Shown: piece after piece, positions 1 through 64,000 of the stretch
Layout of the letters: every line of letters begins with the position of its first letter
How positions within the stretch are numbered: position 1 is the stretch's first letter
Assembly: GCA_903938815.1 (NCBI GenBank)
Contig: CAJAES010000014.1
Location: 1-64,000 of the forward strand
Length of the DNA: 64,000 bases
Origin: an uncultured beta proteobacterium
GTDB lineage: Bacteria; Pseudomonadota; Gammaproteobacteria; Burkholderiales; Burkholderiaceae_C
Reading direction: 5' to 3'
The notes under the pieces: generated by a model
What the model was told of the DNA's origin: nothing
Database searches by the model: none
The model's input: only the letters and a program-made list of their open reading frames with translations
Program-made: the position numbers and the translations under genes

Positions 1-508
1 GGGTTCGTCGATCGGCATCACCAAGGTGGCCGGCTACTCGCAGATGCAGGACGCCGTGGCGCTGGCGGCGCAGTACGACAGCGACGTGCTCTGCGAGGAA
101 TTCATCGAGGGCACCGAACTCACCTGCCCGGTGCTGGGCACGGGCGATCAGGCCGTGGCGCTGCCGGTGATCCGCATCGCCGCACCCGACGGCAACTACG
201 ACTACGAGCACAAGTATTTCTCCGACGACACCGGCTACCACTGCCCGAGCGGCCTGCCGGCGGCAGAAGAAGCCGAAGTGCAGCGCCTGACGCTGGCCGC
301 GTACCGTTCGCTAGGCTGCCGCGGCTGGGGCCGCGCCGACCTGATGCTGCGTGCCAGCGACCGCCGGATCTTCCTGCTGGAGATGAACACCAGCCCGGGC
401 ATGACCGGGCATTCGCTGGTGCCGATGTCCGCGCGCGCCGCCGGCATCGACTACCCGCAACTCTGCGTGCGCCTGCTCGAAGCCGCCACGCTGGACGCCA
501 CGGCATGA
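1..508 (+). CDS. ddl: D-alanine--D-alanine ligase, 3' part (5' end outside window)
   Basis: C-terminal 168 residues of the ATP-grasp ligase that makes D-Ala-D-Ala for cytoplasmic peptidoglycan precursor synthesis. The reading frame is open from base 2 and starts within the family motif GSSIGITKV, so the gene continues upstream of the window; a GTG at 26 is internal, not the start. The [10 protein letters not shown] segment and the late [17 protein letters not shown] segment (metal- and substrate-binding Glu/Asn and the C-terminal ATP-grasp loop) are intact. Its TGA overlaps the ATG of ftsQ (ATGA), as expected in the division and cell-wall cluster. Identification is secure; only completeness is limited. 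Confidence 0.97.
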
Positions 509-1287
509 ACACTGCCGTGCCGCTGCCCCTGGATGTGCGCCTGATGAACGGCGTCGCCGCTGGCATCTTCGCGCTCGCCGCGGCGGCGCTGCTCGCGTCG
601 GCCGTGCTGTGGCTGACGCGCGCGCCGCTGTTCTCCATCCGCGCGGTGCAGATCGACGGCGACCTCGCGCGCAACAGCGTGCCGACGATTCGCGCCAACG
701 CGATGCCGCGCCTGCAGGGCAACTTCTTCAGCATCGATCTCAAGCGTGCCCGCGATGCCTTCGAGTCGGTGCCCTGGGTGCGCCAGGCCGTGGTCAAGCG
801 CGTCTGGCCCGACCGCCTGGCGGTGCGCCTGGAAGAACACCGCCCTGTCGCGCTGTGGCAGAGCGACGAGGAGAACCCTCTGCTCGTCAACAGCTTCGGC
901 GAACTCTTCGAAGCCAACGTGGGCGACGTCGAGGACGACCGGCTGCCGGTCTTCGACGGCCCGCCCGACAGTTCCGCCGCGATGTGGACGATGCTGCAGC
1001 GCCTGCAGCCGCTGCTGGCCGACCAGGAACTGGTGCTCAAGCGCCTGGCGCTGTCGGCGCGCGGCTCGTGGCGCGGCGAGACCGAGGACGGGCAGGTCAT
1101 CGAGTTCGGCCGCGGCACCGAGGACGAAGTGGTGGCGCGCACCGAGCGCTTCGCCCGCACGCTCACGCAGGTGACGGGCCGCTATCGCAAGCCTCTGCTG
1201 AGCGCCGATCTTCGCCACGCCGACGGCTACGCGCTGCGGCTCGAGGGTGTGAGCACCGTGGCCGCGGCCGCTTCTGGGGTCAACTGA
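505..1287 (+). CDS. ftsQ: Cell division protein FtsQ
   Basis: 260-residue bitopic inner-membrane protein of the divisome that links early FtsZ-ring proteins to the late FtsB/FtsL/FtsI/FtsW septal synthesis machinery. A short cytoplasmic tail is followed by one membrane segment (about residues 15-38). A POTRA domain follows (about 44-113, beginning [12 protein letters not shown] and including the [15 protein letters not shown] stretch), then the periplasmic beta domain. The start is fixed by the ATGA overlap with ddl. It lies 7 bases upstream of ftsA, so ddl, ftsQ and ftsA are probably cotranscribed and translationally coupled. Length is typical of the family. Confidence 0.96.
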
Positions 1288-1294
1288 GAAACAA

Positions 1295-2527
1295 ATGGCC
1301 AAGGAATTCAAGGATCTGATCGTCGGCCTGGACATCGGCACCGCCAAGGTGATGGTGGTCGTGGCCGAGGTGCTGCCCAGCGGCGAACTGCGGGTGGCCG
1401 GGCTGGGCGTTGCGCCGACGCACGGGCTCAAGCGGGGCGTGGTCGTCAACATCGACGCCACCGTGCAGAGCATCCAGCAGGCGCTGAAGGAGGCCGAGAT
1501 GATGGCCGCCTGCAAGATCACGGGCGTCTGGACCGGCATCACCGGCAGCCACATCCGGGGCCAGAACAGCACCGGCATGGTGATCGTGCGCGACAACCGC
1601 GAGGTCACGCCCACGGACGTGGCCCGCGTGGTGGAGACGGCCAAGGCCATCAACATCCCGAACGACCAGCGGCTGCTGCTGGTGGAGCCGCAGGAATTCA
1701 TCATCGACGGCCACGAGGTCAAGGAGCCGATCGGGATGAGCGGCTCACGGCTCGAGGTGAAGGTGCACATCGTCACCGGCGCCCAGAGCGCGGCCGAGAA
1801 CATCCTGAAGTGCGTGCGCCGCTGCGGCCTCGAGGTGCAGGGCCTGGTGCTCAACCCGAGCGCCAGCGCGGCCGCCGTGCTGAGCGACGACGAGAAGGAC
1901 CTGGGCGTGGCCGTGGTCGACATCGGCGCCGGCACCACCGACGTTCAGATCTACACCGACGGCTCGGTGCGCCACACCGCCGTGATCCCGATCGCGGGGG
2001 ACCTGATCACGAGCGACATCGCGATGGCGCTGCGCACGCCCACGAAGGACGCGGAGGAGATCAAGGTCGAGCATGGCGTCGCCAAGCAGCTGCTGGCCGA
2101 CCCGTCCGAGCAGCTCGAGGTGCCCGGGCTCGGCGACCGCGCGCCGCGATTCCTGTCGCGCCAGGCGCTCGCAGGCGTGATCGAGCCGCGCGTGGAGGAG
2201 ATCTTCTCGCTCGTGCACCAGGTCATCCGCGAGAGCGGCTACGAGGAACTGCTCTCGAGCGGCATCGTCATCACGGGCGGTTCGGCGGTGATGCCGGGCA
2301 TGGTCGAGCTGGGCGAGGACATCTTCCTCAAGCCCGTGCGCAAGGGCCTGCCGACCTATCGCGGACCGTTGTACGACATGGTGGCCAGCCCGCGCTCGGC
2401 CACCGTGATGGGCCTGCTCGAAGAGGCCCGCATGGCCCGCACCCGCGGGCACAAGGCGGCGGCGCAGGCGGGGTCCGTCAAGACCCTGGTCGGCCGCGCA
2501 CGAGACTGGTTCCTGGGCAATTTCTAG
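1295..2527 (+). CDS. ftsA: Cell division protein FtsA
   Basis: 410-residue actin-fold ATPase that tethers FtsZ filaments to the inner membrane and recruits later divisome proteins. The N-terminal phosphate-1 motif (VGLDIGTAKV, about residues 10-19), the 1C subdomain and the phosphate-2 motif (VVDIGAGTTDV, about 207-217) are all present. The adenosine-motif GGSAVMPG follows at about 328. The C-terminus ends in the short amphipathic membrane-targeting helix RARDWFLGNF. It sits between ftsQ and ftsZ, as in nearly all proteobacterial dcw clusters. Its size matches the family. Confidence 0.98.
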   Translation: MAKEFKDLIVGLDIGTAKVMVVVAEVLPSGELRVAGLGVAPTHGLKRGVVVNIDATVQSIQQALKEAEMMAACKITGVWTGITGSHIRGQNSTGMVIVRDNREVTPTDVARVVETAKAINIPNDQRLLLVEPQEFIIDGHEVKEPIGMSGSRLEVKVHIVTGAQSAAENILKCVRRCGLEVQGLVLNPSASAAAVLSDDEKDLGVAVVDIGAGTTDVQIYTDGSVRHTAVIPIAGDLITSDIAMALRTPTKDAEEIKVEHGVAKQLLADPSEQLEVPGLGDRAPRFLSRQALAGVIEPRVEEIFSLVHQVIRESGYEELLSSGIVITGGSAVMPGMVELGEDIFLKPVRKGLPTYRGPLYDMVASPRSATVMGLLEEARMARTRGHKAAAQAGSVKTLVGRARDWFLGNF

Positions 2528-2624
2528 ACATACGAGGAGTCACACCATCAGCACCCACCGAAGACTCCCGACATTCGCGCCGTCAGCCGGCATCCATTCA
2601 CAAGGCAACTGCAAGTTCTGACTT

Positions 2625-2631
2625 AGGAGGT
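2625..2631 (+). promoter_or_regulatory. Strong Shine-Dalgarno of ftsZ
   Basis: A perfect AGGAGGT lies 4 bases before the ftsZ ATG. It is the strongest ribosome-binding site seen in the division cluster, and ftsQ and ftsA lack a comparable one. This agrees with FtsZ being made in excess over FtsA. The 108-base ftsA-ftsZ gap holds no other recognised element. Confidence 0.8.
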
Positions 2632-2635
2632 CCAC

Positions 2636-3865
2636 ATGGCCATCGAAATGATCGAAGCATTCGACGAAGGTACCAAGATCAAGGTGATCGGCGTGGGCGG
2701 CGGCGGCGGCAACGCGGTCGAGCACATGATCGCCCAGGGCGTTCAGGGCGTCGAGTTCCTGTGTGCCAACACCGACGCGCAGGCACTCAACCGCAGCAAG
2801 GCCCACCAGTTGATCCAGCTCGGCGGCAACGGCCTGGGCGCCGGCGGCAAGCCCGACAAGGGCAAGGCTGCGGCCGAGGAAGCCGAAGCGCGCGTGCGCG
2901 AGGCCCTGGAGGGTGCGCACATGGTGTTCATCACCGCCGGCATGGGCGGCGGCACCGGCACCGGCGCCGCACCCGTGGTGGCCCGGGTGGCCAAGGAGAT
3001 GGGCATCCTGACCGTGGGCGTGGTCACCAAGCCCTTCGAGTTCGAGGGCAACCGCCGCATGAAGCAGGCCGACGCCGGCACGACCGAGCTCGAGGCCAAC
3101 GTCGACAGCCTGATCGTGGTGCTCAACGAGAAGCTGCTCGAGGTGCTGGGCGACGACATCACGCAGGACCAGGCCTTCGCGCACGCCAACGACGTGCTGA
3201 AGAACGCCGTCGGCGGCATCAGCGACATCATCCACATGGATGCGCAGGTCAACGTCGACTTCGAGGACGTGAAGACCGTGATGAGCGAGCCCGGCAAGGC
3301 CATGATGGGCACCGCCACGGCCACCGGCCCGGACCGCGCCACCAAGGCCGCCGAGGCCGCCGTGGCCTGCCCGCTGCTGGAAGGCATCGACCTCAGCGGC
3401 GCGCGCGGCGTGCTGGTGCTCATCGCGGCCAGCCGCAGCAACTTCAAGCTGCGTGAGAGCCAGACGGCGATGAACTGCATCCGGCGCTACGCCTCGGATG
3501 AAGCGCACATCATCTTCGGCGCGGCGTACGACGAATCCCTGGGCGACCAGATCCGCGTGACCGTCATCGCCACGGGCCTGAGCCCGGCCTCGCGCCGCCA
3601 GACGGCGCCCCTGACGGTGGTGCAGACCCCCGTGCAGCGCACCGGCACCGACAACCTGCCCGTCCTGAGCCAGCCCCTGGCCCAGCCCACGATGGTCAAC
3701 CCCGGCACGATGGCCACCGCGCCGATCACGCACGACTACGGCGGCCTGAACACCCCCAGCGTCTGGCGCAGCGGCCGCACGGCAGCGGCCAAGGTGGACG
3801 CGCTGGCCAGCAACGGCATGGACGAGATCGAGATCCCGGCCTTCCTGCGCAAGCAGGCGGACTGA
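2636..3865 (+). CDS. ftsZ: Cell division GTPase FtsZ
   Basis: 409-residue tubulin homologue that polymerises into the Z-ring. The N-terminal nucleotide fold has the IKVIGVGGGGGNAV loop (about residues 14-27) and the tubulin signature GGGTGTG (about 104-110). The T7 synergy loop NVDFEDVKTVM is near residue 205. A variable Pro/Thr-rich linker (about 320-390) leads to the conserved C-terminal peptide EIEIPAFLRKQAD, which binds FtsA and other partners such as SlmA (encoded at 41461). A strong Shine-Dalgarno defines the start, and an intrinsic terminator follows 25 bases after the stop. Confidence 0.99.
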   Translation: MAIEMIEAFDEGTKIKVIGVGGGGGNAVEHMIAQGVQGVEFLCANTDAQALNRSKAHQLIQLGGNGLGAGGKPDKGKAAAEEAEARVREALEGAHMVFITAGMGGGTGTGAAPVVARVAKEMGILTVGVVTKPFEFEGNRRMKQADAGTTELEANVDSLIVVLNEKLLEVLGDDITQDQAFAHANDVLKNAVGGISDIIHMDAQVNVDFEDVKTVMSEPGKAMMGTATATGPDRATKAAEAAVACPLLEGIDLSGARGVLVLIAASRSNFKLRESQTAMNCIRRYASDEAHIIFGAAYDESLGDQIRVTVIATGLSPASRRQTAPLTVVQTPVQRTGTDNLPVLSQPLAQPTMVNPGTMATAPITHDYGGLNTPSVWRSGRTAAAKVDALASNGMDEIEIPAFLRKQAD

Positions 3866-3890
3866 GCGGAACTTCCGCTCACGAAGGGAA

Positions 3891-3915
3891 GGGGCGGCAC
3901 TTGCCGCCCCTTTTT
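3891..3915 (+). terminator. Intrinsic terminator after ftsZ
   Basis: An 8-bp perfect stem GGGGCGGC/GCCGCCCC with an ACTT loop is followed directly by TTTTT. This is the clearest plus-strand rho-independent terminator in the window and marks the end of the division cluster transcript. Confidence 0.92.
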
Positions 3916-4031
3916 GCCGGAAGCGTCTGAGCGTCAGCGCCGTCGCGTCTGCCGTTGCCGATGGTGAACTTGTCACTTGTCGGCCTGCACCCTGCTGTCG
4001 GTGCACGTCGACTTCGCCGGCATGACGTGAT

Positions 4032-4283
4032 GTGCGGGCGATGGTTTGCCGGACCAGCTATCAGCGTCAGGGTCTGCTGACGGAAGCGGTGCAGGGAATC
4101 ACCGGGTTCGCGGCATCGGCGCTTGGCTTGCGCAGGAGCATGAGCCGTCCAGACGTCGACAACTGGCCCAGCCGTCAGGTGGCCGAGCGCGCAGGCTATG
4201 CGCTCGAGGGAGTCATGCGCCATGAACGGAAAGCGCCAGATGGCACTTTGAGAAACACCTGCCTGTACGCGTTGGTGCGCTGA
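4032..4283 (+). pseudogene. Remnant of a RimJ/RimL-type GNAT acetyltransferase (C-terminal third)
   Basis: The 83-codon open frame reads like the end of a RimJ/RimL-family N-acetyltransferase. QRQGLLTEAVQGITGFA corresponds to the acetyl-CoA binding loop and helix, and DVDNWPSRQVAERAGYALEGV is close to the family's C-terminal signature, followed by a beta-strand ending CLYALVR. The N-terminal half, including the substrate-binding strands, is missing. The 116 bases between the ftsZ terminator and this frame do not encode it in any frame I can recognise. No convincing start or Shine-Dalgarno is visible; the first usable codon is GTG. Most likely a decaying fragment; a short unrelated protein cannot be fully excluded. 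Confidence 0.7.
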
Positions 4284-4380
4284 GGCTGTTCCGGTTCGAA
4301 CCCGGTGAAGCCGATCCCAGGTCAGCAGGTGGAACGGCGTCCACGGGGCCGCTGCCGGCGGGCCGGCATTGGAATCAGCT

Positions 4381-5691
4381 TCAACGTCGCCGCGCCGCAG
4401 CCTCGCGCAGCTTGTCCTTCTTGCTCTTGCGCCGCCCCTTGATGCCGCCGTTGGCATCTGCCGGCATCGGCGGCACGGGTGCGGCGGCGGGCTCGAAGCC
4501 TGCGATCTGCTCACGTGCCACGCGCTGGTTCTGACGGTTCTCGATGAGCCGGAAATGCGCCTCGCTGCCTGGTGCGTCGGCGCAGACGAAGCTCACCGCC
4601 ACGCCGGGCTCACCCGCGCGGCCGGTGCGGCCGATGCGGTGCGTGTAGTCGACCACCGAGCGCGGCAGGTCGTGGTTGACGACTGCGGGCAGGCCGGCGA
4701 CGTCGAGCCCGCGCGCGGCCAGGTCGGTGGCCACCAGGGCCGTCAGGTGCCCGTCGCGGAAGTCGTCCAGCACCTGGTTGCGGCGGCCGGCGCTGAGCGC
4801 GCCGTGCAACGCGGCCGCGGCCACGCCGGCCTGGCGCAGCTTGTCGGCCACGTGCTCGGTCGCGTACTGCGTTGCCACGAACACCAGCACGCGGCTCCAG
4901 CCCTCGCTGGCGATCAGGTGGCGCAGCAGTGGCGTGCGCCTGGGCGTGTCCACCTCGATCGCGCGTTGCGTGATCAGCGGGGCCACGGTGTCGTCGACCG
5001 CGGGCGCCTCGATGCGCAGGGGCTCATGCAGCGCCTGCGCGGCCAGCGCCGCCACGCCTTCGGGCATGGTGGCCGAGAACATCAGGGTCTGCCGGCGCCG
5101 GGGCAGCAGGGCCAGCACACGGCCCAGTTCCTCGGCGAAGCCCAGGTCCAGCAGGCGGTCGGCCTCGTCCAGCACCAGCGCGTTCACGTCGGCCAGGCGC
5201 AACGCGTTCTGGCCGATCAGGTCGAGCAGGCGGCCGGGCGTGGCCACGGCCAGGTGCGCGCCGCCGCGCAGCGCCATCATCTGCGGGTTGATGGACACGC
5301 CGCCCACCAGCACGGCGGTCTTGACCTGCGGCGCCAGCGCGCGCGCGATCTGCCCGATCTGCTGCGCCAGTTCCCGCGTGGGCACCAGCACCAGCACGCG
5401 CAGACGCTTCGGCCGCTCGGCCTGCAGGCCGGGTTCGGCCAGCAGGCCCTGCATCAGCGGCAGGAGGAAGGCCGCCGTCTTGCCGGAACCGGTGGGCGCC
5501 AGCGCCAGCACGTCCTGACCGCGCCGCACGGCGGGCCAGGCTGCGGCCTGCACGGCCGTGGGTGTGGTCCAGCCGAGGTCGGCGGCGCTTTGGGCGAGCA
5601 CCGGCGCCAGGCCCAGGTGCGCCAGGGCCACCGGCGCGGCGCCGGGGCTGCCGGCGGGGTGGGCTTGGGTACTGTCGTGCAAGGTGCTCAA
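4381..5691 (-). CDS. DEAD-box ATP-dependent RNA helicase (RhlE-like)
   Basis: 436-residue superfamily 2 RNA helicase for RNA remodelling or ribosome assembly. It has the Q motif (GWTTPTAVQ, about 40-48), Walker A APTGSGKT (65-72), PTRELAQ, TPGRLLD, DEAD (175-178) and SAT (206-208). The C-terminal RecA domain has ATDLAARGLD and HRIGRTGRAG, and the tail is basic (GRRKSKKDKLREAAARRR). The likely start is TTG at 5691, which overlaps the TGA of the upstream M3 peptidase (TTGA), implying translational coupling; a second TTG lies 9 bases later. Extending further upstream would run antisense-like sequence into the peptidase gene. RhlE-type is the closest description, but the subfamily is not certain. 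Confidence 0.9.
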   Translation of the reverse strand: MSTLHDSTQAHPAGSPGAAPVALAHLGLAPVLAQSAADLGWTTPTAVQAAAWPAVRRGQDVLALAPTGSGKTAAFLLPLMQGLLAEPGLQAERPKRLRVLVLVPTRELAQQIGQIARALAPQVKTAVLVGGVSINPQMMALRGGAHLAVATPGRLLDLIGQNALRLADVNALVLDEADRLLDLGFAEELGRVLALLPRRRQTLMFSATMPEGVAALAAQALHEPLRIEAPAVDDTVAPLITQRAIEVDTPRRTPLLRHLIASEGWSRVLVFVATQYATEHVADKLRQAGVAAAALHGALSAGRRNQVLDDFRDGHLTALVATDLAARGLDVAGLPAVVNHDLPRSVVDYTHRIGRTGRAGEPGVAVSFVCADAPGSEAHFRLIENRQNQRVAREQIAGFEPAAAPVPPMPADANGGIKGRRKSKKDKLREAAARRR

Positions 5692-7580
5692 CGGATCTTC
5701 GCCGCCTCGGTCTCCATGCGCGTGACCAGCGTCTCGAGCTGGTCCACGACGGCCTGCACGGTGGCGCGCTGCGTCAGGTCGACGCCGGCTTTCTTCAGCT
5801 GGTTCATCGGATGGTCGTCGCCGCCCGCGGACAGCAGCGTCAGGTAGCGCTCGGTGGCGGCCTTCTTCGATGCGGCGTCGCCGGTGGTGATGCTGTTGAA
5901 GAGCTGGGCCGACGACGCGAAGCAGGTGGCGTACTGGTAGACGTAATAGGGCGAGTTGTAGAAGTGCGGGATGCGCGCCCACGTCCACTGGTAGAACTCG
6001 TCCACCGTCACGGCGTCGCCGTAGTAGTCCTTCAGCAGGCCCTTGTAGATGCCGTTCAGCACCTCGGTGGTCACGGGCTGGCCGGCTTCAACCAGCTTGT
6101 GCGCCTGCAGTTCGTAGTCGGCGAACATCACCTGCGTGTAGAAGGTGCCGATGATCTGGTCCACCGCGTGCTGCAGCAGCAGGAAGCGCTCCTTCGGGTC
6201 GGTGGTCTGCGACAGCAGGTGCTCCATCAGCAGCCGCTCGTTCATCGTCGACGCCACCTCGGCCACGAAGATCGTGTAGCTGGAGGTCACGAAGGGCTGC
6301 TTCTCGTTGGACAGCACGCTGTGCATCGCGTGCCCGGCCTCGTGCGCGAACGTGAACATCGAGTCCATCGTGTCGTTGTAGTTCAGCAGCAGGTACGGGC
6401 CGACGCCGTAGACGTTTGCGCTGTAGGCGCCGCTGCGCTTGCCTTCGCTCTCGTAGACGTCGATGCGGCCGCCGGCCACGAAGCGCTGGTAGCGCTCCAG
6501 GTAGTCCTTGCCCAGCGGCGCCACCGAGGCCATGGCCAGGTCCTTCGCCTTCTGGTACGGGTACTTCTGCTCGCTGCGGAAGATGGGCACGAAGCCGTCG
6601 TACAGGTGGTAAGTGTCCAGACCCAGCAGCTTCTTGCGCAGCTTCGCGTAGCGCTGCAGCGGCGCGGTGCCGGCCCGGGTGGTCTGCACCAGGGTCTCGA
6701 CGACCGAACGCGGCACGTCGTTGTCGTCCAGCGCGGCGTCCAGGGTGGTCGGGAAGTTGCGCGCCTGCGCCAGGAACCAGTTGCGCTGCATCACGCCGTT
6801 GTAGATGGCGGCGTAGGTGTTGGCGTTGGCGCCGTAGGTGCCCACGTGCGCGGCCGCTGCCTTCGCACGGTCGGCCTGGTTCGGGGCGCTTTCCAGCAGC
6901 GCGGCATAGCTGCCGGGCGTGAGCGTCACTTCCTTGCCGTCGGAGGTGGTGATCTTCGGGAACTTGATGTCCGAGGTGGACAGCTCCTGGTAAACGTTGC
7001 CCGGGGTCTGGTTCGGACGGCCGGACAGCGACAGCAGGCGCTCGCCCTTCTCGTCGAGCACGTGCTTCTGGCGGCGGTAGTTGTCGAGGATCGTGAAGCG
7101 GTAGGGCTTCAGCGCCGGGGACTTGTCGATCCAGCCGCGCATCTTCGCTTCGGGGATCAGCAGCAACTCGGGCGTCATCCAGGAGGTGGCGGTGTCGAAC
7201 TTCGCGAACACCGCGCCGATGCGCTGGAATCGCCCGGCCACGGACTGGTCGCGCGTGTCGACGTCACGCTGCAGCTGCGGGTAGCGGTAGGTCAGGTACT
7301 GCAGCTTGCCGATCTCGTCCAGATCGCGATAGGCCTTCGCCACCGCGTCCGGCCCCTTGGCCAGCGTGCCCTTGAGCTTCACGAAGGCGTCCATCCTGGC
7401 CTCCATGGTCTTCAGGCCCTCTTCCCAGGCCTGCCAGCTGGCGTAGATGGGGGTGAAGTCCCAGCGGTACTCGGCGGGGATCTCGGCGCGGTTGCGGGTG
7501 TCGGGGCGTTGTGCCATGGCGGGGGCGCTCAGGACGGACGCTGCCAGCAGCAGCGTCACGAGAGGGGAGGCGGTTTTCAT
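5688..7580 (-). CDS. pepF: Exported M3-family oligoendopeptidase (PepF-like)
   Basis: 630-residue zinc metallopeptidase of family M3 that cleaves short peptides. A signal peptide (MKTASPLVTLLLAASVLSAPAMA, cut near residue 23) indicates export to the periplasm, unlike cytoplasmic PepF of Firmicutes. The catalytic HExxH is seen as FAHEAGHAMHS (around residue 413), with the downstream third zinc ligand region EVASTMNE. The ATG at 7580 is chosen because it starts the signal peptide; longer frames upstream run into lpxC antisense. The stop overlaps the start of the DEAD-box helicase. The gene is divergent from lpxC, with about 105 bases between them. Confidence 0.92.
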   Translation of the reverse strand: MKTASPLVTLLLAASVLSAPAMAQRPDTRNRAEIPAEYRWDFTPIYASWQAWEEGLKTMEARMDAFVKLKGTLAKGPDAVAKAYRDLDEIGKLQYLTYRYPQLQRDVDTRDQSVAGRFQRIGAVFAKFDTATSWMTPELLLIPEAKMRGWIDKSPALKPYRFTILDNYRRQKHVLDEKGERLLSLSGRPNQTPGNVYQELSTSDIKFPKITTSDGKEVTLTPGSYAALLESAPNQADRAKAAAAHVGTYGANANTYAAIYNGVMQRNWFLAQARNFPTTLDAALDDNDVPRSVVETLVQTTRAGTAPLQRYAKLRKKLLGLDTYHLYDGFVPIFRSEQKYPYQKAKDLAMASVAPLGKDYLERYQRFVAGGRIDVYESEGKRSGAYSANVYGVGPYLLLNYNDTMDSMFTFAHEAGHAMHSVLSNEKQPFVTSSYTIFVAEVASTMNERLLMEHLLSQTTDPKERFLLLQHAVDQIIGTFYTQVMFADYELQAHKLVEAGQPVTTEVLNGIYKGLLKDYYGDAVTVDEFYQWTWARIPHFYNSPYYVYQYATCFASSAQLFNSITTGDAASKKAATERYLTLLSAGGDDHPMNQLKKAGVDLTQRATVQAVVDQLETLVTRMETEAAKIR

Positions 7581-7685
7581 GCGGCAGTTTAGAGGGGGCA
7601 ATCGAAGGCAGGAGTATCCGGGCCCGGGCAGGGCCGGGTCCAGCGCCATGCGACGAACCGCTGCCTTTGCGGGACAATCGGCGCA

Positions 7686-8621
7686 ATGCTGCGCCAACGC
7701 ACCCTGAAATCGATCACCCGCGCCGTCGGCGTGGGCGTGCACAGCGGCCACAAGGTCGAGCTCACGCTGCGCCCGGCGCCGCCCGACACCGGCGTGGTCT
7801 TCCGCCGCACCGATCTTCCCAGCGCGGTCGACATCCCCGTGGACGCCTACGCCGTGAGCGACACGCGCATGGCCAGCACCATCAGCGCCGGCGGCGACCC
7901 CGGCGGCCCCAAGGTGCAGACCATCGAGCACCTGATGTCCGCCTGCGCCGGCCTGGGCCTGGACAACCTGGTCGTCGACATCACCGGCGAGGAAGTCCCC
8001 ATCCTCGACGGCTCGGCCGCGAGCTTCGTCTTCCTGCTGCAGAGCGCGGGCATCGAGCTCCAGAACGCGCCCAAGCGCTTCCTGCGTGTGCGCAAGACCG
8101 TCGAAGTGCGCGAAGGCGATGGCGCCGCGCTGAAATGGGCGCGCCTCGAGCCCTTCCACGGCTACCAGCTCAGCTTCGAGATCGAGTTCGACCACCCCGC
8201 GGTCAACGCCACCGGGCAGCGCGTGGAGTTCGACATGGGATCGGGCCAGTACAAGCAGCAGATCGCACGCGCGCGCACTTTCGGTTTCACCAAGGACGTG
8301 GAAATGATGCGCGCCCGGGGCCTGGGCCGCGGCGGCAGCCTCGACAACGTCATCGTCATCGACGACTACCGCGTGCTGAACGCCGAGGGCCTGCGTTATG
8401 GCGACGAGTTCGTGAAGCACAAGATCCTCGACGCCATCGGCGACCTTCACATCGCGGGCAAGCCGCTGCTGGCGCGCTACGTGGCCTACAAGAGCGGCCA
8501 CGCGCTCAACAACAAGCTGCTGCGCGCGCTGCTGGCCGACGAGACGGCTTTCGACGTGGTGACCTTCGAGGACGAGCGCCAGGCCCCCAAGGGCATGGCC
8601 GAACTCGCCCCGGCCTGGTGA
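7686..8621 (+). CDS. lpxC: UDP-3-O-acyl-N-acetylglucosamine deacetylase LpxC
   Basis: 311-residue cytoplasmic Zn-dependent deacetylase that performs the committed step of lipid A synthesis. Zinc and catalytic motifs are all present: TIEHLMSA (first His), [16 protein letters not shown] (His and Asp ligands plus the basic patch) and [10 protein letters not shown] (general acid His). The start [10 protein letters not shown] is the family consensus. No Shine-Dalgarno precedes it; a -10-like GACAAT ends only 7 bases before the ATG, so the message may be leaderless. Its stop overlaps the next gene (TGATG). lpxC normally closes the dcw region in this group; here two genes and a GNAT remnant separate it from ftsZ. 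Confidence 0.98.
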
Positions 8622-8806
8622 TGACGGTCTTTCGCCTCGTCGTCGGTCTCCTGCTCGCCGCCGGCGTGCTGTGCTTTGCCATGTACATCGGCACCGGGCA
8701 GGTGGCATGGCGGCAGCGCGGCCTGGTCATCGTCAAGTGGACGGTGCTGGCCGCGCTGGCCTTCTTCGCGGTCGTGATCCTGGAGCGGCTGGCGCTGATG
8801 CTGTAG
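8621..8806 (+). CDS. Small inner-membrane protein downstream of lpxC
   Basis: 61-residue protein whose ATG overlaps the lpxC stop (TGATG), implying coupled translation. It has two predicted membrane helices (about residues 4-22 and 38-57) separated by a short polar turn with QVAWRQRG. No domain is recognised. Position suggests a role linked to the envelope, but the function is unknown. The stop codon TAG lies in sequence closely resembling the unit of the 8-bp tandem array that begins at the same place. Confidence 0.75.
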   Translation: MTVFRLVVGLLLAAGVLCFAMYIGTGQVAWRQRGLVIVKWTVLAALAFFAVVILERLALML

Positions 8807-8877
8807 GGCCGTGGGGCCGTGGGGCTTTAGGGCTTTAGGGCTGTAGGGCTGTAGGGCTGTAGGGCTGTAGGGCTGTA
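8806..8877. repeat. 8-bp tandem repeat array (nine units)
   Basis: Nine consecutive 8-bp units occur in three blocks: 2 x GGGCCGTG, 2 x GGGCTTTA, 5 x GGGCTGTA. The array begins at the last base of the small gene's stop codon. The preceding bases ATGCTGTA already match the unit at 6 of 8 positions. The block structure suggests stepwise slippage duplication. It is intergenic, about 130 bases before selO. Confidence 0.95.
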
Positions 8878-9006
8878 GAGCCGTTGGCGCGGCCCGGCGT
8901 CGTGCGATGCCTGCGCCCCGCGCTGTGGGTATGGGCTTGGCGCCCCCGGAGCGGACAAGTTCGCTGCCAGCCCGCACACTAGCCACCCGCAAACGCAGCC
9001 GCCGCC

Positions 9007-10575
9007 ATGCCGCACCTCGCCTTCGACATCGCCTTTGACAACACCTACGTGCGTGAACTGGTCGGGCTCTACACGGCGGCCAGGCCCGCCGCTGCGCCCG
9101 CGCCCGGCCTGCTGTTCCTGAACCGCGGGCTCGCCGACGAGCTGGGCCTGGATGCGGACATGCTCGCGGCGCCGGAGGGCGTTGCCTTCCTGGCCGGCAA
9201 CACCTTGCCCGAAGGCGCGCAGCCCATCGCCCAGGTCTATGCGGGCCACCAGTTCGGCGGCTTCTCGCCGCAACTGGGCGACGGCCGCGCGCTGCTGCTC
9301 GGCGAGGTGATCGACCGCCAGGGCCACCGGCGCGACATCGCCTTCAAGGGCTCGGGGCGCACGCCGTACTCGCGCGGGGGCGACGGCAAGGCGGCCGTGG
9401 GGCCGATGCTGCGCGAGGTGCTGATCGGCGAAGCCATGCACGCGCTGGGCATTCCCAGCACGCGCGCGCTGGCCGTGGCGGCCACCGGCGAAATGGTCCG
9501 GCGCGACACCCCGCTGCCCGGCGCCATCCTCACGCGCGTGGCGGCCAGCCATCTGCGCGTGGGCACCTTCCAGTTCTTCGCGGCCCGGGGCGAGATCGAC
9601 AAGCTACGCACGCTCGCCGAGTACGCCATCGCACGGCACGACCCGGCACTGGCGGGCACTCCCGGCCGCCACCTGGCGCTGCTGGGCGCCGTCGCCCGGC
9701 GCCAGGCCGTGCTTGTCGCTCAGTGGATGAACGTGGGCTTCATCCACGGCGTGATGAACACCGACAACATGACGATCTCGGGCGAGACCATCGACTACGG
9801 CCCCTGCGCCTTCATGGAAGCCTACGACGCTGCCACCGTCTTCAGCAGCATCGACCACGGCGGCCGTTACGCCTACGGCAACCAGCCGCACATCGCGCGC
9901 TGGAATCTGGCCCGCCTGGCCGAAGCCCTGCTGCCGCTGATGGTCGAAGGCGACGACGAAGCCGCTGTGCGCCAGGCTGTGGCCGAGGTCACGGCCGTCA
10001 TTGATGCCTTCCCCCAGTGGTATGCCGAGGCATTGCTGCGGGGGCAGCGCGCCAAGCTCGGATTGCAGCTGACGCAAGCCAGCCTGGATGCCGACGACAC
10101 CGCGCTGGCCGACGACTGGCTGGCCCTTCTGCAGCAAGGCGGCGTGGATTTCACGCTGGCGTGGCGCCGCCTGTCAGACGCTGCCGCCGGCGACGCCAAC
10201 CCCCTGCGCGCACTGTTCCCGGACCCGTCCCCGCTGAACGCGTGGCTCGGGCGCTGGCAAGCCCGTTGCGACCGCGAGGACGCTGGGCAAGGCGGTAGCC
10301 GCGACGGCGACCGAGACGGCGAACCCGAAGGCGTGCAGGGCACGGGCCCCGATCGCGCCGCCCGCATGCGCCGCGTCAACCCGTGGATCATCCCGCGCAA
10401 CCACCGTGTCGAGGAGGCGCTGGCCTCGGCCTCAGCGCAGGGCGACATCCGGGCCTTCGACGACCTGCTGGCCGCCCTCCGGCGACCCTACGACGAAGAC
10501 CCGGCGCTCGCCCGGTATGCCGAGCCCGCACCCGCGCAGCTCGCTGCGGGCTATCAGACGTTCTGCGGAACCTGA
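9007..10575 (+). CDS. selO: Protein adenylyltransferase SelO (YdiU family)
   Basis: 522-residue kinase-fold pseudokinase that transfers AMP from ATP to Ser/Thr/Tyr of target proteins; known family members act in redox stress responses. The glycine-rich and lysine region KGSGRTPYSRGGDGKAAVG (about 110-128) is present. The metal-binding segment reads GVMNTDNMTISGETIDYG, with the conserved Asn and Asp (DYGPC). FSSIDHGGRYAYGNQP and the C-terminal NPWIIPRNHRVEEAL block are also typical. The protein ends YQTFCGT, with no sign of a selenocysteine codon. It is monocistronic, preceded by the 8-bp repeat array. Confidence 0.96.
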   Translation: MPHLAFDIAFDNTYVRELVGLYTAARPAAAPAPGLLFLNRGLADELGLDADMLAAPEGVAFLAGNTLPEGAQPIAQVYAGHQFGGFSPQLGDGRALLLGEVIDRQGHRRDIAFKGSGRTPYSRGGDGKAAVGPMLREVLIGEAMHALGIPSTRALAVAATGEMVRRDTPLPGAILTRVAASHLRVGTFQFFAARGEIDKLRTLAEYAIARHDPALAGTPGRHLALLGAVARRQAVLVAQWMNVGFIHGVMNTDNMTISGETIDYGPCAFMEAYDAATVFSSIDHGGRYAYGNQPHIARWNLARLAEALLPLMVEGDDEAAVRQAVAEVTAVIDAFPQWYAEALLRGQRAKLGLQLTQASLDADDTALADDWLALLQQGGVDFTLAWRRLSDAAAGDANPLRALFPDPSPLNAWLGRWQARCDREDAGQGGSRDGDRDGEPEGVQGTGPDRAARMRRVNPWIIPRNHRVEEALASASAQGDIRAFDDLLAALRRPYDEDPALARYAEPAPAQLAAGYQTFCGT

Positions 10576-10608
10576 CGGGGCGCAAGCCATGGCTTGAACA
10601 GGCCCCGT
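10575..10608 (+). terminator. Nested hairpin after selO
   Basis: The stop is followed by an outer stem ACGGGG/CCCCGT (10575-10580 with 10603-10608) enclosing the perfect palindrome CAAGCCATGGCTTG (10583-10596). A second hairpin GGGGCG/CGCCCC lies at 10677-10694. Neither has a T-run, so termination here is plausible but unproven. The rest of the 163-base gap to the convergent subtilase gene shows nothing else. Confidence 0.4.
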
Positions 10609-10738
10609 GCAGCTGCGCACGGCCCCCGGGCCCGTGTCTGCGTTCTTCCGGGCGAGCGTCGACGCAGCCAGGAGATGGGGCGGCAAGGCGCCCCGCCTTC
10701 CCTGCACTTCCAGCGCGTCGACGACCCGGCTGCAGTGC

Positions 10739-12589
10739 TCAGGGCGCCTTGGCGCGCTCCAGGGCCTTTTTCGGATGCATCAGGTGGCGTCGGCCGTCGG
10801 CACTGCGCTCGCCGGTGTCGACGATGAGCCGGATCAGGTCCTGTGGCTTGAGCTTCGGGTTCACTGCCAGCAGCTTGGCGGCCAGGTTGGTGACCTGCGG
10901 CGAGGCCATCGACGTGCCGGACAGAGCCACCCGCGTGCCGCCGGGCAGGAAGCTCTCGACCTGGTAACCGTTGGCGTGCACCTTGACCGTGGGGCCGTAG
11001 CTCGTGAAGCCAGCCTCGTCGCCGGCCTGGTCGACGGCGCCGACGGTCAGCAGGTTGGGCAGCACGATGCTCGATGGAATCGATTCGTTGAAGGTCGGGT
11101 CGTCGTTGCTGTTGCCGGCTGCGGTGACGAACAGGATCTCGGGCGCCTTGGCCATGGCCGCCGTGAGCGCCTTGCGGTCGATGTCGAACAGCTGCCGCGC
11201 CAGCTTCTTGCGTTCCTCGGGCGTCTTGCCGGTGCCGCACTGCTCGAGCTGCGCCTCGACGCCGCTGACATCGCCACCCCAGCTCATGTTGACGACGCGC
11301 ACCTTCTGCGCGCGCAGGTAGCCGACGGTGACGGCGTAGGAGGCGGCGCTGCGGCGGGTCAGCGCCAGGCTCGGGCAGGGGTCGGGCTTGAGGTGATGGT
11401 CGAACTCGATGCGCGCAACCACCAGCCGCGCGAACGGCGCACCTTCGAGCGCGATGCCGGCGACATGCGTGCCATGCTCGTAGTTCCCGGCCAGGCCGAT
11501 CTCCTCGATCGCCTCCTTGTACTGCTCGGGTGGCAGCGCCGAGAGGAACTGCTTGACCTCTGCCGCCTCCTTGCTGTCGATGTTCGACTGCAGGTCCGAG
11601 AAGCCCTTGGTGCGCGCCACCATCTGCGGCAGCTTGCCCTGCAGCGCCTTCGGGATCGTCATCAGCTCACCGGTGGTGCGCTGGCTGTAGCGGTCGAAGG
11701 CGACCACCAGGGGCTTGCCCTTGGCATCGCGCAGCACCTGGCTGCCGAAGAGCGCGGTGTCCACACCGCTGTCCCAGACGGCGATGCGAACCTCGCCGCG
11801 CACGTCCGCAGGCGCCACGACGGCATTCCTCGCCGTCCAGATCTCTGGCTTGACCACGGTGTTGGCGGCCAGGTAGCTGCTGAAGACCTCGACGAAGGTC
11901 TGCTTCAGCGGCAGCGTCAGCAGCAGCGTGTAGCGGGTGCCGACCAGTTGCGGCGCGAAGTCCGAGCTCAGCACGCCGCTGCGGTCGACGATGGGCTGAA
12001 GCACCTCGCGCAGGCCGCCGATCAGCCGGCCCTCGCCGAGCAGCTCGGCGCCGGCCTTGAGCTCGCGCACGTTGTTGGCAATCACATCGAACGGCAAAGA
12101 AGCCAGCTCCTTGGCTAACAGCTCGCCGACGGCGCGGCGGTAGGCCTCGGTGCCCATCCCGTGCGCCTTCGCGGCCTGCGCCATCACGCGGGGGCGCAGG
12201 CCGGCCAGGAGCTTGTCGGCCGGCTTCTCCTCGAGCGCGCGCAGCGCCTCGGCGCGCGCCAGCACCGCGTCGTAGCGGCCGTCGATCATGTCGAGCAGCA
12301 GCAGTTGCGTGATCAGGCCACGCTGCGTCGCCTTGTCGGAGATCTCGTGGTTGACCACCACGGATTCGACGTCGCGCCGTATCGCTGCCGCCAGCGGCGC
12401 GAAGCGTTCGGCGGAACGCACGATTTCGTCGACCTTGCCATCGATCTTGTAGCTGAAGCGCGGCAGGTCGGCCGCCTTCTCGATGCGCGGCCGGGCCTGC
12501 GCCTGAGCAGGCGGTGTGGCCACAGCCAGGGTCAGCACGGCAAGCAAGACGGCAAGGGCAAGCGGCCGCGCGCGAACGGTAGTCGTCAT
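10739..12589 (-). CDS. Exported S8 (subtilisin-family) serine protease with long N-terminal region
   Basis: 616-residue protein with a signal peptide (about 1-30, ending PAQAQA). The subtilase catalytic triad is complete: VWDSGVD (Asp273), EHGTHVAG (His372) and SGTSMASP (Ser560), with oxyanion AAGNSND (Asn493). About 240 residues of mostly helical sequence precede the catalytic Asp. This region is not a recognisable I9 propeptide; it may be an unusual prodomain or an interaction module. The roughly 100-residue Asp-His spacing and about 190-residue His-Ser spacing carry charged insertions. It is transcribed convergently to selO. Family assignment is firm; substrate unknown. Confidence 0.9.
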   Translation of the reverse strand: MTTTVRARPLALAVLLAVLTLAVATPPAQAQARPRIEKAADLPRFSYKIDGKVDEIVRSAERFAPLAAAIRRDVESVVVNHEISDKATQRGLITQLLLLDMIDGRYDAVLARAEALRALEEKPADKLLAGLRPRVMAQAAKAHGMGTEAYRRAVGELLAKELASLPFDVIANNVRELKAGAELLGEGRLIGGLREVLQPIVDRSGVLSSDFAPQLVGTRYTLLLTLPLKQTFVEVFSSYLAANTVVKPEIWTARNAVVAPADVRGEVRIAVWDSGVDTALFGSQVLRDAKGKPLVVAFDRYSQRTTGELMTIPKALQGKLPQMVARTKGFSDLQSNIDSKEAAEVKQFLSALPPEQYKEAIEEIGLAGNYEHGTHVAGIALEGAPFARLVVARIEFDHHLKPDPCPSLALTRRSAASYAVTVGYLRAQKVRVVNMSWGGDVSGVEAQLEQCGTGKTPEERKKLARQLFDIDRKALTAAMAKAPEILFVTAAGNSNDDPTFNESIPSSIVLPNLLTVGAVDQAGDEAGFTSYGPTVKVHANGYQVESFLPGGTRVALSGTSMASPQVTNLAAKLLAVNPKLKPQDLIRLIVDTGERSADGRRHLMHPKKALERAKAP

Positions 12590-12764
12590 GGTCGGTCGGG
12601 CCGGCCCGCAGGGCGTCGGCTTCGCAGTCGAGAAGCAGTGATCGTACGGCGCTGCGTTCAGGCGTTGCGGTGCGAGCGCCGGAGGCGGCGCAGGTGCGCC
12701 CAGGCGTGGCCTTGCCGGTCACCCTGGTGAAATGAGCTTCCACGATGCCGGCGCCGGATGCCCG

Positions 12765-13529
12765 TCACTCCGGCAGGGTAGCCGCCGGGAGAAGGCCGCA
12801 GGCCAGTTCCTGCAGCCGCAGATGCGCCGCGTCGTCCCATTCGACCGGCAACTGCCTCTTCGCCTGCAGATAGTGGTGCGTGAAGACATCCAGGTAAGCC
12901 TCGAGCGTCTGCTCCGCGCGGTGTTCGCCGGCCAGTCCCAGGCACAGCGCGGCCACCTCGCTGGTGCAGAGGTGTTCGTCCCGGCGTGAGCGGCGCAGCT
13001 TGTACTGCGAAATCTGGTCCGGTTGCAGGCTGAGCACCGGCAGGTGGTCCAGGCAGGGGCTCTTGCGGAACATCTTGCGCGCCTCGGGCCAGGTGGCGTC
13101 CAGCAGGACGAACAGCGGGCGCCTGCCGCAGCCGTCGGGCCCGGGTTCGGGCGGCGGAAGCGCGTGCACCACGCGCCCTGGAGCAACATACTCTCCGGGA
13201 AATACCACGAAGGGCTGCCACTGCGGGTCGCGCAGCAGGTCCAGCAGTGCGGGGTCGGTCTCGGTGCGGGCCCAGCCGAATGCGAAGGTGTCTGGCACCA
13301 CGTCGGCGATCAGCCAGCCCGTGTTGCTGGGCTTGAGCGGTTCGACGTCGGCCATCAGCAGGCACACGCCGGCGTGCGTCGGCACCGTCGGGCGCAGGGC
13401 GCACATGCAGTGTGTTGTCGCCAGGCGGCAGCCCGGGCAGCGTTCGCGCCTGAAGCCGCCTCGGGCGAGAAAGGGTTTGGTGCTGCGCGCCACGCGGGCG
13501 GTGCGCAGCCGGGAGACGGCGTGGGGCAT
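12765..13529 (-). CDS. tapT: DTW-domain tRNA-uridine aminocarboxypropyltransferase (TapT/YfiP-like)
   Basis: 254-residue protein of the DTW family, whose E. coli member installs the acp3U47 modification in tRNA using S-adenosylmethionine. Visible features are a Cys cluster at the N-terminus (CPGCRLATTHCMCAL, about residues 33-47), probably metal-binding, the PSNTG segment, and the signature FVLLDATWPEARKM, in which the nominal DTW reads DATW. LSLQPDQISQYKLRR and the C-terminal H-rich helix follow. ATG at 13529 (MPHAVSRLRT) is chosen; a longer frame to 13769 is low-complexity Arg-rich sequence with no support. Confidence 0.88.
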   Translation of the reverse strand: MPHAVSRLRTARVARSTKPFLARGGFRRERCPGCRLATTHCMCALRPTVPTHAGVCLLMADVEPLKPSNTGWLIADVVPDTFAFGWARTETDPALLDLLRDPQWQPFVVFPGEYVAPGRVVHALPPPEPGPDGCGRRPLFVLLDATWPEARKMFRKSPCLDHLPVLSLQPDQISQYKLRRSRRDEHLCTSEVAALCLGLAGEHRAEQTLEAYLDVFTHHYLQAKRQLPVEWDDAAHLRLQELACGLLPAATLPE

Positions 13530-13660
13530 GCCGGAATTTTCAGGGACTCGCGCTGCGGGCGCGCACTGAATTGACCGCGCGTCAGCTCGAGCCGGTTCAG
13601 GGCCAGCGCAAGTCAGGCCCAGACCCCGGTCGAGCCGACCGGGTTTGCCCCGGGGGCCGA

Positions 13661-14500
13661 TCAGGCGATGCCGCTCGCGAAGCTGTCGTTCAGCTCGTCC
13701 ATCCAGTCGTCGAGGCCGCTGTCGCTGAGCACGAGGGCGCCCATCGCGAGGTCGCCGCCCTTGGCCCACTCGTGGCTTTGGTTCATGCCGGCAAAGCGCT
13801 GGATGGCCGCTTCGGCGACCAGCCCCATGGCGACGATCCGGATCACGACCGGGGGCGCGTCCGCTTCCTGGAAGATGCTGTAGTCGTGATGGCGGCGGAT
13901 TGCCATGACCACGACATCCGACAGCCCCCAGGTGCGCGCCATCAGGCCGCCGATGAAGGCATGGTCCGTGCCGTGGATCTCGCGCTCGACATCGGTGAAG
14001 GGCCGAGTCGGATCCTCGTTGCAGGCCTTGAGCGTCCGCCCGTAGTCGGGGAAGCGCTGCATCAGCAGCGGGATGCCGACGTCACACATCAGGCCGAAGG
14101 TCTGGGCCACGCCGACCTCCACCCCTTGCATGCCGCGCGCCAGGCGCGACATCGCGTAGGCCCGCTTCGAGGACGCATCCCAGAACCGTGTCAGCTGGGG
14201 GCCGTCGGCCCGAAGGACGTTGCGAACCACCAGGCCCGTGACCAGCGCCGCCACCTGGCGCATGCCCAGCAGCGAGACCGCCTGGTCGACCGTCTCGATG
14301 CGGCGGGAACTGGCGTAGGCCGGCGAGTTGACCACCCGGATCACGGACGCCGTCATTGCGACGTCTGCCGACACCAGGCTGGCGATGCGCCGCAGGTCGG
14401 GCTCCGGGCGAGCCATCTCCGCCTGCAGTTGCGCCAGGAGCGCCGGCTGCGGAGGGATGCCGATACTGCGCACCAGGCCGTCCAGTTCCATCGTGGTCAT
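13661..14500 (-). CDS. HDOD-domain signalling protein
   Basis: 279-residue protein made almost entirely of an HDOD domain (about 10-215), a non-catalytic HD-related module common in bacterial signalling and output-control proteins. The family pattern is seen in PDLRRIASLVSADVAMTA, VIRVVNSPAYASS and AVSLLGMRQVAALV; the HDOD module lacks the metal-binding HD pair needed for hydrolysis. An AGGAG lies about 8 bases before the start. The upstream region carries an AT-rich inverted repeat unusual for this genome. A second HDOD gene lies at 18845. Role unknown. Confidence 0.85.
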   Translation of the reverse strand: MTTMELDGLVRSIGIPPQPALLAQLQAEMARPEPDLRRIASLVSADVAMTASVIRVVNSPAYASSRRIETVDQAVSLLGMRQVAALVTGLVVRNVLRADGPQLTRFWDASSKRAYAMSRLARGMQGVEVGVAQTFGLMCDVGIPLLMQRFPDYGRTLKACNEDPTRPFTDVEREIHGTDHAFIGGLMARTWGLSDVVVMAIRRHHDYSIFQEADAPPVVIRIVAMGLVAEAAIQRFAGMNQSHEWAKGGDLAMGALVLSDSGLDDWMDELNDSFASGIA

Positions 14501-14529
14501 TCAATCTCTCCTGCCCGAGGTGATGAGTG

Positions 14530-14560
14530 ATAGAAATATGACATTGAGTAATATTTCTAT
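14530..14560. repeat. AT-rich 10-bp perfect inverted repeat upstream of the HDOD gene
   Basis: ATAGAAATAT (14530-14539) and its exact complement ATATTTCTAT (14551-14560) are separated by 11 bases. The surrounding 90 bases (about 14520-14610) are conspicuously AT-rich for this window. It lies 30 bases upstream of the 13661-14500 start. An operator or a 5' leader hairpin is possible; there is no protein match to propose. Confidence 0.8.
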
Positions 14561-14697
14561 TGTTGGAAGCCATGTTACTGGCCTCACTTCCATCGGATAT
14601 GGCAAAAATGCGATCCCTGCGGTCGGATCTGTGAAGTTCCGCACGGGTGTCGTTCCGATGTGGGCGTGCGTGGCAGCACGCCGGCGCCCGGGCGCCT

Positions 14698-16005
14698 TCA
14701 GCTGCGAATGCGCGCGTGGATGCGCCGCGTCAGGTAGGCCACAGCCAGGAGCACCAGCGGGATGGAGGCCCCTGCGGCGAGTTCGGGGTTGATGGGCAGC
14801 CCCGCAGCCTTGGCCGCCTTGCCGCCATACAGCACCAGGCTCACCACGTAGTAGGAGATGGCCGCGATCGACAGGCCTTCCACCGTGCTCTGCAGGCGCA
14901 GCTGGAGTTCCTGCCCTCGCGTCAGCTTGGCGAGCAACTGCCGGTTCTGCGTCTCGGTGGCGATGTCCACGCGCGTGCGCAGCAGGGCGCCCGCGCGCTC
15001 GATGCGCTGCGACAGGGAGGCCAGGCGCTGCGCGGTGGCCGCCACCGTGGCGATGGCCGGCGACAGCCGGCGCTGCATGAACTCGCCGAGCGTCTGCGTT
15101 CCGGGAATGGGCGTCTCGCGCAATTCGGAGATGCGCTGCTCCACGATGCCGGCATAGGCCTGCGTGGCGGCGAAACGGTACTGCGTCTCGGCGGTGGCGC
15201 GCTCCACGCGCGCCGCCAGCGAGACCAGCGTGTCCAGCAGGGCTTCGTCGTCGGCCTGCTTCGATTCCAGCCGGGCGGTGATGTCGGCCAGCGCCGCCTC
15301 CGCCTGGGCCAGCGTCGGGCCCAGGGCCTTGGCCACCGGCAGGCCGCGCAGGGCCATGAGGCGGTAGGTCTCGAACTCGAGCAGGCGCTGCGAGATGCGC
15401 CCGGCGCGCGTTTCGCTGGTGCCCTGCGGCGCGACCACGAGCATGCGCTCGAAGCCGGATTCGCGCAGGCGGAAATCGGTCACGGCCAGTGAATGGCCCC
15501 GGCCCATCAGCGAGGCCACCACCATGCGTTCGCCGAACCAGTGCTTCGCCGCCTGCAGTGCCGCCGCGGGGTCGTCGAGGTCGCCGTGCAGCATCACGAG
15601 CTTGATGGCCGCCACGGTGCGGCCGGGGATGGCCTTCAGCCAGCCCGGGTCGAGCTGCACCGTGCCCAGGAGGTCGGGGTCGCTGGCGGGGGGCAGGGCG
15701 GAATCCGTCAGGGGCTGAACGAGCGAATAGCGCGTGAACTCGCTGTGGCGCTCCCATTTCAGGGTGCGCCCGGGCAGGCGCAGACGCAGGAAGTTGCCGT
15801 TCAGCTGCGCGGGCTGCAGCCCTTCCTGGCCGGGCAGCAGGCGCAGGTGCGCGCACTCATCGTCGCGCGAGACGCCTTCGTTGAGCACCGCGATGTAGAG
15901 CACCAGCGCCGGCAGCCGGATGCGCGCTGGCGGGCGCGCATGCACCTCGTCATGCAGTTCGGTGCGTTGAGGATCGTCGGGCGGCAGGGCGTTGGCGGTC
16001 TTCAT
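14698..16005 (-). CDS. DUF3422-family membrane protein
   Basis: 435-residue protein of the DUF3422 family, common in alpha- and beta-proteobacteria and of unknown function. The N-terminus carries the family opening (HDEVHARPP, about residues 18-26). The central part is rich in helices and charged residues (about 230-370) and looks coiled-coil-like. The C-terminal about 50 residues form two membrane helices (around 378-396 and 408-425), so the protein is anchored in the inner membrane with a large soluble N-terminal part. It starts 40 bases upstream of the dienelactone hydrolase stop, same strand, and could be cotranscribed with it. Confidence 0.85.
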   Translation of the reverse strand: MKTANALPPDDPQRTELHDEVHARPPARIRLPALVLYIAVLNEGVSRDDECAHLRLLPGQEGLQPAQLNGNFLRLRLPGRTLKWERHSEFTRYSLVQPLTDSALPPASDPDLLGTVQLDPGWLKAIPGRTVAAIKLVMLHGDLDDPAAALQAAKHWFGERMVVASLMGRGHSLAVTDFRLRESGFERMLVVAPQGTSETRAGRISQRLLEFETYRLMALRGLPVAKALGPTLAQAEAALADITARLESKQADDEALLDTLVSLAARVERATAETQYRFAATQAYAGIVEQRISELRETPIPGTQTLGEFMQRRLSPAIATVAATAQRLASLSQRIERAGALLRTRVDIATETQNRQLLAKLTRGQELQLRLQSTVEGLSIAAISYYVVSLVLYGGKAAKAAGLPINPELAAGASIPLVLLAVAYLTRRIHARIRS

Positions 16006-16044
16006 CGGCCCTGATTCTGGGCCCGGGCGCGCGCATTTCGCGCG

Positions 16045-16746
16045 TCAGAACAGGTGTTCGGCCAGGAATTCGATGCTGCGGCCCAGCGCCAGCGCCGCCG
16101 CTGCCGGCTGGTAGGAGCCGCGCTCCCAGCAGTTGAAGCCGTGCATGGTGCCGGGGTACACGTGCACCGAGTTGCCTGGCCGCGCCGTGGCGGCGCGCAC
16201 GCTTTCCACGGCCTGCGGCGGAATGTGGCCGTCGCTCTCGGCGTAATGGAACATCGTCGCGCCGCGGATCCCGGCTGCCAGCGCCAGGTGGTCGTGGATG
16301 CCGCCGCCGTAGTAGGCCACCGAAGCATCCGCGTCGGCGTGCGCTGCCGTGAAGTACGCGAGCCGCCCGCCCAGGCAGTACCCGACCGCGCCCAGGCGCG
16401 AACCCGTGGCCTCGGGCCGGGCGCGCAGCGCTGCCGCTGCGGCCTGGATGTCGGCGCGCAGTTCCTCGGGCTGCAGCGCACCCATCAGGCTGCGGCCACG
16501 CTCGATGTCGGCGGGCGCGTAGCCCAGTTCGACACGCCGTTCCGAGCGCCAGAAGACGTCGGGCGCCAGAACCGTGAAGCCCGCCAGTGCGTACTGCTCG
16601 GCCACCGCGCGGATGTGCGCGTTGACGCCGAAGATCTCCTGCCACAGCAGCAGGCCGGGGCCGCTTCCGGCCGGGGGCAGCGCGAGGTAGCCCTCCTGAC
16701 CTTCAGGCCCGAGGGGAATCCATGCAGTGCGGGTGGGTGTGCTCAT
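16045..16746 (-). CDS. Dienelactone hydrolase family protein
   Basis: 233-residue alpha/beta-hydrolase of the dienelactone hydrolase family. The nucleophile elbow is GYCLGG (Cys about residue 122), the acid lies in AESDGHIP and the catalytic His in GTMHGFNC, so the Cys-Asp-His triad of carboxymethylenebutenolidase-type enzymes is complete. LLWQEIFGVNAHIR at the N-terminus is also family-typical. No chlorocatechol or other aromatic pathway genes are nearby, so the physiological substrate cannot be deduced; general lactone or ester hydrolysis is likely. Cytoplasmic, no signal peptide. Confidence 0.9.
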   Translation of the reverse strand: MSTPTRTAWIPLGPEGQEGYLALPPAGSGPGLLLWQEIFGVNAHIRAVAEQYALAGFTVLAPDVFWRSERRVELGYAPADIERGRSLMGALQPEELRADIQAAAAALRARPEATGSRLGAVGYCLGGRLAYFTAAHADADASVAYYGGGIHDHLALAAGIRGATMFHYAESDGHIPPQAVESVRAATARPGNSVHVYPGTMHGFNCWERGSYQPAAAALALGRSIEFLAEHLF

Positions 16747-16853
16747 CCGAGAATGCTAGACGATGCGGGCCCGGGCCCTGCGTCGGGGCACCCTACCGCA
16801 GCGGCGGGGCCTCGACCCTCCCGCGCCATCGATTTCCAGGATATCCCGACCCG

Positions 16854-18680
16854 ATGCAGACCCTCAGCGCACCCCCCCGATACTTCCAGGAACTTCTCCT
16901 TTCGCAACTCCGCGGCTTTCTCGGCGATGCCGAACCCGGCACCCTTGAACTGCTGCTGCCGCACCTGCAGTGGCTGGAGCTTGCGGGTGGCGAGACGCTG
17001 ATGTCCCAGGGCGACCCTGGCGATGCGATGTACGTGCTCGTGAGCGGCCGCCTGCGAGCCCTGATGGCCGGCGAAGACGGCCAGCCGCGCGTGGTGCGCG
17101 AGATCCCTCGCGGCCAGGTGGTCGGCGAGATGAGCCTCTTCACCGACGCGCCGCGCTCGGCCACGGTGATGGCGGTGCGCGATTCGGTGCTGGTGCGGCT
17201 GGAGCGCGCCGCCTTCCGTCATCTGCTGTCCACCAACGGCCTGGTCTCCATCTCGCTCACGCGGCAGATCATCGAGCGGCTGAGCACGCAGGATGCGCCT
17301 GCGCCGCCGGACCGACCGGTGACCATCGGCCTGCTGCCCATCACCGACGGCCTGGACGTGCGCGCCTTTGCCGAACGCCTGGCCGAACCGCTGCGGCGCA
17401 CCTGGCGCGTGGCGCTGGTGGATTCGTCCCGGCTGGCCGCTGCGCTGGCCGAGACCGATACCGCGCCGCTGAACCGGCGCGTGGCTGCCGAGGTCGACGA
17501 GATCGCCGCCGCGCATGACGTGGTGCTGCTGCTGGCGGACGCCACGGCCACACCCTGGACGGCCCAGTGCGCCCGCCATGCCGACGAACTGCTGCTGCTC
17601 GCCGATGCCGACGCGCCGCCGAAGCTGCACCCCATCGAGACCGCCTGCCTGATGCCCCCGGGCGGCTCGACCGGCGCGGCTGAAGTCCTGGTGCTGCTGC
17701 ACCCTGGGGATCGCCGGATGCCGCGCAAAACGGCCGCCTGGCTGGACCGCCGGCCCCTGGCGGACCACGTCAACATCCGCCCCACGCTCGACCGCGACAT
17801 GGCGCGTCTCGCGCGGCTGCAGACCCGCACCGCCACGGGTCTCGTGCTGGCCGGCGGCGGCGCGCGCGGGCTGGCGCACCTGGGCATCTACCAGGCGATG
17901 CTGGAGCGCGGCGTCGAGGTCGACGTGGTGGGCGGCACCAGCATCGGCGCCGTGATGGCCAGCGCCGTCGCTTCCGACCAGCCGTGGGACAGCACTCTCG
18001 CGAGCCTGCGCAAGGGCTTCCTGCGCAATCCCACCGGCGACTTCAACTGGCTGCCGCTGCTGTCGCTCATCAAGGGTCAGCGCATGAAGAGCGTTGTCGA
18101 GACCTGCATCCAGGAGGTCATGGGCCACGCCATCGATACGGAAGACCTCTGGAAGAACTTCTTCTGCATCGCCACCAACTACTCGCAGGCGCGCCAGTCG
18201 GTGCTGCGCCGGGGCCTGCTTCTGAAGGCGCTGCAGGCCAGCGTGGCGATTCCGGGTGCGCTGCCCCCCGTGGTGCGCGACGGTGACCTGCTCTGCGACG
18301 GCGGCACCTTCAACAACTTTCCGGTCGACGTGATGCGCCAGATGCGCGGCGTGGGCCGGGTGCTGGGGGTCGACCTCGTCACGAACAAGCCGCGGCGCAT
18401 CGACAACGAGCATGTGCCGGGTTCATGGGAACTGCTGCTGGACCGCCTGCGCCCGCGCAGTGCACGGCGCTTCCGGCTGCCGTCTCTCGCGGCCTATCTT
18501 GTCAACGCGACCATCCTGTACGGCATGTCGCGCCAGGAGCGCACGCGCCGCATGACCGATCAGCTCTTCAACCCGCCGCTGACGCGTCTGGGCCTGCTCG
18601 ACTGGCGCAAGTTCGACTCCGCCGTGCGCCAGGGCTACGAGCACGCCTGCGAGGTGCTGGACGGCAAGCCCCCGGCCTGA
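16854..18680 (+). CDS. cNMP-binding / patatin-like phospholipase (NTE family)
   Basis: 608-residue protein with an N-terminal cyclic-nucleotide-binding-type domain (about 20-140; motif PRGQVVGEMSLFTDAPRSAT), a middle Rossmann-like region (about 150-310) and a C-terminal patatin domain (about 328-500). The patatin glycine loop is GGGARG, the nucleophile elbow GTSIG and the catalytic Asp motif DGGTFNNFP. This architecture is that of neuropathy target esterase-type lysophospholipases, which act on membrane phospholipids. ATG 16854 (MQTLSAPPRY) is chosen because the longer frame overlaps the divergent hydrolase start without a plausible domain. A second, shorter patatin is at 31907. Confidence 0.9.
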   Translation: MQTLSAPPRYFQELLLSQLRGFLGDAEPGTLELLLPHLQWLELAGGETLMSQGDPGDAMYVLVSGRLRALMAGEDGQPRVVREIPRGQVVGEMSLFTDAPRSATVMAVRDSVLVRLERAAFRHLLSTNGLVSISLTRQIIERLSTQDAPAPPDRPVTIGLLPITDGLDVRAFAERLAEPLRRTWRVALVDSSRLAAALAETDTAPLNRRVAAEVDEIAAAHDVVLLLADATATPWTAQCARHADELLLLADADAPPKLHPIETACLMPPGGSTGAAEVLVLLHPGDRRMPRKTAAWLDRRPLADHVNIRPTLDRDMARLARLQTRTATGLVLAGGGARGLAHLGIYQAMLERGVEVDVVGGTSIGAVMASAVASDQPWDSTLASLRKGFLRNPTGDFNWLPLLSLIKGQRMKSVVETCIQEVMGHAIDTEDLWKNFFCIATNYSQARQSVLRRGLLLKALQASVAIPGALPPVVRDGDLLCDGGTFNNFPVDVMRQMRGVGRVLGVDLVTNKPRRIDNEHVPGSWELLLDRLRPRSARRFRLPSLAAYLVNATILYGMSRQERTRRMTDQLFNPPLTRLGLLDWRKFDSAVRQGYEHACEVLDGKPPA

Positions 18681-18844
18681 GCCCGGGTGGGCGGGCGCCA
18701 GGGCCTGGGGTCGACGCCGGCCATGGCCGGAATTCCTGCGGGTTGACGCCTCATTTGTGAGGATTCCCGAGCGGTGTGGGCTTCTATCGTTGGCGCCATG
18801 GCGGCCCTGTGCGCGCCGATCGTCGTTCCACTCGTGCCAGGCCC

Positions 18845-20014
18845 ATGACCTACCTTTCGATTGCCGTGTCCGTGCTCGTGGCCGTTCTGGCCGTGTGGGT
18901 GATCCGCACGATCCTGTCGCGGCCGTCCACCGAGCACTGGGCCCAGCCTTCCGCGACTGACGTCGAGGCGCACGAGCCCCCTGCCGCGCCGCGCCTGGCG
19001 GCGCAGCCGGCGTTCAAGGGCACCATCGCCGCGTCGGTCGCGGTGGTCGGCGGCGAGCCTTGTCCGCCTGAACTGGCGGCCTTCGTCATGAGCAAGGCCG
19101 CCCAGCTGCCACGCGAGCGGCGCGACGCCATCACTGCCGTCTTCCGGAACGTGCCGCGGCCGCCCAGGCTGCTGCAGCACCTGCTGTCCCCCGACTTCGT
19201 GGGCGCCGCCAGTTCCGCCGAACTCGTCGACCTGATCGCCAGCGAGCCGCTGATCGCAGCCAAGGTCCTGGCCACCGTCAACTCGCCGTTCTATGCGCTG
19301 CGCACGCCGGTGCAGAGCATCGGCCAGGCCGTGAGCTACCTGGGTCTGAATGCCGTGCGCAGCGTCTGCCTGCAGTACATCCTGATCGACAGCTTCAAGG
19401 CCGACAGCCGCGAAAGGCAGCAGGTTCTCGACGCCACGTGGCGTGCCAGCGCGCTGGCCAGCGAGCTGATGCAGAACCTCTCGAACAAGCTCGACCTGCA
19501 TGACCCCGGCTCGCTGTCCAGCGCCGTCGTGCTGTCCTTCCTGGGGCGTCTGGCCACTGCCGGGACCATGCCGCGCGGCCTGCTGGCGAAGATCCCGTCA
19601 CGCGGCTTCCTGCCCCGCGTCGCGGCTGAGCAGGCCATGCTCGGCCTGTGCTCGGCCGAGATCGGGCGCCTGCTGATGACGGCCTGGGCGCTGCCCGAGG
19701 CGATCGTCGACGACGCGACGGGCATCGACCGCATCCTCGTGACGCCGGCAGACAGCGCCAGCACGGCGCGTGCACTGCGCCACGCGCTGTGCTATCTCTG
19801 TGCGCGCCTGGGCGAACGCCTGGCCGATGGCGAACTGGAGTCGCTGGACGACTTCGATCTCGCCACCGACGCCGGCCCCGACCTGTTCCATCTGCGCAGT
19901 CACTTCAATGAAGCCCTCGCGGCGCGCGTGGCCGAGAAGCTCCGGTCGCCCGACCTCGGTGCCAGCGTCCGGCGCATCCTGCGGGCCACTGAAAAGGAAG
20001 CCGTCGCGGCCTGA
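18845..20014 (+). CDS. Membrane-anchored HDOD-domain protein
   Basis: 389-residue protein with one N-terminal membrane helix (about 3-23, MTYLSIAVSVLVAVLAVWVI), a Pro/Ala-rich linker and an HDOD domain (about 120-320). Family-like stretches include LIASEPLIAAKVLATVNSPF and SIGQAVSYLGLNAVRSVCLQ. It is the second HDOD protein in the window, but differs from 13661-14500 in having a membrane anchor and an extended linker. Probably a signalling or regulatory scaffold; no effector domain is attached. It faces ruvC convergently with only 37 bases between stops. Confidence 0.82.
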   Translation: MTYLSIAVSVLVAVLAVWVIRTILSRPSTEHWAQPSATDVEAHEPPAAPRLAAQPAFKGTIAASVAVVGGEPCPPELAAFVMSKAAQLPRERRDAITAVFRNVPRPPRLLQHLLSPDFVGAASSAELVDLIASEPLIAAKVLATVNSPFYALRTPVQSIGQAVSYLGLNAVRSVCLQYILIDSFKADSRERQQVLDATWRASALASELMQNLSNKLDLHDPGSLSSAVVLSFLGRLATAGTMPRGLLAKIPSRGFLPRVAAEQAMLGLCSAEIGRLLMTAWALPEAIVDDATGIDRILVTPADSASTARALRHALCYLCARLGERLADGELESLDDFDLATDAGPDLFHLRSHFNEALAARVAEKLRSPDLGASVRRILRATEKEAVAA

Positions 20015-20016
20015 AC

Positions 20017-20034
20017 GCCGGGCAGGAGCCCGGC
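20017..20034. terminator. Hairpin between convergent HDOD gene and ruvC
   Basis: A perfect 7-bp stem GCCGGGC/GCCCGGC with an AGGA loop lies in the 37-base gap between the two stops. It has no T-run on either strand, so it may act as a weak bidirectional terminator or transcript-end stabiliser. Confidence 0.4.
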
Positions 20035-20051
20035 AGTTCCCGGGCGCGGTG

Positions 20052-20603
20052 TCAGTACACACGCCCCTTGCGGAATTGCCCGTGCTGGCGGCGCGTGACT
20101 TCGGTTGCACCCGCCAGCGCCGCGATCGAGGCGCCCGCATGCGCATGCGTGATGGCCAGGCCCAGCGCATCGGCTGCGTCCTTGCCGGGCAGCCCCGGCA
20201 GCGCCAGCAGCCGCTTGACCATCTCCTGCACCTGCTCCTTGTTCGCCAGCCCGTGGCCGACGATGGACTTCTTCATCTGCAGCGCGGTGTACTCGGCCAC
20301 CGGCATGTCGCCCGACACCAGCGCCGCCAGCGCCGCGCCGCGCGCCTGCCCGAGCAGCAGCGTGCTCTGCGGGTTGACGTTGACGAACACGATCTCCACC
20401 GAGGCCTGCTGCGGCGAGTACGTCTGCACCACCTCGCGCACGCCCTCGAAGATGATCTTCAGTCGCCCGGGCAGGTCGCCGCGCGGCGCTTCCAGCGTGC
20501 TGATGGTGCCGCTGGCCACGTAGCACAGGCGCGGCCCGTCGGCTTCGATGACGCCGAAGCCGGTGCGCTGCAGGCCGGGGTCGATGCCCAGGATTCGGAT
20601 CAT
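20052..20603 (-). CDS. ruvC: Holliday junction resolvase RuvC
   Basis: 183-residue Mg-dependent endonuclease that resolves Holliday junctions with RuvAB in recombinational repair. Acidic active-site residues are seen in [15 protein letters not shown] (Asp), [12 protein letters not shown] (Glu) and [15 protein letters not shown] (Asp-Asp). [10 protein letters not shown] is the family start. Its ATG overlaps the TGA of the upstream CdsA-like gene (ATGA), so the longer frame starting at 20657 is rejected. No ruvAB in the window. Coupling of ruvC to phospholipid genes is probably positional rather than functional. Confidence 0.96.
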
Positions 20604-21565
20604 CGGATGTGGAAGTACCAGCGTACGGCGTGGAAGAAGACGGGTGCTGCGAAGCACAGCGGCGCCAGCCGGTCGAGCAGGCCCACCGCGCCGGTGACGG
20701 AACTGCGGTTGCCCCAGTAGCGCACGCCCGCGTCCTTCTTGAGCGCCTTCATCACCAGTTCACCGAGCGTGCCGGCCCCGCCCGCGATGAAGCCCAGCGC
20801 CAGGGCCTGAGGCGCCTGGAAGGGCGTGCTCCAGTAGAGCAGCGCGCCGCACACGCCGCCCGCCAGCGCACCCAGCGCCCAGGCGCGGTAGGAGAACGAC
20901 CGGTCGATCCGGCGCGCCACCGGCCTGCGGCGCAGCCAGCGGCTGGCGGCCTCCTGCACGAGCTGCGCGGCCGATGCCACCACCACCAGGAAGAACACCA
21001 GGAACGCGCCGCGCCCCGCGTGGCGGCCTGGAAAATCCAGCAGCAGCAGGGCCGGCGCGTGGCTGAGCCCGTAGACGCACACCATGATGCCCCACTGGAT
21101 CTTCGCGTTGCGCTCCAGGAATCGATGCGGGTCGCCGGCCAGCGCCGAGGCCACCGGGATCGCGAGAAAGGCGTAGACCGGAATGAAGACCGTGAACAGG
21201 TCGAAGGCCCGCAGACCCACCAGCAGGTACTGCAGCGGCAGGATCGCGAAGAACGCCAGGATCAGGCTGCGATGGTCGCCCCGGCGGGTGTGCACCAGCG
21301 TGATCATCTCGCGCAGCGTCAGGAACGACAGCACGCCGAACAGCAGCGTCGCCCCCAGTGCGCCCGAGGCCCAGGCCAGCCAGAAGACGACCGCCGCGAC
21401 CCAGAGCGCGCCCAGGTCGCGCTTGAGCGGCCCGAGGCGAGGGTCTTCCTCGCGCCGGATCGTCCAGGCCAGCAGGCCCACGGTGGCCAGCGCCAGGCTG
21501 CCGAACAGCGTGAGGAACAGCAGGGCCACCTGCTGGTCGACGTGAAGATCTCGCAGGAAGCCCAT
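20600..21565 (-). CDS. CdsA-like phosphatidate cytidylyltransferase (integral membrane)
   Basis: 321-residue polytopic protein with about eight hydrophobic helices. The C-terminal part has the CTP-transferase signature in diverged form: [18 protein letters not shown], then a [14 protein letters not shown] stretch corresponding to the usual GHGGxLDRxD motif. Phosphatidate cytidylyltransferases make CDP-diacylglycerol for phospholipid synthesis. The variant motif ([14 protein letters not shown]) and the adjacent acyltransferase resemble the second, YnbB-like copy found in many proteobacteria rather than the essential CdsA next to dxr. It lies 1 base downstream of the acyltransferase stop and overlaps ruvC. 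Confidence 0.88.
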
Positions 21566-21566
21566 G

Positions 21567-22187
21567 TCAGCTGCCCGGGGGCCGTTGGGCGATCACGGCG
21601 GCGCGGGCGCGTTCCAGGAACGCGCGCTTGTCCTCGCCGGGGGTCAGGTGCAGCGGTTCGCCGAAAGTCACGGTGCACAGCACCGGCACCGGCACCACTT
21701 CGCCCTTGGGCATCACGCGCTGCACGTTGTCGATCCAGGCCGGCACCAGCGGCACGCCCGGAAACTGCTCGGCCAGGTGGTACAGGCCGCTCTTGAAAGG
21801 CTGCGGGTCGCCCTTGTTGCTGCGCGTGCCCTCCGGAAAGATCACCAGCGAGTCGCCGTTCGACAAGGCATCCACCAGGGGCTCCAGAGGGTCCTGGTCG
21901 TCGGTGCGCTGGCGTGCCACGTAGACGGCGTTGAAGACCTCGCGCGTGATCCAGTGCTTGAAGCGGCTGGAAGTCCAGTAGTCCTTTGCCGCGATGGGGC
22001 GCGTGGTGGCGCGCAGTTCCAGTGGCAGCGCCGCCCAGATCAGCACCCAGTCGAGGTGGCTCTGGTGGTTGGCGAAGTAGATGCGTTGCTCCGCCTTGGG
22101 TGCGCAGCCCTTCCAATGGCCCTGCGCGCCCGTGATCAACCGGGCGATGGAGGCCAGCAGCAGGCCCATCAGCTCGGGGCGCGTCAT
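21567..22187 (-). CDS. PlsC-like lysophospholipid (1-acylglycerol-3-phosphate) acyltransferase
   Basis: 206-residue acyltransferase with the catalytic NHQSHLD (HX4D, about residues 40-46), the substrate-binding FPEGTRSNKG (about 117-126) and the later VPLVPAWIDN block. These enzymes acylate lysophosphatidic acid to phosphatidic acid, the substrate of the CdsA-like enzyme encoded immediately downstream. The two stop/start positions are only 1 base apart, so the pair acts as a small phospholipid operon. It follows purH on the same strand after a 46-base gap. Confidence 0.88.
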   Translation of the reverse strand: MTRPELMGLLLASIARLITGAQGHWKGCAPKAEQRIYFANHQSHLDWVLIWAALPLELRATTRPIAAKDYWTSSRFKHWITREVFNAVYVARQRTDDQDPLEPLVDALSNGDSLVIFPEGTRSNKGDPQPFKSGLYHLAEQFPGVPLVPAWIDNVQRVMPKGEVVPVPVLCTVTFGEPLHLTPGEDKRAFLERARAAVIAQRPPGS

Positions 22188-22233
22188 GCGCCGATGGTAC
22201 CCAGTGGCGGCACTGGCTTGGCCGGGCCCCGGT

Positions 22234-23805
22234 TCAGTGCCGGAAGTGGCGCGTGCCGGTGAAGACCATGGCCACGCCGCGCTCGTCGGCGGCCGCGATC
22301 ACTTCCGGGTCGCGCATCGAGCCGCCCGGCTGGATCACGCAGGCCGCGCCGGCGTCCACCACCACGTCCAGGCCGTCGCGGAACGGGAAGAAGGCGTCGC
22401 TGGCGACCGCCGAGCCCAGCATCGACAGGCCTGCGTTCTGCGCCTTGATGCTGGCGATGCGCGCGCTGTCGATGCGGCTCATCTGGCCGGCGCCGACACC
22501 GATGGTCATGCCGCCGCCGCAGAACACGATGGCGTTGCTCTTGACGAACTTGGCCACTTTCCAGGCGAACATCAGGTCCTGCATCTGCTGCTCCGTGGGC
22601 GCGAGCCGGGTCACGACCCGCAGTTCGCCCGCGCCGACGTTCTTGCTGTCCTGCGTCTGCAGCAGCACGCCGCCGCCGACGCGCTTGCAGTCCCAGGTGT
22701 TCATCTCGCTCGACAGCGGCACCTCGAGCAGCCGCACGTTCTGCTTGGAGGCAAAGACGGCGCGCGCCTCGGCGCTGATGCGCGGCGCGATCAGCACCTC
22801 GACGAACTGCTTGGCCACCTGCTCGGCCGCCGCAGCGTCGAGTTCGCGGTTGAAGGCGATGATGCCGCCGAAGGCCGATGTGGGGTCGGTCTGGAAGGCC
22901 TTGGTGTAGCACTCGAGCGGGGTCGCGCCCAGGGCCACGCCGCAGGGGTTGGCGTGCTTGACGATCACGCAGGCCGGCGTGTCGAAGGTCTTCACGCACT
23001 CCCAGGCCGCGTCGGCGTCCGCGATGTTGTTGTAGCTCAGGGCCTTGCCTTGCAGCTGCACCCACTGCGCCAGCGTGCCGGGCGCGGGCTTGGCGTCCCG
23101 GTAGAAGGCGGCGCCCTGGTGCGGGTTCTCGCCGTAGCGCATGTCCTGCGTCTTGTTGAGCTGCAGGTTCCACACGTCGGGGAATGCGTCACGCGCGGGC
23201 ACGGCGCCGGCAGCGTCCTCCGCGCCGGGTTGCAGCGCGGTCAGGTAGTTGGTGATCATGCCGTCGTAGGCGGCGGTGTGCGCGAAGACCTTCTTGGCCA
23301 GCGCGAAGTGCGTGGCCCGCGTGATGCCGCCGGCCTTCAGCTCCGCGAGCGCGGTGGCGTAGTCCGACGGGTCGATCAGCACCGCCACGTCGGCCCAGTT
23401 CTTGGCCGCGGCGCGCAGCATGGCGGGCCCGCCGATGTCGATGTTCTCGATCGCGTCCTCGAGCGTGCAGTCCGGGCGGGCGGTGGCGTTGGCGAAGGGG
23501 TAGAGGTTCACCACCAGGAGATCGATCGTGCCGATGCCGTGCTCAGCCAGCGCAGCCATGTGCGCGGGCAGGTCGCGCCGGGCCAGCAGGCCGCCGTGGA
23601 TGCGGGGGTGCAGCGTCTTCACGCGGCCGTCCAGCATTTCAGGGAAGCCGGTGATCTCGGCCACCTCGGTCACTGGCAGGCCGGCCTCGGCCAGCAGGCG
23701 CGCGGTGCCGCCGGTGGACAGCAGGGCCACGCCCAGCGCGTGCAGTTCGCGTGCGAATTCGAGAACGCCGGTCTTGTCGGAAACGGAAATCAGTGCGGTG
23801 GTCAT
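22234..23805 (-). CDS. purH: Bifunctional AICAR transformylase/IMP cyclohydrolase PurH
   Basis: 523-residue enzyme of the last two steps of IMP synthesis. The N-terminal IMP cyclohydrolase domain starts ISVSDKTG and contains STGGTARLL and [12 protein letters not shown]. The C-terminal transformylase domain contains [12 protein letters not shown] (catalytic Lys-His) and RYGENPHQ. Two starts are possible: ATG 23805 (family-like [13 protein letters not shown]), adopted here, or ATG 23820, whose ATGA overlaps the fis stop. Neither has a clear Shine-Dalgarno, consistent with coupling. dusB-fis-purH is a recurrent arrangement in beta-proteobacteria. Confidence 0.97.
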
Positions 23806-23816
23806 GCGGTGTCCGG

Positions 23817-24053
23817 TCATTCGGTCAGTCCGTGCTGCAGCAGCTTGCGGCGCAGAGTGTTGCGGTTGATGCCCAGCCACTCGGCGGCCTTGCTCTGGTT
23901 GCCTTCGGCCTGCTGCATCACCACGGTGAGCAGCGGCTTTTCCACCGCGTCGAGCACCATCTGGTGCACGCCGTGCGGCTGTTCGCCGCCGAGGTCGCGG
24001 AAGTAGGTCTCCAGGGCGTCCCGGATGCAGATGTCGATGGGCGAATGGCTCAT
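23817..24053 (-). CDS. fis: DNA-binding protein Fis
   Basis: 78-residue nucleoid-associated protein that bends DNA and activates stable RNA and other promoters. The C-terminal helix-turn-helix reads [20 protein letters not shown]. Residues 1-40 form the dimerisation helices; this short form without the full N-terminal beta-hairpin arm is normal for beta-proteobacteria. Its ATG overlaps the dusB TGA (ATGA), and its own TGA overlaps a possible purH ATG, giving a tightly coupled dusB-fis-purH operon. Confidence 0.96.
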
Positions 24054-25078
24054 GCCGAGAGCCGCGCGCGGGCGTCGTTGGCAGCCGGCAGCAGCGGGTG
24101 AGCCTCGGCCAGGGTGTCGAAGAACGTGGCGACGGCGCGCACCTGCGCGTCGGCGCTTTCCAGGGTGTTCATCGCGGCCCGGAAGGCCTCGCCGCCGGGC
24201 AGCGCGCGCACGGCCCAGCCGATGTGCTTGCGCGCGGTGCGCACGCCCACGCCTTCGCCGTACAGGCCGTAATGGTCGTGCAGATGGGCCAGCAGCCAGC
24301 CGCGCACCTCGCGCGTGGCAGGGGGCGGCAGGTGCTCGCCGGTGGCCAGGAAGTGCGCGATCTCGCGGAAGATCCAGGGACGACCCTGCGCCGCGCGGCC
24401 GATCATCAGCGCGTCGGCACCCGTGGCCTTCAGCACGTCGCGTGCCTTCTCCGGGGTGTCGATGTCGCCGTTGGCCACCACGGGAATCCGCAGCACCGAC
24501 TTGATGTCGGCGATGGTGTCGTATTCGGCCTGCCCGCCGTAGCCCTGCTCACGCGTGCGCCCGTGCACGGTCAGCATCGCGATGCCGGCGGATTCCGCGG
24601 CGCGCGCCAGCACCGGGGCGTTGCGCTGCGCGGCGCACCAGCCGGTGCGCATCTTCAGCGTGACGGGGACGTTGCGCGGTGCGCAGGCGGCCACCACGGC
24701 CTCGACGATGTCGATCGCGAGGCCTTCGTTCTGCATCAGCGCCGAGCCGGCCCAGGTGTTGCACACCTTCTTGGCCGGGCAGCCCATGTTGATGTCGATG
24801 ATCTGCGCGCCGCGATCGATGTTGTACTGCGCGGCTTCGGCCATCTCGACCGGGTCCACGCCTGCGATCTGCACCGCGATGGGCCCGGGCTCGCCGGTGT
24901 GGTCGGCGCGGCGCGAGGTCTTCAGCGAGGCCCACAGGTGGCGCTGGCTGGTCACCATCTCGCTCACTGCGTGGCCTGCGCCCAGTTGCCGGCATAGCAC
25001 CCGGAACGGCCTGTCCGTCACGCCCGCCATGGGGGCGACGAAAAGACGGTTCGGCAGCGTGTACGTGCCGATTTTCAT
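24050..25078 (-). CDS. dusB: tRNA-dihydrouridine synthase B
   Basis: 342-residue FMN-dependent TIM-barrel enzyme that reduces uridine to dihydrouridine in the tRNA D-loop using NADPH. Family motifs include [12 protein letters not shown] at the N-terminus, [20 protein letters not shown] (catalytic Cys in GCP, about residue 100), [17 protein letters not shown] and ANGDIDTPE followed by [19 protein letters not shown] 25078 ([11 protein letters not shown]) is the family start. It is the first gene of a dusB-fis-purH operon with ATGA overlaps. A good -10 (TATACT) lies 42 bases upstream. Confidence 0.97.
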
Positions 25079-25119
25079 GGTGTGACCGGGGTGTGGGCAG
25101 GGCGGGCAGGGGGAGGCGA

Positions 25120-25125
25120 AGTATA
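25120..25125 (-). promoter_or_regulatory. Candidate -10 element for dusB-fis-purH
   Basis: TATACT on the minus strand, the best -10 match upstream of dusB, predicts a leader of about 35 bases. The -35 position has only a weak TTATTC. In other proteobacteria the dusB-fis promoter is autoregulated by Fis; no Fis site is asserted here. Confidence 0.5.
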
Positions 25126-25157
25126 GCGGCGGCCCCTGCGTGAATAATGGGTGTTCC

Positions 25158-25643
25158 ATGGAAGAAATCCTGCGCTCTCTGCTCGCCACGCTGGCCCTGC
25201 CGGAGTTCGGGCTGAGTACCGTCTTCATCGTCTCGGCGGTCTCGGCCACGCTGGTGCCGGCCGGCAGCGAGTGGGTGGTGCTCGGCTTCCTGAAGCTCAA
25301 TCCCGACCTCTTCTGGACCACCATCGCAGTGGCGACCGCCGGCAACACCGTCGGCGGCGCGGCCACCTGGTGGATGGGCTACGGCGCCGAGCGGGCCTAC
25401 GAGAAGGTGGCGCACCGGCGGCCGACGGAACTGCGCGCGCTCAAGTGGCTGGAACGCTTCGGCCCGAAGGCCTGCCTGCTGTCGTGGCTGCCGGTGGTGG
25501 GCGACCCGCTGTGCGCCGTGGCGGGCTGGCTGCGGCTGCCGTTCTGGCCGTGCCTGGTGTACATGGCCATCGGCAAGTTCGGCCGCTATGTCACCATGAC
25601 AGGCGCCTTGTTGTGGTTGTTCCCGGGCACCTGGACGCCCTGA
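25158..25643 (+). CDS. YqaA-type (DedA/SNARE-associated-like) membrane protein
   Basis: 161-residue integral membrane protein of the YqaA branch of the DedA/VTT superfamily, whose members handle lipid flipping or membrane homeostasis. Visible features are an N-terminal hydrophobic region with FIVSAVSATLVPAGSEWVV, the conserved GNTVGGAATWWMGYG loop, the ERFGPKACLLSWLPVVGDP re-entrant motif containing the key Pro/Asp, and a final helix. ATG 25158 is used; the frame could extend only six codons further. It is divergent from dusB, with an AATAAT element 9 bases before the start. Confidence 0.87.
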   Translation: MEEILRSLLATLALPEFGLSTVFIVSAVSATLVPAGSEWVVLGFLKLNPDLFWTTIAVATAGNTVGGAATWWMGYGAERAYEKVAHRRPTELRALKWLERFGPKACLLSWLPVVGDPLCAVAGWLRLPFWPCLVYMAIGKFGRYVTMTGALLWLFPGTWTP

Positions 25644-25662
25644 TCTGGCGACAATCCCGGGC

Positions 25663-27150
25663 ATGAAGACACCTGCCTACGACTCCCTCGCGTCCACCTA
25701 CACCCGGCTGTACCGGCTGGGGCACCTGCAGTCCATCGCAGGCTGGGACCAGGCCTCGAACATGCCGCCCAAGGGCAACGAGGCCCGTTCGGCCGCGATG
25801 GCGGAGATGGCGGCCCTGCTGCACCGCATGCGCACGGACCCGACGCTGGGCGAATTCCTGGCGCGCGCCGGGCAGGAGCCCCTGGACGAGGCGCAACGCG
25901 CCAACCTGCGCGAGATCGGCCGCGACTGGCGGCGAGCCACGGCCCTGCCCGAGGACCTGGTGCAACGGCGCGAACTGGCCACCTCGCGCTGCGAGCACGC
26001 CTGGCGCACGCAGCGCCCGGCCAACGACTGGCCGGGGTTCCTGCAGAACTTCAAGCCAGTCCTGGCGATCGCCCGCGAGCAGGCAGCGCTGCTGGCCGGG
26101 CGATCGGGGCTGTCCAGGTACGACGCCCTGATGGACCATTTCGAGCCCGGCATGACGAGCGCCCGCGTCGACCAGATCTTCGGCGACGTTCGCGGCTGGC
26201 TGCCGGGGTTGATCCGCCAGGTGCGCGAGCGGCAGGCGCTGAACCCGGCCATCGACCCGGTCGGCCCCTTCCCGGTGGAGCGCCAGCGCTGGCTGTGCGA
26301 GCAGGTGATGCGCGTGCTGGGCTTCGATTTCGAGGCAGGCCGCCTGGATGTGAGCGCCCACCCCTTCTGCGGCGGCGTGCCCGAGGATGTGCGCATGACC
26401 ACGCGCTTCGCGGCCGACGGCTTCCTGGGCAGCCTGATGGGCACCGTGCACGAGACCGGCCATGGCCGCTACGAGCAGAACCTGCCGCGCGAACTGCTGG
26501 GGCAGCCGGTGGCCGAGCCGCGTTCGATGGCGCTGCACGAGAGCCAGAGCCTGAGCTTCGAGATGCAGCTCGGCGGCCACCCCGGCTTCGCCGCGCTGCT
26601 GTCGCCGCTGCTGGACCAGGCCTTCGGCGCACAGCCGGCCTTCGCGCCGGACAACCTGCACCGTCTCATTATCCGTGTGAAGCCGGGACTGATCCGTGTC
26701 GATGCCGACGAGGTCACCTACCCCGCGCACATCATCCTGCGCTACGAGATCGAGCGGCCCCTGATCGAAGGCGAGATCGAGCCCGAGGACATCCCGGCGC
26801 TGTGGGATGCCGGGATGATGGAACTCCTGGGCCTGGACACGCGCGGCAACTTCACCGACGGCCCCCTGCAGGATGTGCACTGGCCCGCCGGGCTGCTGGG
26901 CTACTTTCCCTGCTACTCGCTCGGCGCCATGTACGCCGCGCAGTGGTTCGCCGCCATCCGGCGCCAGACGCCCGACCTGGACGCCCGCATTGGCGCCGGC
27001 GACCTGGCCCCGGCGTTCGCCTGGCTGAAGGACAACATCTGGACGCAGGCCAGCCGCTGGACGACCGACGAGCTGGCCGTACGCGCCAGCGGCGAGACGC
27101 TGAACCCGGCGTTCTTCCGCGCACACCTGGAGCGCCGCTATCTTGGCTGA
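25663..27150 (+). CDS. M32-family metallocarboxypeptidase
   Basis: 495-residue thermostable-carboxypeptidase-1 (Taq) type enzyme that removes C-terminal residues from peptides, cytoplasmic with no signal peptide. The zinc motif HETGH (about residues 264-268) and the downstream ESQSLSFEMQL Glu ligand region are present, as are the family blocks HPFCGGVPEDVRMTTRF, IRVDADEVTYPAHIILRYEIE and LGYFPCYSLGAMYAAQ. A GACAAT ends 7 bases before the ATG and there is no Shine-Dalgarno, so a leaderless start is possible. The next gene starts 6 bases after the stop. Confidence 0.95.
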   Translation: MKTPAYDSLASTYTRLYRLGHLQSIAGWDQASNMPPKGNEARSAAMAEMAALLHRMRTDPTLGEFLARAGQEPLDEAQRANLREIGRDWRRATALPEDLVQRRELATSRCEHAWRTQRPANDWPGFLQNFKPVLAIAREQAALLAGRSGLSRYDALMDHFEPGMTSARVDQIFGDVRGWLPGLIRQVRERQALNPAIDPVGPFPVERQRWLCEQVMRVLGFDFEAGRLDVSAHPFCGGVPEDVRMTTRFAADGFLGSLMGTVHETGHGRYEQNLPRELLGQPVAEPRSMALHESQSLSFEMQLGGHPGFAALLSPLLDQAFGAQPAFAPDNLHRLIIRVKPGLIRVDADEVTYPAHIILRYEIERPLIEGEIEPEDIPALWDAGMMELLGLDTRGNFTDGPLQDVHWPAGLLGYFPCYSLGAMYAAQWFAAIRRQTPDLDARIGAGDLAPAFAWLKDNIWTQASRWTTDELAVRASGETLNPAFFRAHLERRYLG

Positions 27151-27156
27151 ACGGCC

Positions 27157-28461
27157 GTGACGGCCTCGCCTGGCCTTTCTCCTGGCGTTTCGCCTGGCAA
27201 TTCGCCCGGCCTCTCGCGTGACCAGCTCGAGGCGGTTCTCTCCGTCACGCATCGCCTGGCCGACGCCTTCGATCTTCCCGTTCTGCTGGCCGAGATCACC
27301 CATGCCGCCATGCGTGTGCTGCGCGCCGAGCGCTGCTCGGTGTGGCTGCTGTCGCCCGAGGCCGACGAACTGGTCATGCACGTGTCGGACGATGCGCCGG
27401 CAGTGCGGGTGCCGATTTCACAGGGGCTGGTCGGCGCCTGCGCGCGCGAGCGGCGCGCCATCCACGTGGCGGACTGCTATGCCGATCCCCGGTTCGACCC
27501 GGGTGTCGACCGCCTGACCGGTTTCCACACGCGCTGCAGCCTGACCCTGCCTCTGATCGACCACCTGGACGTGCTGATCGGCGTCGTCCAGGTGCTGAAC
27601 CCGGCCCGGGCGGACTTCGACGAATCCGATGCGCTGCTGGCCCGGGCGCTCTCGGCCCAGTGCGCCATCGCCCTGACGCGGTCTCGCCTCACCACGCAGG
27701 CGCTGGAGGCAGAACGCATGCGGGAGGGCCTGGCCCTGGCCCGCACCATGCAGGCCAGCACACTCCCCAAGGTGCTTCCCACGGTGGCGGGGTACGAACT
27801 GCACACCCACTTCCAGCCCGCAGACCAGACCGGTGGCGACACCTTCGAGCTGGCACCGGTCGGCAGCCAAGTGCTGGTGATGCTGGCCGACGCCGCCGGC
27901 CACGGCATCGGCCCGGCGCTCTCGGTGATGCAGTTGCATGCCATGGTGCGGGTCGCGTTCCGCATGAGCGACGATCTGTCGACCGTGTTCCGCCAGGTGA
28001 ACGACCAGCTCCACGACATGCTGCCCGACGGCCACTTCATCACGGCATTCATCGGGCTGCTGGACCCTGCGACGCACCGGCTGCGCTTCCTGAGCGGCGG
28101 GCAGGCGCCCATCCTGCATGTTCGCGCGGCGCAGGGCGACGTGATCAGCCTGGGCGCCACCAGCTTTCCGATGGGCGCCATGCCGATCGAGCGTCTGCGG
28201 CCCCCGGTCGAGCTGACGCTCCTGCCGGGCGATCTCCTGGTCCTGCTGTCCGACGGCATCTACGAGGCCGAGTCGTCCACCGGAGAGCTCTTCGGCCGCA
28301 AACGGGTGCAGGGCATCGTGCAGGCCGGCGGGTCGAAGCCTCTGCATGACATCGCGGTTCAGCTGCTGGAGGCCGTGAACGCGCATACCGAGGGTGCGGC
28401 GCAGGGCGACGACATCACGATGGTCCTGCTGCGTCATGAATCTGTCACGTTCCTTGAATAG
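27157..28461 (+). CDS. GAF-domain PP2C-type (SpoIIE/RsbU) serine phosphatase
   Basis: 434-residue protein with a GAF sensor domain (about 35-180) and a PPM/SpoIIE phosphatase domain (about 205-430). Metal-binding motifs are complete: TGGDTFEL, ADAAGHGIGPAL, LSDGIYEAES and GDDITMVLLR. By analogy with SpoIIE/RsbU/BtrU it would dephosphorylate the STAS antagonist encoded 50 bases downstream in response to a ligand bound by GAF. The start is GTG at 27157. The first residues form a 4-residue repeat (SPGL, SPGV, SPGN, SPGL) of uncertain value, so a later start is possible. It is the first gene of a three-gene partner-switching cassette. Confidence 0.9.
   Translation: MTASPGLSPGVSPGNSPGLSRDQLEAVLSVTHRLADAFDLPVLLAEITHAAMRVLRAERCSVWLLSPEADELVMHVSDDAPAVRVPISQGLVGACARERRAIHVADCYADPRFDPGVDRLTGFHTRCSLTLPLIDHLDVLIGVVQVLNPARADFDESDALLARALSAQCAIALTRSRLTTQALEAERMREGLALARTMQASTLPKVLPTVAGYELHTHFQPADQTGGDTFELAPVGSQVLVMLADAAGHGIGPALSVMQLHAMVRVAFRMSDDLSTVFRQVNDQLHDMLPDGHFITAFIGLLDPATHRLRFLSGGQAPILHVRAAQGDVISLGATSFPMGAMPIERLRPPVELTLLPGDLLVLLSDGIYEAESSTGELFGRKRVQGIVQAGGSKPLHDIAVQLLEAVNAHTEGAAQGDDITMVLLRHESVTFLE
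27166..27213 (+). repeat. 12-bp in-frame tandem repeat in the phosphatase N-terminus
   Basis: Four imperfect 12-bp units of the form TCGCCTGGCNNT encode SPG plus a variable residue. The period is a multiple of three, so unit gain or loss would only change the length of a disordered N-terminal tail. Confidence 0.8.
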
Positions 28462-28511
28462 TCTCTGGCGGTTTGGCCGGGCCCCTCCGGCCACTGCAGG
28501 AGCGCTTCAAG

Positions 28512-28853
28512 TTGGACATCCACATCACCGAGCTGGCAGGCCCCCTGACCTGCGTGCGTCTCGAAGGACGGCTGGACGCACCGGGCGCGGACCTCATCGG
28601 AACGCGCTTCACGGCATCGGTGGTAGCCGCCGGGCGGCACGCCGTGGTCGACATGTCCGGCGTCGGCTTTCTGGCGTCCATGGGCATCCGGCTGCTGATT
28701 TCCAGCGCGCGCGGCCTGAAGGCCAAGGGCTCCCGCATGGTGCTGTTCGGTGCCCAGGAGATGGTGGCGGAGATCCTGTCGCAGGCCGGTGTCGACCAGA
28801 TCATCGATGTCGCAGGCACCGAGGCCGAGGCGATCGAGCTCCTGGCTTCCTGA
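28512..28853 (+). CDS. STAS-domain anti-sigma factor antagonist (SpoIIAA/RsbV/BtrV-like)
   Basis: 113-residue single STAS domain. The signature VVDMSGVGFLASMGIRLL has the Ser that, in this family, is phosphorylated by the switch kinase and restored by the PP2C phosphatase. Start choice: TTG 28512 gives the normal family length and has GGAG about 9-10 bases upstream; a TTG at 28473 would add 13 residues with no Shine-Dalgarno. Neighbours are the GAF-PP2C phosphatase upstream and the HATPase downstream, so the full switch is encoded together. The STAS Ser is missing in the fused STAS of the downstream glutaminase. Confidence 0.87.
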   Translation: MDIHITELAGPLTCVRLEGRLDAPGADLIGTRFTASVVAAGRHAVVDMSGVGFLASMGIRLLISSARGLKAKGSRMVLFGAQEMVAEILSQAGVDQIIDVAGTEAEAIELLAS

Positions 28854-28875
28854 CGGCTCCGGGCTCGTGCCGGCC

Positions 28876-29355
28876 ATGAAACCCCATGGCGCCGACGAGC
28901 GCGAGCTGCATCCGAACCCGCACCCGGACCTGCACCTGCGCCTGAACGGTGTGCGGGAGGCGGTCGAGCCCGCACGGCTGGCGGTGCTGAAGTTCCTGGA
29001 ACCGGCTGCGCTGCCGGCGCGGGTTGTCTACCGCATCGAGCTGGTGCTCGAGGAACTGCTGCTGAACGTGGCGCTCCACGGAGGCCCGGCCCCTGCGGAA
29101 GGCCACATCGTGGACCTGACCGTCTCGCTCGAAGACGAGCGGGTGCTGGTGTGCCTGTCCGCCGAGGGGCTGCCCTTCGACCCTCGCCCGGCCGCCGCGG
29201 GCGTGCCCGCCCCGTCACTCGAGAACGCCACGCCGGGCGGGCTCGGCCTGATGCTGGTCAGGCGCGCCACGGTCGCCCTGGACTACGAGCGCCGCGACGA
29301 CCGGAACGTCCTGCGCCTGGCCTTCGACCGCGAACGGAATGCGCACCAGGATTGA
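28876..29355 (+). CDS. HATPase-type anti-sigma / switch kinase (SpoIIAB/RsbW/BtrW-like)
   Basis: 159-residue GHKL-type ATPase. The N-box lies in RIELVLEELLLNVALHG (Glu and Asn for Mg-ATP), the usual D-x-G box is degenerate in LSAEGLPFDPRP, and the G2 box is TPGGLGLMLVRRA. By family it binds a partner (sigma factor or other target) and phosphorylates the STAS antagonist encoded immediately upstream. ATG 28876 is preferred; GTG 28867 is possible. No sigma factor gene is adjacent, so the controlled output is not in this window. Bordetella btrUVW uses a similar set without a dedicated adjacent sigma (established knowledge). Confidence 0.87.
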   Translation: MKPHGADERELHPNPHPDLHLRLNGVREAVEPARLAVLKFLEPAALPARVVYRIELVLEELLLNVALHGGPAPAEGHIVDLTVSLEDERVLVCLSAEGLPFDPRPAAAGVPAPSLENATPGGLGLMLVRRATVALDYERRDDRNVLRLAFDRERNAHQD

Positions 29356-29474
29356 GCGCACGGGTCGCGGTGCGGTTCATCGGGGGGCGTTCCCGGGCGA
29401 TTTGCCATCGAGTGATGCCTGAAATGGTGCCGAATCGCGGCTGAGCCACGCTCTTGCCCCTGCATTTGGTGCGC

Positions 29475-31352
29475 ATGGAAGTTGCTGGCCTGAGGGCCAT
29501 GCCCGAAACAGGTTCCTTCGCACCTTCGCCCATCCAGGCCTACCTGCAGCAGTTGCACGCGCGCTTCGCCGGGCTCACGGCGGGCCAGGTGGCGACCTAC
29601 ATCCCTGAACTCGCCAAGGCCGACCCCGGCCAGTTCGGCATCGTCATCGCCACGGTCGACGGGCAGGTGTACGAGGTCGGCGCGGCGCGGGCGAGCTTCA
29701 CCATCCAGTCGATCTCCAAGCCGCTGGTCTACGGCGTCGCGCTCGAGGACAGCGGCACCGAACGCGTGCGCGCCGCGATCGGGGTCGAGCCCTCCGGCGA
29801 CGCCTTCAACTCGATCAGCCTCGAGCCCGGCACCGGGCGGCCGCTGAACCCGATGATCAATGCGGGCGCCATCGCCACCAGTTCGCTGGTGAAGGGCGCC
29901 ACGCCCGGCATCCGCCGCGAGCGCGTGCTGGACGCGATATCGGCCTACGCCGGCCGCCAGCTGCGCATCGACCCGGATGTCTTCGAGTCCGAACGCAGCA
30001 CCGGCCATCGCAACCGCGCGATCGGCCACATGCTGCGCAACTACGGCATCCTCACGGAAGACCCGGAAGCCGCTTTGGCGCTGTACTTCCAGCAGTGTTC
30101 CATCGTCGTCGACTGCCGGGACCTGGCGCTGATCGCCGCGACGCTGGCCAACGGCGGCGTGAACCCTGTCAGCGGGCAGCGCGCCGTGGCCGCCGGGCAC
30201 GTGGGCGCCATCCTCAGCGTGATGACCACCTGCGGCATGTACGACTTCGCAGGGGAATGGACCACGCGCGTGGGCATGCCCGCCAAGAGCGGCGTCGGCG
30301 GCGGCATCGTCGCAGTGCTGCCGGGGCAGCTGGGCATCGGCGTGTTCTCGCCCGCGCTGGACGAACGCGGCAACAGCGTGCGCGGCGTCAAGGTCTGCGA
30401 GTCCATCTCGGCTGACCTGGGCCTGCACTTCCTGCAGCCCCCGCGCGCGGCAGCCGCCACCGTTCGAGCCCGCTACACGCTGGAGCGCGTGCGCTCAAAG
30501 CGCCGGCGCCAGGAAACCGAGGTGCAGTGCCTCGATCGCGTCGGCCACGGCGCGCTGGTGTTCGAGCTGCAGGGCGACCTGCGTTTCGCCACCGTGGAGC
30601 CCGTGATCCGGGCCGTGGCCGATGCCGGCGACGCACTCTCCCTGGTCGTGCTGGACTTCAAGCGCGTCAACCACGCTGATGGCGCCGCCACCACCATGCT
30701 GGCCCGGCTGGTGGAACGCTGCGCGGCCCTGGGCCAGCACCTGGTCTTCAGCCGGGTGCGGCGCGGCGGCATGCTCGACACGCTGGGCAACGAGGTGGAC
30801 CCGCACCACGTGGGCGCCATGAGCTTCCAGCCCCAGCTCGACCTGGCTCTGGAGTGGTGCGAGCGCCGCCTGTTGCAGGCGAACGGCGCACTGCTGGCCC
30901 CGGCGGCGGCGGCCGAAGACCTGGCCGCCCACCAGCTCTGCCGCGGCCTGACGCCCGGTGAGGTGGCCGAGCTTCAGTCTCGCCTGCAGCGCAGCCACTT
31001 CGAGCCCGGCACGCTGCTCTTTCACCGGGGCGACCCGGCCGATGCGCTCTACCTGCTGAGGCGCGGCGAGGTCAGTGTCGTCGTGATGCTCGACGGCGTG
31101 GGCGTGAAGCGGCTGTCCACGCTGACCGCGGGCATGTGCTTCGGCGAGACGGCGCTGGTGGACGCCAGGCGGCGCTCGGCCGACGTGCGTGCCGATTCCG
31201 CGGTCGAGTGCGATCTGCTCAGCAGGGATGCATTTGCCCGGCTCGAGGCCGAGCAGCCTCAACTCGCCATCCGGCTGCTGCGCAACCTGCTCCAGGGGTC
31301 CAACGACATCGCCGCACGCCTGACCGCCGAGATCTCGGCGACGGAAGTCTGA
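29475..31352 (+). CDS. glsA: Glutaminase A fused to STAS and cNMP-binding domains
   Basis: 625-residue three-domain protein. Residues about 20-320 are a serine-dependent glutaminase (glutamine to glutamate plus ammonia): QSISK with Ser79 and Lys82, LNPMINAGAI, TTCGMYDFAGEW and AKSGVGGGIVA. Residues about 351-465 are a STAS domain in which the usual phosphorylatable Ser of DSSG is replaced (NHADGAATTML). Residues about 487-605 are a cyclic-nucleotide-binding-type domain with CFGETALVDARRRSADV. ATG 29475 is chosen; TTG 29454 and ATG 29499 are alternatives. It follows the partner-switching genes after 119 bases and is convergent with 31356-31868. The C-terminal domains suggest allosteric or localisation control of glutaminase activity (inference). 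Confidence 0.92.
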   Translation: MEVAGLRAMPETGSFAPSPIQAYLQQLHARFAGLTAGQVATYIPELAKADPGQFGIVIATVDGQVYEVGAARASFTIQSISKPLVYGVALEDSGTERVRAAIGVEPSGDAFNSISLEPGTGRPLNPMINAGAIATSSLVKGATPGIRRERVLDAISAYAGRQLRIDPDVFESERSTGHRNRAIGHMLRNYGILTEDPEAALALYFQQCSIVVDCRDLALIAATLANGGVNPVSGQRAVAAGHVGAILSVMTTCGMYDFAGEWTTRVGMPAKSGVGGGIVAVLPGQLGIGVFSPALDERGNSVRGVKVCESISADLGLHFLQPPRAAAATVRARYTLERVRSKRRRQETEVQCLDRVGHGALVFELQGDLRFATVEPVIRAVADAGDALSLVVLDFKRVNHADGAATTMLARLVERCAALGQHLVFSRVRRGGMLDTLGNEVDPHHVGAMSFQPQLDLALEWCERRLLQANGALLAPAAAAEDLAAHQLCRGLTPGEVAELQSRLQRSHFEPGTLLFHRGDPADALYLLRRGEVSVVVMLDGVGVKRLSTLTAGMCFGETALVDARRRSADVRADSAVECDLLSRDAFARLEAEQPQLAIRLLRNLLQGSNDIAARLTAEISATEV

Positions 31353-31355
31353 CCC

Positions 31356-31868
31356 TCAGCGCAGCCCGGCAGGCCCTTGCGGGCCCGTCACCGCTTCGCT
31401 CGCGGCGTCGAACTGGCTGGCGCCGACCTCCATCACCTCGAGGCGGCCGGTGCCGACAAAGGTGGAGTGGCCGGCCCAATGGTCCTGCCGGTCCTGCCGG
31501 TCCTGATATTCCTGCGGTTCCTGCCGTTCCCGCCGACCGGGCTGCGGCGTGGCCCGGCGCTCCAGCGCAGCCAGCAGCTGAACCTGCAGGGCGCGCAGTG
31601 GCAGGTCCCCCGGCTTGACCGGCAGGCTGGCCAGCTGCGCGCCCATCTTGTGCAGGCTGTGCAGCGGAATCGTGTCGAGCACGCCCGACCCCTCCGCCGA
31701 GAGGCCGCGCTCCAGCGATGCCAGATAGGGAAGCACCTCGCGCGCGCCGCGCACGCGGTCGAGCAGGCACTTCAGTGAATAGGCCATCGCACGGCCTGCC
31801 TTGCGGGCCGGGTCCGGGGAACCGATCGCTTGCGGATCGGGCTGTTCGGGCGCGTCGGGTTGGGGCAT
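31356..31868 (-). CDS. Hypothetical protein, Pro/Gln-rich ends
   Basis: 170-residue protein not recognised as any family. A Pro/Gln/Asp-rich N-terminus is followed by a helical core (about 27-105: AYSLKCLLDRVRGAREVLPYLASLER and LPLRALQVQLLAALERR). Then comes a low-complexity QEP/QEY/QDR repeat and a tail with STFVGTGRLEVMEVGASQF. ATG 31868 is preferred over a GTG seven codons upstream; neither has a clear ribosome site. It is 38 bases downstream of the patatin stop on the same strand, so probably in one transcript with phasin and patatin, and its stop lies 3 bases from the glutaminase stop. Cytoplasmic, no membrane helix. Confidence 0.6.
   Translation of the reverse strand: MPQPDAPEQPDPQAIGSPDPARKAGRAMAYSLKCLLDRVRGAREVLPYLASLERGLSAEGSGVLDTIPLHSLHKMGAQLASLPVKPGDLPLRALQVQLLAALERRATPQPGRRERQEPQEYQDRQDRQDHWAGHSTFVGTGRLEVMEVGASQFDAASEAVTGPQGPAGLR
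31483..31527 (-). repeat. 9-bp in-frame tandem repeat in the hypothetical gene
   Basis: Five 9-bp units (two perfect TCCTGCCGG on the plus strand, three degenerate) encode a repeated Gln-Asp/Glu-x tripeptide on the minus strand. The period is three codons, so length changes keep the frame. Confidence 0.8.
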
Positions 31869-31906
31869 GGCGGGCTGCGGCTGCGGCACCCCGGCGGGGC
31901 GCTGAT

Positions 31907-33202
31907 CTACGGGCTATCGGCGGCGCCGCGCCCGGCTTGAGCCCGGGTTTTCGGCAATCGACGTTCCAGTTCGTCCAGCGTGCCTGCCAGGCGGGCCAGC
32001 GCGCGCGCGCCCCGGGTGCTGCGCACCCGTGCCGCCAGCAGGCGGCGGGCCGGATCGTCGAGCACGGCGTCGTCCAGTGCCAGGCCGTGGCGCGCCAGCT
32101 GGCGCCCGATGGCGCTGCGGCGCGCGCGCAGGTCGGCGCGCATGCGCTCGTAGGCGTGCTCGGCCAGGGCCCGCCGTTGGCGGTAGCCGAAGGTGTTGGC
32201 CAGGAACAGCGTGGGGTCGCGGTGATCCGGCTCGAAGAGCACCACGTCGGTTCCGGGGTGGCTGTGCTCGTAGCCCTTCAGGCCGAGTTCCAGCCGCGAG
32301 TGGATCAGCGAGCGGAAGGTCTGCGACAGCACCACGGGCAGCCCGCCCTCCACCAGCCGCGGGATCGCCGGTTCGGCGCTGCCCAGCACCTGGTGCCCTG
32401 CCGGGTGACTGGCATCGAAGGGCACCAGCGGGTTCAGGCAGAAGATGAGGTCCAGGCCCAGGTCGAGCAGGACACTGGCATGCAGCGTCTTCTTCAGGGC
32501 GCCGTCGGCATACCAGCGGCCGTTCACCGGCACGGGCGGGAAGAGCCCGGGCAGTGCGGCGCTGGCCGCCACGGCCACGGAGATGGGTACTTCGTCCCAG
32601 CCCGGCATGCCGAACGGCGCGGCGGTTCCGCTGTCGATGTCGGTCGCCACCAGGACGAGCCGGCGGGTGAGCTGGCGAAAGTCGTTGGTCCGGCCGGGCT
32701 GGCTGAGCACGTGCCGAAGCTGCGCCTCGATGGGCGCGTGGCTGAACAGCCCGGTGGGCAGCGCGCGGCCCAGCCGCTCGGCGGCCGACAGCAGCGATTG
32801 CCCGCCCAGCGTGGCCTGCCAGGCCACCTGCACGGCCAGGCCGGGCAGGGCGGCGGCGCGGTGCGCGAATTCCGTCCAGGCCGGGCGCATGAATGCGGCG
32901 GGGTGGACGCGGTCGCCACTGGGCGCGTCGTCCTCGATGAAGGCCGAGCACAGGTGGCGCGGTGTCATGCCGTTGGCAAGCCCCGCTGCCAGGAACCCGC
33001 CGGCGGAAACGCCCACGTAGCCGTCCAGCGCGACGAAATCGACCCCCGGGAGGGCTTCGGCCAGCGCATTCAGCGCGCCGATCTCCCAGATGGCGCCCAG
33101 CGGGCCTCCGCCCGCCAGGGCCAGACCGATGCGCGGCCTCGCCCCCTTGGCGGGGCGCCGGCCGCCAAGGGCCTCAGGCAGCGGCTTGCTTGCGTGCCGC
33201 AC
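31907..33202 (-). CDS. Patatin-like phospholipase
   Basis: 431-residue patatin-type lipid hydrolase. The N-terminal oxyanion loop LALAGGGPLGAIWEIGAL (GGGxxG), the nucleophile elbow YVGVSAGG (GxSxG) and the catalytic Asp in RWYADGALKKT form the Ser-Asp dyad. No signal peptide. The gene overlaps the 3' end of the phasin gene: GTG 33202 is adopted, giving a 29-base overlap; a TTG at 33229 is an alternative. The C-terminal about 120 residues are Arg-rich and helical. Position behind a phasin suggests a role in PHA-granule or neutral-lipid turnover, similar to patatin-like intracellular lipases (inference). Confidence 0.88.
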   Translation of the reverse strand: MRHASKPLPEALGGRRPAKGARPRIGLALAGGGPLGAIWEIGALNALAEALPGVDFVALDGYVGVSAGGFLAAGLANGMTPRHLCSAFIEDDAPSGDRVHPAAFMRPAWTEFAHRAAALPGLAVQVAWQATLGGQSLLSAAERLGRALPTGLFSHAPIEAQLRHVLSQPGRTNDFRQLTRRLVLVATDIDSGTAAPFGMPGWDEVPISVAVAASAALPGLFPPVPVNGRWYADGALKKTLHASVLLDLGLDLIFCLNPLVPFDASHPAGHQVLGSAEPAIPRLVEGGLPVVLSQTFRSLIHSRLELGLKGYEHSHPGTDVVLFEPDHRDPTLFLANTFGYRQRRALAEHAYERMRADLRARRSAIGRQLARHGLALDDAVLDDPARRLLAARVRSTRGARALARLAGTLDELERRLPKTRAQAGRGAADSP

Positions 33203-33734
33203 GCTTGGCCGGAGCCTTCTTTGCAACAACAGCCTTCACCGGGGCCGCAGCAGCCTTGCGGGCGACCGGTGCCTTCCTGGCGGCGGCCGGGGCGGCGCCG
33301 TTGGCCTTGTTCAGCTTGGCGACCTGGGCGGTCAGTGCATCGACACGCTTGACCAGCGCATCGACGTCGGCTGCCGTGGGCACGCCCAGCTTGGCCATCG
33401 CCTTGGCGGTGCGGGCTTCGAAGATCGACTCCAGCTTGTCCCAGTTCTGGCCAGCCTTGGCGGTGACGGTGCCCGCCATCGCGCTCATCTTGCCCGTGAC
33501 TTCCGAGATCTTGTCCTCGGCCAGGCCCTGCGTCTTCTTCTGCAGGCTCATGCCTTCCTTGACCAGCGCGTCGAAGACCTTGCCGCCTTCTTCCTGCGCC
33601 TTGCTGAAGGCGCCCATGCCGGCCAGCCAGATCTGCTGCGCGGAGTCCTTGACGGAGCTGGCCAGCTGGCCGTCCATCAGGCCGGCGGCGGACGTCGTCT
33701 TCTTCTCGGAAATGCTCTTGAGCTTCTTGACCAT
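33174..33734 (-). CDS. Phasin, PhaF/PhaI-type polyhydroxyalkanoate granule protein
   Basis: 186-residue phasin. The N-terminal domain (about 1-110) is amphipathic and helical with QQIWLAGMGAFSKAQEEGGKVF, a hallmark of the granule-associated family. A coiled-coil-like stretch (LVKRVDALTAQVAKLNKAN) follows. The C-terminal tail is Ala/Lys/Pro-rich and histone H1-like (AAPVKAVVAKKAPAKRAARK), typical of PhaF proteins that also contact DNA. ATG 33734 has AGAAGGAA upstream; an upstream start at 33788 would place a 7-bp repeat inside the gene and is rejected. Indicates PHA storage. No phaC, phaA or phaB in the window. Confidence 0.92.
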   Translation of the reverse strand: MVKKLKSISEKKTTSAAGLMDGQLASSVKDSAQQIWLAGMGAFSKAQEEGGKVFDALVKEGMSLQKKTQGLAEDKISEVTGKMSAMAGTVTAKAGQNWDKLESIFEARTAKAMAKLGVPTAADVDALVKRVDALTAQVAKLNKANGAAPAAARKAPVARKAAAAPVKAVVAKKAPAKRAARKQAAA

Positions 33735-33750
33735 GGTGGGGTTCCTTCTT

Positions 33751-33771
33751 GTGGCTTGTGGCTTGTGGCTT
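33751..33771. repeat. 7-bp triple tandem repeat in the phasin 5' region
   Basis: Three perfect GTGGCTT units begin 17 bases upstream of the phasin ATG (minus-strand gene), where the 5' leader is expected. A 7-bp period would shift frame, supporting the non-coding reading. The rest of the 225-base gap to the divergent reductase has a TATATT on the minus strand (33827-33832), a possible phasin -10 without a good -35. Confidence 0.85.
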
Positions 33772-33959
33772 GTTGCGTGGCTCGCCATGCGGCACAGGTG
33801 CCGTGACGGCGACCGTCAGGGTTCCCAATATAGGCAGGAGTGCTGGAGAACGCTGCCTAGATCGCTAGTGAGACAGCTCTAGGGGCGTTCGGGAAAGCGA
33901 CAGCGAGGGATCGTGGCGTCGTGGACAAGAATCCGCGTTGCACGTCCAGGAGGATTCAT

Positions 33960-35960
33960 ATGCGGTATTTCGTCACCGGCGCCACCGGCTTCATCGGCAG
34001 GCGTCTCGTCAAGGCGCTGCTCGCGCGTCGCGGTTCCACCGTGTACTTCCTGGTCCGGCCGGGCAGCGAGGGCAAGATCGCCGATCTGCTCAAGACCTGG
34101 GGCACCACCAAGGCCCGCGCCATCTCCATCAGCGGCGATCTCACCGCGAAGAAGCTCGGCGTCGGCGCCGACGACATCAAGCTGCTCAAGAGCCAGAAGA
34201 TCGACGCCGTCTATCACTTGGCGGCGGTGTATGACCTGAGCGCCGACGAGGAGAGCCAGATCCGCGTGAACGTCGAGGGCACGCGCAACATGGTCGAGTT
34301 CGCGAAGGCCATCGAGGCGGGGCATGTGCACCACGTCAGCAGCATCGCCGCCGCGGGCCTGTACGAAGGCGTGTTCCGCGAGGACATGTTCGACGAGGCC
34401 GAGGGCCTGGACCACCCCTACTTCATGACCAAGCACGAGAGCGAGAAGATCGTTCGCAAGGAGTGCAAGCTGCCCTGGACGGTCTACCGCCCGGCCGCCG
34501 TGGTGGGTGACTCGCGCACCGGCGAGATGGACAAGATCGACGGCCCCTACTATTTCTTCAAGCTGATCCAGCGCATGCGGCAGATCCTGCCGCCGTGGTT
34601 CCCCTCGGTGGGACTGGAGGGCGGGCGCATCAACATCGTGCCGGTGGATTTCGTCGTCGCGGCGCTCGACCACATCAGCCACGCCAAGATCGACACCCGG
34701 GGCAAGTGCTACCACCTGGTCGACCCGATGGGCTACCGCGTGGGCGACGTGCTCGACATCATCGGCCGTGCCGCGCATGCGCCGAAGATGAATGTCTTCG
34801 TGAACGCGGCGCTGCTCGGTTTCATCCCGAAGAGCGTGAAGAAGGGCCTGATGGCCCTGGCGCCGGTGCGCCGCATCCGCAGCGCCGTCATGAAGGACCT
34901 GGGGCTGCCGGAAGACATCCTGCAGATGGTCAACTACCCCACCCGCTTCGACCGCCGCGAGACCGACGCCGCGCTGAAGGGCAGCGGCATCGAGTGCCCG
35001 AACCTGCACGACTACGCCTGGCGCCTGTGGGACTACTGGGAACGCCACCTCGACCCCGACCTCTTCATCGACCGCAGCCTCAAGGGCACGGTGGGTGGCA
35101 AGGTGGTTCTGGTGACGGGCGGCTCCTCGGGCATCGGCCTGGCTGCCGCGATCAAGTTCGCCGAAGCCGGCGCCGTGACCGTCATCTGCGCGCGCGGCGA
35201 GGACAAGCTCGCGGATGCGGTGAAGGAAATCAGGGCCGCCGCCGGCAAGGACGCGAAGGTGTTTGCGTACAGCGTCGACATCGCCGACGAAGCCGGCTGC
35301 AAGGTGTTCCTCGACATGCTGGAGGCCGAGCACGGCGGCGTCGATTTCCTGATCAACAACGCCGGCCGCTCCATCCGCCGCGCCATCGAGAACAGCTACG
35401 ACCGCTTCCACGACTTCCAGCGGACGATGGACCTGAACTACTTCGGCTGCCTGCGCGTGACCATGGGCCTGCTGCCCGGCATGGTGAAGAAGCGCAAGGG
35501 CCATGTGGTGAACATCAGCTCGATCGGCGTGCTGACCAACGCGCCGCGCTTCAGCGCCTACGTGGCCAGCAAGGCCGCGCTCGACGCGTGGACGCGCTGC
35601 GCCTCCAGCGAGTACGCCGACACCGGGATCACCTTCACCACGATCAACATGCCGCTGGTGCGCACGCCCATGATCGCGCCGACCAAGATCTACCAGAACG
35701 TGCCGACGCTGTCGCCGGAAGAGGCCGCCGAGATGATTGCGCAGGCCTGCATCGCCAAGCCCGTGCGCATCGCCACGCGCCTGGGCATCACGGGTGAGCT
35801 GCTGCACGCCGCGGCCCCGCGCATCGCGCAGATCGTCATGAACACGAGCTTCCGCATGTTCCCTGACAGCGATGCCGCCAAGGGCGAGAAGGGCGGCCGG
35901 CCGCAGCTGTCGCCCGAGGCGATGGCGATGCAGCAGATGATGCGCGGCATCCACTTCTGA
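33960..35960 (+). CDS. Two-domain fatty acyl-CoA reductase (NAD-binding_4 plus SDR; Marinobacter/AcrA1-type)
   Basis: 666-residue protein with an N-terminal extended-SDR domain (TGATGFIG at 6-13; Y154/K158 in YFMTK) of the fatty-acyl reductase class. A second, classical SDR domain starts near residue 378 (TGGSSGIG; YVASK with Tyr534 and Lys538; INNAGRSIRRAIENSYDRFH). The order, length and segments such as HVSSIAAAGLYEG, EGGRINIVPVDFVV and NYPTRFDRRE are those of Marinobacter-type enzymes that reduce acyl-CoA to fatty alcohol, and of mycobacterial AcrA1. A perfect AGGAGG 6 bases upstream fixes the ATG. It is divergent from the phasin. Probable role is fatty alcohol or wax ester formation; no wax synthase is visible here. 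Confidence 0.9.
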   Translation: MRYFVTGATGFIGRRLVKALLARRGSTVYFLVRPGSEGKIADLLKTWGTTKARAISISGDLTAKKLGVGADDIKLLKSQKIDAVYHLAAVYDLSADEESQIRVNVEGTRNMVEFAKAIEAGHVHHVSSIAAAGLYEGVFREDMFDEAEGLDHPYFMTKHESEKIVRKECKLPWTVYRPAAVVGDSRTGEMDKIDGPYYFFKLIQRMRQILPPWFPSVGLEGGRINIVPVDFVVAALDHISHAKIDTRGKCYHLVDPMGYRVGDVLDIIGRAAHAPKMNVFVNAALLGFIPKSVKKGLMALAPVRRIRSAVMKDLGLPEDILQMVNYPTRFDRRETDAALKGSGIECPNLHDYAWRLWDYWERHLDPDLFIDRSLKGTVGGKVVLVTGGSSGIGLAAAIKFAEAGAVTVICARGEDKLADAVKEIRAAAGKDAKVFAYSVDIADEAGCKVFLDMLEAEHGGVDFLINNAGRSIRRAIENSYDRFHDFQRTMDLNYFGCLRVTMGLLPGMVKKRKGHVVNISSIGVLTNAPRFSAYVASKAALDAWTRCASSEYADTGITFTTINMPLVRTPMIAPTKIYQNVPTLSPEEAAEMIAQACIAKPVRIATRLGITGELLHAAAPRIAQIVMNTSFRMFPDSDAAKGEKGGRPQLSPEAMAMQQMMRGIHF

Positions 35961-35980
35961 GCCTGGCTCGCACCCGCTCC

Positions 35981-36052
35981 GACACTGCCCGCCGACGCGG
36001 GCGGTGTCGCCAGTGAATCGGCGGCGCGAGCCCCACAGGCCTCGCGCCGCCG
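35981..36052. terminator. Two tandem strong hairpins between convergent genes
   Basis: Hairpin one: GACACTGCCCGC/GCGGGCGGTGTC, 12 pairs with one wobble, loop CGAC (35981-36008). Hairpin two: 12 perfect pairs, CGGCGGCGCGAG/CTCGCGCCGCCG with a 10-base loop (36019-36052). They fill the 108-base gap between the reductase stop and the transporter stop. Neither has a T-run; a bidirectional terminator is likely. Confidence 0.6.
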
Positions 36053-36068
36053 GTGCCGGAAAGCCCGT

Positions 36069-38423
36069 CTAAACCCCGTACTTGGGCTGCTCGTCCTTGT
36101 CCCACAGGCCCCACTGCGTGCCCACTTCCCCTTCCTGCCCAAGCTTCCAGGGCTCGTCGAACGAGGAGAAGTAGAAGAGCTCGACGCCTGCGCGCCGCGC
36201 CCATTCCTGGGTCTCGATGAAGTACCTCATCGCGTTCTCGCGCGACGGCACCGCGGCCGACACCGCCTGCCCCTTGCCGGGCCAGCCCGTCTCGGTGACG
36301 ATGACCTTCTTGCCGCGCGCGGCTTCCTGCACCAGTGCATGCATGTGCTGCAGATGCTGCGATGCGTGGGCGATGTCGGCGCCTTCCCAGAACGGGTAGC
36401 AGTTCGGCAGCAGCACGTCGCAGGCTTCCGTCAGCGCCGGCCGATCAAGGAACTGGGAGTAGGCGTCGACGCATCCCACCGGCACGTGGGCGGGCAGCAG
36501 CGCCCTGACGCGGCGCAGGTAGCCCAGCAGTTCCTGCTCGGACAATTCGTCGCGCAACAGAACCTCGTTGCCCACCGTCGCAATGTCGACCAGTCCTGCC
36601 GCAGCCAGCTCGGCCAGCGCCTGGATCTCACGCTCGTTGCGGTCCCGGTCGTGGCCGATCCAGGCGCCGACCATCGTCTTCAGCCCCTTGGCGCGAGCCA
36701 GGCGTGGGATCAGCTCGTGCCCTTCGGTGGACGAAAAGGTCCGGATCCACTGCGTGCTGGGTGCCACCACATCCAGGCGGTGGCGGATCTGCTGTTCCGA
36801 CAGCGCATCGCCGGTGACCTGCCCCTTGGCATAGGGGCTGAAGCACAGGCCGTGCAGCCGGCCGGCCAGCACCTGCGAGAACCGGTCGGCAATCTGCTGC
36901 GACGTCAGGCCTTCCAGCGGCGACGGCTCCGCCGAAGACAGGTCCAGCCCGCGCTGCAGCAAGGTCGGCCGGGCGCCCGAGCCCTGGGAAGAAGGCATGG
37001 CGGCCAGCTGCTTTCGCCGCTCGATCGCGGCGTGCACCTCGGTGGCCCGGGCCTCGTCCAGGTCGTAGTTGCGCATGACGAACAGCGCCAGCAGCGTGCC
37101 GAAGATGGGCACGCCGGAGTAGAAGAGCCGCAGGCCCTCCACGGCGCCCTCGGGCTGCACGGCGGCACCCGGCGAGAACCCGACCAGCGTCATGATCGCG
37201 CCGCTCAGCAGGCCGGCGATGGCGAAGCCGAACTTCACCATCCACCAGTAGATCGCGCCGAAGATGCCCTCGCGCCGCTTGCCCGTGGCCAGTTCGTCGA
37301 GGTCGCAGACGTCCGCCGTCATCGACATCATCAGCGTGAACAGGCTGCCGATGCCGAACGAGAAGAACGGCAGCGCGAACATGAACATGAAGGGCTTGCC
37401 CGGGATCATCAGGAACCACAGGAGCACGTAGCCGATGATGGAAATGCCCTGCGAGAGCAGGAAGGCATTCTTCTTGCCCATCCTCTTGGACATCCACGCC
37501 ACGGTGGGAATCACCGCGAACGTCGTGATCAGCGCGCCGACGCTGCCGAACAGCGTGGGCCATATGCCGGCCGAGGCGGCATCGCCCTTGAACAGGTGAT
37601 AGACGACGATGAAGAACGAGAACGCGGCGACCGTGTTGAAGGCGTTGAAGATCAGGAATGTCGCAAAGCACAGCTTGCGGAACGGCGCGTAGCCGAACGA
37701 CTCCTTGAAGCCGTTGATGATCTCCCTGACGCTGCTGCCCATGTGGCTCAGCGTCAGCGGGATGAGGTGGTCGTCGTCCTTGCTGGACCGGCTGGGAATG
37801 AAGATGGCGGGCACCATCGCCAGCAGCATGCAGGCCACGCCGACCCAGATCGACAGCGTGCGCGTGGCCGCGTCGGCGTTCTCGAACCAGGTGGGGTCGT
37901 ACATCACCACCCAGAACCACGGCGCGATCACCCAGGCCCACTGGCCGATCCACTGCGCCACGGCCATGATGCTGGTGCGCTCGTGGAAGTCGTCGCTCAT
38001 CTCGTAGCCCATGGCCACGTACGGGATGCTGAAGAGCGTCAGCCCCGTGTAGAACACGAAGGACCAGCACAGGAAGTAGACGAAGTTGTAGTTCACCCCG
38101 TCGGCGCGGTAGAGCTGCCACATCGCAACGAAGGAGATGCCCATCACGATGGCGCCGATGAACACGTACTGCTTGCGCCGGCCCCAGGTGGACCGCGTGT
38201 TGTCGGAAATGAAGCCCATGATCGGGTCGGTGACCGAATCGAAGACCCGCGGCAGGAAGAACAGCACGCCCCACATCCAGCCGGGGAACCCCATGTCCTG
38301 GACCAGCACCACCATGAAGATGCCCAGCGCCGCCGGGAACATCTGGTTGGCCAGCATGCCCAGCCCGAAGGCGACCTTCTGCCCGAACGGGACCTTGTGG
38401 GGTGCGGCGGCTGACTGGGACAT
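36069..38423 (-). CDS. MFS (GPH-type) sugar symporter fused to a GH17 beta-1,3-glucanase domain
   Basis: 784-residue fusion. Residues 1-455 are a 12-helix glycoside-pentoside-hexuronide symporter (QMFPAALGIFMVVLVQDMG, DPIMGFISDNTRSTWGRRK, ADVCDLDELATGKRREG). Residues about 505-784 are a GH17-like glycosidase with VGNEVLL (acid/base Glu620) and VTETGWPGKG (nucleophile Glu711). A Gln/Ser/Pro linker joins them. Because a 12-helix MFS protein has both ends in the cytoplasm, the glucanase domain would hydrolyse imported beta-glucan oligosaccharides inside the cell (inference). No signal peptide. A perfect LacI-family operator lies 243 bases upstream. ATG 38423 is chosen because it begins the MFS domain. 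Confidence 0.92.
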   Translation of the reverse strand: MSQSAAAPHKVPFGQKVAFGLGMLANQMFPAALGIFMVVLVQDMGFPGWMWGVLFFLPRVFDSVTDPIMGFISDNTRSTWGRRKQYVFIGAIVMGISFVAMWQLYRADGVNYNFVYFLCWSFVFYTGLTLFSIPYVAMGYEMSDDFHERTSIMAVAQWIGQWAWVIAPWFWVVMYDPTWFENADAATRTLSIWVGVACMLLAMVPAIFIPSRSSKDDDHLIPLTLSHMGSSVREIINGFKESFGYAPFRKLCFATFLIFNAFNTVAAFSFFIVVYHLFKGDAASAGIWPTLFGSVGALITTFAVIPTVAWMSKRMGKKNAFLLSQGISIIGYVLLWFLMIPGKPFMFMFALPFFSFGIGSLFTLMMSMTADVCDLDELATGKRREGIFGAIYWWMVKFGFAIAGLLSGAIMTLVGFSPGAAVQPEGAVEGLRLFYSGVPIFGTLLALFVMRNYDLDEARATEVHAAIERRKQLAAMPSSQGSGARPTLLQRGLDLSSAEPSPLEGLTSQQIADRFSQVLAGRLHGLCFSPYAKGQVTGDALSEQQIRHRLDVVAPSTQWIRTFSSTEGHELIPRLARAKGLKTMVGAWIGHDRDRNEREIQALAELAAAGLVDIATVGNEVLLRDELSEQELLGYLRRVRALLPAHVPVGCVDAYSQFLDRPALTEACDVLLPNCYPFWEGADIAHASQHLQHMHALVQEAARGKKVIVTETGWPGKGQAVSAAVPSRENAMRYFIETQEWARRAGVELFYFSSFDEPWKLGQEGEVGTQWGLWDKDEQPKYGV

Positions 38424-38789
38424 GGGCAGCTTTCTTCTTGTGCGAAACGCAAACTGCTCCAGGCGCGGGACGGTGTCGGGAACATCCCGACGATGGGCTG
38501 GAGACGCGTTTCGGTGGGTGGCGGGGACGACACGAACCCGGGCCACGACGCCCGCCGGCGTGGTGTTCGAGGACAGGACTCAGCGGCGGCGGGTGGCTTC
38601 CGGTGACCTGACCACGCTATCGTCGCCTTGACAAGGCATCGTGTCGATCAGGGTTTTGTCTCGTGTGAAAGCGGTTTCAAGTGTGGATAAGGCACTTGGA
38701 TCGTCCCCGGCTGCATCCGCGTCCAGGGGCCGCAGACAGGCCGCGGCAACGGTCGGCCGGGCTCGGCCCGCAGGGCGTCCGGCGCCGGA
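38424..38789. other. 366-base non-coding region upstream of the MFS-GH17 gene
   Basis: No gene is supported here. It holds the LacI-type operator (38666-38679), a short palindrome GCCTTGACAAGGC (38626-38638), and at 38751-38779 a 29-base element sharing an exact 16-mer with 12602-12617. The GNAT gene ends at 38790, transcribed in the same direction. The promoter of the fusion gene must lie here, but no convincing -35/-10 pair was found. Confidence 0.6.
38666..38679. promoter_or_regulatory. LacI-family operator
   Basis: TGAAAGCGGTTTCA fits the LacI/GalR-family consensus TGAAANCGNTTTCA exactly, with the central CG and symmetrical arms. It lies 243 bases upstream of the MFS-GH17 start. No LacI-type regulator gene is present in the window, so the regulator is encoded elsewhere. 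Confidence 0.8.
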
Positions 38790-39368
38790 TCAGGGCAGTT
38801 CGGAACCCGGTCGGTCGCGCGGCACCAGTTCAAGGTACTGCGCGATCGCGCCGCCCGTGAGCGGTTTGGCGAAGACTCTCAGGTCGTTGCGCCTGGCGCC
38901 GGTATCGATGCCCTGCCGTTGGCGCACCTCGATGTAACCGGCCTTGGGCCAGAAACGTTCGGCCCGCGTGTTGCCGACGACGGCGCCCAGGCGCACCCAC
39001 TGCGCGCCTCCGGCCCGCATCCAGCCTTCCAGGGCGTCGTAGAGCGCCATGGCCTGCCCGGTGCCGTGGCGCGCGGTGGCCAGGATGAACAGGCCGATGT
39101 GCCAGACGCCCGGCTGAATGAAGTCGGACAGCACCACGGCCGAACCGGCCAGGGCGCCGGCTTCGTCCTCGAAGCCGATCGTCCACTGCTGGCCATAGGG
39201 CAGGTGTGGCGGAGGCCGCTCGTCGAAATCCCGCGCGGCCGCGTCGGCGGCCGGCGGTATGCCCTGCACCGCCAGGGAATATTCGGGGTTGGCGTCGAAG
39301 AAGCGCTGCAGGGCCGGCAGATCAGCGTGCGTCAGGACGCGCGCCTTCAGGCCGGCCGCACCGAACAT
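38790..39368 (-). CDS. GNAT-family N-acetyltransferase
   Basis: 192-residue acetyltransferase of the GNAT fold. The acetyl-CoA pyrophosphate loop is recognisable as [18 protein letters not shown] (about 99-116), following the beta-4 strand IGLFILA, and the later [22 protein letters not shown] is a typical GNAT closing segment. The substrate is not deducible. It starts 5 bases downstream of the copper protein stop, same strand, so the two may be cotranscribed; any functional link is unclear. Confidence 0.87.
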
Positions 39369-39373
39369 GGACG

Positions 39374-39652
39374 TCAGCCGCCCTTGCTCAGGGCCGTGAC
39401 GGTGTACTGGCCGTCCACCTTGTCGGCGTCGATCCGGACCTTGTCGCCGACGTTCAGCCCGTCGAGCATCTTCAGGTCGCGCACGCGAAAGACCATGGTC
39501 ATCGCGGGCATGTCGAGCTTCTTGATCTCGCCGTGCTTGAGCGTGACCTTGCCCTGGGCCTTGTCGACCTTGCGCACTTCGGCATCCACGCTCTGGGCCG
39601 AAGCGGCAGAGGCGGCGAGCACGAGGGCGGCAGTGATGAACCAGCGTTGCAT
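39374..39652 (-). CDS. CusF-like periplasmic copper-binding protein
   Basis: 92-residue protein with a signal peptide ([19 protein letters not shown], about 1-19) and a small OB-fold like CusF, the Cu(I)/Ag(I) chaperone for CusCBA efflux pumps. The metal site region reads [19 protein letters not shown]. His and the two MxM Met ligands are conserved, but the capping Trp of CusF (WPEMTM) is Met here (MPAMTM). AAGGAG precedes the ATG. No cusCBA or copA is adjacent. Confidence 0.87.
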
Positions 39653-39766
39653 GGCAAGACTCCTTTGCAGCCTATAACGTCCGGAGGGACGGTTTGGTGG
39701 ACCGCCCGGTGCTGCGCTGCAGCAGTGTTCCTACAATGCCAACCATTGCACCATGTCAGGGCCGCC

Positions 39767-40672
39767 ATGACCACCTCCAACGACCAGCCGCTGGACCACA
39801 TCACCCCGCGTGAGAAGGCGGAGATCCTCGCGCAGGCGCTGCCCTACATCCGGAAGTTCCATGGCAAGACACTTGTGATCAAGTACGGCGGCAACGCGAT
39901 GACCGATCCCGCGCTGCAGCAGGACTTCGCGGAAGACGTCGTGCTGCTCAAGCTGGTGGGCATGAACCCCATCGTCGTGCACGGCGGCGGGCCGCAGATC
40001 GACGAGGCCCTGACCCGCGTCGGCAAGAAGGGTACCTTCATCCAGGGCATGCGCGTCACCGACGACGAGACCATGGAAGTGGTGGAGTGGGTGCTCGCCG
40101 GCCAGGTGCAGCAGGACATCGTCGGCCTGATCAACGCTGCGGGCGGCAAGGCCGTGGGCCTGACCGGCCGTGACGGCGGGCTGATCCGCGCGCAGAAGAT
40201 GAAGCTGATGGACAAGGACGATCCGGCGGTGGAGCACGACGTCGGCTCGGTGGGCGAGATCACCGCCATCGACCCGAGCGTGGTGAAGGCGCTGCAGGAC
40301 GACCAGTTCATTCCCGTCATCAGCCCCATCGGCTTCGGCGAGCACAACGAGAGCTACAACATCAACGCCGACCTGGTGGCCAGCAAGCTCGCCACGGTGC
40401 TCAAGGCCGAGAAGCTGCTGATGCTGTCCAACATTCCGGGCGTGCTGGACAAGCAGGGCAAGCTGCTCACGAACCTGACCGCCCGCGAGGTGGACGAACT
40501 CTTCGCCGACGGCACCATCAGCGGCGGCATGCTGCCCAAGATCGCCGGCGCGCTGGATGCCGCCAAGAGCGGCGTGAACGCCGTGCACATCATCGACGGC
40601 CGCGTGCCGCACGCGATGCTGCTGGAGATCCTCAGCGATCAGGCCTACGGAACCATGATCCGCTCGCACTGA
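39767..40672 (+). CDS. argB: Acetylglutamate kinase
   Basis: 301-residue amino-acid-kinase-fold enzyme for the second step of arginine synthesis, phosphorylating N-acetylglutamate. Motifs: [26 protein letters not shown], the [16 protein letters not shown] segment and [10 protein letters not shown] followed by [18 protein letters not shown] 39767 ([11 protein letters not shown]) is chosen because the longer frame has no support. A TACAAT -10-like element lies at 39732-39737. The kinase starts with the usual 20-30-residue N-terminal helix seen in hexameric, arginine-inhibited ArgB. Divergent from the CusF-like gene and followed 2 bases later by the HAD gene. Confidence 0.97.
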
Positions 40673-40674
40673 CC

Positions 40675-41376
40675 GTGGGCCAGCCCCGCGCCTCGCGAGT
40701 CCCTCGCGTCTGGTTGTTCGACCTCGACAACACCCTGCACAACGCCTCGGCGTCCGCCTTCCGCGACGTCAACGCGAGCATGACGGACTACATCGTCGAG
40801 CACCTGGCGGTGGACGTGCCTCAGGCCGACGCGCTGCGCCGCGACTACTGGCTGCGCTACGGCGCCACGCTGCTCGGCCTGGTGCGCCACCACGGCGTGC
40901 AGGGCGCGCACTTCCTGCAGCAGACGCATCGGCTGCCCGGCCTGGAGCAGCGCGTGCACGGCCACGCGCACGACTTCGCCGCCCTGGCGCGTCTGCCGGG
41001 CCGGCGCTACATCCTCACCAACGCGCCGGCCGAGTACACGCAGCGCGTGCTGGGCGCGCTGGGCATCGGGCACCTGTTCCACGGCGTGATCACGATCGAG
41101 GACATGCGCATGTTCGGGCAGTGGCGGCCCAAGCCCGACACCCGGATGTTCCGTCGCCTCGTGGCCCGCCTGCGCGTGGCGCCGGGCCGCTGCGTGCTGG
41201 TGGAAGACACGCTCGAGCACCAGAAGGCCGCGCGCAGCCTGGGCATGGGCACGGTCTGGATGCAGCGCTGGACGCGGCAGGCCGGCTGGGGTGTGGCCGC
41301 CACCACCCGGGTCAACCGGCGCCCGGCCTATGTCGACCGGCGGGTATCACGTCTGGGGGAGTTGCTGCGCCGCTGA
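40675..41376 (+). CDS. HAD-family pyrimidine 5'-nucleotidase
   Basis: 233-residue haloacid dehalogenase-type phosphatase of the SDT1/pyrimidine 5'-nucleotidase branch. Motif I is WLFDLDNTLHNAS (about 13-25, catalytic Asp pair), motif II ILTNAPAEYT, motif III around RPKPDTRMFRR and motif IV CVLVEDTLEHQKAA. The start is GTG 40675, 2 bases after the argB stop, implying cotranscription with argB. Homologues often sit between argB and slmA in Burkholderiales. Probable role is hydrolysis of nucleoside monophosphates or damaged nucleotides. Cytoplasmic. Confidence 0.88.
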   Translation: MGQPRASRVPRVWLFDLDNTLHNASASAFRDVNASMTDYIVEHLAVDVPQADALRRDYWLRYGATLLGLVRHHGVQGAHFLQQTHRLPGLEQRVHGHAHDFAALARLPGRRYILTNAPAEYTQRVLGALGIGHLFHGVITIEDMRMFGQWRPKPDTRMFRRLVARLRVAPGRCVLVEDTLEHQKAARSLGMGTVWMQRWTRQAGWGVAATTRVNRRPAYVDRRVSRLGELLRR

Positions 41377-41460
41377 GGCTCGGTGTTTACATCACGAGGT
41401 CTGTGTGAACGCATGTGCCAGAATGTTTTTTCGATCCGAAAGTGAGCGCCGGCACCCATC

Positions 41461-42105
41461 ATGTCCGACCTAGAGAGCGAACCGGCCGTCGACGCCGGCA
41501 CCGAGGCTGCCGAAGCCACGCCCGCCCGCAAGCGCCCGAAGCCGGGCGAGCGCCGCATCCAGATCCTGCAGACACTGGCCAGCATGCTGGAGCAGCCCGG
41601 CGCGGAGCGCATCACCACCGCCGCCCTGGCCGCCCGGCTGGAAGTGAGCGAAGCCGCCCTCTACCGCCACTTCGCCAGCAAGGCGCAGATGTTCGAGGGC
41701 CTGATCGAATTCATCGAGAGCAGCGTCTTCACGCTGGTCAACCAGATCGTCGAGCGCGAAGGCAGCGGTTCGGTCCAGGCGCAGCGCGTCGTGACGATGG
41801 TTCTGCAGTTCGGCGAAAAGAACCCGGGCATGACCCGCGTGATGGTCGGCGACGCGCTCGTCTTCGAGCACGAGCGGCTCACGGCCCGCATGAACCAGTT
41901 CTTCGACCGCGTGGAATCGCAGCTGCGCCAGAGCCTGCGCGCCGCGGCCGATGCCGCCGGCTCGGCCACGCCCACGGTCGACGCCAACGCGCTGGCCTCG
42001 GCCCTGACTTCGCTGATCGTCGGCCGCCTGCAGCGCTACGCGCGCTCGGGCTTCCGTCGCCAGCCGACCGAACACCTCGAACTCGCGCTCGCCCGCCTCA
42101 CCTGA
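41461..42105 (+). CDS. slmA: Nucleoid occlusion factor SlmA (TetR family)
   Basis: 214-residue TetR-fold protein. The N-terminal 27 residues are acidic/Ala-rich. The helix-turn-helix follows (GERRIQILQTLASMLEQPG ... ITTAALAARLEVSEAALYRHFASK, about 28-75), nearly identical to SlmA, which binds specific chromosomal sites and blocks FtsZ assembly over the nucleoid. The C-terminal dimer domain carries FEHERLTARMNQFFDRVE and the end VGRLQRYARSGFRRQPTEH, both typical of SlmA rather than a metabolite-responsive TetR. FtsZ, its target, is encoded at the left end of the window. Confidence 0.93.
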   Translation: MSDLESEPAVDAGTEAAEATPARKRPKPGERRIQILQTLASMLEQPGAERITTAALAARLEVSEAALYRHFASKAQMFEGLIEFIESSVFTLVNQIVEREGSGSVQAQRVVTMVLQFGEKNPGMTRVMVGDALVFEHERLTARMNQFFDRVESQLRQSLRAAADAAGSATPTVDANALASALTSLIVGRLQRYARSGFRRQPTEHLELALARLT

Positions 42106-42112
42106 GCTCGGC

Positions 42113-42757
42113 ATGCTGACGCAGGTGGCGGGCGTGCCGCTGCGCCTGCTCAAGCAGCGCGCGGCCTTCCTGCCCGATCCAGGCCTGCTGCTGGTGGCGG
42201 ACCTCCACCTGGGGAAGGCGCATTCCTTTCGTCGCCTGGGCGTGCCGGTGCCCAGCGGCACCACCGCCGATTCCCTGGCGCGGCTGGACGACTGCCTGGA
42301 TGCCACCGGCGCACGGGGCATCGTCTTCCTCGGCGACCTGATCCACGCCGCCCGGTCCCGCTCGCCCGCCACCTGGGAGGCCGTGGCCCGGTGGCGTGAG
42401 CGCCACGCCGGCCTGGCGCTGACCCTGGTGCGCGGCAACCACGACCGCCACGCCGGCGACCCGCCCGCCGAATGGCGCATCGACTGCGTCGAGGAACCGC
42501 TCCGCCTGGGGCCCCTGGCGCTGGCCCATCACCCCGACCCGGTGCCGGGCGCTTATGTGCTGGCCGGCCACGTGCACCCGGCGGCCTGGCTCGGCGGGCG
42601 GGCGCACGACCGTCTGCGGCTGCCCTGCTTCCACTTCGGGCCCGAGGTCGGCGTGCTGCCGGCGTTCGGCGCCTTCACGGGCGCCCATGTGCTGCCGCGT
42701 GCACCTGGCGACCGGGTCTTCGTGGTCCACGGCGAGGGTGTTGCCGCGCTGCCCTAG
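42113..42757 (+). CDS. pdeM: Ligase-associated DNA damage response endonuclease PdeM
   Basis: 214-residue calcineurin-type metallophosphoesterase of the PdeM family. Metal-binding motifs are LLVADLHLGKAHSFRRLG (D-x-H), VFLGDLIHA (GD), VRGNHDRHAG (GNHD), LAHHPDP and LAGHVHPAAW. The family is usually encoded with a DNA ligase and a Lhr-type helicase in a damage-response set; neither is in this window, so it stands alone here between slmA and an AAA ATPase. The start lies 7 bases after the slmA stop. Confidence 0.88.
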   Translation: MLTQVAGVPLRLLKQRAAFLPDPGLLLVADLHLGKAHSFRRLGVPVPSGTTADSLARLDDCLDATGARGIVFLGDLIHAARSRSPATWEAVARWRERHAGLALTLVRGNHDRHAGDPPAEWRIDCVEEPLRLGPLALAHHPDPVPGAYVLAGHVHPAAWLGGRAHDRLRLPCFHFGPEVGVLPAFGAFTGAHVLPRAPGDRVFVVHGEGVAALP

Positions 42758-42768
42758 ACTTCTGGCCC

Positions 42769-43629
42769 ATGTCATCCGTCGAACACCTCATCGCGCGCGC
42801 CGAGAGCCTGCTGGCCCGCCTGGAAGCCGTGCTGCCGCACCCGCTCACCGACCCCGACTGGGACGCCTCGGTCGCCTTCCGCTACCGCAAGCGCGGGGGC
42901 AGCGGGCTGCTGGAGCCCGTGCGGCACGTGGCGGGCATCCGGCTCGCCGACCTGCAGGAAGTGGAGCCGCAGAAGGAACGCCTGCTGCGCAACACAGAGC
43001 AGTTCGTGGCCGGGCGCCCGGCCAACAACGTGCTGCTGACCGGGGCCCGCGGCACCGGCAAGAGCTCGTTGATCAAGGCCTGCCTGAACGAGTTCTCGGC
43101 CCGGGGCCTGCGGCTGATCGAGGTCGACAAGGCCGATCTGGTGGACCTGCCCGACCTGGTGGACCGCGTGGCCGGCCGGCCCGAGCGCTTCATCGTCTAC
43201 TGCGACGACCTCAGCTTCGACGAGGGCGAGCCCGGCTACAAGGCGCTGAAATCCATCCTCGACGGCAGCATCTCGCAGGCCAGCGACAACGTGCTGATCT
43301 ACGCGACCAGCAACCGCCGCCACCTGCTGCCCGAGTACATGAAGGAAAACCTCAGCTACACGCACACCGAGGACGGCGAGGTGCACCCCGGCGAGGTGGT
43401 CGAGGAAAAGATCTCCCTGTCCGAGCGTTTCGGGCTATGGATCAGCTTCTACCCGTTCACCCAGGGCGAGTACCTGGCCATCGTCGCCCAGTGGCTGCGC
43501 CATTTCGGCGTGGACGAGGCGGCCATCGTGGCCGCGCGCCAGGAATCGCTGGTCTGGGCACTGGAGCGCGGCTCGCGTTCCGGCCGCGTGGCCTACCAGT
43601 TCGCGAGGGACCATGCCGGACGCGCGTGA
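42769..43629 (+). CDS. DUF815-family AAA-type ATPase
   Basis: 286-residue P-loop ATPase of the DUF815 family, unknown function. Walker A is LLTGARGTGKSSLIKA (about 85-100), Walker B lies in FIVYCDDLSF, and sensor 1 is in NVLIYATSNRRHLLPEYM. The N-terminal helical region is family-typical. A TAGACT ends 8 bases before the ATG with no Shine-Dalgarno. The 3' end overlaps the Nudix gene by 17 bases, suggesting coupling. DUF815 with mutT-like Nudix downstream is common in beta-proteobacteria. Confidence 0.9.
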   Translation: MSSVEHLIARAESLLARLEAVLPHPLTDPDWDASVAFRYRKRGGSGLLEPVRHVAGIRLADLQEVEPQKERLLRNTEQFVAGRPANNVLLTGARGTGKSSLIKACLNEFSARGLRLIEVDKADLVDLPDLVDRVAGRPERFIVYCDDLSFDEGEPGYKALKSILDGSISQASDNVLIYATSNRRHLLPEYMKENLSYTHTEDGEVHPGEVVEEKISLSERFGLWISFYPFTQGEYLAIVAQWLRHFGVDEAAIVAARQESLVWALERGSRSGRVAYQFARDHAGRA

Positions 43630-44035
43630 GCCCGTGGACGTGGCCGTGGGCGTGCTCATCGCCCCGGACGGCAGCTTCCTGCTCACGTCCCGGCCTGAAG
43701 GGAAGGTCTACGCCGGCTACTGGGAGTTCCCGGGCGGCAAGCTCGAGGCCGGCGAATCGGTGGACGAAGCCCTGCGCCGCGAACTGATCGAGGAACTCGG
43801 CGTCACGATCGGCCCGTCCGAGCCCTGGAAGGTCGAGATCGTGGACTACCCGCACGCCCGCGTGCGCCTGCATTTCTGCAAGGTCCGCGCCTGGGAGGGC
43901 GGCTTCGACATGCGCGAGCGCCAGCAGATGGCCTGGCAGACGCTGCCGGTGGCGGTGTCCCCGGTGCTGCCGGGCACGGTGCCGGTGCTGGCCTGGCTGG
44001 CCGAGGAACGCGGTTTCGCCGGGGCCACCCACTAA
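43613..44035 (+). CDS. MutT-like Nudix hydrolase (probable 8-oxo-dGTP diphosphatase)
   Basis: 140-residue Nudix protein. The full Nudix box is present: [20 protein letters not shown] followed by ELGV (G-x5-E-x7-REUxEExGU, about 43-66). Preceding it are [19 protein letters not shown] and the GYWEFPG that recognises the base in MutT, pointing to sanitation of oxidised dGTP. ATG 43613 lies 17 bases inside the DUF815 gene. In other beta-proteobacteria a Nudix gene follows DUF815; a nearby secA also fits the common secA-mutT vicinity. Confidence 0.9.
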
Positions 44036-44044
44036 ACTGCCGGC

Positions 44045-44434
44045 ATGGAACTGTTGAACGCCATCCGCTGGGACCGCGACGGCCTCGTGCCCGTCATCGC
44101 GCAGGAAGCGGGCACCAACGACGTACTCATGTTCGCGTGGATGAACCGCGACGCCCTGACGGAGACGGCCCGCATCGGCGAGGCTGTCTACTGGAGCCGC
44201 TCGCGCCAGCGCCTGTGGCACAAGGGCGAGGAATCCGGCCACATCCAGAAGGTGCACGAGATCCGCATCGACTGCGACGCCGACGTGGTTCTGCTCAAGG
44301 TGACGCAGCAGGGCCACGAGCCCGGCATCGCCTGCCACACCGGCCGTCACAGTTGTTTCTTCCAGCGCTGGGAGAATGGCGCCTGGCACGCGGTCGAACC
44401 AGTGCTGAAAGATCCCGAATCCATCTACCGCTGA
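44045..44434 (+). CDS. hisI: Phosphoribosyl-AMP cyclohydrolase
   Basis: 129-residue Zn/Mg-dependent enzyme for the third step of histidine synthesis. Hallmarks: [40 protein letters not shown], the metal site DCDADVVLL, and the Zn-binding [11 protein letters not shown]. The gene is separate from hisE, as usual in beta-proteobacteria. TAAACT ends 6 bases before the ATG and no Shine-Dalgarno is present, suggesting a leaderless message. It starts a probable hisI-hisE-hinT unit preceding tatABC. Confidence 0.97.
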
Positions 44435-44454
44435 GCCCAGAGACCCCTCCCCCG

Positions 44455-44811
44455 ATGTCTTCCAACGACACCCTGGCCCGCCTGGCGGCCGTGATCGAAT
44501 CGCGCCGCGGCGGCGACCCCGAGCGCAGCTACGTGGCGCGCCTGTTCGCCAAGGGCAACGACGCCATGCTCAAGAAGGTGGGCGAAGAGGCCACCGAGGT
44601 CGTCATGGCCGGCAAGGACGGCGTGCCCGACAAGCTGGTGGCCGAGGTGGCCGACCTCTGGTTCCACACCCTGGTGGTCCTGGCGGCCCACGGCCTGAAG
44701 CCTGCGCACGTCCTGGCCGAGCTGGAGCGTCGGGAAGGCATGTCGGGCCTGGAGGAATTCGCGCTGCGCAAGGTGCGCGACCGCGAACAGGAAGGGAATT
44801 CGAACCCATGA
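44455..44811 (+). CDS. hisE: Phosphoribosyl-ATP pyrophosphatase
   Basis: 118-residue all-helical MazG-fold enzyme, step two of histidine synthesis, hydrolysing PR-ATP to PR-AMP and pyrophosphate. Diagnostic stretch: [31 protein letters not shown] with the metal-binding Glu residues, then [18 protein letters not shown] 44455 is chosen as the family start. Its TGA overlaps the ATG of hinT (ATGA). The order hisI-hisE reverses the fused hisIE product of enterics into two genes. Confidence 0.96.
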
Positions 44812-45155
44812 GCTCAGACCCCGACTGCATCTTCTGCAAGATCGTCGCCGGGAAGATCCCCGCGAAGAAGGTCTACGAGGACGCGGAACTCCTGGCCTTC
44901 CACGATATCCACCCGTGGGCGCCGGTGCACATCCTGCTGATTCCGAAGCAGCATGTGGCCACGCTCTACGATGCCGGGCCCGAGCACGAGGCGCTCTTCG
45001 GCCGCATGCTGGGCCTGGCCCCGCGACTGATGCGCGAACTCGGCGTGCTCGACGGTTTCCGCACCGTCGTGAACACCGGGCGCAACGGCGGGCAGGAAGT
45101 CTTTCACGTGCACATGCATGTCATGGGCGGTCCGCGCCCGTGGGCCAAGGGGTGA
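44808..45155 (+). CDS. hinT: HIT-family purine nucleoside phosphoramidase (HinT-like)
   Basis: 115-residue HIT-fold hydrolase of AMP-amide and adenylated substrates. The histidine triad reads [10 protein letters not shown] (about 100-109), with N-terminal [20 protein letters not shown] and the strand [11 protein letters not shown]. Four-base overlap with hisE indicates coupling. It is followed by tatABC after 46 bases, the standard neighbourhood in Burkholderiales. Confidence 0.94.
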
Positions 45156-45168
45156 TCCCCGGCTCGCC

Positions 45169-45174
45169 TAGAAT
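45169..45174 (+). promoter_or_regulatory. Candidate -10 element for tatABC
   Basis: TAGAAT 27 bases before the tatA ATG, with AAGGAG at 45190-45195 as ribosome site. No good -35 is visible. The same hexamer appears before petA and the tRNA-Thr gene. Confidence 0.45.
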
Positions 45175-45201
45175 TCTCGGTTCCTCTCCAAGGAGTAAGT
45201 C

Positions 45202-45444
45202 ATGGGTTCCTTCAGCATCTGGCACTGGCTCATCGTGCTGCTGGTCGTTGTGTTGATCTTCGGTACGAAGAAGCTGAAGAACATCGGCGCCGACCTCGGC
45301 GGCGCGGTCAAGGGCTTCAAGGACGGCGTCAAGGGCGCCAACGACGCCGCCGACGACGCTGCCGCACCGGCGCAGCAGGTCACGGCCACCAAGCGCGAGG
45401 CCGACGCGAACACCGTCGACGTCGAAGCGAAGACGAAGAGCTGA
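45202..45444 (+). CDS. tatA: Sec-independent protein translocase subunit TatA
   Basis: 80-residue membrane protein that forms the size-adapting conduit of the twin-arginine translocase. Single N-terminal membrane helix ([17 protein letters not shown], about 5-21), the conserved Phe-Gly hinge ([10 protein letters not shown]), then an amphipathic helix ([15 protein letters not shown]) and a charged tail. First gene of tatABC. The Rieske protein PetA, encoded at 52790 with a twin-Arg signal, is a likely client. Confidence 0.96.
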
Positions 45445-45464
45445 GTGGCGCAGGCGCCTCTCCG

Positions 45465-45950
45465 ATGATCGACTTCGGTTTCGACAAGCTCGCCCTGATC
45501 GGGGCGGTGGCGCTCATCGTCATCGGCCCCGAGAAGTTGCCCAAGGTGGCCCGCACGGTCGGACACCTGTTCGGCAAGGCGCAGCGCTATGTGTCCGACG
45601 TCAAGGCAGAGGTCAACCGCTCGATCGAACTCGACGAGCTGAAGAAGATGAAGACGCAGTTCGAGGACGCCGCGCGCGACGTCCAGGGCAGCGTCGAGAA
45701 GGAGATGCGCGACGCCTCGCAGAGCTTCGAGACCGACTGGAGCGGGGCCACGGCCTCGCTGGGCCACACGCCCGCCCCGTCGTACGAGCCGCTGGCCTCG
45801 CCCTCGCCTGAAAATCGCCACCCCAAGAAGAACTGGCGCCTCAAGCGCGGTGCCATGCCCCTCTGGTACAAGCAGCGCCACGGCGTGCGCACCAAGGCGC
45901 AGTCGGGCGCCGCGCGCGTGGCGCGTTTCCGGCCGCCGCGCTCGCTCTAG
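45465..45950 (+). CDS. tatB: Sec-independent protein translocase subunit TatB
   Basis: 161-residue Tat receptor subunit. The N-terminal helix is [20 protein letters not shown] with the conserved Gly-Pro-Glu-Lys turn ([13 protein letters not shown]), then a long amphipathic and charged helix (about 30-95). The C-terminal third is low-complexity and basic ([20 protein letters not shown]), longer than in E. coli but common in beta-proteobacteria. Its stop is directly followed by the tatC ATG. Confidence 0.95.
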
Positions 45951-46730
45951 ATGAACTCCACGCCCCCCAAGGACGAACTCGAAGGCACCGAAGCCCCGTT
46001 CGTCTCCCACCTGGTCGAACTTCGCGACCGGCTCATCCGGGCGTCCATCGCCATCGGCATCGCCTTTGCGGCGCTGGCGCTGTGGCCCGGCCCGTCGGGG
46101 CTGTACGACCTGCTGGCCGCGCCGCTGGTGGCGCACCTGCCCAAGGGCGCCACGCTGATCGCCACCAACGTCATCTCGCCTATCCTGGTGCCGCTGAAGA
46201 TCACGCTCATGGCCGCCTTCATGTTGGCGCTGCCTGTGGTGCTGTATCAGGTCTGGGCCTTCGTGGCGCCGGGTCTGTATTCGCACGAGAAGAAGCTGGT
46301 GCTGCCGCTGGTGATCTCCAGCACGCTGCTGTTCGTCATCGGGGTGGCGTTCTGCTACTACCTGGTGATTCCGGGCATGTCGCAGTTCATCCAGGCCTTC
46401 GCGCCTGCCAGCATCACCGCGGCACCTGACATCGAGCAGTATTTCGGCTTCGTGCTGACACTGTTCCTGGTGTTCGGCATCGCGTTCGAAGTGCCTATCG
46501 CGGTGATCGTTCTCGTGCGCATGGGCATCGTCACGGTGGCGCAGTTGCGCCAGTGGCGCGGCTACTTCGTCGTCGGCTCGTTCATCGTCGCTGCGGTGGT
46601 GACGCCCCCCGACGTGATCTCCCAGCTGGCCCTGGCCATTCCGATGTGCCTGCTGTACGAGGCCGGCATCATCGCCGCGGGCATCTTCGTCAAGCACACG
46701 CAGCCACCGGCTGAATCGGCCGACGCCTGA
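45951..46730 (+). CDS. tatC: Sec-independent protein translocase subunit TatC
   Basis: 259-residue polytopic core of the Tat translocon that recognises the RR signal. Six membrane helices are visible. The N-terminal FVSHLVELRDRLIRA is the signal-binding loop with conserved Glu, and the later FVAPGLYSHEKKLVLPL, AFEVPIAVIVLVRMGIV and TPPDVISQLALAIPM are strongly conserved. Starts immediately after tatB. Followed by the convergent DegS-like gene. Confidence 0.97.
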   Translation: MNSTPPKDELEGTEAPFVSHLVELRDRLIRASIAIGIAFAALALWPGPSGLYDLLAAPLVAHLPKGATLIATNVISPILVPLKITLMAAFMLALPVVLYQVWAFVAPGLYSHEKKLVLPLVISSTLLFVIGVAFCYYLVIPGMSQFIQAFAPASITAAPDIEQYFGFVLTLFLVFGIAFEVPIAVIVLVRMGIVTVAQLRQWRGYFVVGSFIVAAVVTPPDVISQLALAIPMCLLYEAGIIAAGIFVKHTQPPAESADA

Positions 46731-46744
46731 ATCTGCAGAGGCGT

Positions 46745-46761
46745 GAAGCGGCTGACGCTTC
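46745..46761. terminator. Hairpin between convergent tatC and protease gene
   Basis: A perfect 6-bp stem GAAGCG/CGCTTC with a 5-base loop lies in the 43-base gap between stops. There is no T-run; a weak terminator at best. Confidence 0.35.
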
Positions 46762-46773
46762 CCGCCAGTCCCG

Positions 46774-47946
46774 TCAGCGCTGCTCGGGCTTCGGCCGCTG
46801 GCCCACCGTGACCGACACCGTCAGGGTCTGGGCACCGCGCTGCACCTGGATGGCGGCGGTGCTCTTCGGTTTCAGGGCGGCCACGGCGGACAGCAGGTCG
46901 GTCGTGTTGGCCACCGGCGTGTCGCCGATGCGCAGCACGACATCGCCGGGCTTGAGCCCGCCCGCGCTGGCCGGGCCGCCCTGCAGCACGCCCGTGATCA
47001 GCGCGCCCTGGGTCACCGGCAGCTTGAAGCTCTCGACGAATTCGGCGGTCAGGTCGCGCTGCTCCACGCCCAGCCAGCCGCGCGCGACCTCGCCGTCGCG
47101 CACCAGCGCTTCCAGCACCTGGCGCGCGGTGTCCACCGGGATCGCGAAGCCGATGCCCAGGCTGCCGCCCGTGCGCGAGAAGATGGCCGTGTTGATGCCC
47201 ACCAGGTGGCCTTGCGTGTCCACCAGCGCGCCGCCGGAGTTGCCGGGGTTGATGGCGGCATCGGTCTGGATGAAGTTCTCGTAGGTCGACAGGCCCAGCC
47301 GCGTGCGGCCCAGCGCGCTCACGATGCCCGCCGTCACGGTCTGCCCGACGTTGAACGGGTTGCCGATGGCCAGCACGATGTCGCCGACCTGCAGCGCCCG
47401 CACGTCGCCGAAGCTCACCACGGGCAGGCCCGAGAGGTCGATCTTCAGCACGGCCAGGTCGGTTTCGGGGTCGGTGCCGATGACGCGCGCCACGCTCTGG
47501 CGCCCGTCGGTCAGGCGAACCTCGATCTCGTCGGCGCCGGCCACCACGTGGTGGTTCGTCAGCAGGTAGCCCTCGGGCGAGACGATGACGCCGGAACCGA
47601 GGCCGGTCTGCGTCGGCGCCTGAGCCTGCGGGCCGCGGTCGCCGAAGAAGAAGCGGAAGGCCGGGTCGTTGGCGTGCGGGTTCTGCGCCACCTGCTTGCT
47701 GGCGACGATGCTCACCACCGCGGGTGCCGCGCGCCGGGCCGCCAGGCCGTAGCCGGTACCTGGGCCGGGCAGGGCGCCCGACGCGGCCGGGGCCGGGGCG
47801 GGTGCCGAGGTCAGCGTGGGCAGGGGCAGCATCGCGCGCCCGTCGCCACGGCCCCCCAGCCATTCAGGCTTGAGCGTGGCCAGCACGAACAGCATCGCGA
47901 CGGCGACGGTGACCGCCTGCGAGAATAGAAGCCAGGTTCTGCGCAT
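46774..47946 (-). CDS. DegS/HtrA-like trypsin-like serine protease with one PDZ domain
   Basis: 390-residue membrane-anchored envelope protease. N-terminal membrane helix (about 5-25), Pro/Ala-rich linker, then the trypsin-like domain with LLTNHHVV (His133), ETDLAVLK (Asp163) and INPGNSGGAL (Ser237), and a single PDZ domain (about 290-375; GDVVLRIGDTPV). One PDZ and the uncut N-terminal anchor match DegS, the sensor protease that starts RseA cleavage; a DegQ-like housekeeping role is the alternative. ATG 47946 is chosen for the anchor. Its 5' end lies within 25 bases of the divergent Nif3-like gene. Confidence 0.9.
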   Translation of the reverse strand: MRRTWLLFSQAVTVAVAMLFVLATLKPEWLGGRGDGRAMLPLPTLTSAPAPAPAASGALPGPGTGYGLAARRAAPAVVSIVASKQVAQNPHANDPAFRFFFGDRGPQAQAPTQTGLGSGVIVSPEGYLLTNHHVVAGADEIEVRLTDGRQSVARVIGTDPETDLAVLKIDLSGLPVVSFGDVRALQVGDIVLAIGNPFNVGQTVTAGIVSALGRTRLGLSTYENFIQTDAAINPGNSGGALVDTQGHLVGINTAIFSRTGGSLGIGFAIPVDTARQVLEALVRDGEVARGWLGVEQRDLTAEFVESFKLPVTQGALITGVLQGGPASAGGLKPGDVVLRIGDTPVANTTDLLSAVAALKPKSTAAIQVQRGAQTLTVSVTVGQRPKPEQR

Positions 47947-47971
47947 GGATGAGAGAAAGGGCGGGCGCCAG

Positions 47972-48718
47972 ATGGCCGATCGTGCCGGGATGGAAACGCT
48001 GCTGGCCGAGTTGCTGCAGCCGGATGCGTTCAAGGATTATGGGCCGAACGGCCTGCAGGTCGAGGGTCGGCGGGAGGTGCGCTGCATCGTCAGCGGCGTC
48101 ACTGCGAGTCTGGCTTTCATCGATGCCGCCATCGAGGCTGGCGCCGACACGCTGCTCGTGCACCACGGCCTGTTCTGGCGCGGCCACGACGGCCGCCTCA
48201 CGGGCTGGCTCCGGCAGCGCGTGGCGCGCCTGATGGCGGCTGACATCAATCTTTTCGCCTACCACCTGCCGCTGGACGCGCACGCCGAGTTCGGCAACAA
48301 CGCGCAATGGGGCGCGCGCCTGTCGCTCGTGGCCGATGCGCGCTTCGGCGACCAGCGCCTGGGCTTCATCGGCCCGGCCGCCGACACGGCGCTGGCCGCG
48401 CTGGCCGGTCGCGTGGAGCAGGCCCTGAGCAGGGCGCCGGTGGTGGTGCCCGGCGACGGCCGCCCACTGCGGCGCGTGGCCTGGTGCTCTGGCGGCGCGC
48501 AGGGCTACTTCGAGGCCGCCATCGAGGCCGGCGCCGATGCCTTCCTGACGGGCGAGATCTCCGAGCCGCAGGCCCACCTGGCGCGCGAGACCGGCGTGGC
48601 CTTCCTGGCCTGCGGGCACCACGCCAGCGAACGCTACGGTGCGCCCGCGCTGGCTGCCCACGTGGCCGGGCGCCTGGGGGTATCGCACCATTTCATCGAC
48701 CTCCCGAATCCGGCATGA
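47972..48718 (+). CDS. Nif3-like dinuclear metal centre protein (YbgI family)
   Basis: 248-residue protein of the Nif3/YbgI family, toroidal hexamers with a dinuclear metal site, function unsettled. Metal ligands are seen in LLVHHGLFWRG (His pair), YHLPLDAH (Asp) and LACGHHASERYG (His/Glu). NGLQVEG near the N-terminus is characteristic. Start: ATG 47972 with GAGAAAGGG upstream is adopted; ATG 47945 would overlap the divergent protease start codon, and ATG 47990 is possible. Its stop is in the first unit of a 14-bp repeat array leading to pdxA. Confidence 0.88.
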   Translation: MADRAGMETLLAELLQPDAFKDYGPNGLQVEGRREVRCIVSGVTASLAFIDAAIEAGADTLLVHHGLFWRGHDGRLTGWLRQRVARLMAADINLFAYHLPLDAHAEFGNNAQWGARLSLVADARFGDQRLGFIGPAADTALAALAGRVEQALSRAPVVVPGDGRPLRRVAWCSGGAQGYFEAAIEAGADAFLTGEISEPQAHLARETGVAFLACGHHASERYGAPALAAHVAGRLGVSHHFIDLPNPA

Positions 48719-48768
48719 CATCCACCGCATGACCTTCACCGCATGACCTCCACCGCATGACCGCCACC
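48713..48768 (+). repeat. 14-bp tandem repeat of an ATGA junction (four units)
   Basis: Four copies of GCATGACNNNCACC (units at 48713, 48727, 48741, 48755) fill the space between Nif3 and pdxA. The Nif3 TGA is in the first unit, and pdxA's own ATGA follows 2 bases after the last. Each unit contains a stop/start overlap. Confidence 0.92.
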
Positions 48769-48770
48769 GA

Positions 48771-49757
48771 ATGAAGCCTCTGCTGGTCACGATGGGCGAC
48801 GCCGCAGGCATCGGCCCCGAAATCATCGCCAGCGCGGCTCGCCTGGGAGAACTGCCCGACGCCGTGGTGCTGGGCGACCTGGCCGTGATGCGCCGTGCCA
48901 TCGCGGCCACCGGCGGTGGTCTGTCGGTGGCGGTGATCGAATCCCCGCTCGACCACGCACCCCCAGGAACGCTGCGCCTGTGCCCGGTCGCGGGCCTGCC
49001 GGACGGCCTGGCCGAGCTGCCCTGGGGGCGCATCGACGCCCGCGCCGGCGCCGGCGCGGCGAGCTGCATCGAGGCCGCGGTTCGTCGCGTCCAGGCCGGC
49101 GAGGGGAGCGCCATCGTCACCGCGCCCATCCACAAGGAAGCGCTGTCCGCCGCCGGCCTGCCGTGGCCCGGCCACACCGAGATGCTGCAGTCGCTGGCCA
49201 ACCCCGCCGCGCCGCCACCGGTGCGCATGATGCTGGCCAACCCCGAACTGCGGGTGGTGCTGGTCACGATCCACATGTCGCTGCGCGCGGCCATCGACGC
49301 GCTGGATTTCGACGCCGTGCTGTCCACGCTGCGCATCGCGCACCGTTCGGCCCGCGCCTGGGGCCAGGACCACCCGCGCATCGCGGTGGCGGGCCTGAAC
49401 CCGCACGCCGGCGAAGGCGGTCTGTTCGGGGACGAGGAGATCCGGTTCATCGCGCCGGCCGTCGAAGCCGCGCGCGCCGAGGGCATCGACGCGCAGGGCC
49501 CGTTCCCGCCCGACACCGTATTCATGCGCGCACGTCGCGGCGCCTTCGACCTGGTGGTGGCCATGACTCACGATCACGGCCTGATCCCGGTGAAGTACAT
49601 GGGCGTGGAGGAGGGCGTCAACGTGACGCTGGGCCTGCCCTTCGTGCGCACCAGCCCCGATCACGGCACGGCCTTCGACATCGCCGGCACCGGCCGTGCC
49701 GACCCCGCCAGCCTGGTGGCGGCGCTGCGCATGGCGCGGCGCCTGTCTCACATCTAG
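48771..49757 (+). CDS. pdxA: 4-hydroxythreonine-4-phosphate dehydrogenase
   Basis: 328-residue NAD-dependent enzyme in the DXP-dependent pyridoxal 5'-phosphate pathway. Family features: LLVTMGDAAGIGPEIIASA at the N-terminus, TAPIHKEAL with a metal-binding His, GHTEMLQ, AVAGLNPHAGEGGLFGDEE, VVAMTHDHGLIPVKYMG and RTSPDHGTAFDIAG, containing further metal His and Asp residues. ATG 48771 is the only in-frame start without an intervening stop: ATG 48729 is in frame but hits TGA inside the repeat array. Convergent with the DUF1631 gene. Confidence 0.96.
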   Translation: MKPLLVTMGDAAGIGPEIIASAARLGELPDAVVLGDLAVMRRAIAATGGGLSVAVIESPLDHAPPGTLRLCPVAGLPDGLAELPWGRIDARAGAGAASCIEAAVRRVQAGEGSAIVTAPIHKEALSAAGLPWPGHTEMLQSLANPAAPPPVRMMLANPELRVVLVTIHMSLRAAIDALDFDAVLSTLRIAHRSARAWGQDHPRIAVAGLNPHAGEGGLFGDEEIRFIAPAVEAARAEGIDAQGPFPPDTVFMRARRGAFDLVVAMTHDHGLIPVKYMGVEEGVNVTLGLPFVRTSPDHGTAFDIAGTGRADPASLVAALRMARRLSHI

Positions 49758-49773
49758 CCGGGGCGGCTGGCGT

Positions 49774-52176
49774 TCAGGCGCGGCTCCAGGCCGGGGCCGA
49801 TGCGCTGACGGCCGACAGCTGCCGTCGGGCCCGCGCCGTGGCGCGCTCGAGCAGGTAGGCGCTCTCGAACGCGCGGAAGCGCCCCGTCTCGCACAGTCGC
49901 GCCAGCATGCGGTGCGTGAGCGAGATGGTCTGCTTGTGCCGCTGCCCGCGCGAAAACACGAAGAATGTCCGGCCCGGGCTCACGTGCGATAGCTTCACCT
50001 TCTGCCATTCGCCGTCCACGTGCATCTGGTATGGGTAGCCCAGTTCCACGTGTTCGACCAGCGACCGGCCGCCCGTGGGCTCGACGGGTTCGGGCGAGGG
50101 CAGGCCGTTGATGCGGATGTCCTGCTCGCTGACCGGCGCCTCGGCGCTCAGGTCGATGTCGACCGGCGCGTTCCAGTCGATCTGCGCTTCCTGGATCAGG
50201 CCGATGCGCGCCGCTTCCTCGGCCGTGAAGCGCGGCTCCGGAACGGCGTCGTCCAGGACCGGGAGGTTGGCTTCGGGCGGCGGCAGGTCGGCCCGCTTGG
50301 GCAGCGGCACCTTGAATGCGCCGTCCACCTGCCGCGCCAGCAGGTTCCAGTCGAGCGTGCTCATGCTCTGCGGCGCCTTCAGCGACTCGGCATGCGCCGG
50401 CAGCAGCTGGCCGAAGAAGCCCTTGCGCGCCGGCTCGGGCCAGCCGATCAGGTCCATGCCCTGGTTCAGCCCCTGCATGAGGCGCGGCAATCCGGTCAGG
50501 AACTCCTTGCGGGCCTGCGGCGTGCCCTTGGGCTGCACGCTCATGTAGAGGTCGCGCGCCACACCGCGCAGCTGCTGGAAGCGTTCGCTGTCGGCGCCAT
50601 GCCGGATCTCGGCCTGCACCAGCACGCGGCTCCAGACGCCGACGAGGAAATCCCGAACGAAGTCGTGGCCGCTGAGGTCCTTGAGTTCCGACTGCAGTTG
50701 CTGCGCATAGCGCTGCCCCAGGCGGATCTCGGCTTCCTTGTCGCCCAGCATCGCGGCCGGGTCGCCGCCCTGGGCCTGCACTTCCTCGCGCGCGATCTCG
50801 GCGATGAACTGCTCGAGTTCGCCGAGCTTGCTCTCGTAGATGTCGATCTGGTCGAAGTCGCCTTCGACGATGTCGTTGACGAGCGCTCGCACGCGGGCCA
50901 GGAAGCGTTTGCCGTCTTCGTTGCCGAAGTCGTCGATCGCCGCACCCAGCGACGCGATGCGGTTCACGAAGCGCCGCACCGGGTGCCTGCGCGACGAGAA
51001 GAAGCTCGGGTCGCCCAGTGCCGCACGCAGCACCGGCAACTGCAGCCGCCCGATCTGGCGCGCCATCTGCGGCGGTACCTTGGGGTCGGAAAGGATCTGG
51101 TCGAACAGGCTGCCGATGACGTCGATGACCATGTGGTCGATCGAGCCGTTGGCGGCCTGGCGGAGCTCGTCACGGTGCGCGCGGATCAGGTTCGCGGGCA
51201 GGCCGCCGAGGCTGCTGCCCGTGCCGCTGCCCGTGCCGCTGCCTTCGCCCCAGTCGGTGCTGCCGCCGGGGCCGTAGGGCTGGGCGTCGACATGCGCCAG
51301 GCGCCGGATCAGCGACATCATGTGCGCATCGACGTGGCCGAAGGTGGCGCCCCCGCCCATGCGGTTGCCCGAGTGCGTCGACGGGCCGAAGCCGCCGTGC
51401 GATGACATCCCGCCGCGAGTTTGGCGCTCCGCGCGGCCGCCCGGCGGCATGGGCTGGCCGCGGCCGGTCTCGGGTGCGTCGTGCACCGAATCCTGGGCCG
51501 AGGCCGCACCGCCGGAGCGGCGGTGGGCGTCGGGCGTGGCGCGCACGCTCAGGCCGGCGGGCTGCACGCCGGCCTTTCGCATGTCGGCGACGATCGCGGC
51601 GTAGGTGCCGCGCATCTCCAGCGCCAGAACGCGGCCGAGTTCGCTGAGCAGCAGCGTGCGGACGTCCTCGCGCTCGCTGACGGCATCGATGCCCTTCAAC
51701 AGCGCCATGCCGACGACCTCGGGCCGCAGGGGGTTGCTCTGCTGGCTCATGCCCAGCAGCGAGCCCATGTAGCCCTCGAGTTCGCGCAACTCCCACTCGC
51801 AGGCGTGCGCGACCTCCATGCCGAACCGGTCGGCCGAGATCTTGCGTTCCATTTCGCGGTCGTCGACCAGGCCCAGGTCGCCCCAGGAGGTGGCGCCGCC
51901 GCGGCTGCTGGGGCCGCCGGGGCTGCGCTGCGCAACGTCCCGCTTCAGCAGTTCCTGAAGGGTCTCGTCGAAGGCCAGCGCGAACATCGCAGACTTGCGG
52001 TTCAGTTCGAACTGGCCTGCCAGCAGGCCGTCGCGCTGGAAGACGTTGGACGCTGCGAGTGCAGCCAGGGACAGGCTCTCGACCGTGCGCTCGACCGCGG
52101 CGCGCGCGGTCAGCTTCAGGCGGTGAGCAGCGGCTTCAATCAGTGCTGGCAGGCGATGGACGGGTGGTGGATTCAT
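49774..52176 (-). CDS. DUF1631-family protein
   Basis: 800-residue protein of the DUF1631 family (thymidine phosphorylase-like annotation is historical and unsupported by sequence). Function unknown; common in beta- and gamma-proteobacteria. Mostly helical and charged. A Gly/Ser-rich linker lies around residues 225-300 (ending in a GGSTDWGEGSGTGSGTGSSL stretch) and divides an N-terminal region from a larger C-terminal region that ends with a PilZ-like segment (HVELGYPYQMHVDGEWQKVK, GRTFFVFSRGQRHKQTISLT). The C-terminal part may bind c-di-GMP, but the RxxxR and D/NxSxxG PilZ motifs are not clear. No membrane helix. Confidence 0.82.
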   Translation of the reverse strand: MNPPPVHRLPALIEAAAHRLKLTARAAVERTVESLSLAALAASNVFQRDGLLAGQFELNRKSAMFALAFDETLQELLKRDVAQRSPGGPSSRGGATSWGDLGLVDDREMERKISADRFGMEVAHACEWELRELEGYMGSLLGMSQQSNPLRPEVVGMALLKGIDAVSEREDVRTLLLSELGRVLALEMRGTYAAIVADMRKAGVQPAGLSVRATPDAHRRSGGAASAQDSVHDAPETGRGQPMPPGGRAERQTRGGMSSHGGFGPSTHSGNRMGGGATFGHVDAHMMSLIRRLAHVDAQPYGPGGSTDWGEGSGTGSGTGSSLGGLPANLIRAHRDELRQAANGSIDHMVIDVIGSLFDQILSDPKVPPQMARQIGRLQLPVLRAALGDPSFFSSRRHPVRRFVNRIASLGAAIDDFGNEDGKRFLARVRALVNDIVEGDFDQIDIYESKLGELEQFIAEIAREEVQAQGGDPAAMLGDKEAEIRLGQRYAQQLQSELKDLSGHDFVRDFLVGVWSRVLVQAEIRHGADSERFQQLRGVARDLYMSVQPKGTPQARKEFLTGLPRLMQGLNQGMDLIGWPEPARKGFFGQLLPAHAESLKAPQSMSTLDWNLLARQVDGAFKVPLPKRADLPPPEANLPVLDDAVPEPRFTAEEAARIGLIQEAQIDWNAPVDIDLSAEAPVSEQDIRINGLPSPEPVEPTGGRSLVEHVELGYPYQMHVDGEWQKVKLSHVSPGRTFFVFSRGQRHKQTISLTHRMLARLCETGRFRAFESAYLLERATARARRQLSAVSASAPAWSRA

Positions 52177-52242
52177 GTGGCGGACGTTCGCGAACGCAGT
52201 ATGCGCCGCCGAAGCGCCCGCAAAAGCCCCGGGCAGAAGGCG

Positions 52243-52668
52243 TCAAGCCTGCCTTTTCAGCGCATCGCGGATCTCGCGCAGAAGCACCACGTCTTCCGGC
52301 GTCGGCGCGGGCGGCGCCGGCGGGGCGGCAGGCGCTTCGCGCTTCAGGCGGTTGATCTGCTTGACCATCATGAAGATGATGAAGGCCAGGATCATGAAGT
52401 TCAGCGCAACGGTGATGAAACTCCCGTAAGCGAGTACGGCGCCCGTCTTCTTCGCCTCGACCAGCACGGTGGCCGTCTGACCCGCCAACGGGATGAAGTA
52501 GTTGCTGAAGTCCAGCCCACCGAAGATCTTGCTCACGACCGGCATCACGATATCGTCGACCAGCGAACTCACGATTTTTCCGAATGCGCCGCCGATGATC
52601 ACGCCCACGGCGAGGTCGACGACGTTGCCCTTGCTGGCAAACTCCTTGAATTCCGTCATGAAGCCCAT
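52243..52668 (-). CDS. mscL: Large-conductance mechanosensitive channel MscL
   Basis: 141-residue channel that releases solutes on sudden osmotic downshift. The N-terminal amphipathic helix and first membrane helix read [20 protein letters not shown] and [16 protein letters not shown], followed by a periplasmic loop with [11 protein letters not shown]. The second helix ([21 protein letters not shown]) and a cytoplasmic helix bundle with a Pro-rich linker follow. ATG 52668 ([10 protein letters not shown]) has GGGAGAGAAC upstream. Divergent from petA. Confidence 0.97.
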
Positions 52669-52734
52669 GTTCTCTCCCGGTGGTTGATTTGTGGTGCACG
52701 ATTGTGCGCTCGAGGAACACGGGGTGGCCTGGGC

Positions 52735-52740
52735 TAGAAT
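52735..52740 (+). promoter_or_regulatory. Candidate -10 element for petABC
   Basis: TAGAAT 49 bases before the petA ATG in the 121-base divergent mscL-petA region. The predicted -35 position (GAGGAA at 52712) is poor, so this is a partial match. Confidence 0.45.
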
Positions 52741-52789
52741 CCCGGGTTGACCCGAATGCCCTTTGAACCCCCCAATCCCGAGGAACTCC

Positions 52790-53386
52790 ATGAGTGACGC
52801 TGCAGTCGACCGCGGCCGACGCACCTGGATCGCCATCACCTGCGGCGCTGGCGCCGTTGGCGGCGCGGCCGTAGCGGTGCCTTTCGTCAGCACCTTCACC
52901 CCGTCCGAGCGCGCCAAGGCCGCTGGTGCGCCGGTGCGGGTGGATGTCGGAGCATTGCAACCCGGCGAGAAGCTGACCGTCGAATGGCGCGGCAAGCCGG
53001 TGTGGATCGTGCGCCGCACGCCAGAACAACTGGCATCCCTGAAGAAGACCGATCCTCAGGTAGCCGACCCGAAGTCGGACCGCACCCAGTACCCGACTCC
53101 CGCCTACGCGAAGAACGAGCACCGCTCGATCAAGCCCGAGTACTTCGTGGCCGTGGGCATCTGCTCGCACCTGGGTTGCTCGCCGAGCGACAAGTTCCAG
53201 CCCGGCGCGCAGCCTTCGCTGCCCGACGACTGGACGGGCGGCTTCCTGTGCCCCTGCCACGGTTCCACGTTCGACATCGCAGGCCGCGTGTTCAAGAACA
53301 AGCCGGCTCCCGACAACCTCGAAGTCCCGCCTCACATGTACGTGTCCGACACCGTACTGGTGATCGGCGACGACAAGCAGGCCTGA
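52790..53386 (+). CDS. petA: Ubiquinol-cytochrome c reductase Rieske iron-sulfur subunit
   Basis: 198-residue Rieske protein of the cytochrome bc1 complex. N-terminal twin-arginine-like anchor ([20 protein letters not shown], about 8-27). The [2Fe-2S] site is CSHLGCSP and CPCHGSTFD, each with Cys and His ligands. Cysteine pair for the disulfide is retained. First gene of petABC, transcribed from the divergent region with mscL. Export via TatABC encoded at 45202-46730 is expected. Confidence 0.97.
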
Positions 53387-53417
53387 TCCCGAGCAGTAAC
53401 CCAGATCAGAGGAAGAC

Positions 53418-54821
53418 ATGGCGACATTCAAGGAAGCGCCCGAGGGCGCATCAACGGCACAGCAGGCATCCGTCTGGCTGGAAAACCGTTTCCCCACGGC
53501 ATTCGAGGCCTACAGGGTCCACCTGTCCGAGTACTACGCACCGAAGAACTTCAACTTCTGGTACTTCTTCGGCTCGCTGGCACTGCTGGTCCTCGTGATC
53601 CAGATCGTCACCGGCATCTTCCTGGTGATGCACTACAAGCCTGATGCGGCCCTGGCGTTCGCGTCGGTCGAGTACATCATGCGGGACGTCCCCTGGGGCT
53701 GGCTGGTGCGCTACATGCACTCCACCGGCGCCAGCGCGTTCTTCGTCGTCGTCTACCTGCACATGTTCCGCGGGATGTTGTACGGCAGCTACCGCAAGCC
53801 GCGCGAGCTGGTCTGGATCTTCGGCTGCATGATCTTCCTGGTGCTGATGGGCGAAGCCTTCTTCGGCTACCTGCTCCCCTGGGGCCAGATGTCCTACTGG
53901 GGCGCCCAGGTCATCGTGAACCTGTTCGCCGCCGTGCCGTTCATCGGTGAAGACCTGGCCCTGCTGATCCGCGGCGACTTCGTCGTCAGCGACGCCACGC
54001 TGAACCGCTTCTTCGCGTTCCACGTGATCGCGCTGCCGCTGGTGCTGCTGGGCCTGGTCGTGGCCCACCTGCTGGCGCTGCACGACGTCGGCTCGAACAA
54101 CCCCGACGGCATCGAGATCAAGGCCAAGAAAGACGCCACGGGCAAGCCGCTCGACGGCATTCCCTTCCACCCGTACTACACGGTCCACGACATCATGGGC
54201 GTGTCGGTGTTCCTGTTCCTGTTCAGCGCCGTGATCTTCCTGGCGCCTGAAATGGGCGGGTACTTCCTCGAGTACAACAACTTCATCCCTGCCGACCCGC
54301 TGAAGACCCCGCTGCACATCGCGCCGGTCTGGTACTTCACGCCCTACTACTCCATGCTCCGCGCCACGACCGACCCCATGGTCAACGTGTTCGCGGCGCT
54401 GGTGGCGCTGGGTACCGTGGGCGCGCTGCTCAAGCTGCGGCTGCCTTCCAAGGGCAAGATCGCAGTGGCTGTCGCAGGCCTGGTGGCGGTCGTCCTGCTC
54501 AAGACCTTCGACGCCAAGTTCTGGGGCGTGGTGGTGATGGGCGGTGCGGTCGTCATCATGTTCGCGCTGCCGTGGCTCGATCACAGCCCCGCGCGCTCGA
54601 TCCGGTATCGCCCGGGCTGGCACAAGGTGATGTACGGCATCTTCGTGGTCAACATGTTCGTGCTCGGCTACCTCGGCATCCAGCCGCCGTCCGACATCGG
54701 CACGCTGGTGGCCCAGGTCGGTACGGTGTTCTACTTCGGCTTCTTCGTCCTGATGCCGATCTGGAGCCAGATCGGCGAGTTCAAGCCGGTCCCTGACCGC
54801 GTGACCTTTCAGCCGCACTGA
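53418..54821 (+). CDS. petB: Cytochrome b subunit of the bc1 complex
   Basis: 467-residue membrane protein with two b hemes and the Qo/Qi quinone sites. Heme ligands are in MHSTGASAFFVVVYLHMF and FHVIALPLVLLGLVVAHLLA, and the full-length eight-helix form is present. The Qo-site sequence is PVWY (residues 303-306) in place of the commoner PEWY. The C-terminal helices (about 350-430) and the SIRYRPGW stretch are as in other beta-proteobacteria. Lies between petA and petC. Confidence 0.97.
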   Translation: MATFKEAPEGASTAQQASVWLENRFPTAFEAYRVHLSEYYAPKNFNFWYFFGSLALLVLVIQIVTGIFLVMHYKPDAALAFASVEYIMRDVPWGWLVRYMHSTGASAFFVVVYLHMFRGMLYGSYRKPRELVWIFGCMIFLVLMGEAFFGYLLPWGQMSYWGAQVIVNLFAAVPFIGEDLALLIRGDFVVSDATLNRFFAFHVIALPLVLLGLVVAHLLALHDVGSNNPDGIEIKAKKDATGKPLDGIPFHPYYTVHDIMGVSVFLFLFSAVIFLAPEMGGYFLEYNNFIPADPLKTPLHIAPVWYFTPYYSMLRATTDPMVNVFAALVALGTVGALLKLRLPSKGKIAVAVAGLVAVVLLKTFDAKFWGVVVMGGAVVIMFALPWLDHSPARSIRYRPGWHKVMYGIFVVNMFVLGYLGIQPPSDIGTLVAQVGTVFYFGFFVLMPIWSQIGEFKPVPDRVTFQPH

Positions 54822-54842
54822 CGAGAGCGGGAGCCCGACCGA

Positions 54843-55625
54843 ATGAACTGCTTCAAGAAACTGATCCTCACGCTCGTCTCGAGTCTGGCGGTGCTGGGCG
54901 GTGTCGCCCAGGCTGCCGGTGGTGGCATTGCCTGGGACACCTTCCCCAAGGAACGCGTCACCGACATGGCGGCGCTGCAGAACGGCGCCAAGCTGTTCGC
55001 CAACTACTGCCTGAACTGCCATAGCGCCGAGTACATGCGCTACAACCGTTTGCGCGACATCGGCCTGACGGAAGAGCAGATCGCCAGCAACCTGATGTTC
55101 GCCGGCACCAAGGTCGGCGACACCATGAAGGCCAACCTCGACCCCAAGCAGGCGAAGGAATGGTTCGGTGCGCTGCCCCCTGACCTGACCGTGATCGCGC
55201 GTTCGCGCTCGGCCGCTGGCCAGGGTTCGGGTGCCGACTACATCTACACCTACCTGCGCACCTACTACCGCGACGACACCAAGGCCACCGGCTGGAACAA
55301 CCTCGCATTCCCGAACGTCGGCATGCCGCACGTGCTGTGGGAACTGCAGGGCCAGCAGCGCGCCGTCTACGCCGACGAGAAGGATCCGCACGACGCCACC
55401 AAGACGGTCCACGTCTTCAAGGGCTTCGAGCAGATCACTCCCGGCACGATGACGCCGGCGCAGTACAACGAGTCCGTCGCCGACCTCGTGGCCTTCCTCC
55501 AGTGGATGGCCGAACCCAACCAGACCGATCGCGTGCGCCTGGGCGTGTGGGTGCTGCTGTTCCTGGCAGGCTTCACCGTGATCGCGTGGCGCCTGAACGC
55601 GTCCTTCTGGAAGGACGTCAAGTAA
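54843..55625 (+). CDS. petC: Cytochrome c1
   Basis: 260-residue heme c subunit. Signal peptide about 1-24, heme-binding CLNCH at residues 56-60, an N-terminal segment AEYMRYNRLRDIGLTEEQI characteristic of c1, and a C-terminal membrane anchor (VRLGVWVLLFLAGFTVIAW) that keeps it in the bc1 complex. It receives electrons from the Rieske protein and passes them to a soluble cytochrome c. A strong terminator follows 19 bases after the stop. Confidence 0.97.
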   Translation: MNCFKKLILTLVSSLAVLGGVAQAAGGGIAWDTFPKERVTDMAALQNGAKLFANYCLNCHSAEYMRYNRLRDIGLTEEQIASNLMFAGTKVGDTMKANLDPKQAKEWFGALPPDLTVIARSRSAAGQGSGADYIYTYLRTYYRDDTKATGWNNLAFPNVGMPHVLWELQGQQRAVYADEKDPHDATKTVHVFKGFEQITPGTMTPAQYNESVADLVAFLQWMAEPNQTDRVRLGVWVLLFLAGFTVIAWRLNASFWKDVK

Positions 55626-55643
55626 CCCGACTCTTCGGGACAG

Positions 55644-55683
55644 CGCAGTGGGTACCGCCGGTCCCACTGCGTTTCGTGTTTTC
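55644..55683 (+). terminator. Intrinsic terminator after petABC
   Basis: The 9-bp stem CGCAGTGGG/CCCACTGCG (55644-55652, 55663-55671) extends inward by ACC/GGT and is followed by TTTCGTGTTTT. A good rho-independent terminator for petABC. Confidence 0.85.
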
Positions 55684-55684
55684 T

Positions 55685-55700
55685 GGGGTCCGCGGACCCC
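55685..55700. repeat. Perfect 16-bp palindrome before sspA
   Basis: GGGGTCCGCGGACCCC is an exact palindrome directly after the petABC terminator and 23 bases before the sspA ATG. It would form a compact hairpin in an sspA 5' leader, or be a dyad binding site. Confidence 0.85.
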
Positions 55701-55723
55701 GCTGCTGAAGGGAGACCACCACC

Positions 55724-56335
55724 ATGATGGTGCTTTACTCCGGGACCACCTGCCCCTACTCGCACCGCTGCCGTTTCGTGCTGTTCGAGAAGGGCATGGA
55801 TTTCGAGATTCGTGACGTCGACCTGTTCGCCAAGCCCGAAGACATCGCGCTGATGAACCCGTACAACGAGGTACCCATCCTCGTCGAGCGGGATCTCATC
55901 CTGTACGAGTCGCACATCATCAACGAGTACATCGACGAGCGTTTCCCGCATCCGCAGCTGATGCCGGGCGATCCCGTCGCACGTGCCCGTGTCCGCCTGT
56001 TCCTCTTCAATTTCGAGAAGGAACTCTTCGCGCACGTGAACCTGCTCGAAGGCCGCGGCGTGAAGGCCACGGACAAGCAGCTCGAGAAGGCCCGCACGCA
56101 GATCCGCGAGCGGCTGCTGCAGCTCGCGCCGATCTTCCTGAAGAACAAGTACATGCTGGGCGACGACTTCTCGATGCTCGATGTCGCCATCGCGCCGCTG
56201 CTGTGGCGCCTGGACTACTACGGCATCGACCTCAGCAAGAACGCAGTGCCGCTGCTGAAGTACGCCGAGCGCATCTTCTCGCGCCCGGCCTACATCGAGG
56301 CGCTGACGCCGTCCGAAAAGGTCATGCGCAAGTAA
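55724..56335 (+). CDS. sspA: Stringent starvation protein A (GST-fold)
   Basis: 203-residue glutathione-S-transferase-fold regulator that binds RNA polymerase. The N-terminal thioredoxin-like half (MMVLYSGTTCPYSHRCRFVLFEK) and PYNEVPILVERDLILYESHIINEYIDERFPHP are close to SspA. The helical C-terminal half follows. Immediately downstream is sspB, the usual pair. In other bacteria SspA acts in starvation and stress responses. Confidence 0.94.
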   Translation: MMVLYSGTTCPYSHRCRFVLFEKGMDFEIRDVDLFAKPEDIALMNPYNEVPILVERDLILYESHIINEYIDERFPHPQLMPGDPVARARVRLFLFNFEKELFAHVNLLEGRGVKATDKQLEKARTQIRERLLQLAPIFLKNKYMLGDDFSMLDVAIAPLLWRLDYYGIDLSKNAVPLLKYAERIFSRPAYIEALTPSEKVMRK

Positions 56336-56347
56336 GGTCCAGACGCG

Positions 56348-56917
56348 ATGACGACGCCCCAAGCACCGGATTCGCAGGGCACTTCCACCCGCCCTTACCT
56401 GCTGCGTGCCCTGCACGACTGGTGCACCGACAACGGCTTCACGCCGTACATCGCGGTGCACGTGGATGGCCGCGTGCAGGTGCCGATGGAATACGTCAAG
56501 AACAACGAGATCGTTCTCAACGTCGGGTTCGAGGCCACCTCGAGCCTGAAGCTGGGCAACGAGTTCGTGGAGTTCAAGGCGCGGTTCGGCGGCAGCTCGC
56601 GCGAGATCGTCGTCCCGATCGACCATGTCATCGCCATCTATGCCCGCGAGAACGGGCAGGGCATGGCGTTCCCGGCTCCGGTGGATGCCGAGCCCGTCAG
56701 CGCCGGGCCGGTATCGGTCGCGCCATCTGGGCCGCCTGGGCCGTCTGGGGCCTCCACGCCACCTGCCGGCCCACGCGGCCTGCGGCTGGCCAGCGTCGAG
56801 GCCGAGCCGCCCGCACCGGCCGACGCGCCCGATTCACCGGCGACACCGCCCACCGAACCCGAAGAGCCGCCTCCTGCGCCAGGCGGGCCCCGGCCTGCCC
56901 TCAAGCGCATCAAGTAG
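56348..56917 (+). CDS. sspB: ClpXP protease specificity-enhancing factor SspB
   Basis: 189-residue adaptor that binds ssrA-tagged proteins and hands them to ClpXP. Conserved N-terminal domain (about 12-115: RPYLLRALHDWCTDNGFTPYIAVHV, PMEYVKNNEIVLNVG, ARFGG). The variable linker is rich in Pro/Ala/Gly. The C-terminal PALKRIK is the ClpX-docking motif. Length is typical. Cotranscribed with sspA; spacing 12 bases. The gene's stop lies 29 bases before tRNA-Thr. Confidence 0.95.
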   Translation: MTTPQAPDSQGTSTRPYLLRALHDWCTDNGFTPYIAVHVDGRVQVPMEYVKNNEIVLNVGFEATSSLKLGNEFVEFKARFGGSSREIVVPIDHVIAIYARENGQGMAFPAPVDAEPVSAGPVSVAPSGPPGPSGASTPPAGPRGLRLASVEAEPPAPADAPDSPATPPTEPEEPPPAPGGPRPALKRIK

Positions 56918-56924
56918 GCGCCTC

Positions 56925-56930
56925 TAGAAT
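56925..56930 (+). promoter_or_regulatory. Candidate -10 element for tRNA-Thr
   Basis: TAGAAT 16 bases upstream of the mature tRNA 5' end, within 13 bases of the sspB stop. No clear -35 is seen, so readthrough from sspB is also possible. Confidence 0.45.
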
Positions 56931-56946
56931 CGGTCTCTTGCCTCGC

Positions 56947-57022
56947 GCCGGCTTAGCTCAGTTGGTAGAGCACCCGCCTTGTAAGCGGAAGGTCTTCGGT
57001 TCGATTCCGAAAGCCGGCACCA
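56947..57022 (+). tRNA. tRNA-Thr(TGT)
   Basis: 76-base tRNA with the 3' CCA encoded. Acceptor stem GCCGGCT/AGCCGGC, D-arm GCTC/GAGC with loop AGTTGGTA, anticodon loop CTTGTAA with anticodon TGT (reads ACA), variable AGGTC, T-arm with TTCGATT loop, and discriminator A. All stems close. Located between sspB and the convergent DUF721 gene. Confidence 0.97.
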
Positions 57023-57042
57023 GCGCTGCAGCGCCAGCGCGT

Positions 57043-57363
57043 TCAGACCCCGCGGGACACGTGAACCTTCACCCGGATGGGCACATCGGCCCAGCCCCGA
57101 TCCCGCAGAAGCGTCTGCAGACGAGGCAGGCACTGCTTCAGCTTCGCGGCTGCGGCGCCGTTGCGTGCCAGCAGCGTCCAGCCGGTTTCGTCCAGCGGCC
57201 CGGGCGTGATCTGGGTGGCCAGCAGGCCGGGCAGGTCGCTGCGCACGAGGGCGAAGCGGGCCTCCGATTCCTGGATGCGTTGCAGCAGCGAGGCCAGCGG
57301 CGAACTCTGGGCCAGGGCTTCTGCCATCGGCAGCGAGCGGGGAATCGGCACAGGGCGGCTCAT
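57043..57363 (-). CDS. DUF721 (DciA-like) protein
   Basis: 106-residue protein of the DUF721 family, which includes the DnaB helicase loader DciA found in bacteria without DnaC. The N-terminal helical region (SLASLLQRIQESEARFALVRSDL) and a central WTLLARNGAAAAKLKQCLPRLQTLLR resemble the KH-like domain of the family. Short for the family. Divergent from the M23 peptidase gene (17 bases between starts). Neighbourhood next to secA is typical of the family in beta-proteobacteria. Confidence 0.75.
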   Translation of the reverse strand: MSRPVPIPRSLPMAEALAQSSPLASLLQRIQESEARFALVRSDLPGLLATQITPGPLDETGWTLLARNGAAAAKLKQCLPRLQTLLRDRGWADVPIRVKVHVSRGV

Positions 57364-57380
57364 TCCGGGAGAGTGTAGCG

Positions 57381-58352
57381 ATGCAGATCCTGATCACGCA
57401 CGGCAGCATGGCGCGCACACGCGTGCTGCACTTCCGCCGCTGGCAGCTTGCGCTGGGCGCGCTGGTCGCGGCCGTCGTTCTGATGCTCACCTCGGGGGGC
57501 GTCTACCACTACTTCTTCCTGCGGGCTGCGCGCGAGGGCTGGCCCGTGGTGAGCCAGCTCGTGCGGTGGGTGGTCCGGGAGGATCTCGCCCAGCGCGAGC
57601 GCTACATGCGCGAGAACCTCGATGCGATGGCCCAGAAGGTGGGCGAGATGCAGGCGCGGCTGGTCACGCTGCAGGTGATGGGCGAGCGCGTCTCCAGCCT
57701 GGCGGGCGTGAAGCCACAGGACCTCAAGCCCGCTGCCGGCTCCGCGAGCGCCGCGGCATCGGCGCCCGGGCGCTCCAGCATGACCAGCGGGCGCGGCGGC
57801 CCTTTTCGGCCCGTGCCGGGCTCCACGCTCGACGAACTCTCGAAGTCGCTCGCGCACATCGACGAGGGCGTCGCGCTCAGCACCGACATCTTCACGCTCA
57901 TCGAGTCCCGCCTGCTCGAGAGCCGCCTGCAGGCCCTGCTGGTGCCCAGCTCCCGCCCCGTGGACGGCCCCGTCGGCTCGAGCTTCGGGTTTCGCTACGA
58001 CCCCTTCAACGGGCGCCAGGCGCTGCACACCGGCCTCGACTTCCCGGCCGAGCCCGGCACGCCCGTCATGGCGGCGGCAGGCGGGGTGGTGCAGGCGGTG
58101 GAGTGGCACCCTGAATACGGGCAGCTGCTCTCGCTGGACCACGGCAACGGGCTCGTGACACGCTACGCGCACGTTTCGCGCGTTTTCGTGGCCGCCGGAG
58201 ACCTCGTCCGCCGCCAGCAGAAGGTGGCGGAAGTGGGCAACACCGGGCGATCGACAGGCCCGCACCTGCACTTCGAGGTGCTGGTCCAGGGCGTCCCGCA
58301 AAATCCTGCCCGGTTCCTGGCCGGACCCGTGGCGACCCGGGTGCTAAACTGA
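57381..58352 (+). CDS. M23-family peptidoglycan endopeptidase, membrane-anchored
   Basis: 323-residue protein with one N-terminal membrane helix (about 25-47), a periplasmic region of coiled-coil character (about 70-185) and a C-terminal LytM/M23 domain (about 205-305). Zinc and catalytic motifs: FGFRYDPFNGRQALHTGLDF (His and Asp) and GPHLHFEV (HxH). Cleaves cell-wall peptide cross-links, or acts as a regulator in this upstream-of-secA family. Starts 17 bases from the divergent DUF721 gene. Confidence 0.92.
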   Translation: MQILITHGSMARTRVLHFRRWQLALGALVAAVVLMLTSGGVYHYFFLRAAREGWPVVSQLVRWVVREDLAQRERYMRENLDAMAQKVGEMQARLVTLQVMGERVSSLAGVKPQDLKPAAGSASAAASAPGRSSMTSGRGGPFRPVPGSTLDELSKSLAHIDEGVALSTDIFTLIESRLLESRLQALLVPSSRPVDGPVGSSFGFRYDPFNGRQALHTGLDFPAEPGTPVMAAAGGVVQAVEWHPEYGQLLSLDHGNGLVTRYAHVSRVFVAAGDLVRRQQKVAEVGNTGRSTGPHLHFEVLVQGVPQNPARFLAGPVATRVLN

Positions 58353-58503
58353 GCGGTTACGTGGCGCGCGTGGCTTGAATTCCGGGCTGGCGCCACCACA
58401 CTCGATTCCTTAGGCGTGCCGTCCTGCCAGCATTCCAGCAGGCTCTCAGGCGTTGCGCGTTCCAGGCGGAAACCCCAGGCGGCAACGCTCCCGACGAGTC
58501 CTC

Positions 58504-61239
<2,736 letters not shown>

Positions 61240-61253
61240 TCCGGTTTTCCGGG

Positions 61254-61271
61254 CGGGCCTTTCCAGGCCCG
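61254..61271 (+). terminator. Hairpin after secA
   Basis: A perfect 7-bp stem CGGGCCT/AGGCCCG with a TTCC loop, 14 bases after the secA stop; no T-run. Weak terminator candidate for secA. Confidence 0.4.
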
Positions 61272-61320
61272 GACGAGACTGCCGCCGTGCGAGCCCGAGG
61301 GCCCCGCCAAGGCAAGCATG

Positions 61321-61345
61321 AAAAAGGGGCCCCGCGGGGCCCCTT
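61321..61345 (-). terminator. Intrinsic terminator of the large subtilase gene
   Basis: A perfect GGGGCCCC GC GGGGCCCC-type stem, followed on the minus strand by TTTTT, lies 24 bases after the subtilase stop. Clear minus-strand rho-independent terminator. Confidence 0.9.
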
Positions 61346-61368
61346 CCAGTTTCCGGAGACTCTTTCGA

Positions 61369-63975
61369 TCAGGGAGCTGCAACGCGGGCGACCGTGATAG
61401 TCGGCGAGTTCCAGATCTCCCAGTGCGCCGGGTTCGACTCGTCGCCGAGCGCCTTCAGCACCGACACCTTGACGGTGTACTGGCCGTTCGGCACTTCGCG
61501 GATGCCAACCGGCTTGCCGGATTGACCACGGAAGGTCACGCCGTCCCACGTGAAGGCGAAGAAGCCTCCCGGGGTGGAGTTGCGCGAGACGTACTCGTCG
61601 TCGCTGACCTTCCCCCAGGCGGCACCGGAGACGGCGTCGAACACTTCCAGCTTGATGCGCTGCGACAGGTGGTCGAGGTGCATCAGGAAGTACGGGATGT
61701 TCCCGTCGGCCATCGTGAAGGTCGCACCACCCGGCTGGTTCGTATACGAACCTGCCGCCAGCGAGGCCAGCCACGGGAAGCCGTTCGCCGTCGGTGCCAG
61801 CACCTGGTACGTCTGGTAGTCACCCTTGAAGCCGGCATAGGGCACCGACATCACGGTTCCGGCGCCCTTCGGCGTCAGCGTGATGTAGCCGCCATACAGG
61901 CTGCGATCCGGGAGCGACGAATTCGCCGTGATGGTCACGTCGAACTTCGCGGTGCCCAGGCCCGGGATGTTCAGCGTCGTCTTGCTCAAGGCCACTGTCG
62001 CGGGCGCATCGAAGACACCCGAGAGGGCGTAAGCAGAACCCGTGGTCGTGTTCGGACCCGCTGCGACACCCGACACATGCCCGACCGTGTAGCTGGCCGG
62101 AGACGTGGACAGGTTGCGCACCGTGATGGTCTGAAGGTACGAACCGCTGGCGCTTTCGCCGGTGGAGATCTGGCTCGGCGACACCGATGCCGTCGTGGTG
62201 ACGGAACCGACGATGTCCATCATGCCCGCGCCCTGGCGGAACACGTGATCCAGCAGACCCAGTGCGGCATTGCCCGACCAGTTCTTGGGGTCGGCCACGT
62301 TCTGCAGGAGGCCGGTCATGGCGCTCGCGCTCGTCGTGGGCTTGGCTTCCAGGATCAGCGCGACGCCGCCCGCAACGTGCGGTGCCGACATCGATGTGCC
62401 CGACAGCGTGGCCGTGCCGCCCAGCTCCAGCGGGTAGCTGGAGAAGATGGCGCCGCCCGGTGCGCCGATGTTCGGCTTCAGGGTCAGGTCGGCGGCGAGG
62501 CCGAACGAGCTGAAACCGGAGATCAGGCCGCCGGTGCCGAACGGGTAGCTGACATAGGCACTGCCCCAGTTCAGCGTGGTCGTGCCGCCGGCGATGGCAG
62601 CGTCCAGCGCCGCGCCCTGGGCCGCGGTGATGCCCACCACCGGGATGGTGATGGCGGGCGAGCCGGTCACGGTGGCACCCAGGGCGCCGGACGTGTTGTT
62701 GTACAGCACGACGGCACCGGCGCCGGCGTTCATCGCGTTGCTGGCCTTGATGAAGAAGCTGCAGGTGCCGCGACGGATCAGCACCGCCTGGCCCGTGAAG
62801 GTTCCTGCGGCGATGGGTGCGCAGGCGTCGTCAGCCGTTGTCGTGGTGCCGGTCTTGGCCATCGTCAGGCTTCCGGACACGGGCGGCAGAGGCGCGCCCG
62901 TGGCGGCGTTGTAGCCGTAGGGCGTGCTGCCGACCGTGAAGGAACGCTGCGCGTTGTCGTACGAGGCGACACCGATGACGTTCTTGCCCGTGCCCGGGGC
63001 GCCCGCGGCGAACAGCGCGTCGGGCGAGGAACCGCCCGGGCCGTTGTTGCCGATGGAAGCCACCATGACGACACCCTTGGACACGAGGCGGCTGCTGGCC
63101 TGTGCGGTGGGGTATTGCGGCCACTGGCGCGCGGCGCCCAGGCTCTGGTTGATGACCTGCATGCCGTCGGCGTAGGCGCGCTCGAGCGCCTCGACGATGA
63201 CGTCCGAGGACGAGGAGCCGGCGCAGCCGAACACACGGTAGGCGCCGAAGGAGACCTTGGGTGCGACACCCTTCAGGCCGCCGCCGTTCGCACCGACGAT
63301 GCCCGCCACGTGGGTGCCGTGGCCGCCGCAGTCGTCCGGGTTCGCGTCGGGAACCGGAATCAGTGCGGCACCCGTGCCGCCAGCGTTGTAGGCATCGCCC
63401 ACGAGGTCATAGCCTGCGATCACGCGCTCGGACGGGAATGCGGTCGTGCCGGCGGTTCCGGAACCGCCGAAGGCCGGGTGGTCGATGTCGATGCCGGTGT
63501 CGATGATGCCGACCTTGACGCCCTTGCCGGACAGGCCCAGGGTGTTCTGCGCCACATCGGCGCCGGTGAGCCCCAGCGCGGAAGCCAGGTCAGGCGCCGA
63601 CTCCGACGCCGTGGTGACGGGGCGCTGGACGAGCTCGACCGGGTACATGGCCTTCACGCCCTTCAGGCGGGCCAGCTTCAGGCGGTTGACCGCGTCGACC
63701 TCGACGGAGAAGCCGTTGAACAGCACGTCGAAGGAGCGGCGCTCCGTGAACTTCACGCCGGCCTGGGCCGCGGCCTTGCGGAAGGCGGCCTTGTCGGACA
63801 GCACCGCGTCGCGCGTGCGGCCGTCGGCCACCGGCGCACCGGACAGCTCCACGAACCACAGACGACCACCTTCAGCGGCAGTCGCCGGGACGGACATCGA
63901 CGGCGTTGCCGCGTGTGCGCCCAGGGACAGCGTTGCCGCGACCGCCAGCATCACGGCTGCACGGGTTCGATTCAT
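61369..63975 (-). CDS. Secreted S8 subtilase with I9 and PA domains
   Basis: 868-residue secreted serine protease. Signal peptide about 1-22, I9-type propeptide (about 38-118), catalytic domain with IIDTGID (Asp159), DCGGHGTHVAG (His219), SIGNNGPGG (oxyanion Asn) and SGTSMSAPHVAGG (Ser528), a protease-associated (PA) insertion about 380-470, and a C-terminal beta-rich region (about 590-868), including an fn3/CARDB-like stretch with DVTITANSSLPDRSLYGG. Domain order resembles vibriolysin-associated and Alteromonas-type subtilases. A perfect GGAGGT lies 5 bases upstream of the ATG. Probably extracellular nutrient acquisition. Confidence 0.93.
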   Translation of the reverse strand: MNRTRAAVMLAVAATLSLGAHAATPSMSVPATAAEGGRLWFVELSGAPVADGRTRDAVLSDKAAFRKAAAQAGVKFTERRSFDVLFNGFSVEVDAVNRLKLARLKGVKAMYPVELVQRPVTTASESAPDLASALGLTGADVAQNTLGLSGKGVKVGIIDTGIDIDHPAFGGSGTAGTTAFPSERVIAGYDLVGDAYNAGGTGAALIPVPDANPDDCGGHGTHVAGIVGANGGGLKGVAPKVSFGAYRVFGCAGSSSSDVIVEALERAYADGMQVINQSLGAARQWPQYPTAQASSRLVSKGVVMVASIGNNGPGGSSPDALFAAGAPGTGKNVIGVASYDNAQRSFTVGSTPYGYNAATGAPLPPVSGSLTMAKTGTTTTADDACAPIAAGTFTGQAVLIRRGTCSFFIKASNAMNAGAGAVVLYNNTSGALGATVTGSPAITIPVVGITAAQGAALDAAIAGGTTTLNWGSAYVSYPFGTGGLISGFSSFGLAADLTLKPNIGAPGGAIFSSYPLELGGTATLSGTSMSAPHVAGGVALILEAKPTTSASAMTGLLQNVADPKNWSGNAALGLLDHVFRQGAGMMDIVGSVTTTASVSPSQISTGESASGSYLQTITVRNLSTSPASYTVGHVSGVAAGPNTTTGSAYALSGVFDAPATVALSKTTLNIPGLGTAKFDVTITANSSLPDRSLYGGYITLTPKGAGTVMSVPYAGFKGDYQTYQVLAPTANGFPWLASLAAGSYTNQPGGATFTMADGNIPYFLMHLDHLSQRIKLEVFDAVSGAAWGKVSDDEYVSRNSTPGGFFAFTWDGVTFRGQSGKPVGIREVPNGQYTVKVSVLKALGDESNPAHWEIWNSPTITVARVAAP

Positions 63976-63980
63976 GCCAG

Positions 63981-63986
63981 ACCTCC
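63981..63986 (-). promoter_or_regulatory. Shine-Dalgarno of the large subtilase gene
   Basis: GGAGGT on the minus strand, 5 bases before the ATG at 63975. It fixes the start. Only 25 bases of upstream sequence are in the window, so the promoter is not visible. Confidence 0.85.
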
Positions 63987-64000
63987 AATTGGTATCGGTG

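Follow-up and report, generated by a model that had tools for sequence, protein, structure and literature searches.

A partner-switching cassette without a linked sigma factor next to a glutaminase-STAS-cNMP fusion, a candidate output

A three-gene cassette for partner switching was analyzed in a stretch of 64,000 nucleotides, referred to here as the window. We read it, with a confidence that falls somewhat short of an even chance, as a partner switch that works without a sigma factor and is linked to STAS-cNMP effectors, in this genome a glutaminase, and whose HATPase is probably kinase-impaired. The cassette is of the partner-switching kind, yet its HATPase has lost the Asp of the G1 box and no sigma linkage of the SigB/SigF type is seen. 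Partner switching with an enzyme as output is already known from SiaC-SiaD, and sigma-less orphan sets are known from RbaVWY. The evidence for the present reading comes from sequence comparisons across related genomes and from a structural model of the HATPase.

Gene layout, conserved motifs and distribution of the cassette

The first-pass annotation of this DNA had described three consecutive genes that make up a complete partner-switching set. Pfam domains and open reading frames agree with this description: a PP2C phosphatase, a STAS protein and a HATPase of the SpoIIAB fold are encoded in tandem, and all reading frames of the cassette are intact (Table 1). The phosphatase matches the SpoIIE PP2C domain (E-value 9e-40) and GAF (3e-19), the antagonist matches STAS (7e-16) and the third protein matches HATPase_c_2 (2e-15). 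The gene that follows had been described as a glutaminase fusion with its own STAS domain, and to its glutaminase (3e-118) and STAS parts Pfam adds a cNMP-binding domain (9e-17). The M32 peptidase and phosphatase genes are separated by 6 nt, and the gaps from there down to the fusion are 50, 22 and 143 nt. In the window's genome, three proteins match the SpoIIE family, of which the cassette phosphatase alone is a strong match (3.7e-40 versus 5e-5 and 2e-4), and ten match STAS.

Table 1. Genes of the cassette and its flanks, with positions in the window
Feature	Position	Strand	Basis
M32 carboxypeptidase	25663..27150	+	Pfam
GAF-PP2C (SpoIIE-type) serine phosphatase, 434 aa, GTG start	27157..28461	+	Pfam GAF and SpoIIE; PP2C motifs
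STAS antagonist, about 113 aa, TTG start, Ser in A-S-M-G motif	28512..28853	+	Pfam STAS; alignment to SpoIIAA and TM1442
HATPase_c_2 protein, SpoIIAB/RsbW fold, 159 aa, ATG start, G1-box Ala at residue 96	28876..29355	+	Pfam; AlphaFold model
Glutaminase-STAS-cNMP-binding fusion, candidate output	29499..31352	+	Pfam; adjacency and co-occurrence in relatives

The gene starts differ in how firmly they can be called. The STAS frame is already open from a TTG at 28473; the TTG at 28512 is the most likely start because an AGGAG lies upstream of it and the relatives have a homologous start. For the fusion, whose frame is open from 29454, the ATG at 29499 is the probable start. The M32 peptidase and the phosphatase are possibly carried on one transcript here. 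No M32 match was found in the 26 other loci (24 distinct) that were searched, which leaves this peptidase unlinked to the cassette in relatives. A scan of positions 25000-32000 found no promoter-like or terminator-like sites, a result of low weight since the DNA is GC-rich. The BtrU/BtrV/BtrW system has a type III secretion gene context; among nine proteins scanned around the present cassette, Pfam detected no type III secretion domain.

The PP2C motifs and the Ser motif of the STAS protein are well conserved. As had been claimed, the phosphatase has all of its PP2C metal motifs: GGD, DxxGHG, [ST]DG and DD, the four acidic motifs, are kept in 24/24 aligned rows with the window included, in a table that leaves out L077, L078 and L080 (L079 gave no PP2C match). 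The STAS motif [AS]-S-[ML]-G is present in 23/23 rows, again with the window included and with one relative left out of the table (L043, whose STAS was seen in the locus search), in line with the earlier claim of an intact Ser. This Ser aligns with SpoIIAA Ser57, and the column of SpoIIAA Ser58 holds Met. In the characterized antagonists, phosphorylation occurs at RsbV Ser56 and SpoIIAA Ser58. We infer that the conserved Ser serves as the phospho-acceptor.

In relatives, the GAF domain of the phosphatase carries the pattern N[KR]x4Fx3D[EQ] in 20/23 rows, with L040, L042 and L070 each deviating at one place. The window copy reads NP...F...DA, and two of the five NKFDE-type residues are thus changed. 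Excerpts of two reports describe the NKFDE motif in most characterized cNMP-binding GAF domains (PMC4411481, PMC11977230), and the best PDB matches of the window's GAF are CyaB2 and PDE2A. Because the family pattern lies near NKFDE and the window copy is altered, cyclic-nucleotide sensing by the GAF domain appears plausible for the phosphatase family and doubtful for the window's own copy.

Relatives, too, carry the three genes as a unit, in support of the first-pass annotation, though the cassette is rare. The phosphatase was found in 12/81 genomes of the genus (E 1.2e-110 or better, the window's own genome counted and the weak partial matches of G308, G372, G336 and G323, at 5e-27 or worse, excluded). 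It was found in 3/399 genomes of the order and 7/399 of the family, the window's own counted each time, and relatives of the HATPase (E 1e-8) occur in 16/299 family genomes. Besides the window's genus, the named genera with the cassette are Paucibacter, Roseateles and Rhodoferax. After removal of duplicates (L039 of L075, L065 of L040), most window-type loci have phosphatase, STAS and HATPase together and in the same order. The STAS-HATPase pair is inverted in L066, the phosphatase has FHA in place of GAF in L078, no HATPase was found in L040, and the contigs of L070 and L071 end at the STAS gene, with the downstream part unseen. For a neighboring protein of 860-993 aa, Pfam gave TPR, NB-ARC and AAA only; its N-terminus, read by eye, we take to be cyclase-like.

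The HATPase and its lost G1-box Asp

The structural model of the HATPase (AlphaFold, pLDDT 75) has SpoIIAB as its top PDB matches (1til and 1l0o, E about 1e-8), followed by the UsfX-RsfB and RsbV/RsbW complexes. The N box (E, E, N) and the G2 box are kept, and the G1 box has Ala in place of its Asp, so that the GHKL site is incomplete. This Asp is present in 24/24 distinct relatives (25 rows, one a duplicate), in 20/20 of another set of relatives and in 14 other members of alignment A1, three sets that overlap. A sequencing error was ruled out as the cause of the loss, as two neighboring codons also differ from those of the relatives and the frame is open.

The first-pass annotation had named this protein a GHKL switch kinase. 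With the adenine-binding Asp lost, and retained in all of the distinct relatives, that label is doubtful and is not adopted here. The Streptomyces regulator SspH, which consists of a HATPase only, was reported to contact adenine through the equivalent Asp, whose change to Ala led to loss of function (PMC9137472, in excerpt). In Mycobacterium smegmatis, RsfB was reported to be phosphorylated by RsbW2 and not by RsbW1 or RsbW3 (PMC7693655, in excerpt); the kinase-negative RsbW1 and RsbW3 thus set a precedent for binding without phosphorylation. Judged from its residues, the window's HATPase is probably kinase-impaired and a weak binder of ATP, and would act mainly as a binding partner.

At E 0.001, the window's genome has 25 matches to HATPase_c_2, and the cassette's own has the shortest open frame, with 211 residues. 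The next-shortest, of 293 residues, we take from reading by eye to be a NarX/NarL-type sensor gene, and L011, likewise read by eye, to be a NarX/NarL-type pair. Among the 25 matches, no second stand-alone frame of switch-kinase size was seen that could replace the HATPase.

The loss of the Asp also bears on the idea that the window's cassette is decaying and that its glutaminase neighborhood is incidental. We consider this improbable. It would account for the missing Asp, for the two altered GAF residues, for the sporadic distribution and for the long tree branches on which both the window's phosphatase and its STAS-HATPase pair sit, which could mean decay. It is at odds with reading frames that are all intact, with the retention of the PP2C metal motifs, the STAS Ser and the N and G2 boxes of the HATPase, and with the adjacency to a glutaminase seen again in genomes G330 and G358.

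Association of the cassette with glutaminase-STAS-cNMP genes

A metabolic enzyme as output had been raised earlier as a possibility, and this suggestion is now backed by adjacency in three genomes and by co-occurrence that persists after correction for phylogeny. When its STAS-cNMP part was used as query, the fusion was found in 14/81 genus genomes (E 1.4e-80 or better; next matches 4e-34), and the glutaminase part was confirmed in the 13 genomes other than the window's. Phosphatase and fusion occur together in 7/81 genus genomes, where about 2 would be expected (hypergeometric 5e-4). On a tree of PurH sequences from 77 genomes (a single-gene tree, without four genomes that have no PurH match and carry neither gene), a model in which gain and loss of the fusion depend on the cassette fits better, with a likelihood-ratio p of 0.0013 and some of the fitted rates at their bounds. 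Simulations free of such dependence reached seven shared genomes in 0/3000 or 0.2% of runs, and the tree-corrected p for the co-occurrence is about 0.001-0.002. In the family sample, 3/399 genomes have both genes, from totals of 7 and 9 (p 3e-4, or 0.005 without the window), a calculation that treats the phosphatase and fusion searches as the same draw. When any STAS-cNMP match is counted (E 1e-15), 10/12 phosphatase genomes are among the 37/81 genomes with such a match (p 0.005). Genome size was ruled out as the cause of the co-occurrence (Mann-Whitney p 0.70 and 0.88). The fusion is absent from 5/12 of the phosphatase-bearing genomes of the genus.

The fusion adjoins a STAS/HATPase pair in three genomes (the window's, G330 and G358) and in two arrangements. 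G330 has the four-gene order and strand of the window, with a phosphatase 48% identical. In G358, a window-type STAS-HATPase pair lies divergently beside the fusion, and the phosphatase is located elsewhere with the other HATPase/STAS pair (see below). A single clade of the three fusion-adjoining pairs was weakly rejected (AU p 0.034), and holding the pairs of G330 and G358 together was not (AU p 0.20), in tests run without L066, which has a very long branch. As the grouping of G330 and G358 is not rejected, one old adjacency followed by many later losses is possible. The fusion does not lie next to such a STAS/HATPase pair in 11/14 loci of the genus, and the adjacency was seen in 0/5 loci elsewhere in the family; some of these contigs end near the gene. 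Across window-type loci, a STAS-cNMP or SulP neighbor is found in at most 5/23 distinct loci (L070 and L071 being unseen downstream): three have the fusion, one has a SulP-STAS-cNMP gene (L040) and one has a SulP gene that is truncated where the contig ends (L042).

In the fusion's STAS domain, the Asp is kept in 14/14 copies, and a Ser is found at either of the two following places in 0/14; 13/14 copies have neither Ser nor Thr there, and G305 has Thr. An ordinary phosphorylation substrate was therefore ruled out, as the usual-site Ser is missing from 14/14 copies, and the domain is better viewed as a competitor for binding than as a substrate. Among the open-licence PMC papers searched, no report was found that ties glutaminase or SulP STAS-cNMP proteins to partner switching.

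It could instead be the cassette's STAS protein that is the output, by binding a third protein as was proposed for RbaV and reported for SiaC-SiaD. Excerpts of the respective papers describe an orphan set without a sigma factor, RbaVWY (PMC3999984), and an enzyme bound by its antagonist, SiaC-SiaD (PMC8457831), and the STAS protein is as well conserved as the phosphatase (47-64% identity to the window's copy, 40% in L066, versus 48-59%). We nevertheless hold this reading to be quite unlikely, as no third enzyme is consistently adjacent to the cassette, and as the association with the glutaminase would be left unexplained unless the glutaminase were that enzyme.

Sigma factors, the proposed switch and related systems

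The earlier statement that no sigma factor is adjacent was confirmed and extended, as no match to Sigma70_r2 was found on the contig of the cassette; 12 matches are located elsewhere in the genome. A sister form of the cassette was found in five loci (L062, L073, L074, L151 and L152), where a GAF-PP2C phosphatase is followed by a different HATPase and a different STAS protein; in L073 and L074 (genomes G684 and G729) the HATPase is fused to the PP2C domain. In 4/5 of these loci, termed class A (genomes G684, G729, G801 and G201), an ECF sigma factor gene directly follows the STAS gene. The class-A phosphatases are 53-55% identical to that of the window and form a supported group (100/98) that leaves the window's outside. 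The class-A ECF sigma reaches 35% identity with its best match among the proteins of the window's genome, no better than in genomes that lack the cassette, and an ortholog of that sigma was thus ruled out as the partner. A search of window-type loci for this type of sigma alone found none. Given the different HATPase/STAS pair and the 35% sigma match, the sigma-linked form is a relative of the cassette and not the same pair. The first-pass annotation had held that a sigma factor which accompanies the cassette in relatives and binds the HATPase would overturn its reading. An accompanying sigma does exist for the phosphatase lineage, in the four class-A loci, and none of that type was found for the window's STAS-HATPase pair.

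These results bear on whether the HATPase is an anti-sigma factor, like RsbW or UsfX, for an unlinked sigma factor encoded elsewhere in the genome. The top fold matches of the HATPase are anti-sigma factors, the genome has its dozen Sigma70_r2 matches, and relatives of the phosphatase are accompanied by an ECF sigma in class A. We regard this explanation as unlikely but deserving of serious weight: the sigma-linked loci have another HATPase/STAS pair, the genome's best class-A match is only at the level of cassette-less genomes, and the sigma type that was searched for is absent from window-type loci.

Under the reading of a sigma-less switch with a STAS-cNMP effector, a signal, perhaps a cyclic nucleotide, would set the activity of the PP2C phosphatase, which would keep the STAS protein unphosphorylated. 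The dephosphorylated STAS protein would occupy the HATPase, whose other partner would be the STAS-cNMP part of the glutaminase. By binding the HATPase, the STAS protein would release the STAS domain of the glutaminase or compete with it, and the activity of the enzyme would change, together with cNMP binding. The effect of the HATPase on the glutaminase could be inhibition or activation. Phosphorylation of the STAS protein would be a further role of the HATPase in most relatives; in the window's genome, this arm of the switch is doubtful. A fuller version of the proposal is rather unlikely to be right in all its parts. It holds that STAS-cNMP effectors (the glutaminase here, SulP transporters in kin) are the output in place of a sigma factor, that the stand-alone STAS protein and the effector's STAS domain compete for a HATPase, that Ser phosphorylation is thereby coupled to the control of glutamine breakdown by cyclic nucleotides, and that the HATPase of the window is a binding-only pseudokinase.

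If the proposed link to STAS-cNMP effectors is true, a STAS-bearing enzyme or transporter as target would supply orphan partner switches such as RbaVWY with a defined class of outputs that can be tested. A post-translational switch could then set glutamine and glutamate metabolism directly. The lost Asp offers a natural test of whether such HATPases can act through binding alone.

Several known systems resemble the cassette in part. It has the PP2C, STAS and SpoIIAB-fold HATPase proteins in common with SpoIIE/SpoIIAA/SpoIIAB and RsbU/RsbV/RsbW. It differs from them in having no linked cognate sigma factor, in the lost G1 Asp and in the placement of Ser and Met in the SpoIIAA Ser57 and Ser58 columns. 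RbaV/RbaW/RbaY of Rhodobacter capsulatus is likewise a partner switch without a linked or found sigma factor, according to excerpts of the report (PMC3999984). There, the RbaY phosphatase has a REC domain and is encoded outside the rbaVW operon, whereas the window's has GAF and is encoded in tandem; the word 'glutaminase' is absent from the main text of that paper. In SiaA/SiaB/SiaC/SiaD of Pseudomonas aeruginosa, the output of partner switching is an enzyme, a diguanylate cyclase, as described in part of the source (PMC8457831). The HATPase model matches SiaB-SiaC (6kko) at rank 22, but the SiaA family score of 43.6 bits lies below the cut-off of 700, and the enzyme is a different one. The class-A loci share the GAF-PP2C phosphatase with the window and differ in the other three respects, HATPase, STAS and ECF sigma. 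The fusion itself scores 465.7 bits against the glutaminase-STAS family NCBIfam NF002134, below the cut-off of 557, and has the glutaminase core and C-terminal STAS domain in common with it. Compared with this family and with SulP-STAS-cNMP proteins, the window's fusion is a glutaminase with an added cNMP domain, linked to a partner-switching cassette.

Switch units with another sensor or a linked sigma factor

In the window phosphatase, the GAF motif reads NP..F..DA versus N[KR]x4Fx3D[EQ] in most relatives, and the branch leading to this protein is long (0.82). At one related locus (L078), a phosphatase carrying FHA instead of GAF is followed by a STAS and a HATPase of the window's kind. This arrangement is a swap of the sensor with the switch unchanged. 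At four loci in other genera and families (L073, L074, L151, and L152), genes for a GAF-PP2C phosphatase, a HATPase, a STAS protein, and an ECF sigma factor are consecutive, with the HATPase fused in two of the four. These loci represent a sister form of the cassette that is linked to a sigma factor.

Neighbors of the cassette and the glutaminase fusion

In the Paucibacter/Roseateles group (L037, L039, L043, L075, and L041), the cassette is next to acetyl-CoA hydrolase-GNAT and cNMP-patatin (NTE-like) genes, assigned by cluster membership and, for the L037 copies, by Pfam. A family of 860-993 aa proteins has NB-ARC/AAA and TPR matches and an N-terminus that looks cyclase-like on visual inspection. 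Its genes are close to the cassette in some relatives, whereas in others they adjoin the glutaminase-STAS-cNMP fusion.

Coordinates of the phosphatases and the NB-ARC/AAA-TPR family members
Feature	Locus	Coordinates	Strand	Domains
Phosphatase	Window	27157-28461	+	GAF, PP2C
Phosphatase	L078	7729-8922		FHA instead of GAF
860-993 aa family member	L037	3517-6393	-	NB-ARC/AAA, TPR
860-993 aa family member	L040	1-2580	-	NB-ARC/AAA, TPR
860-993 aa family member	L042	1682-4516	-	NB-ARC/AAA, TPR
860-993 aa family member	L112	10440-13418	+	NB-ARC/AAA, TPR

SulP-type genes

A SulP-type gene adjoins the glutaminase fusion in four genomes (loci L112, L114, L116, and L120), and Pfam confirmed the STAS-cNMP tail at L112 and L114. 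Thus, neighboring genes encode two distinct proteins that share this tail. A SulP-STAS-cNMP gene also adjoins the cassette of genome G325 (L065), in convergent orientation, and another lies ~5 kb past the cassette in G351 (L123).
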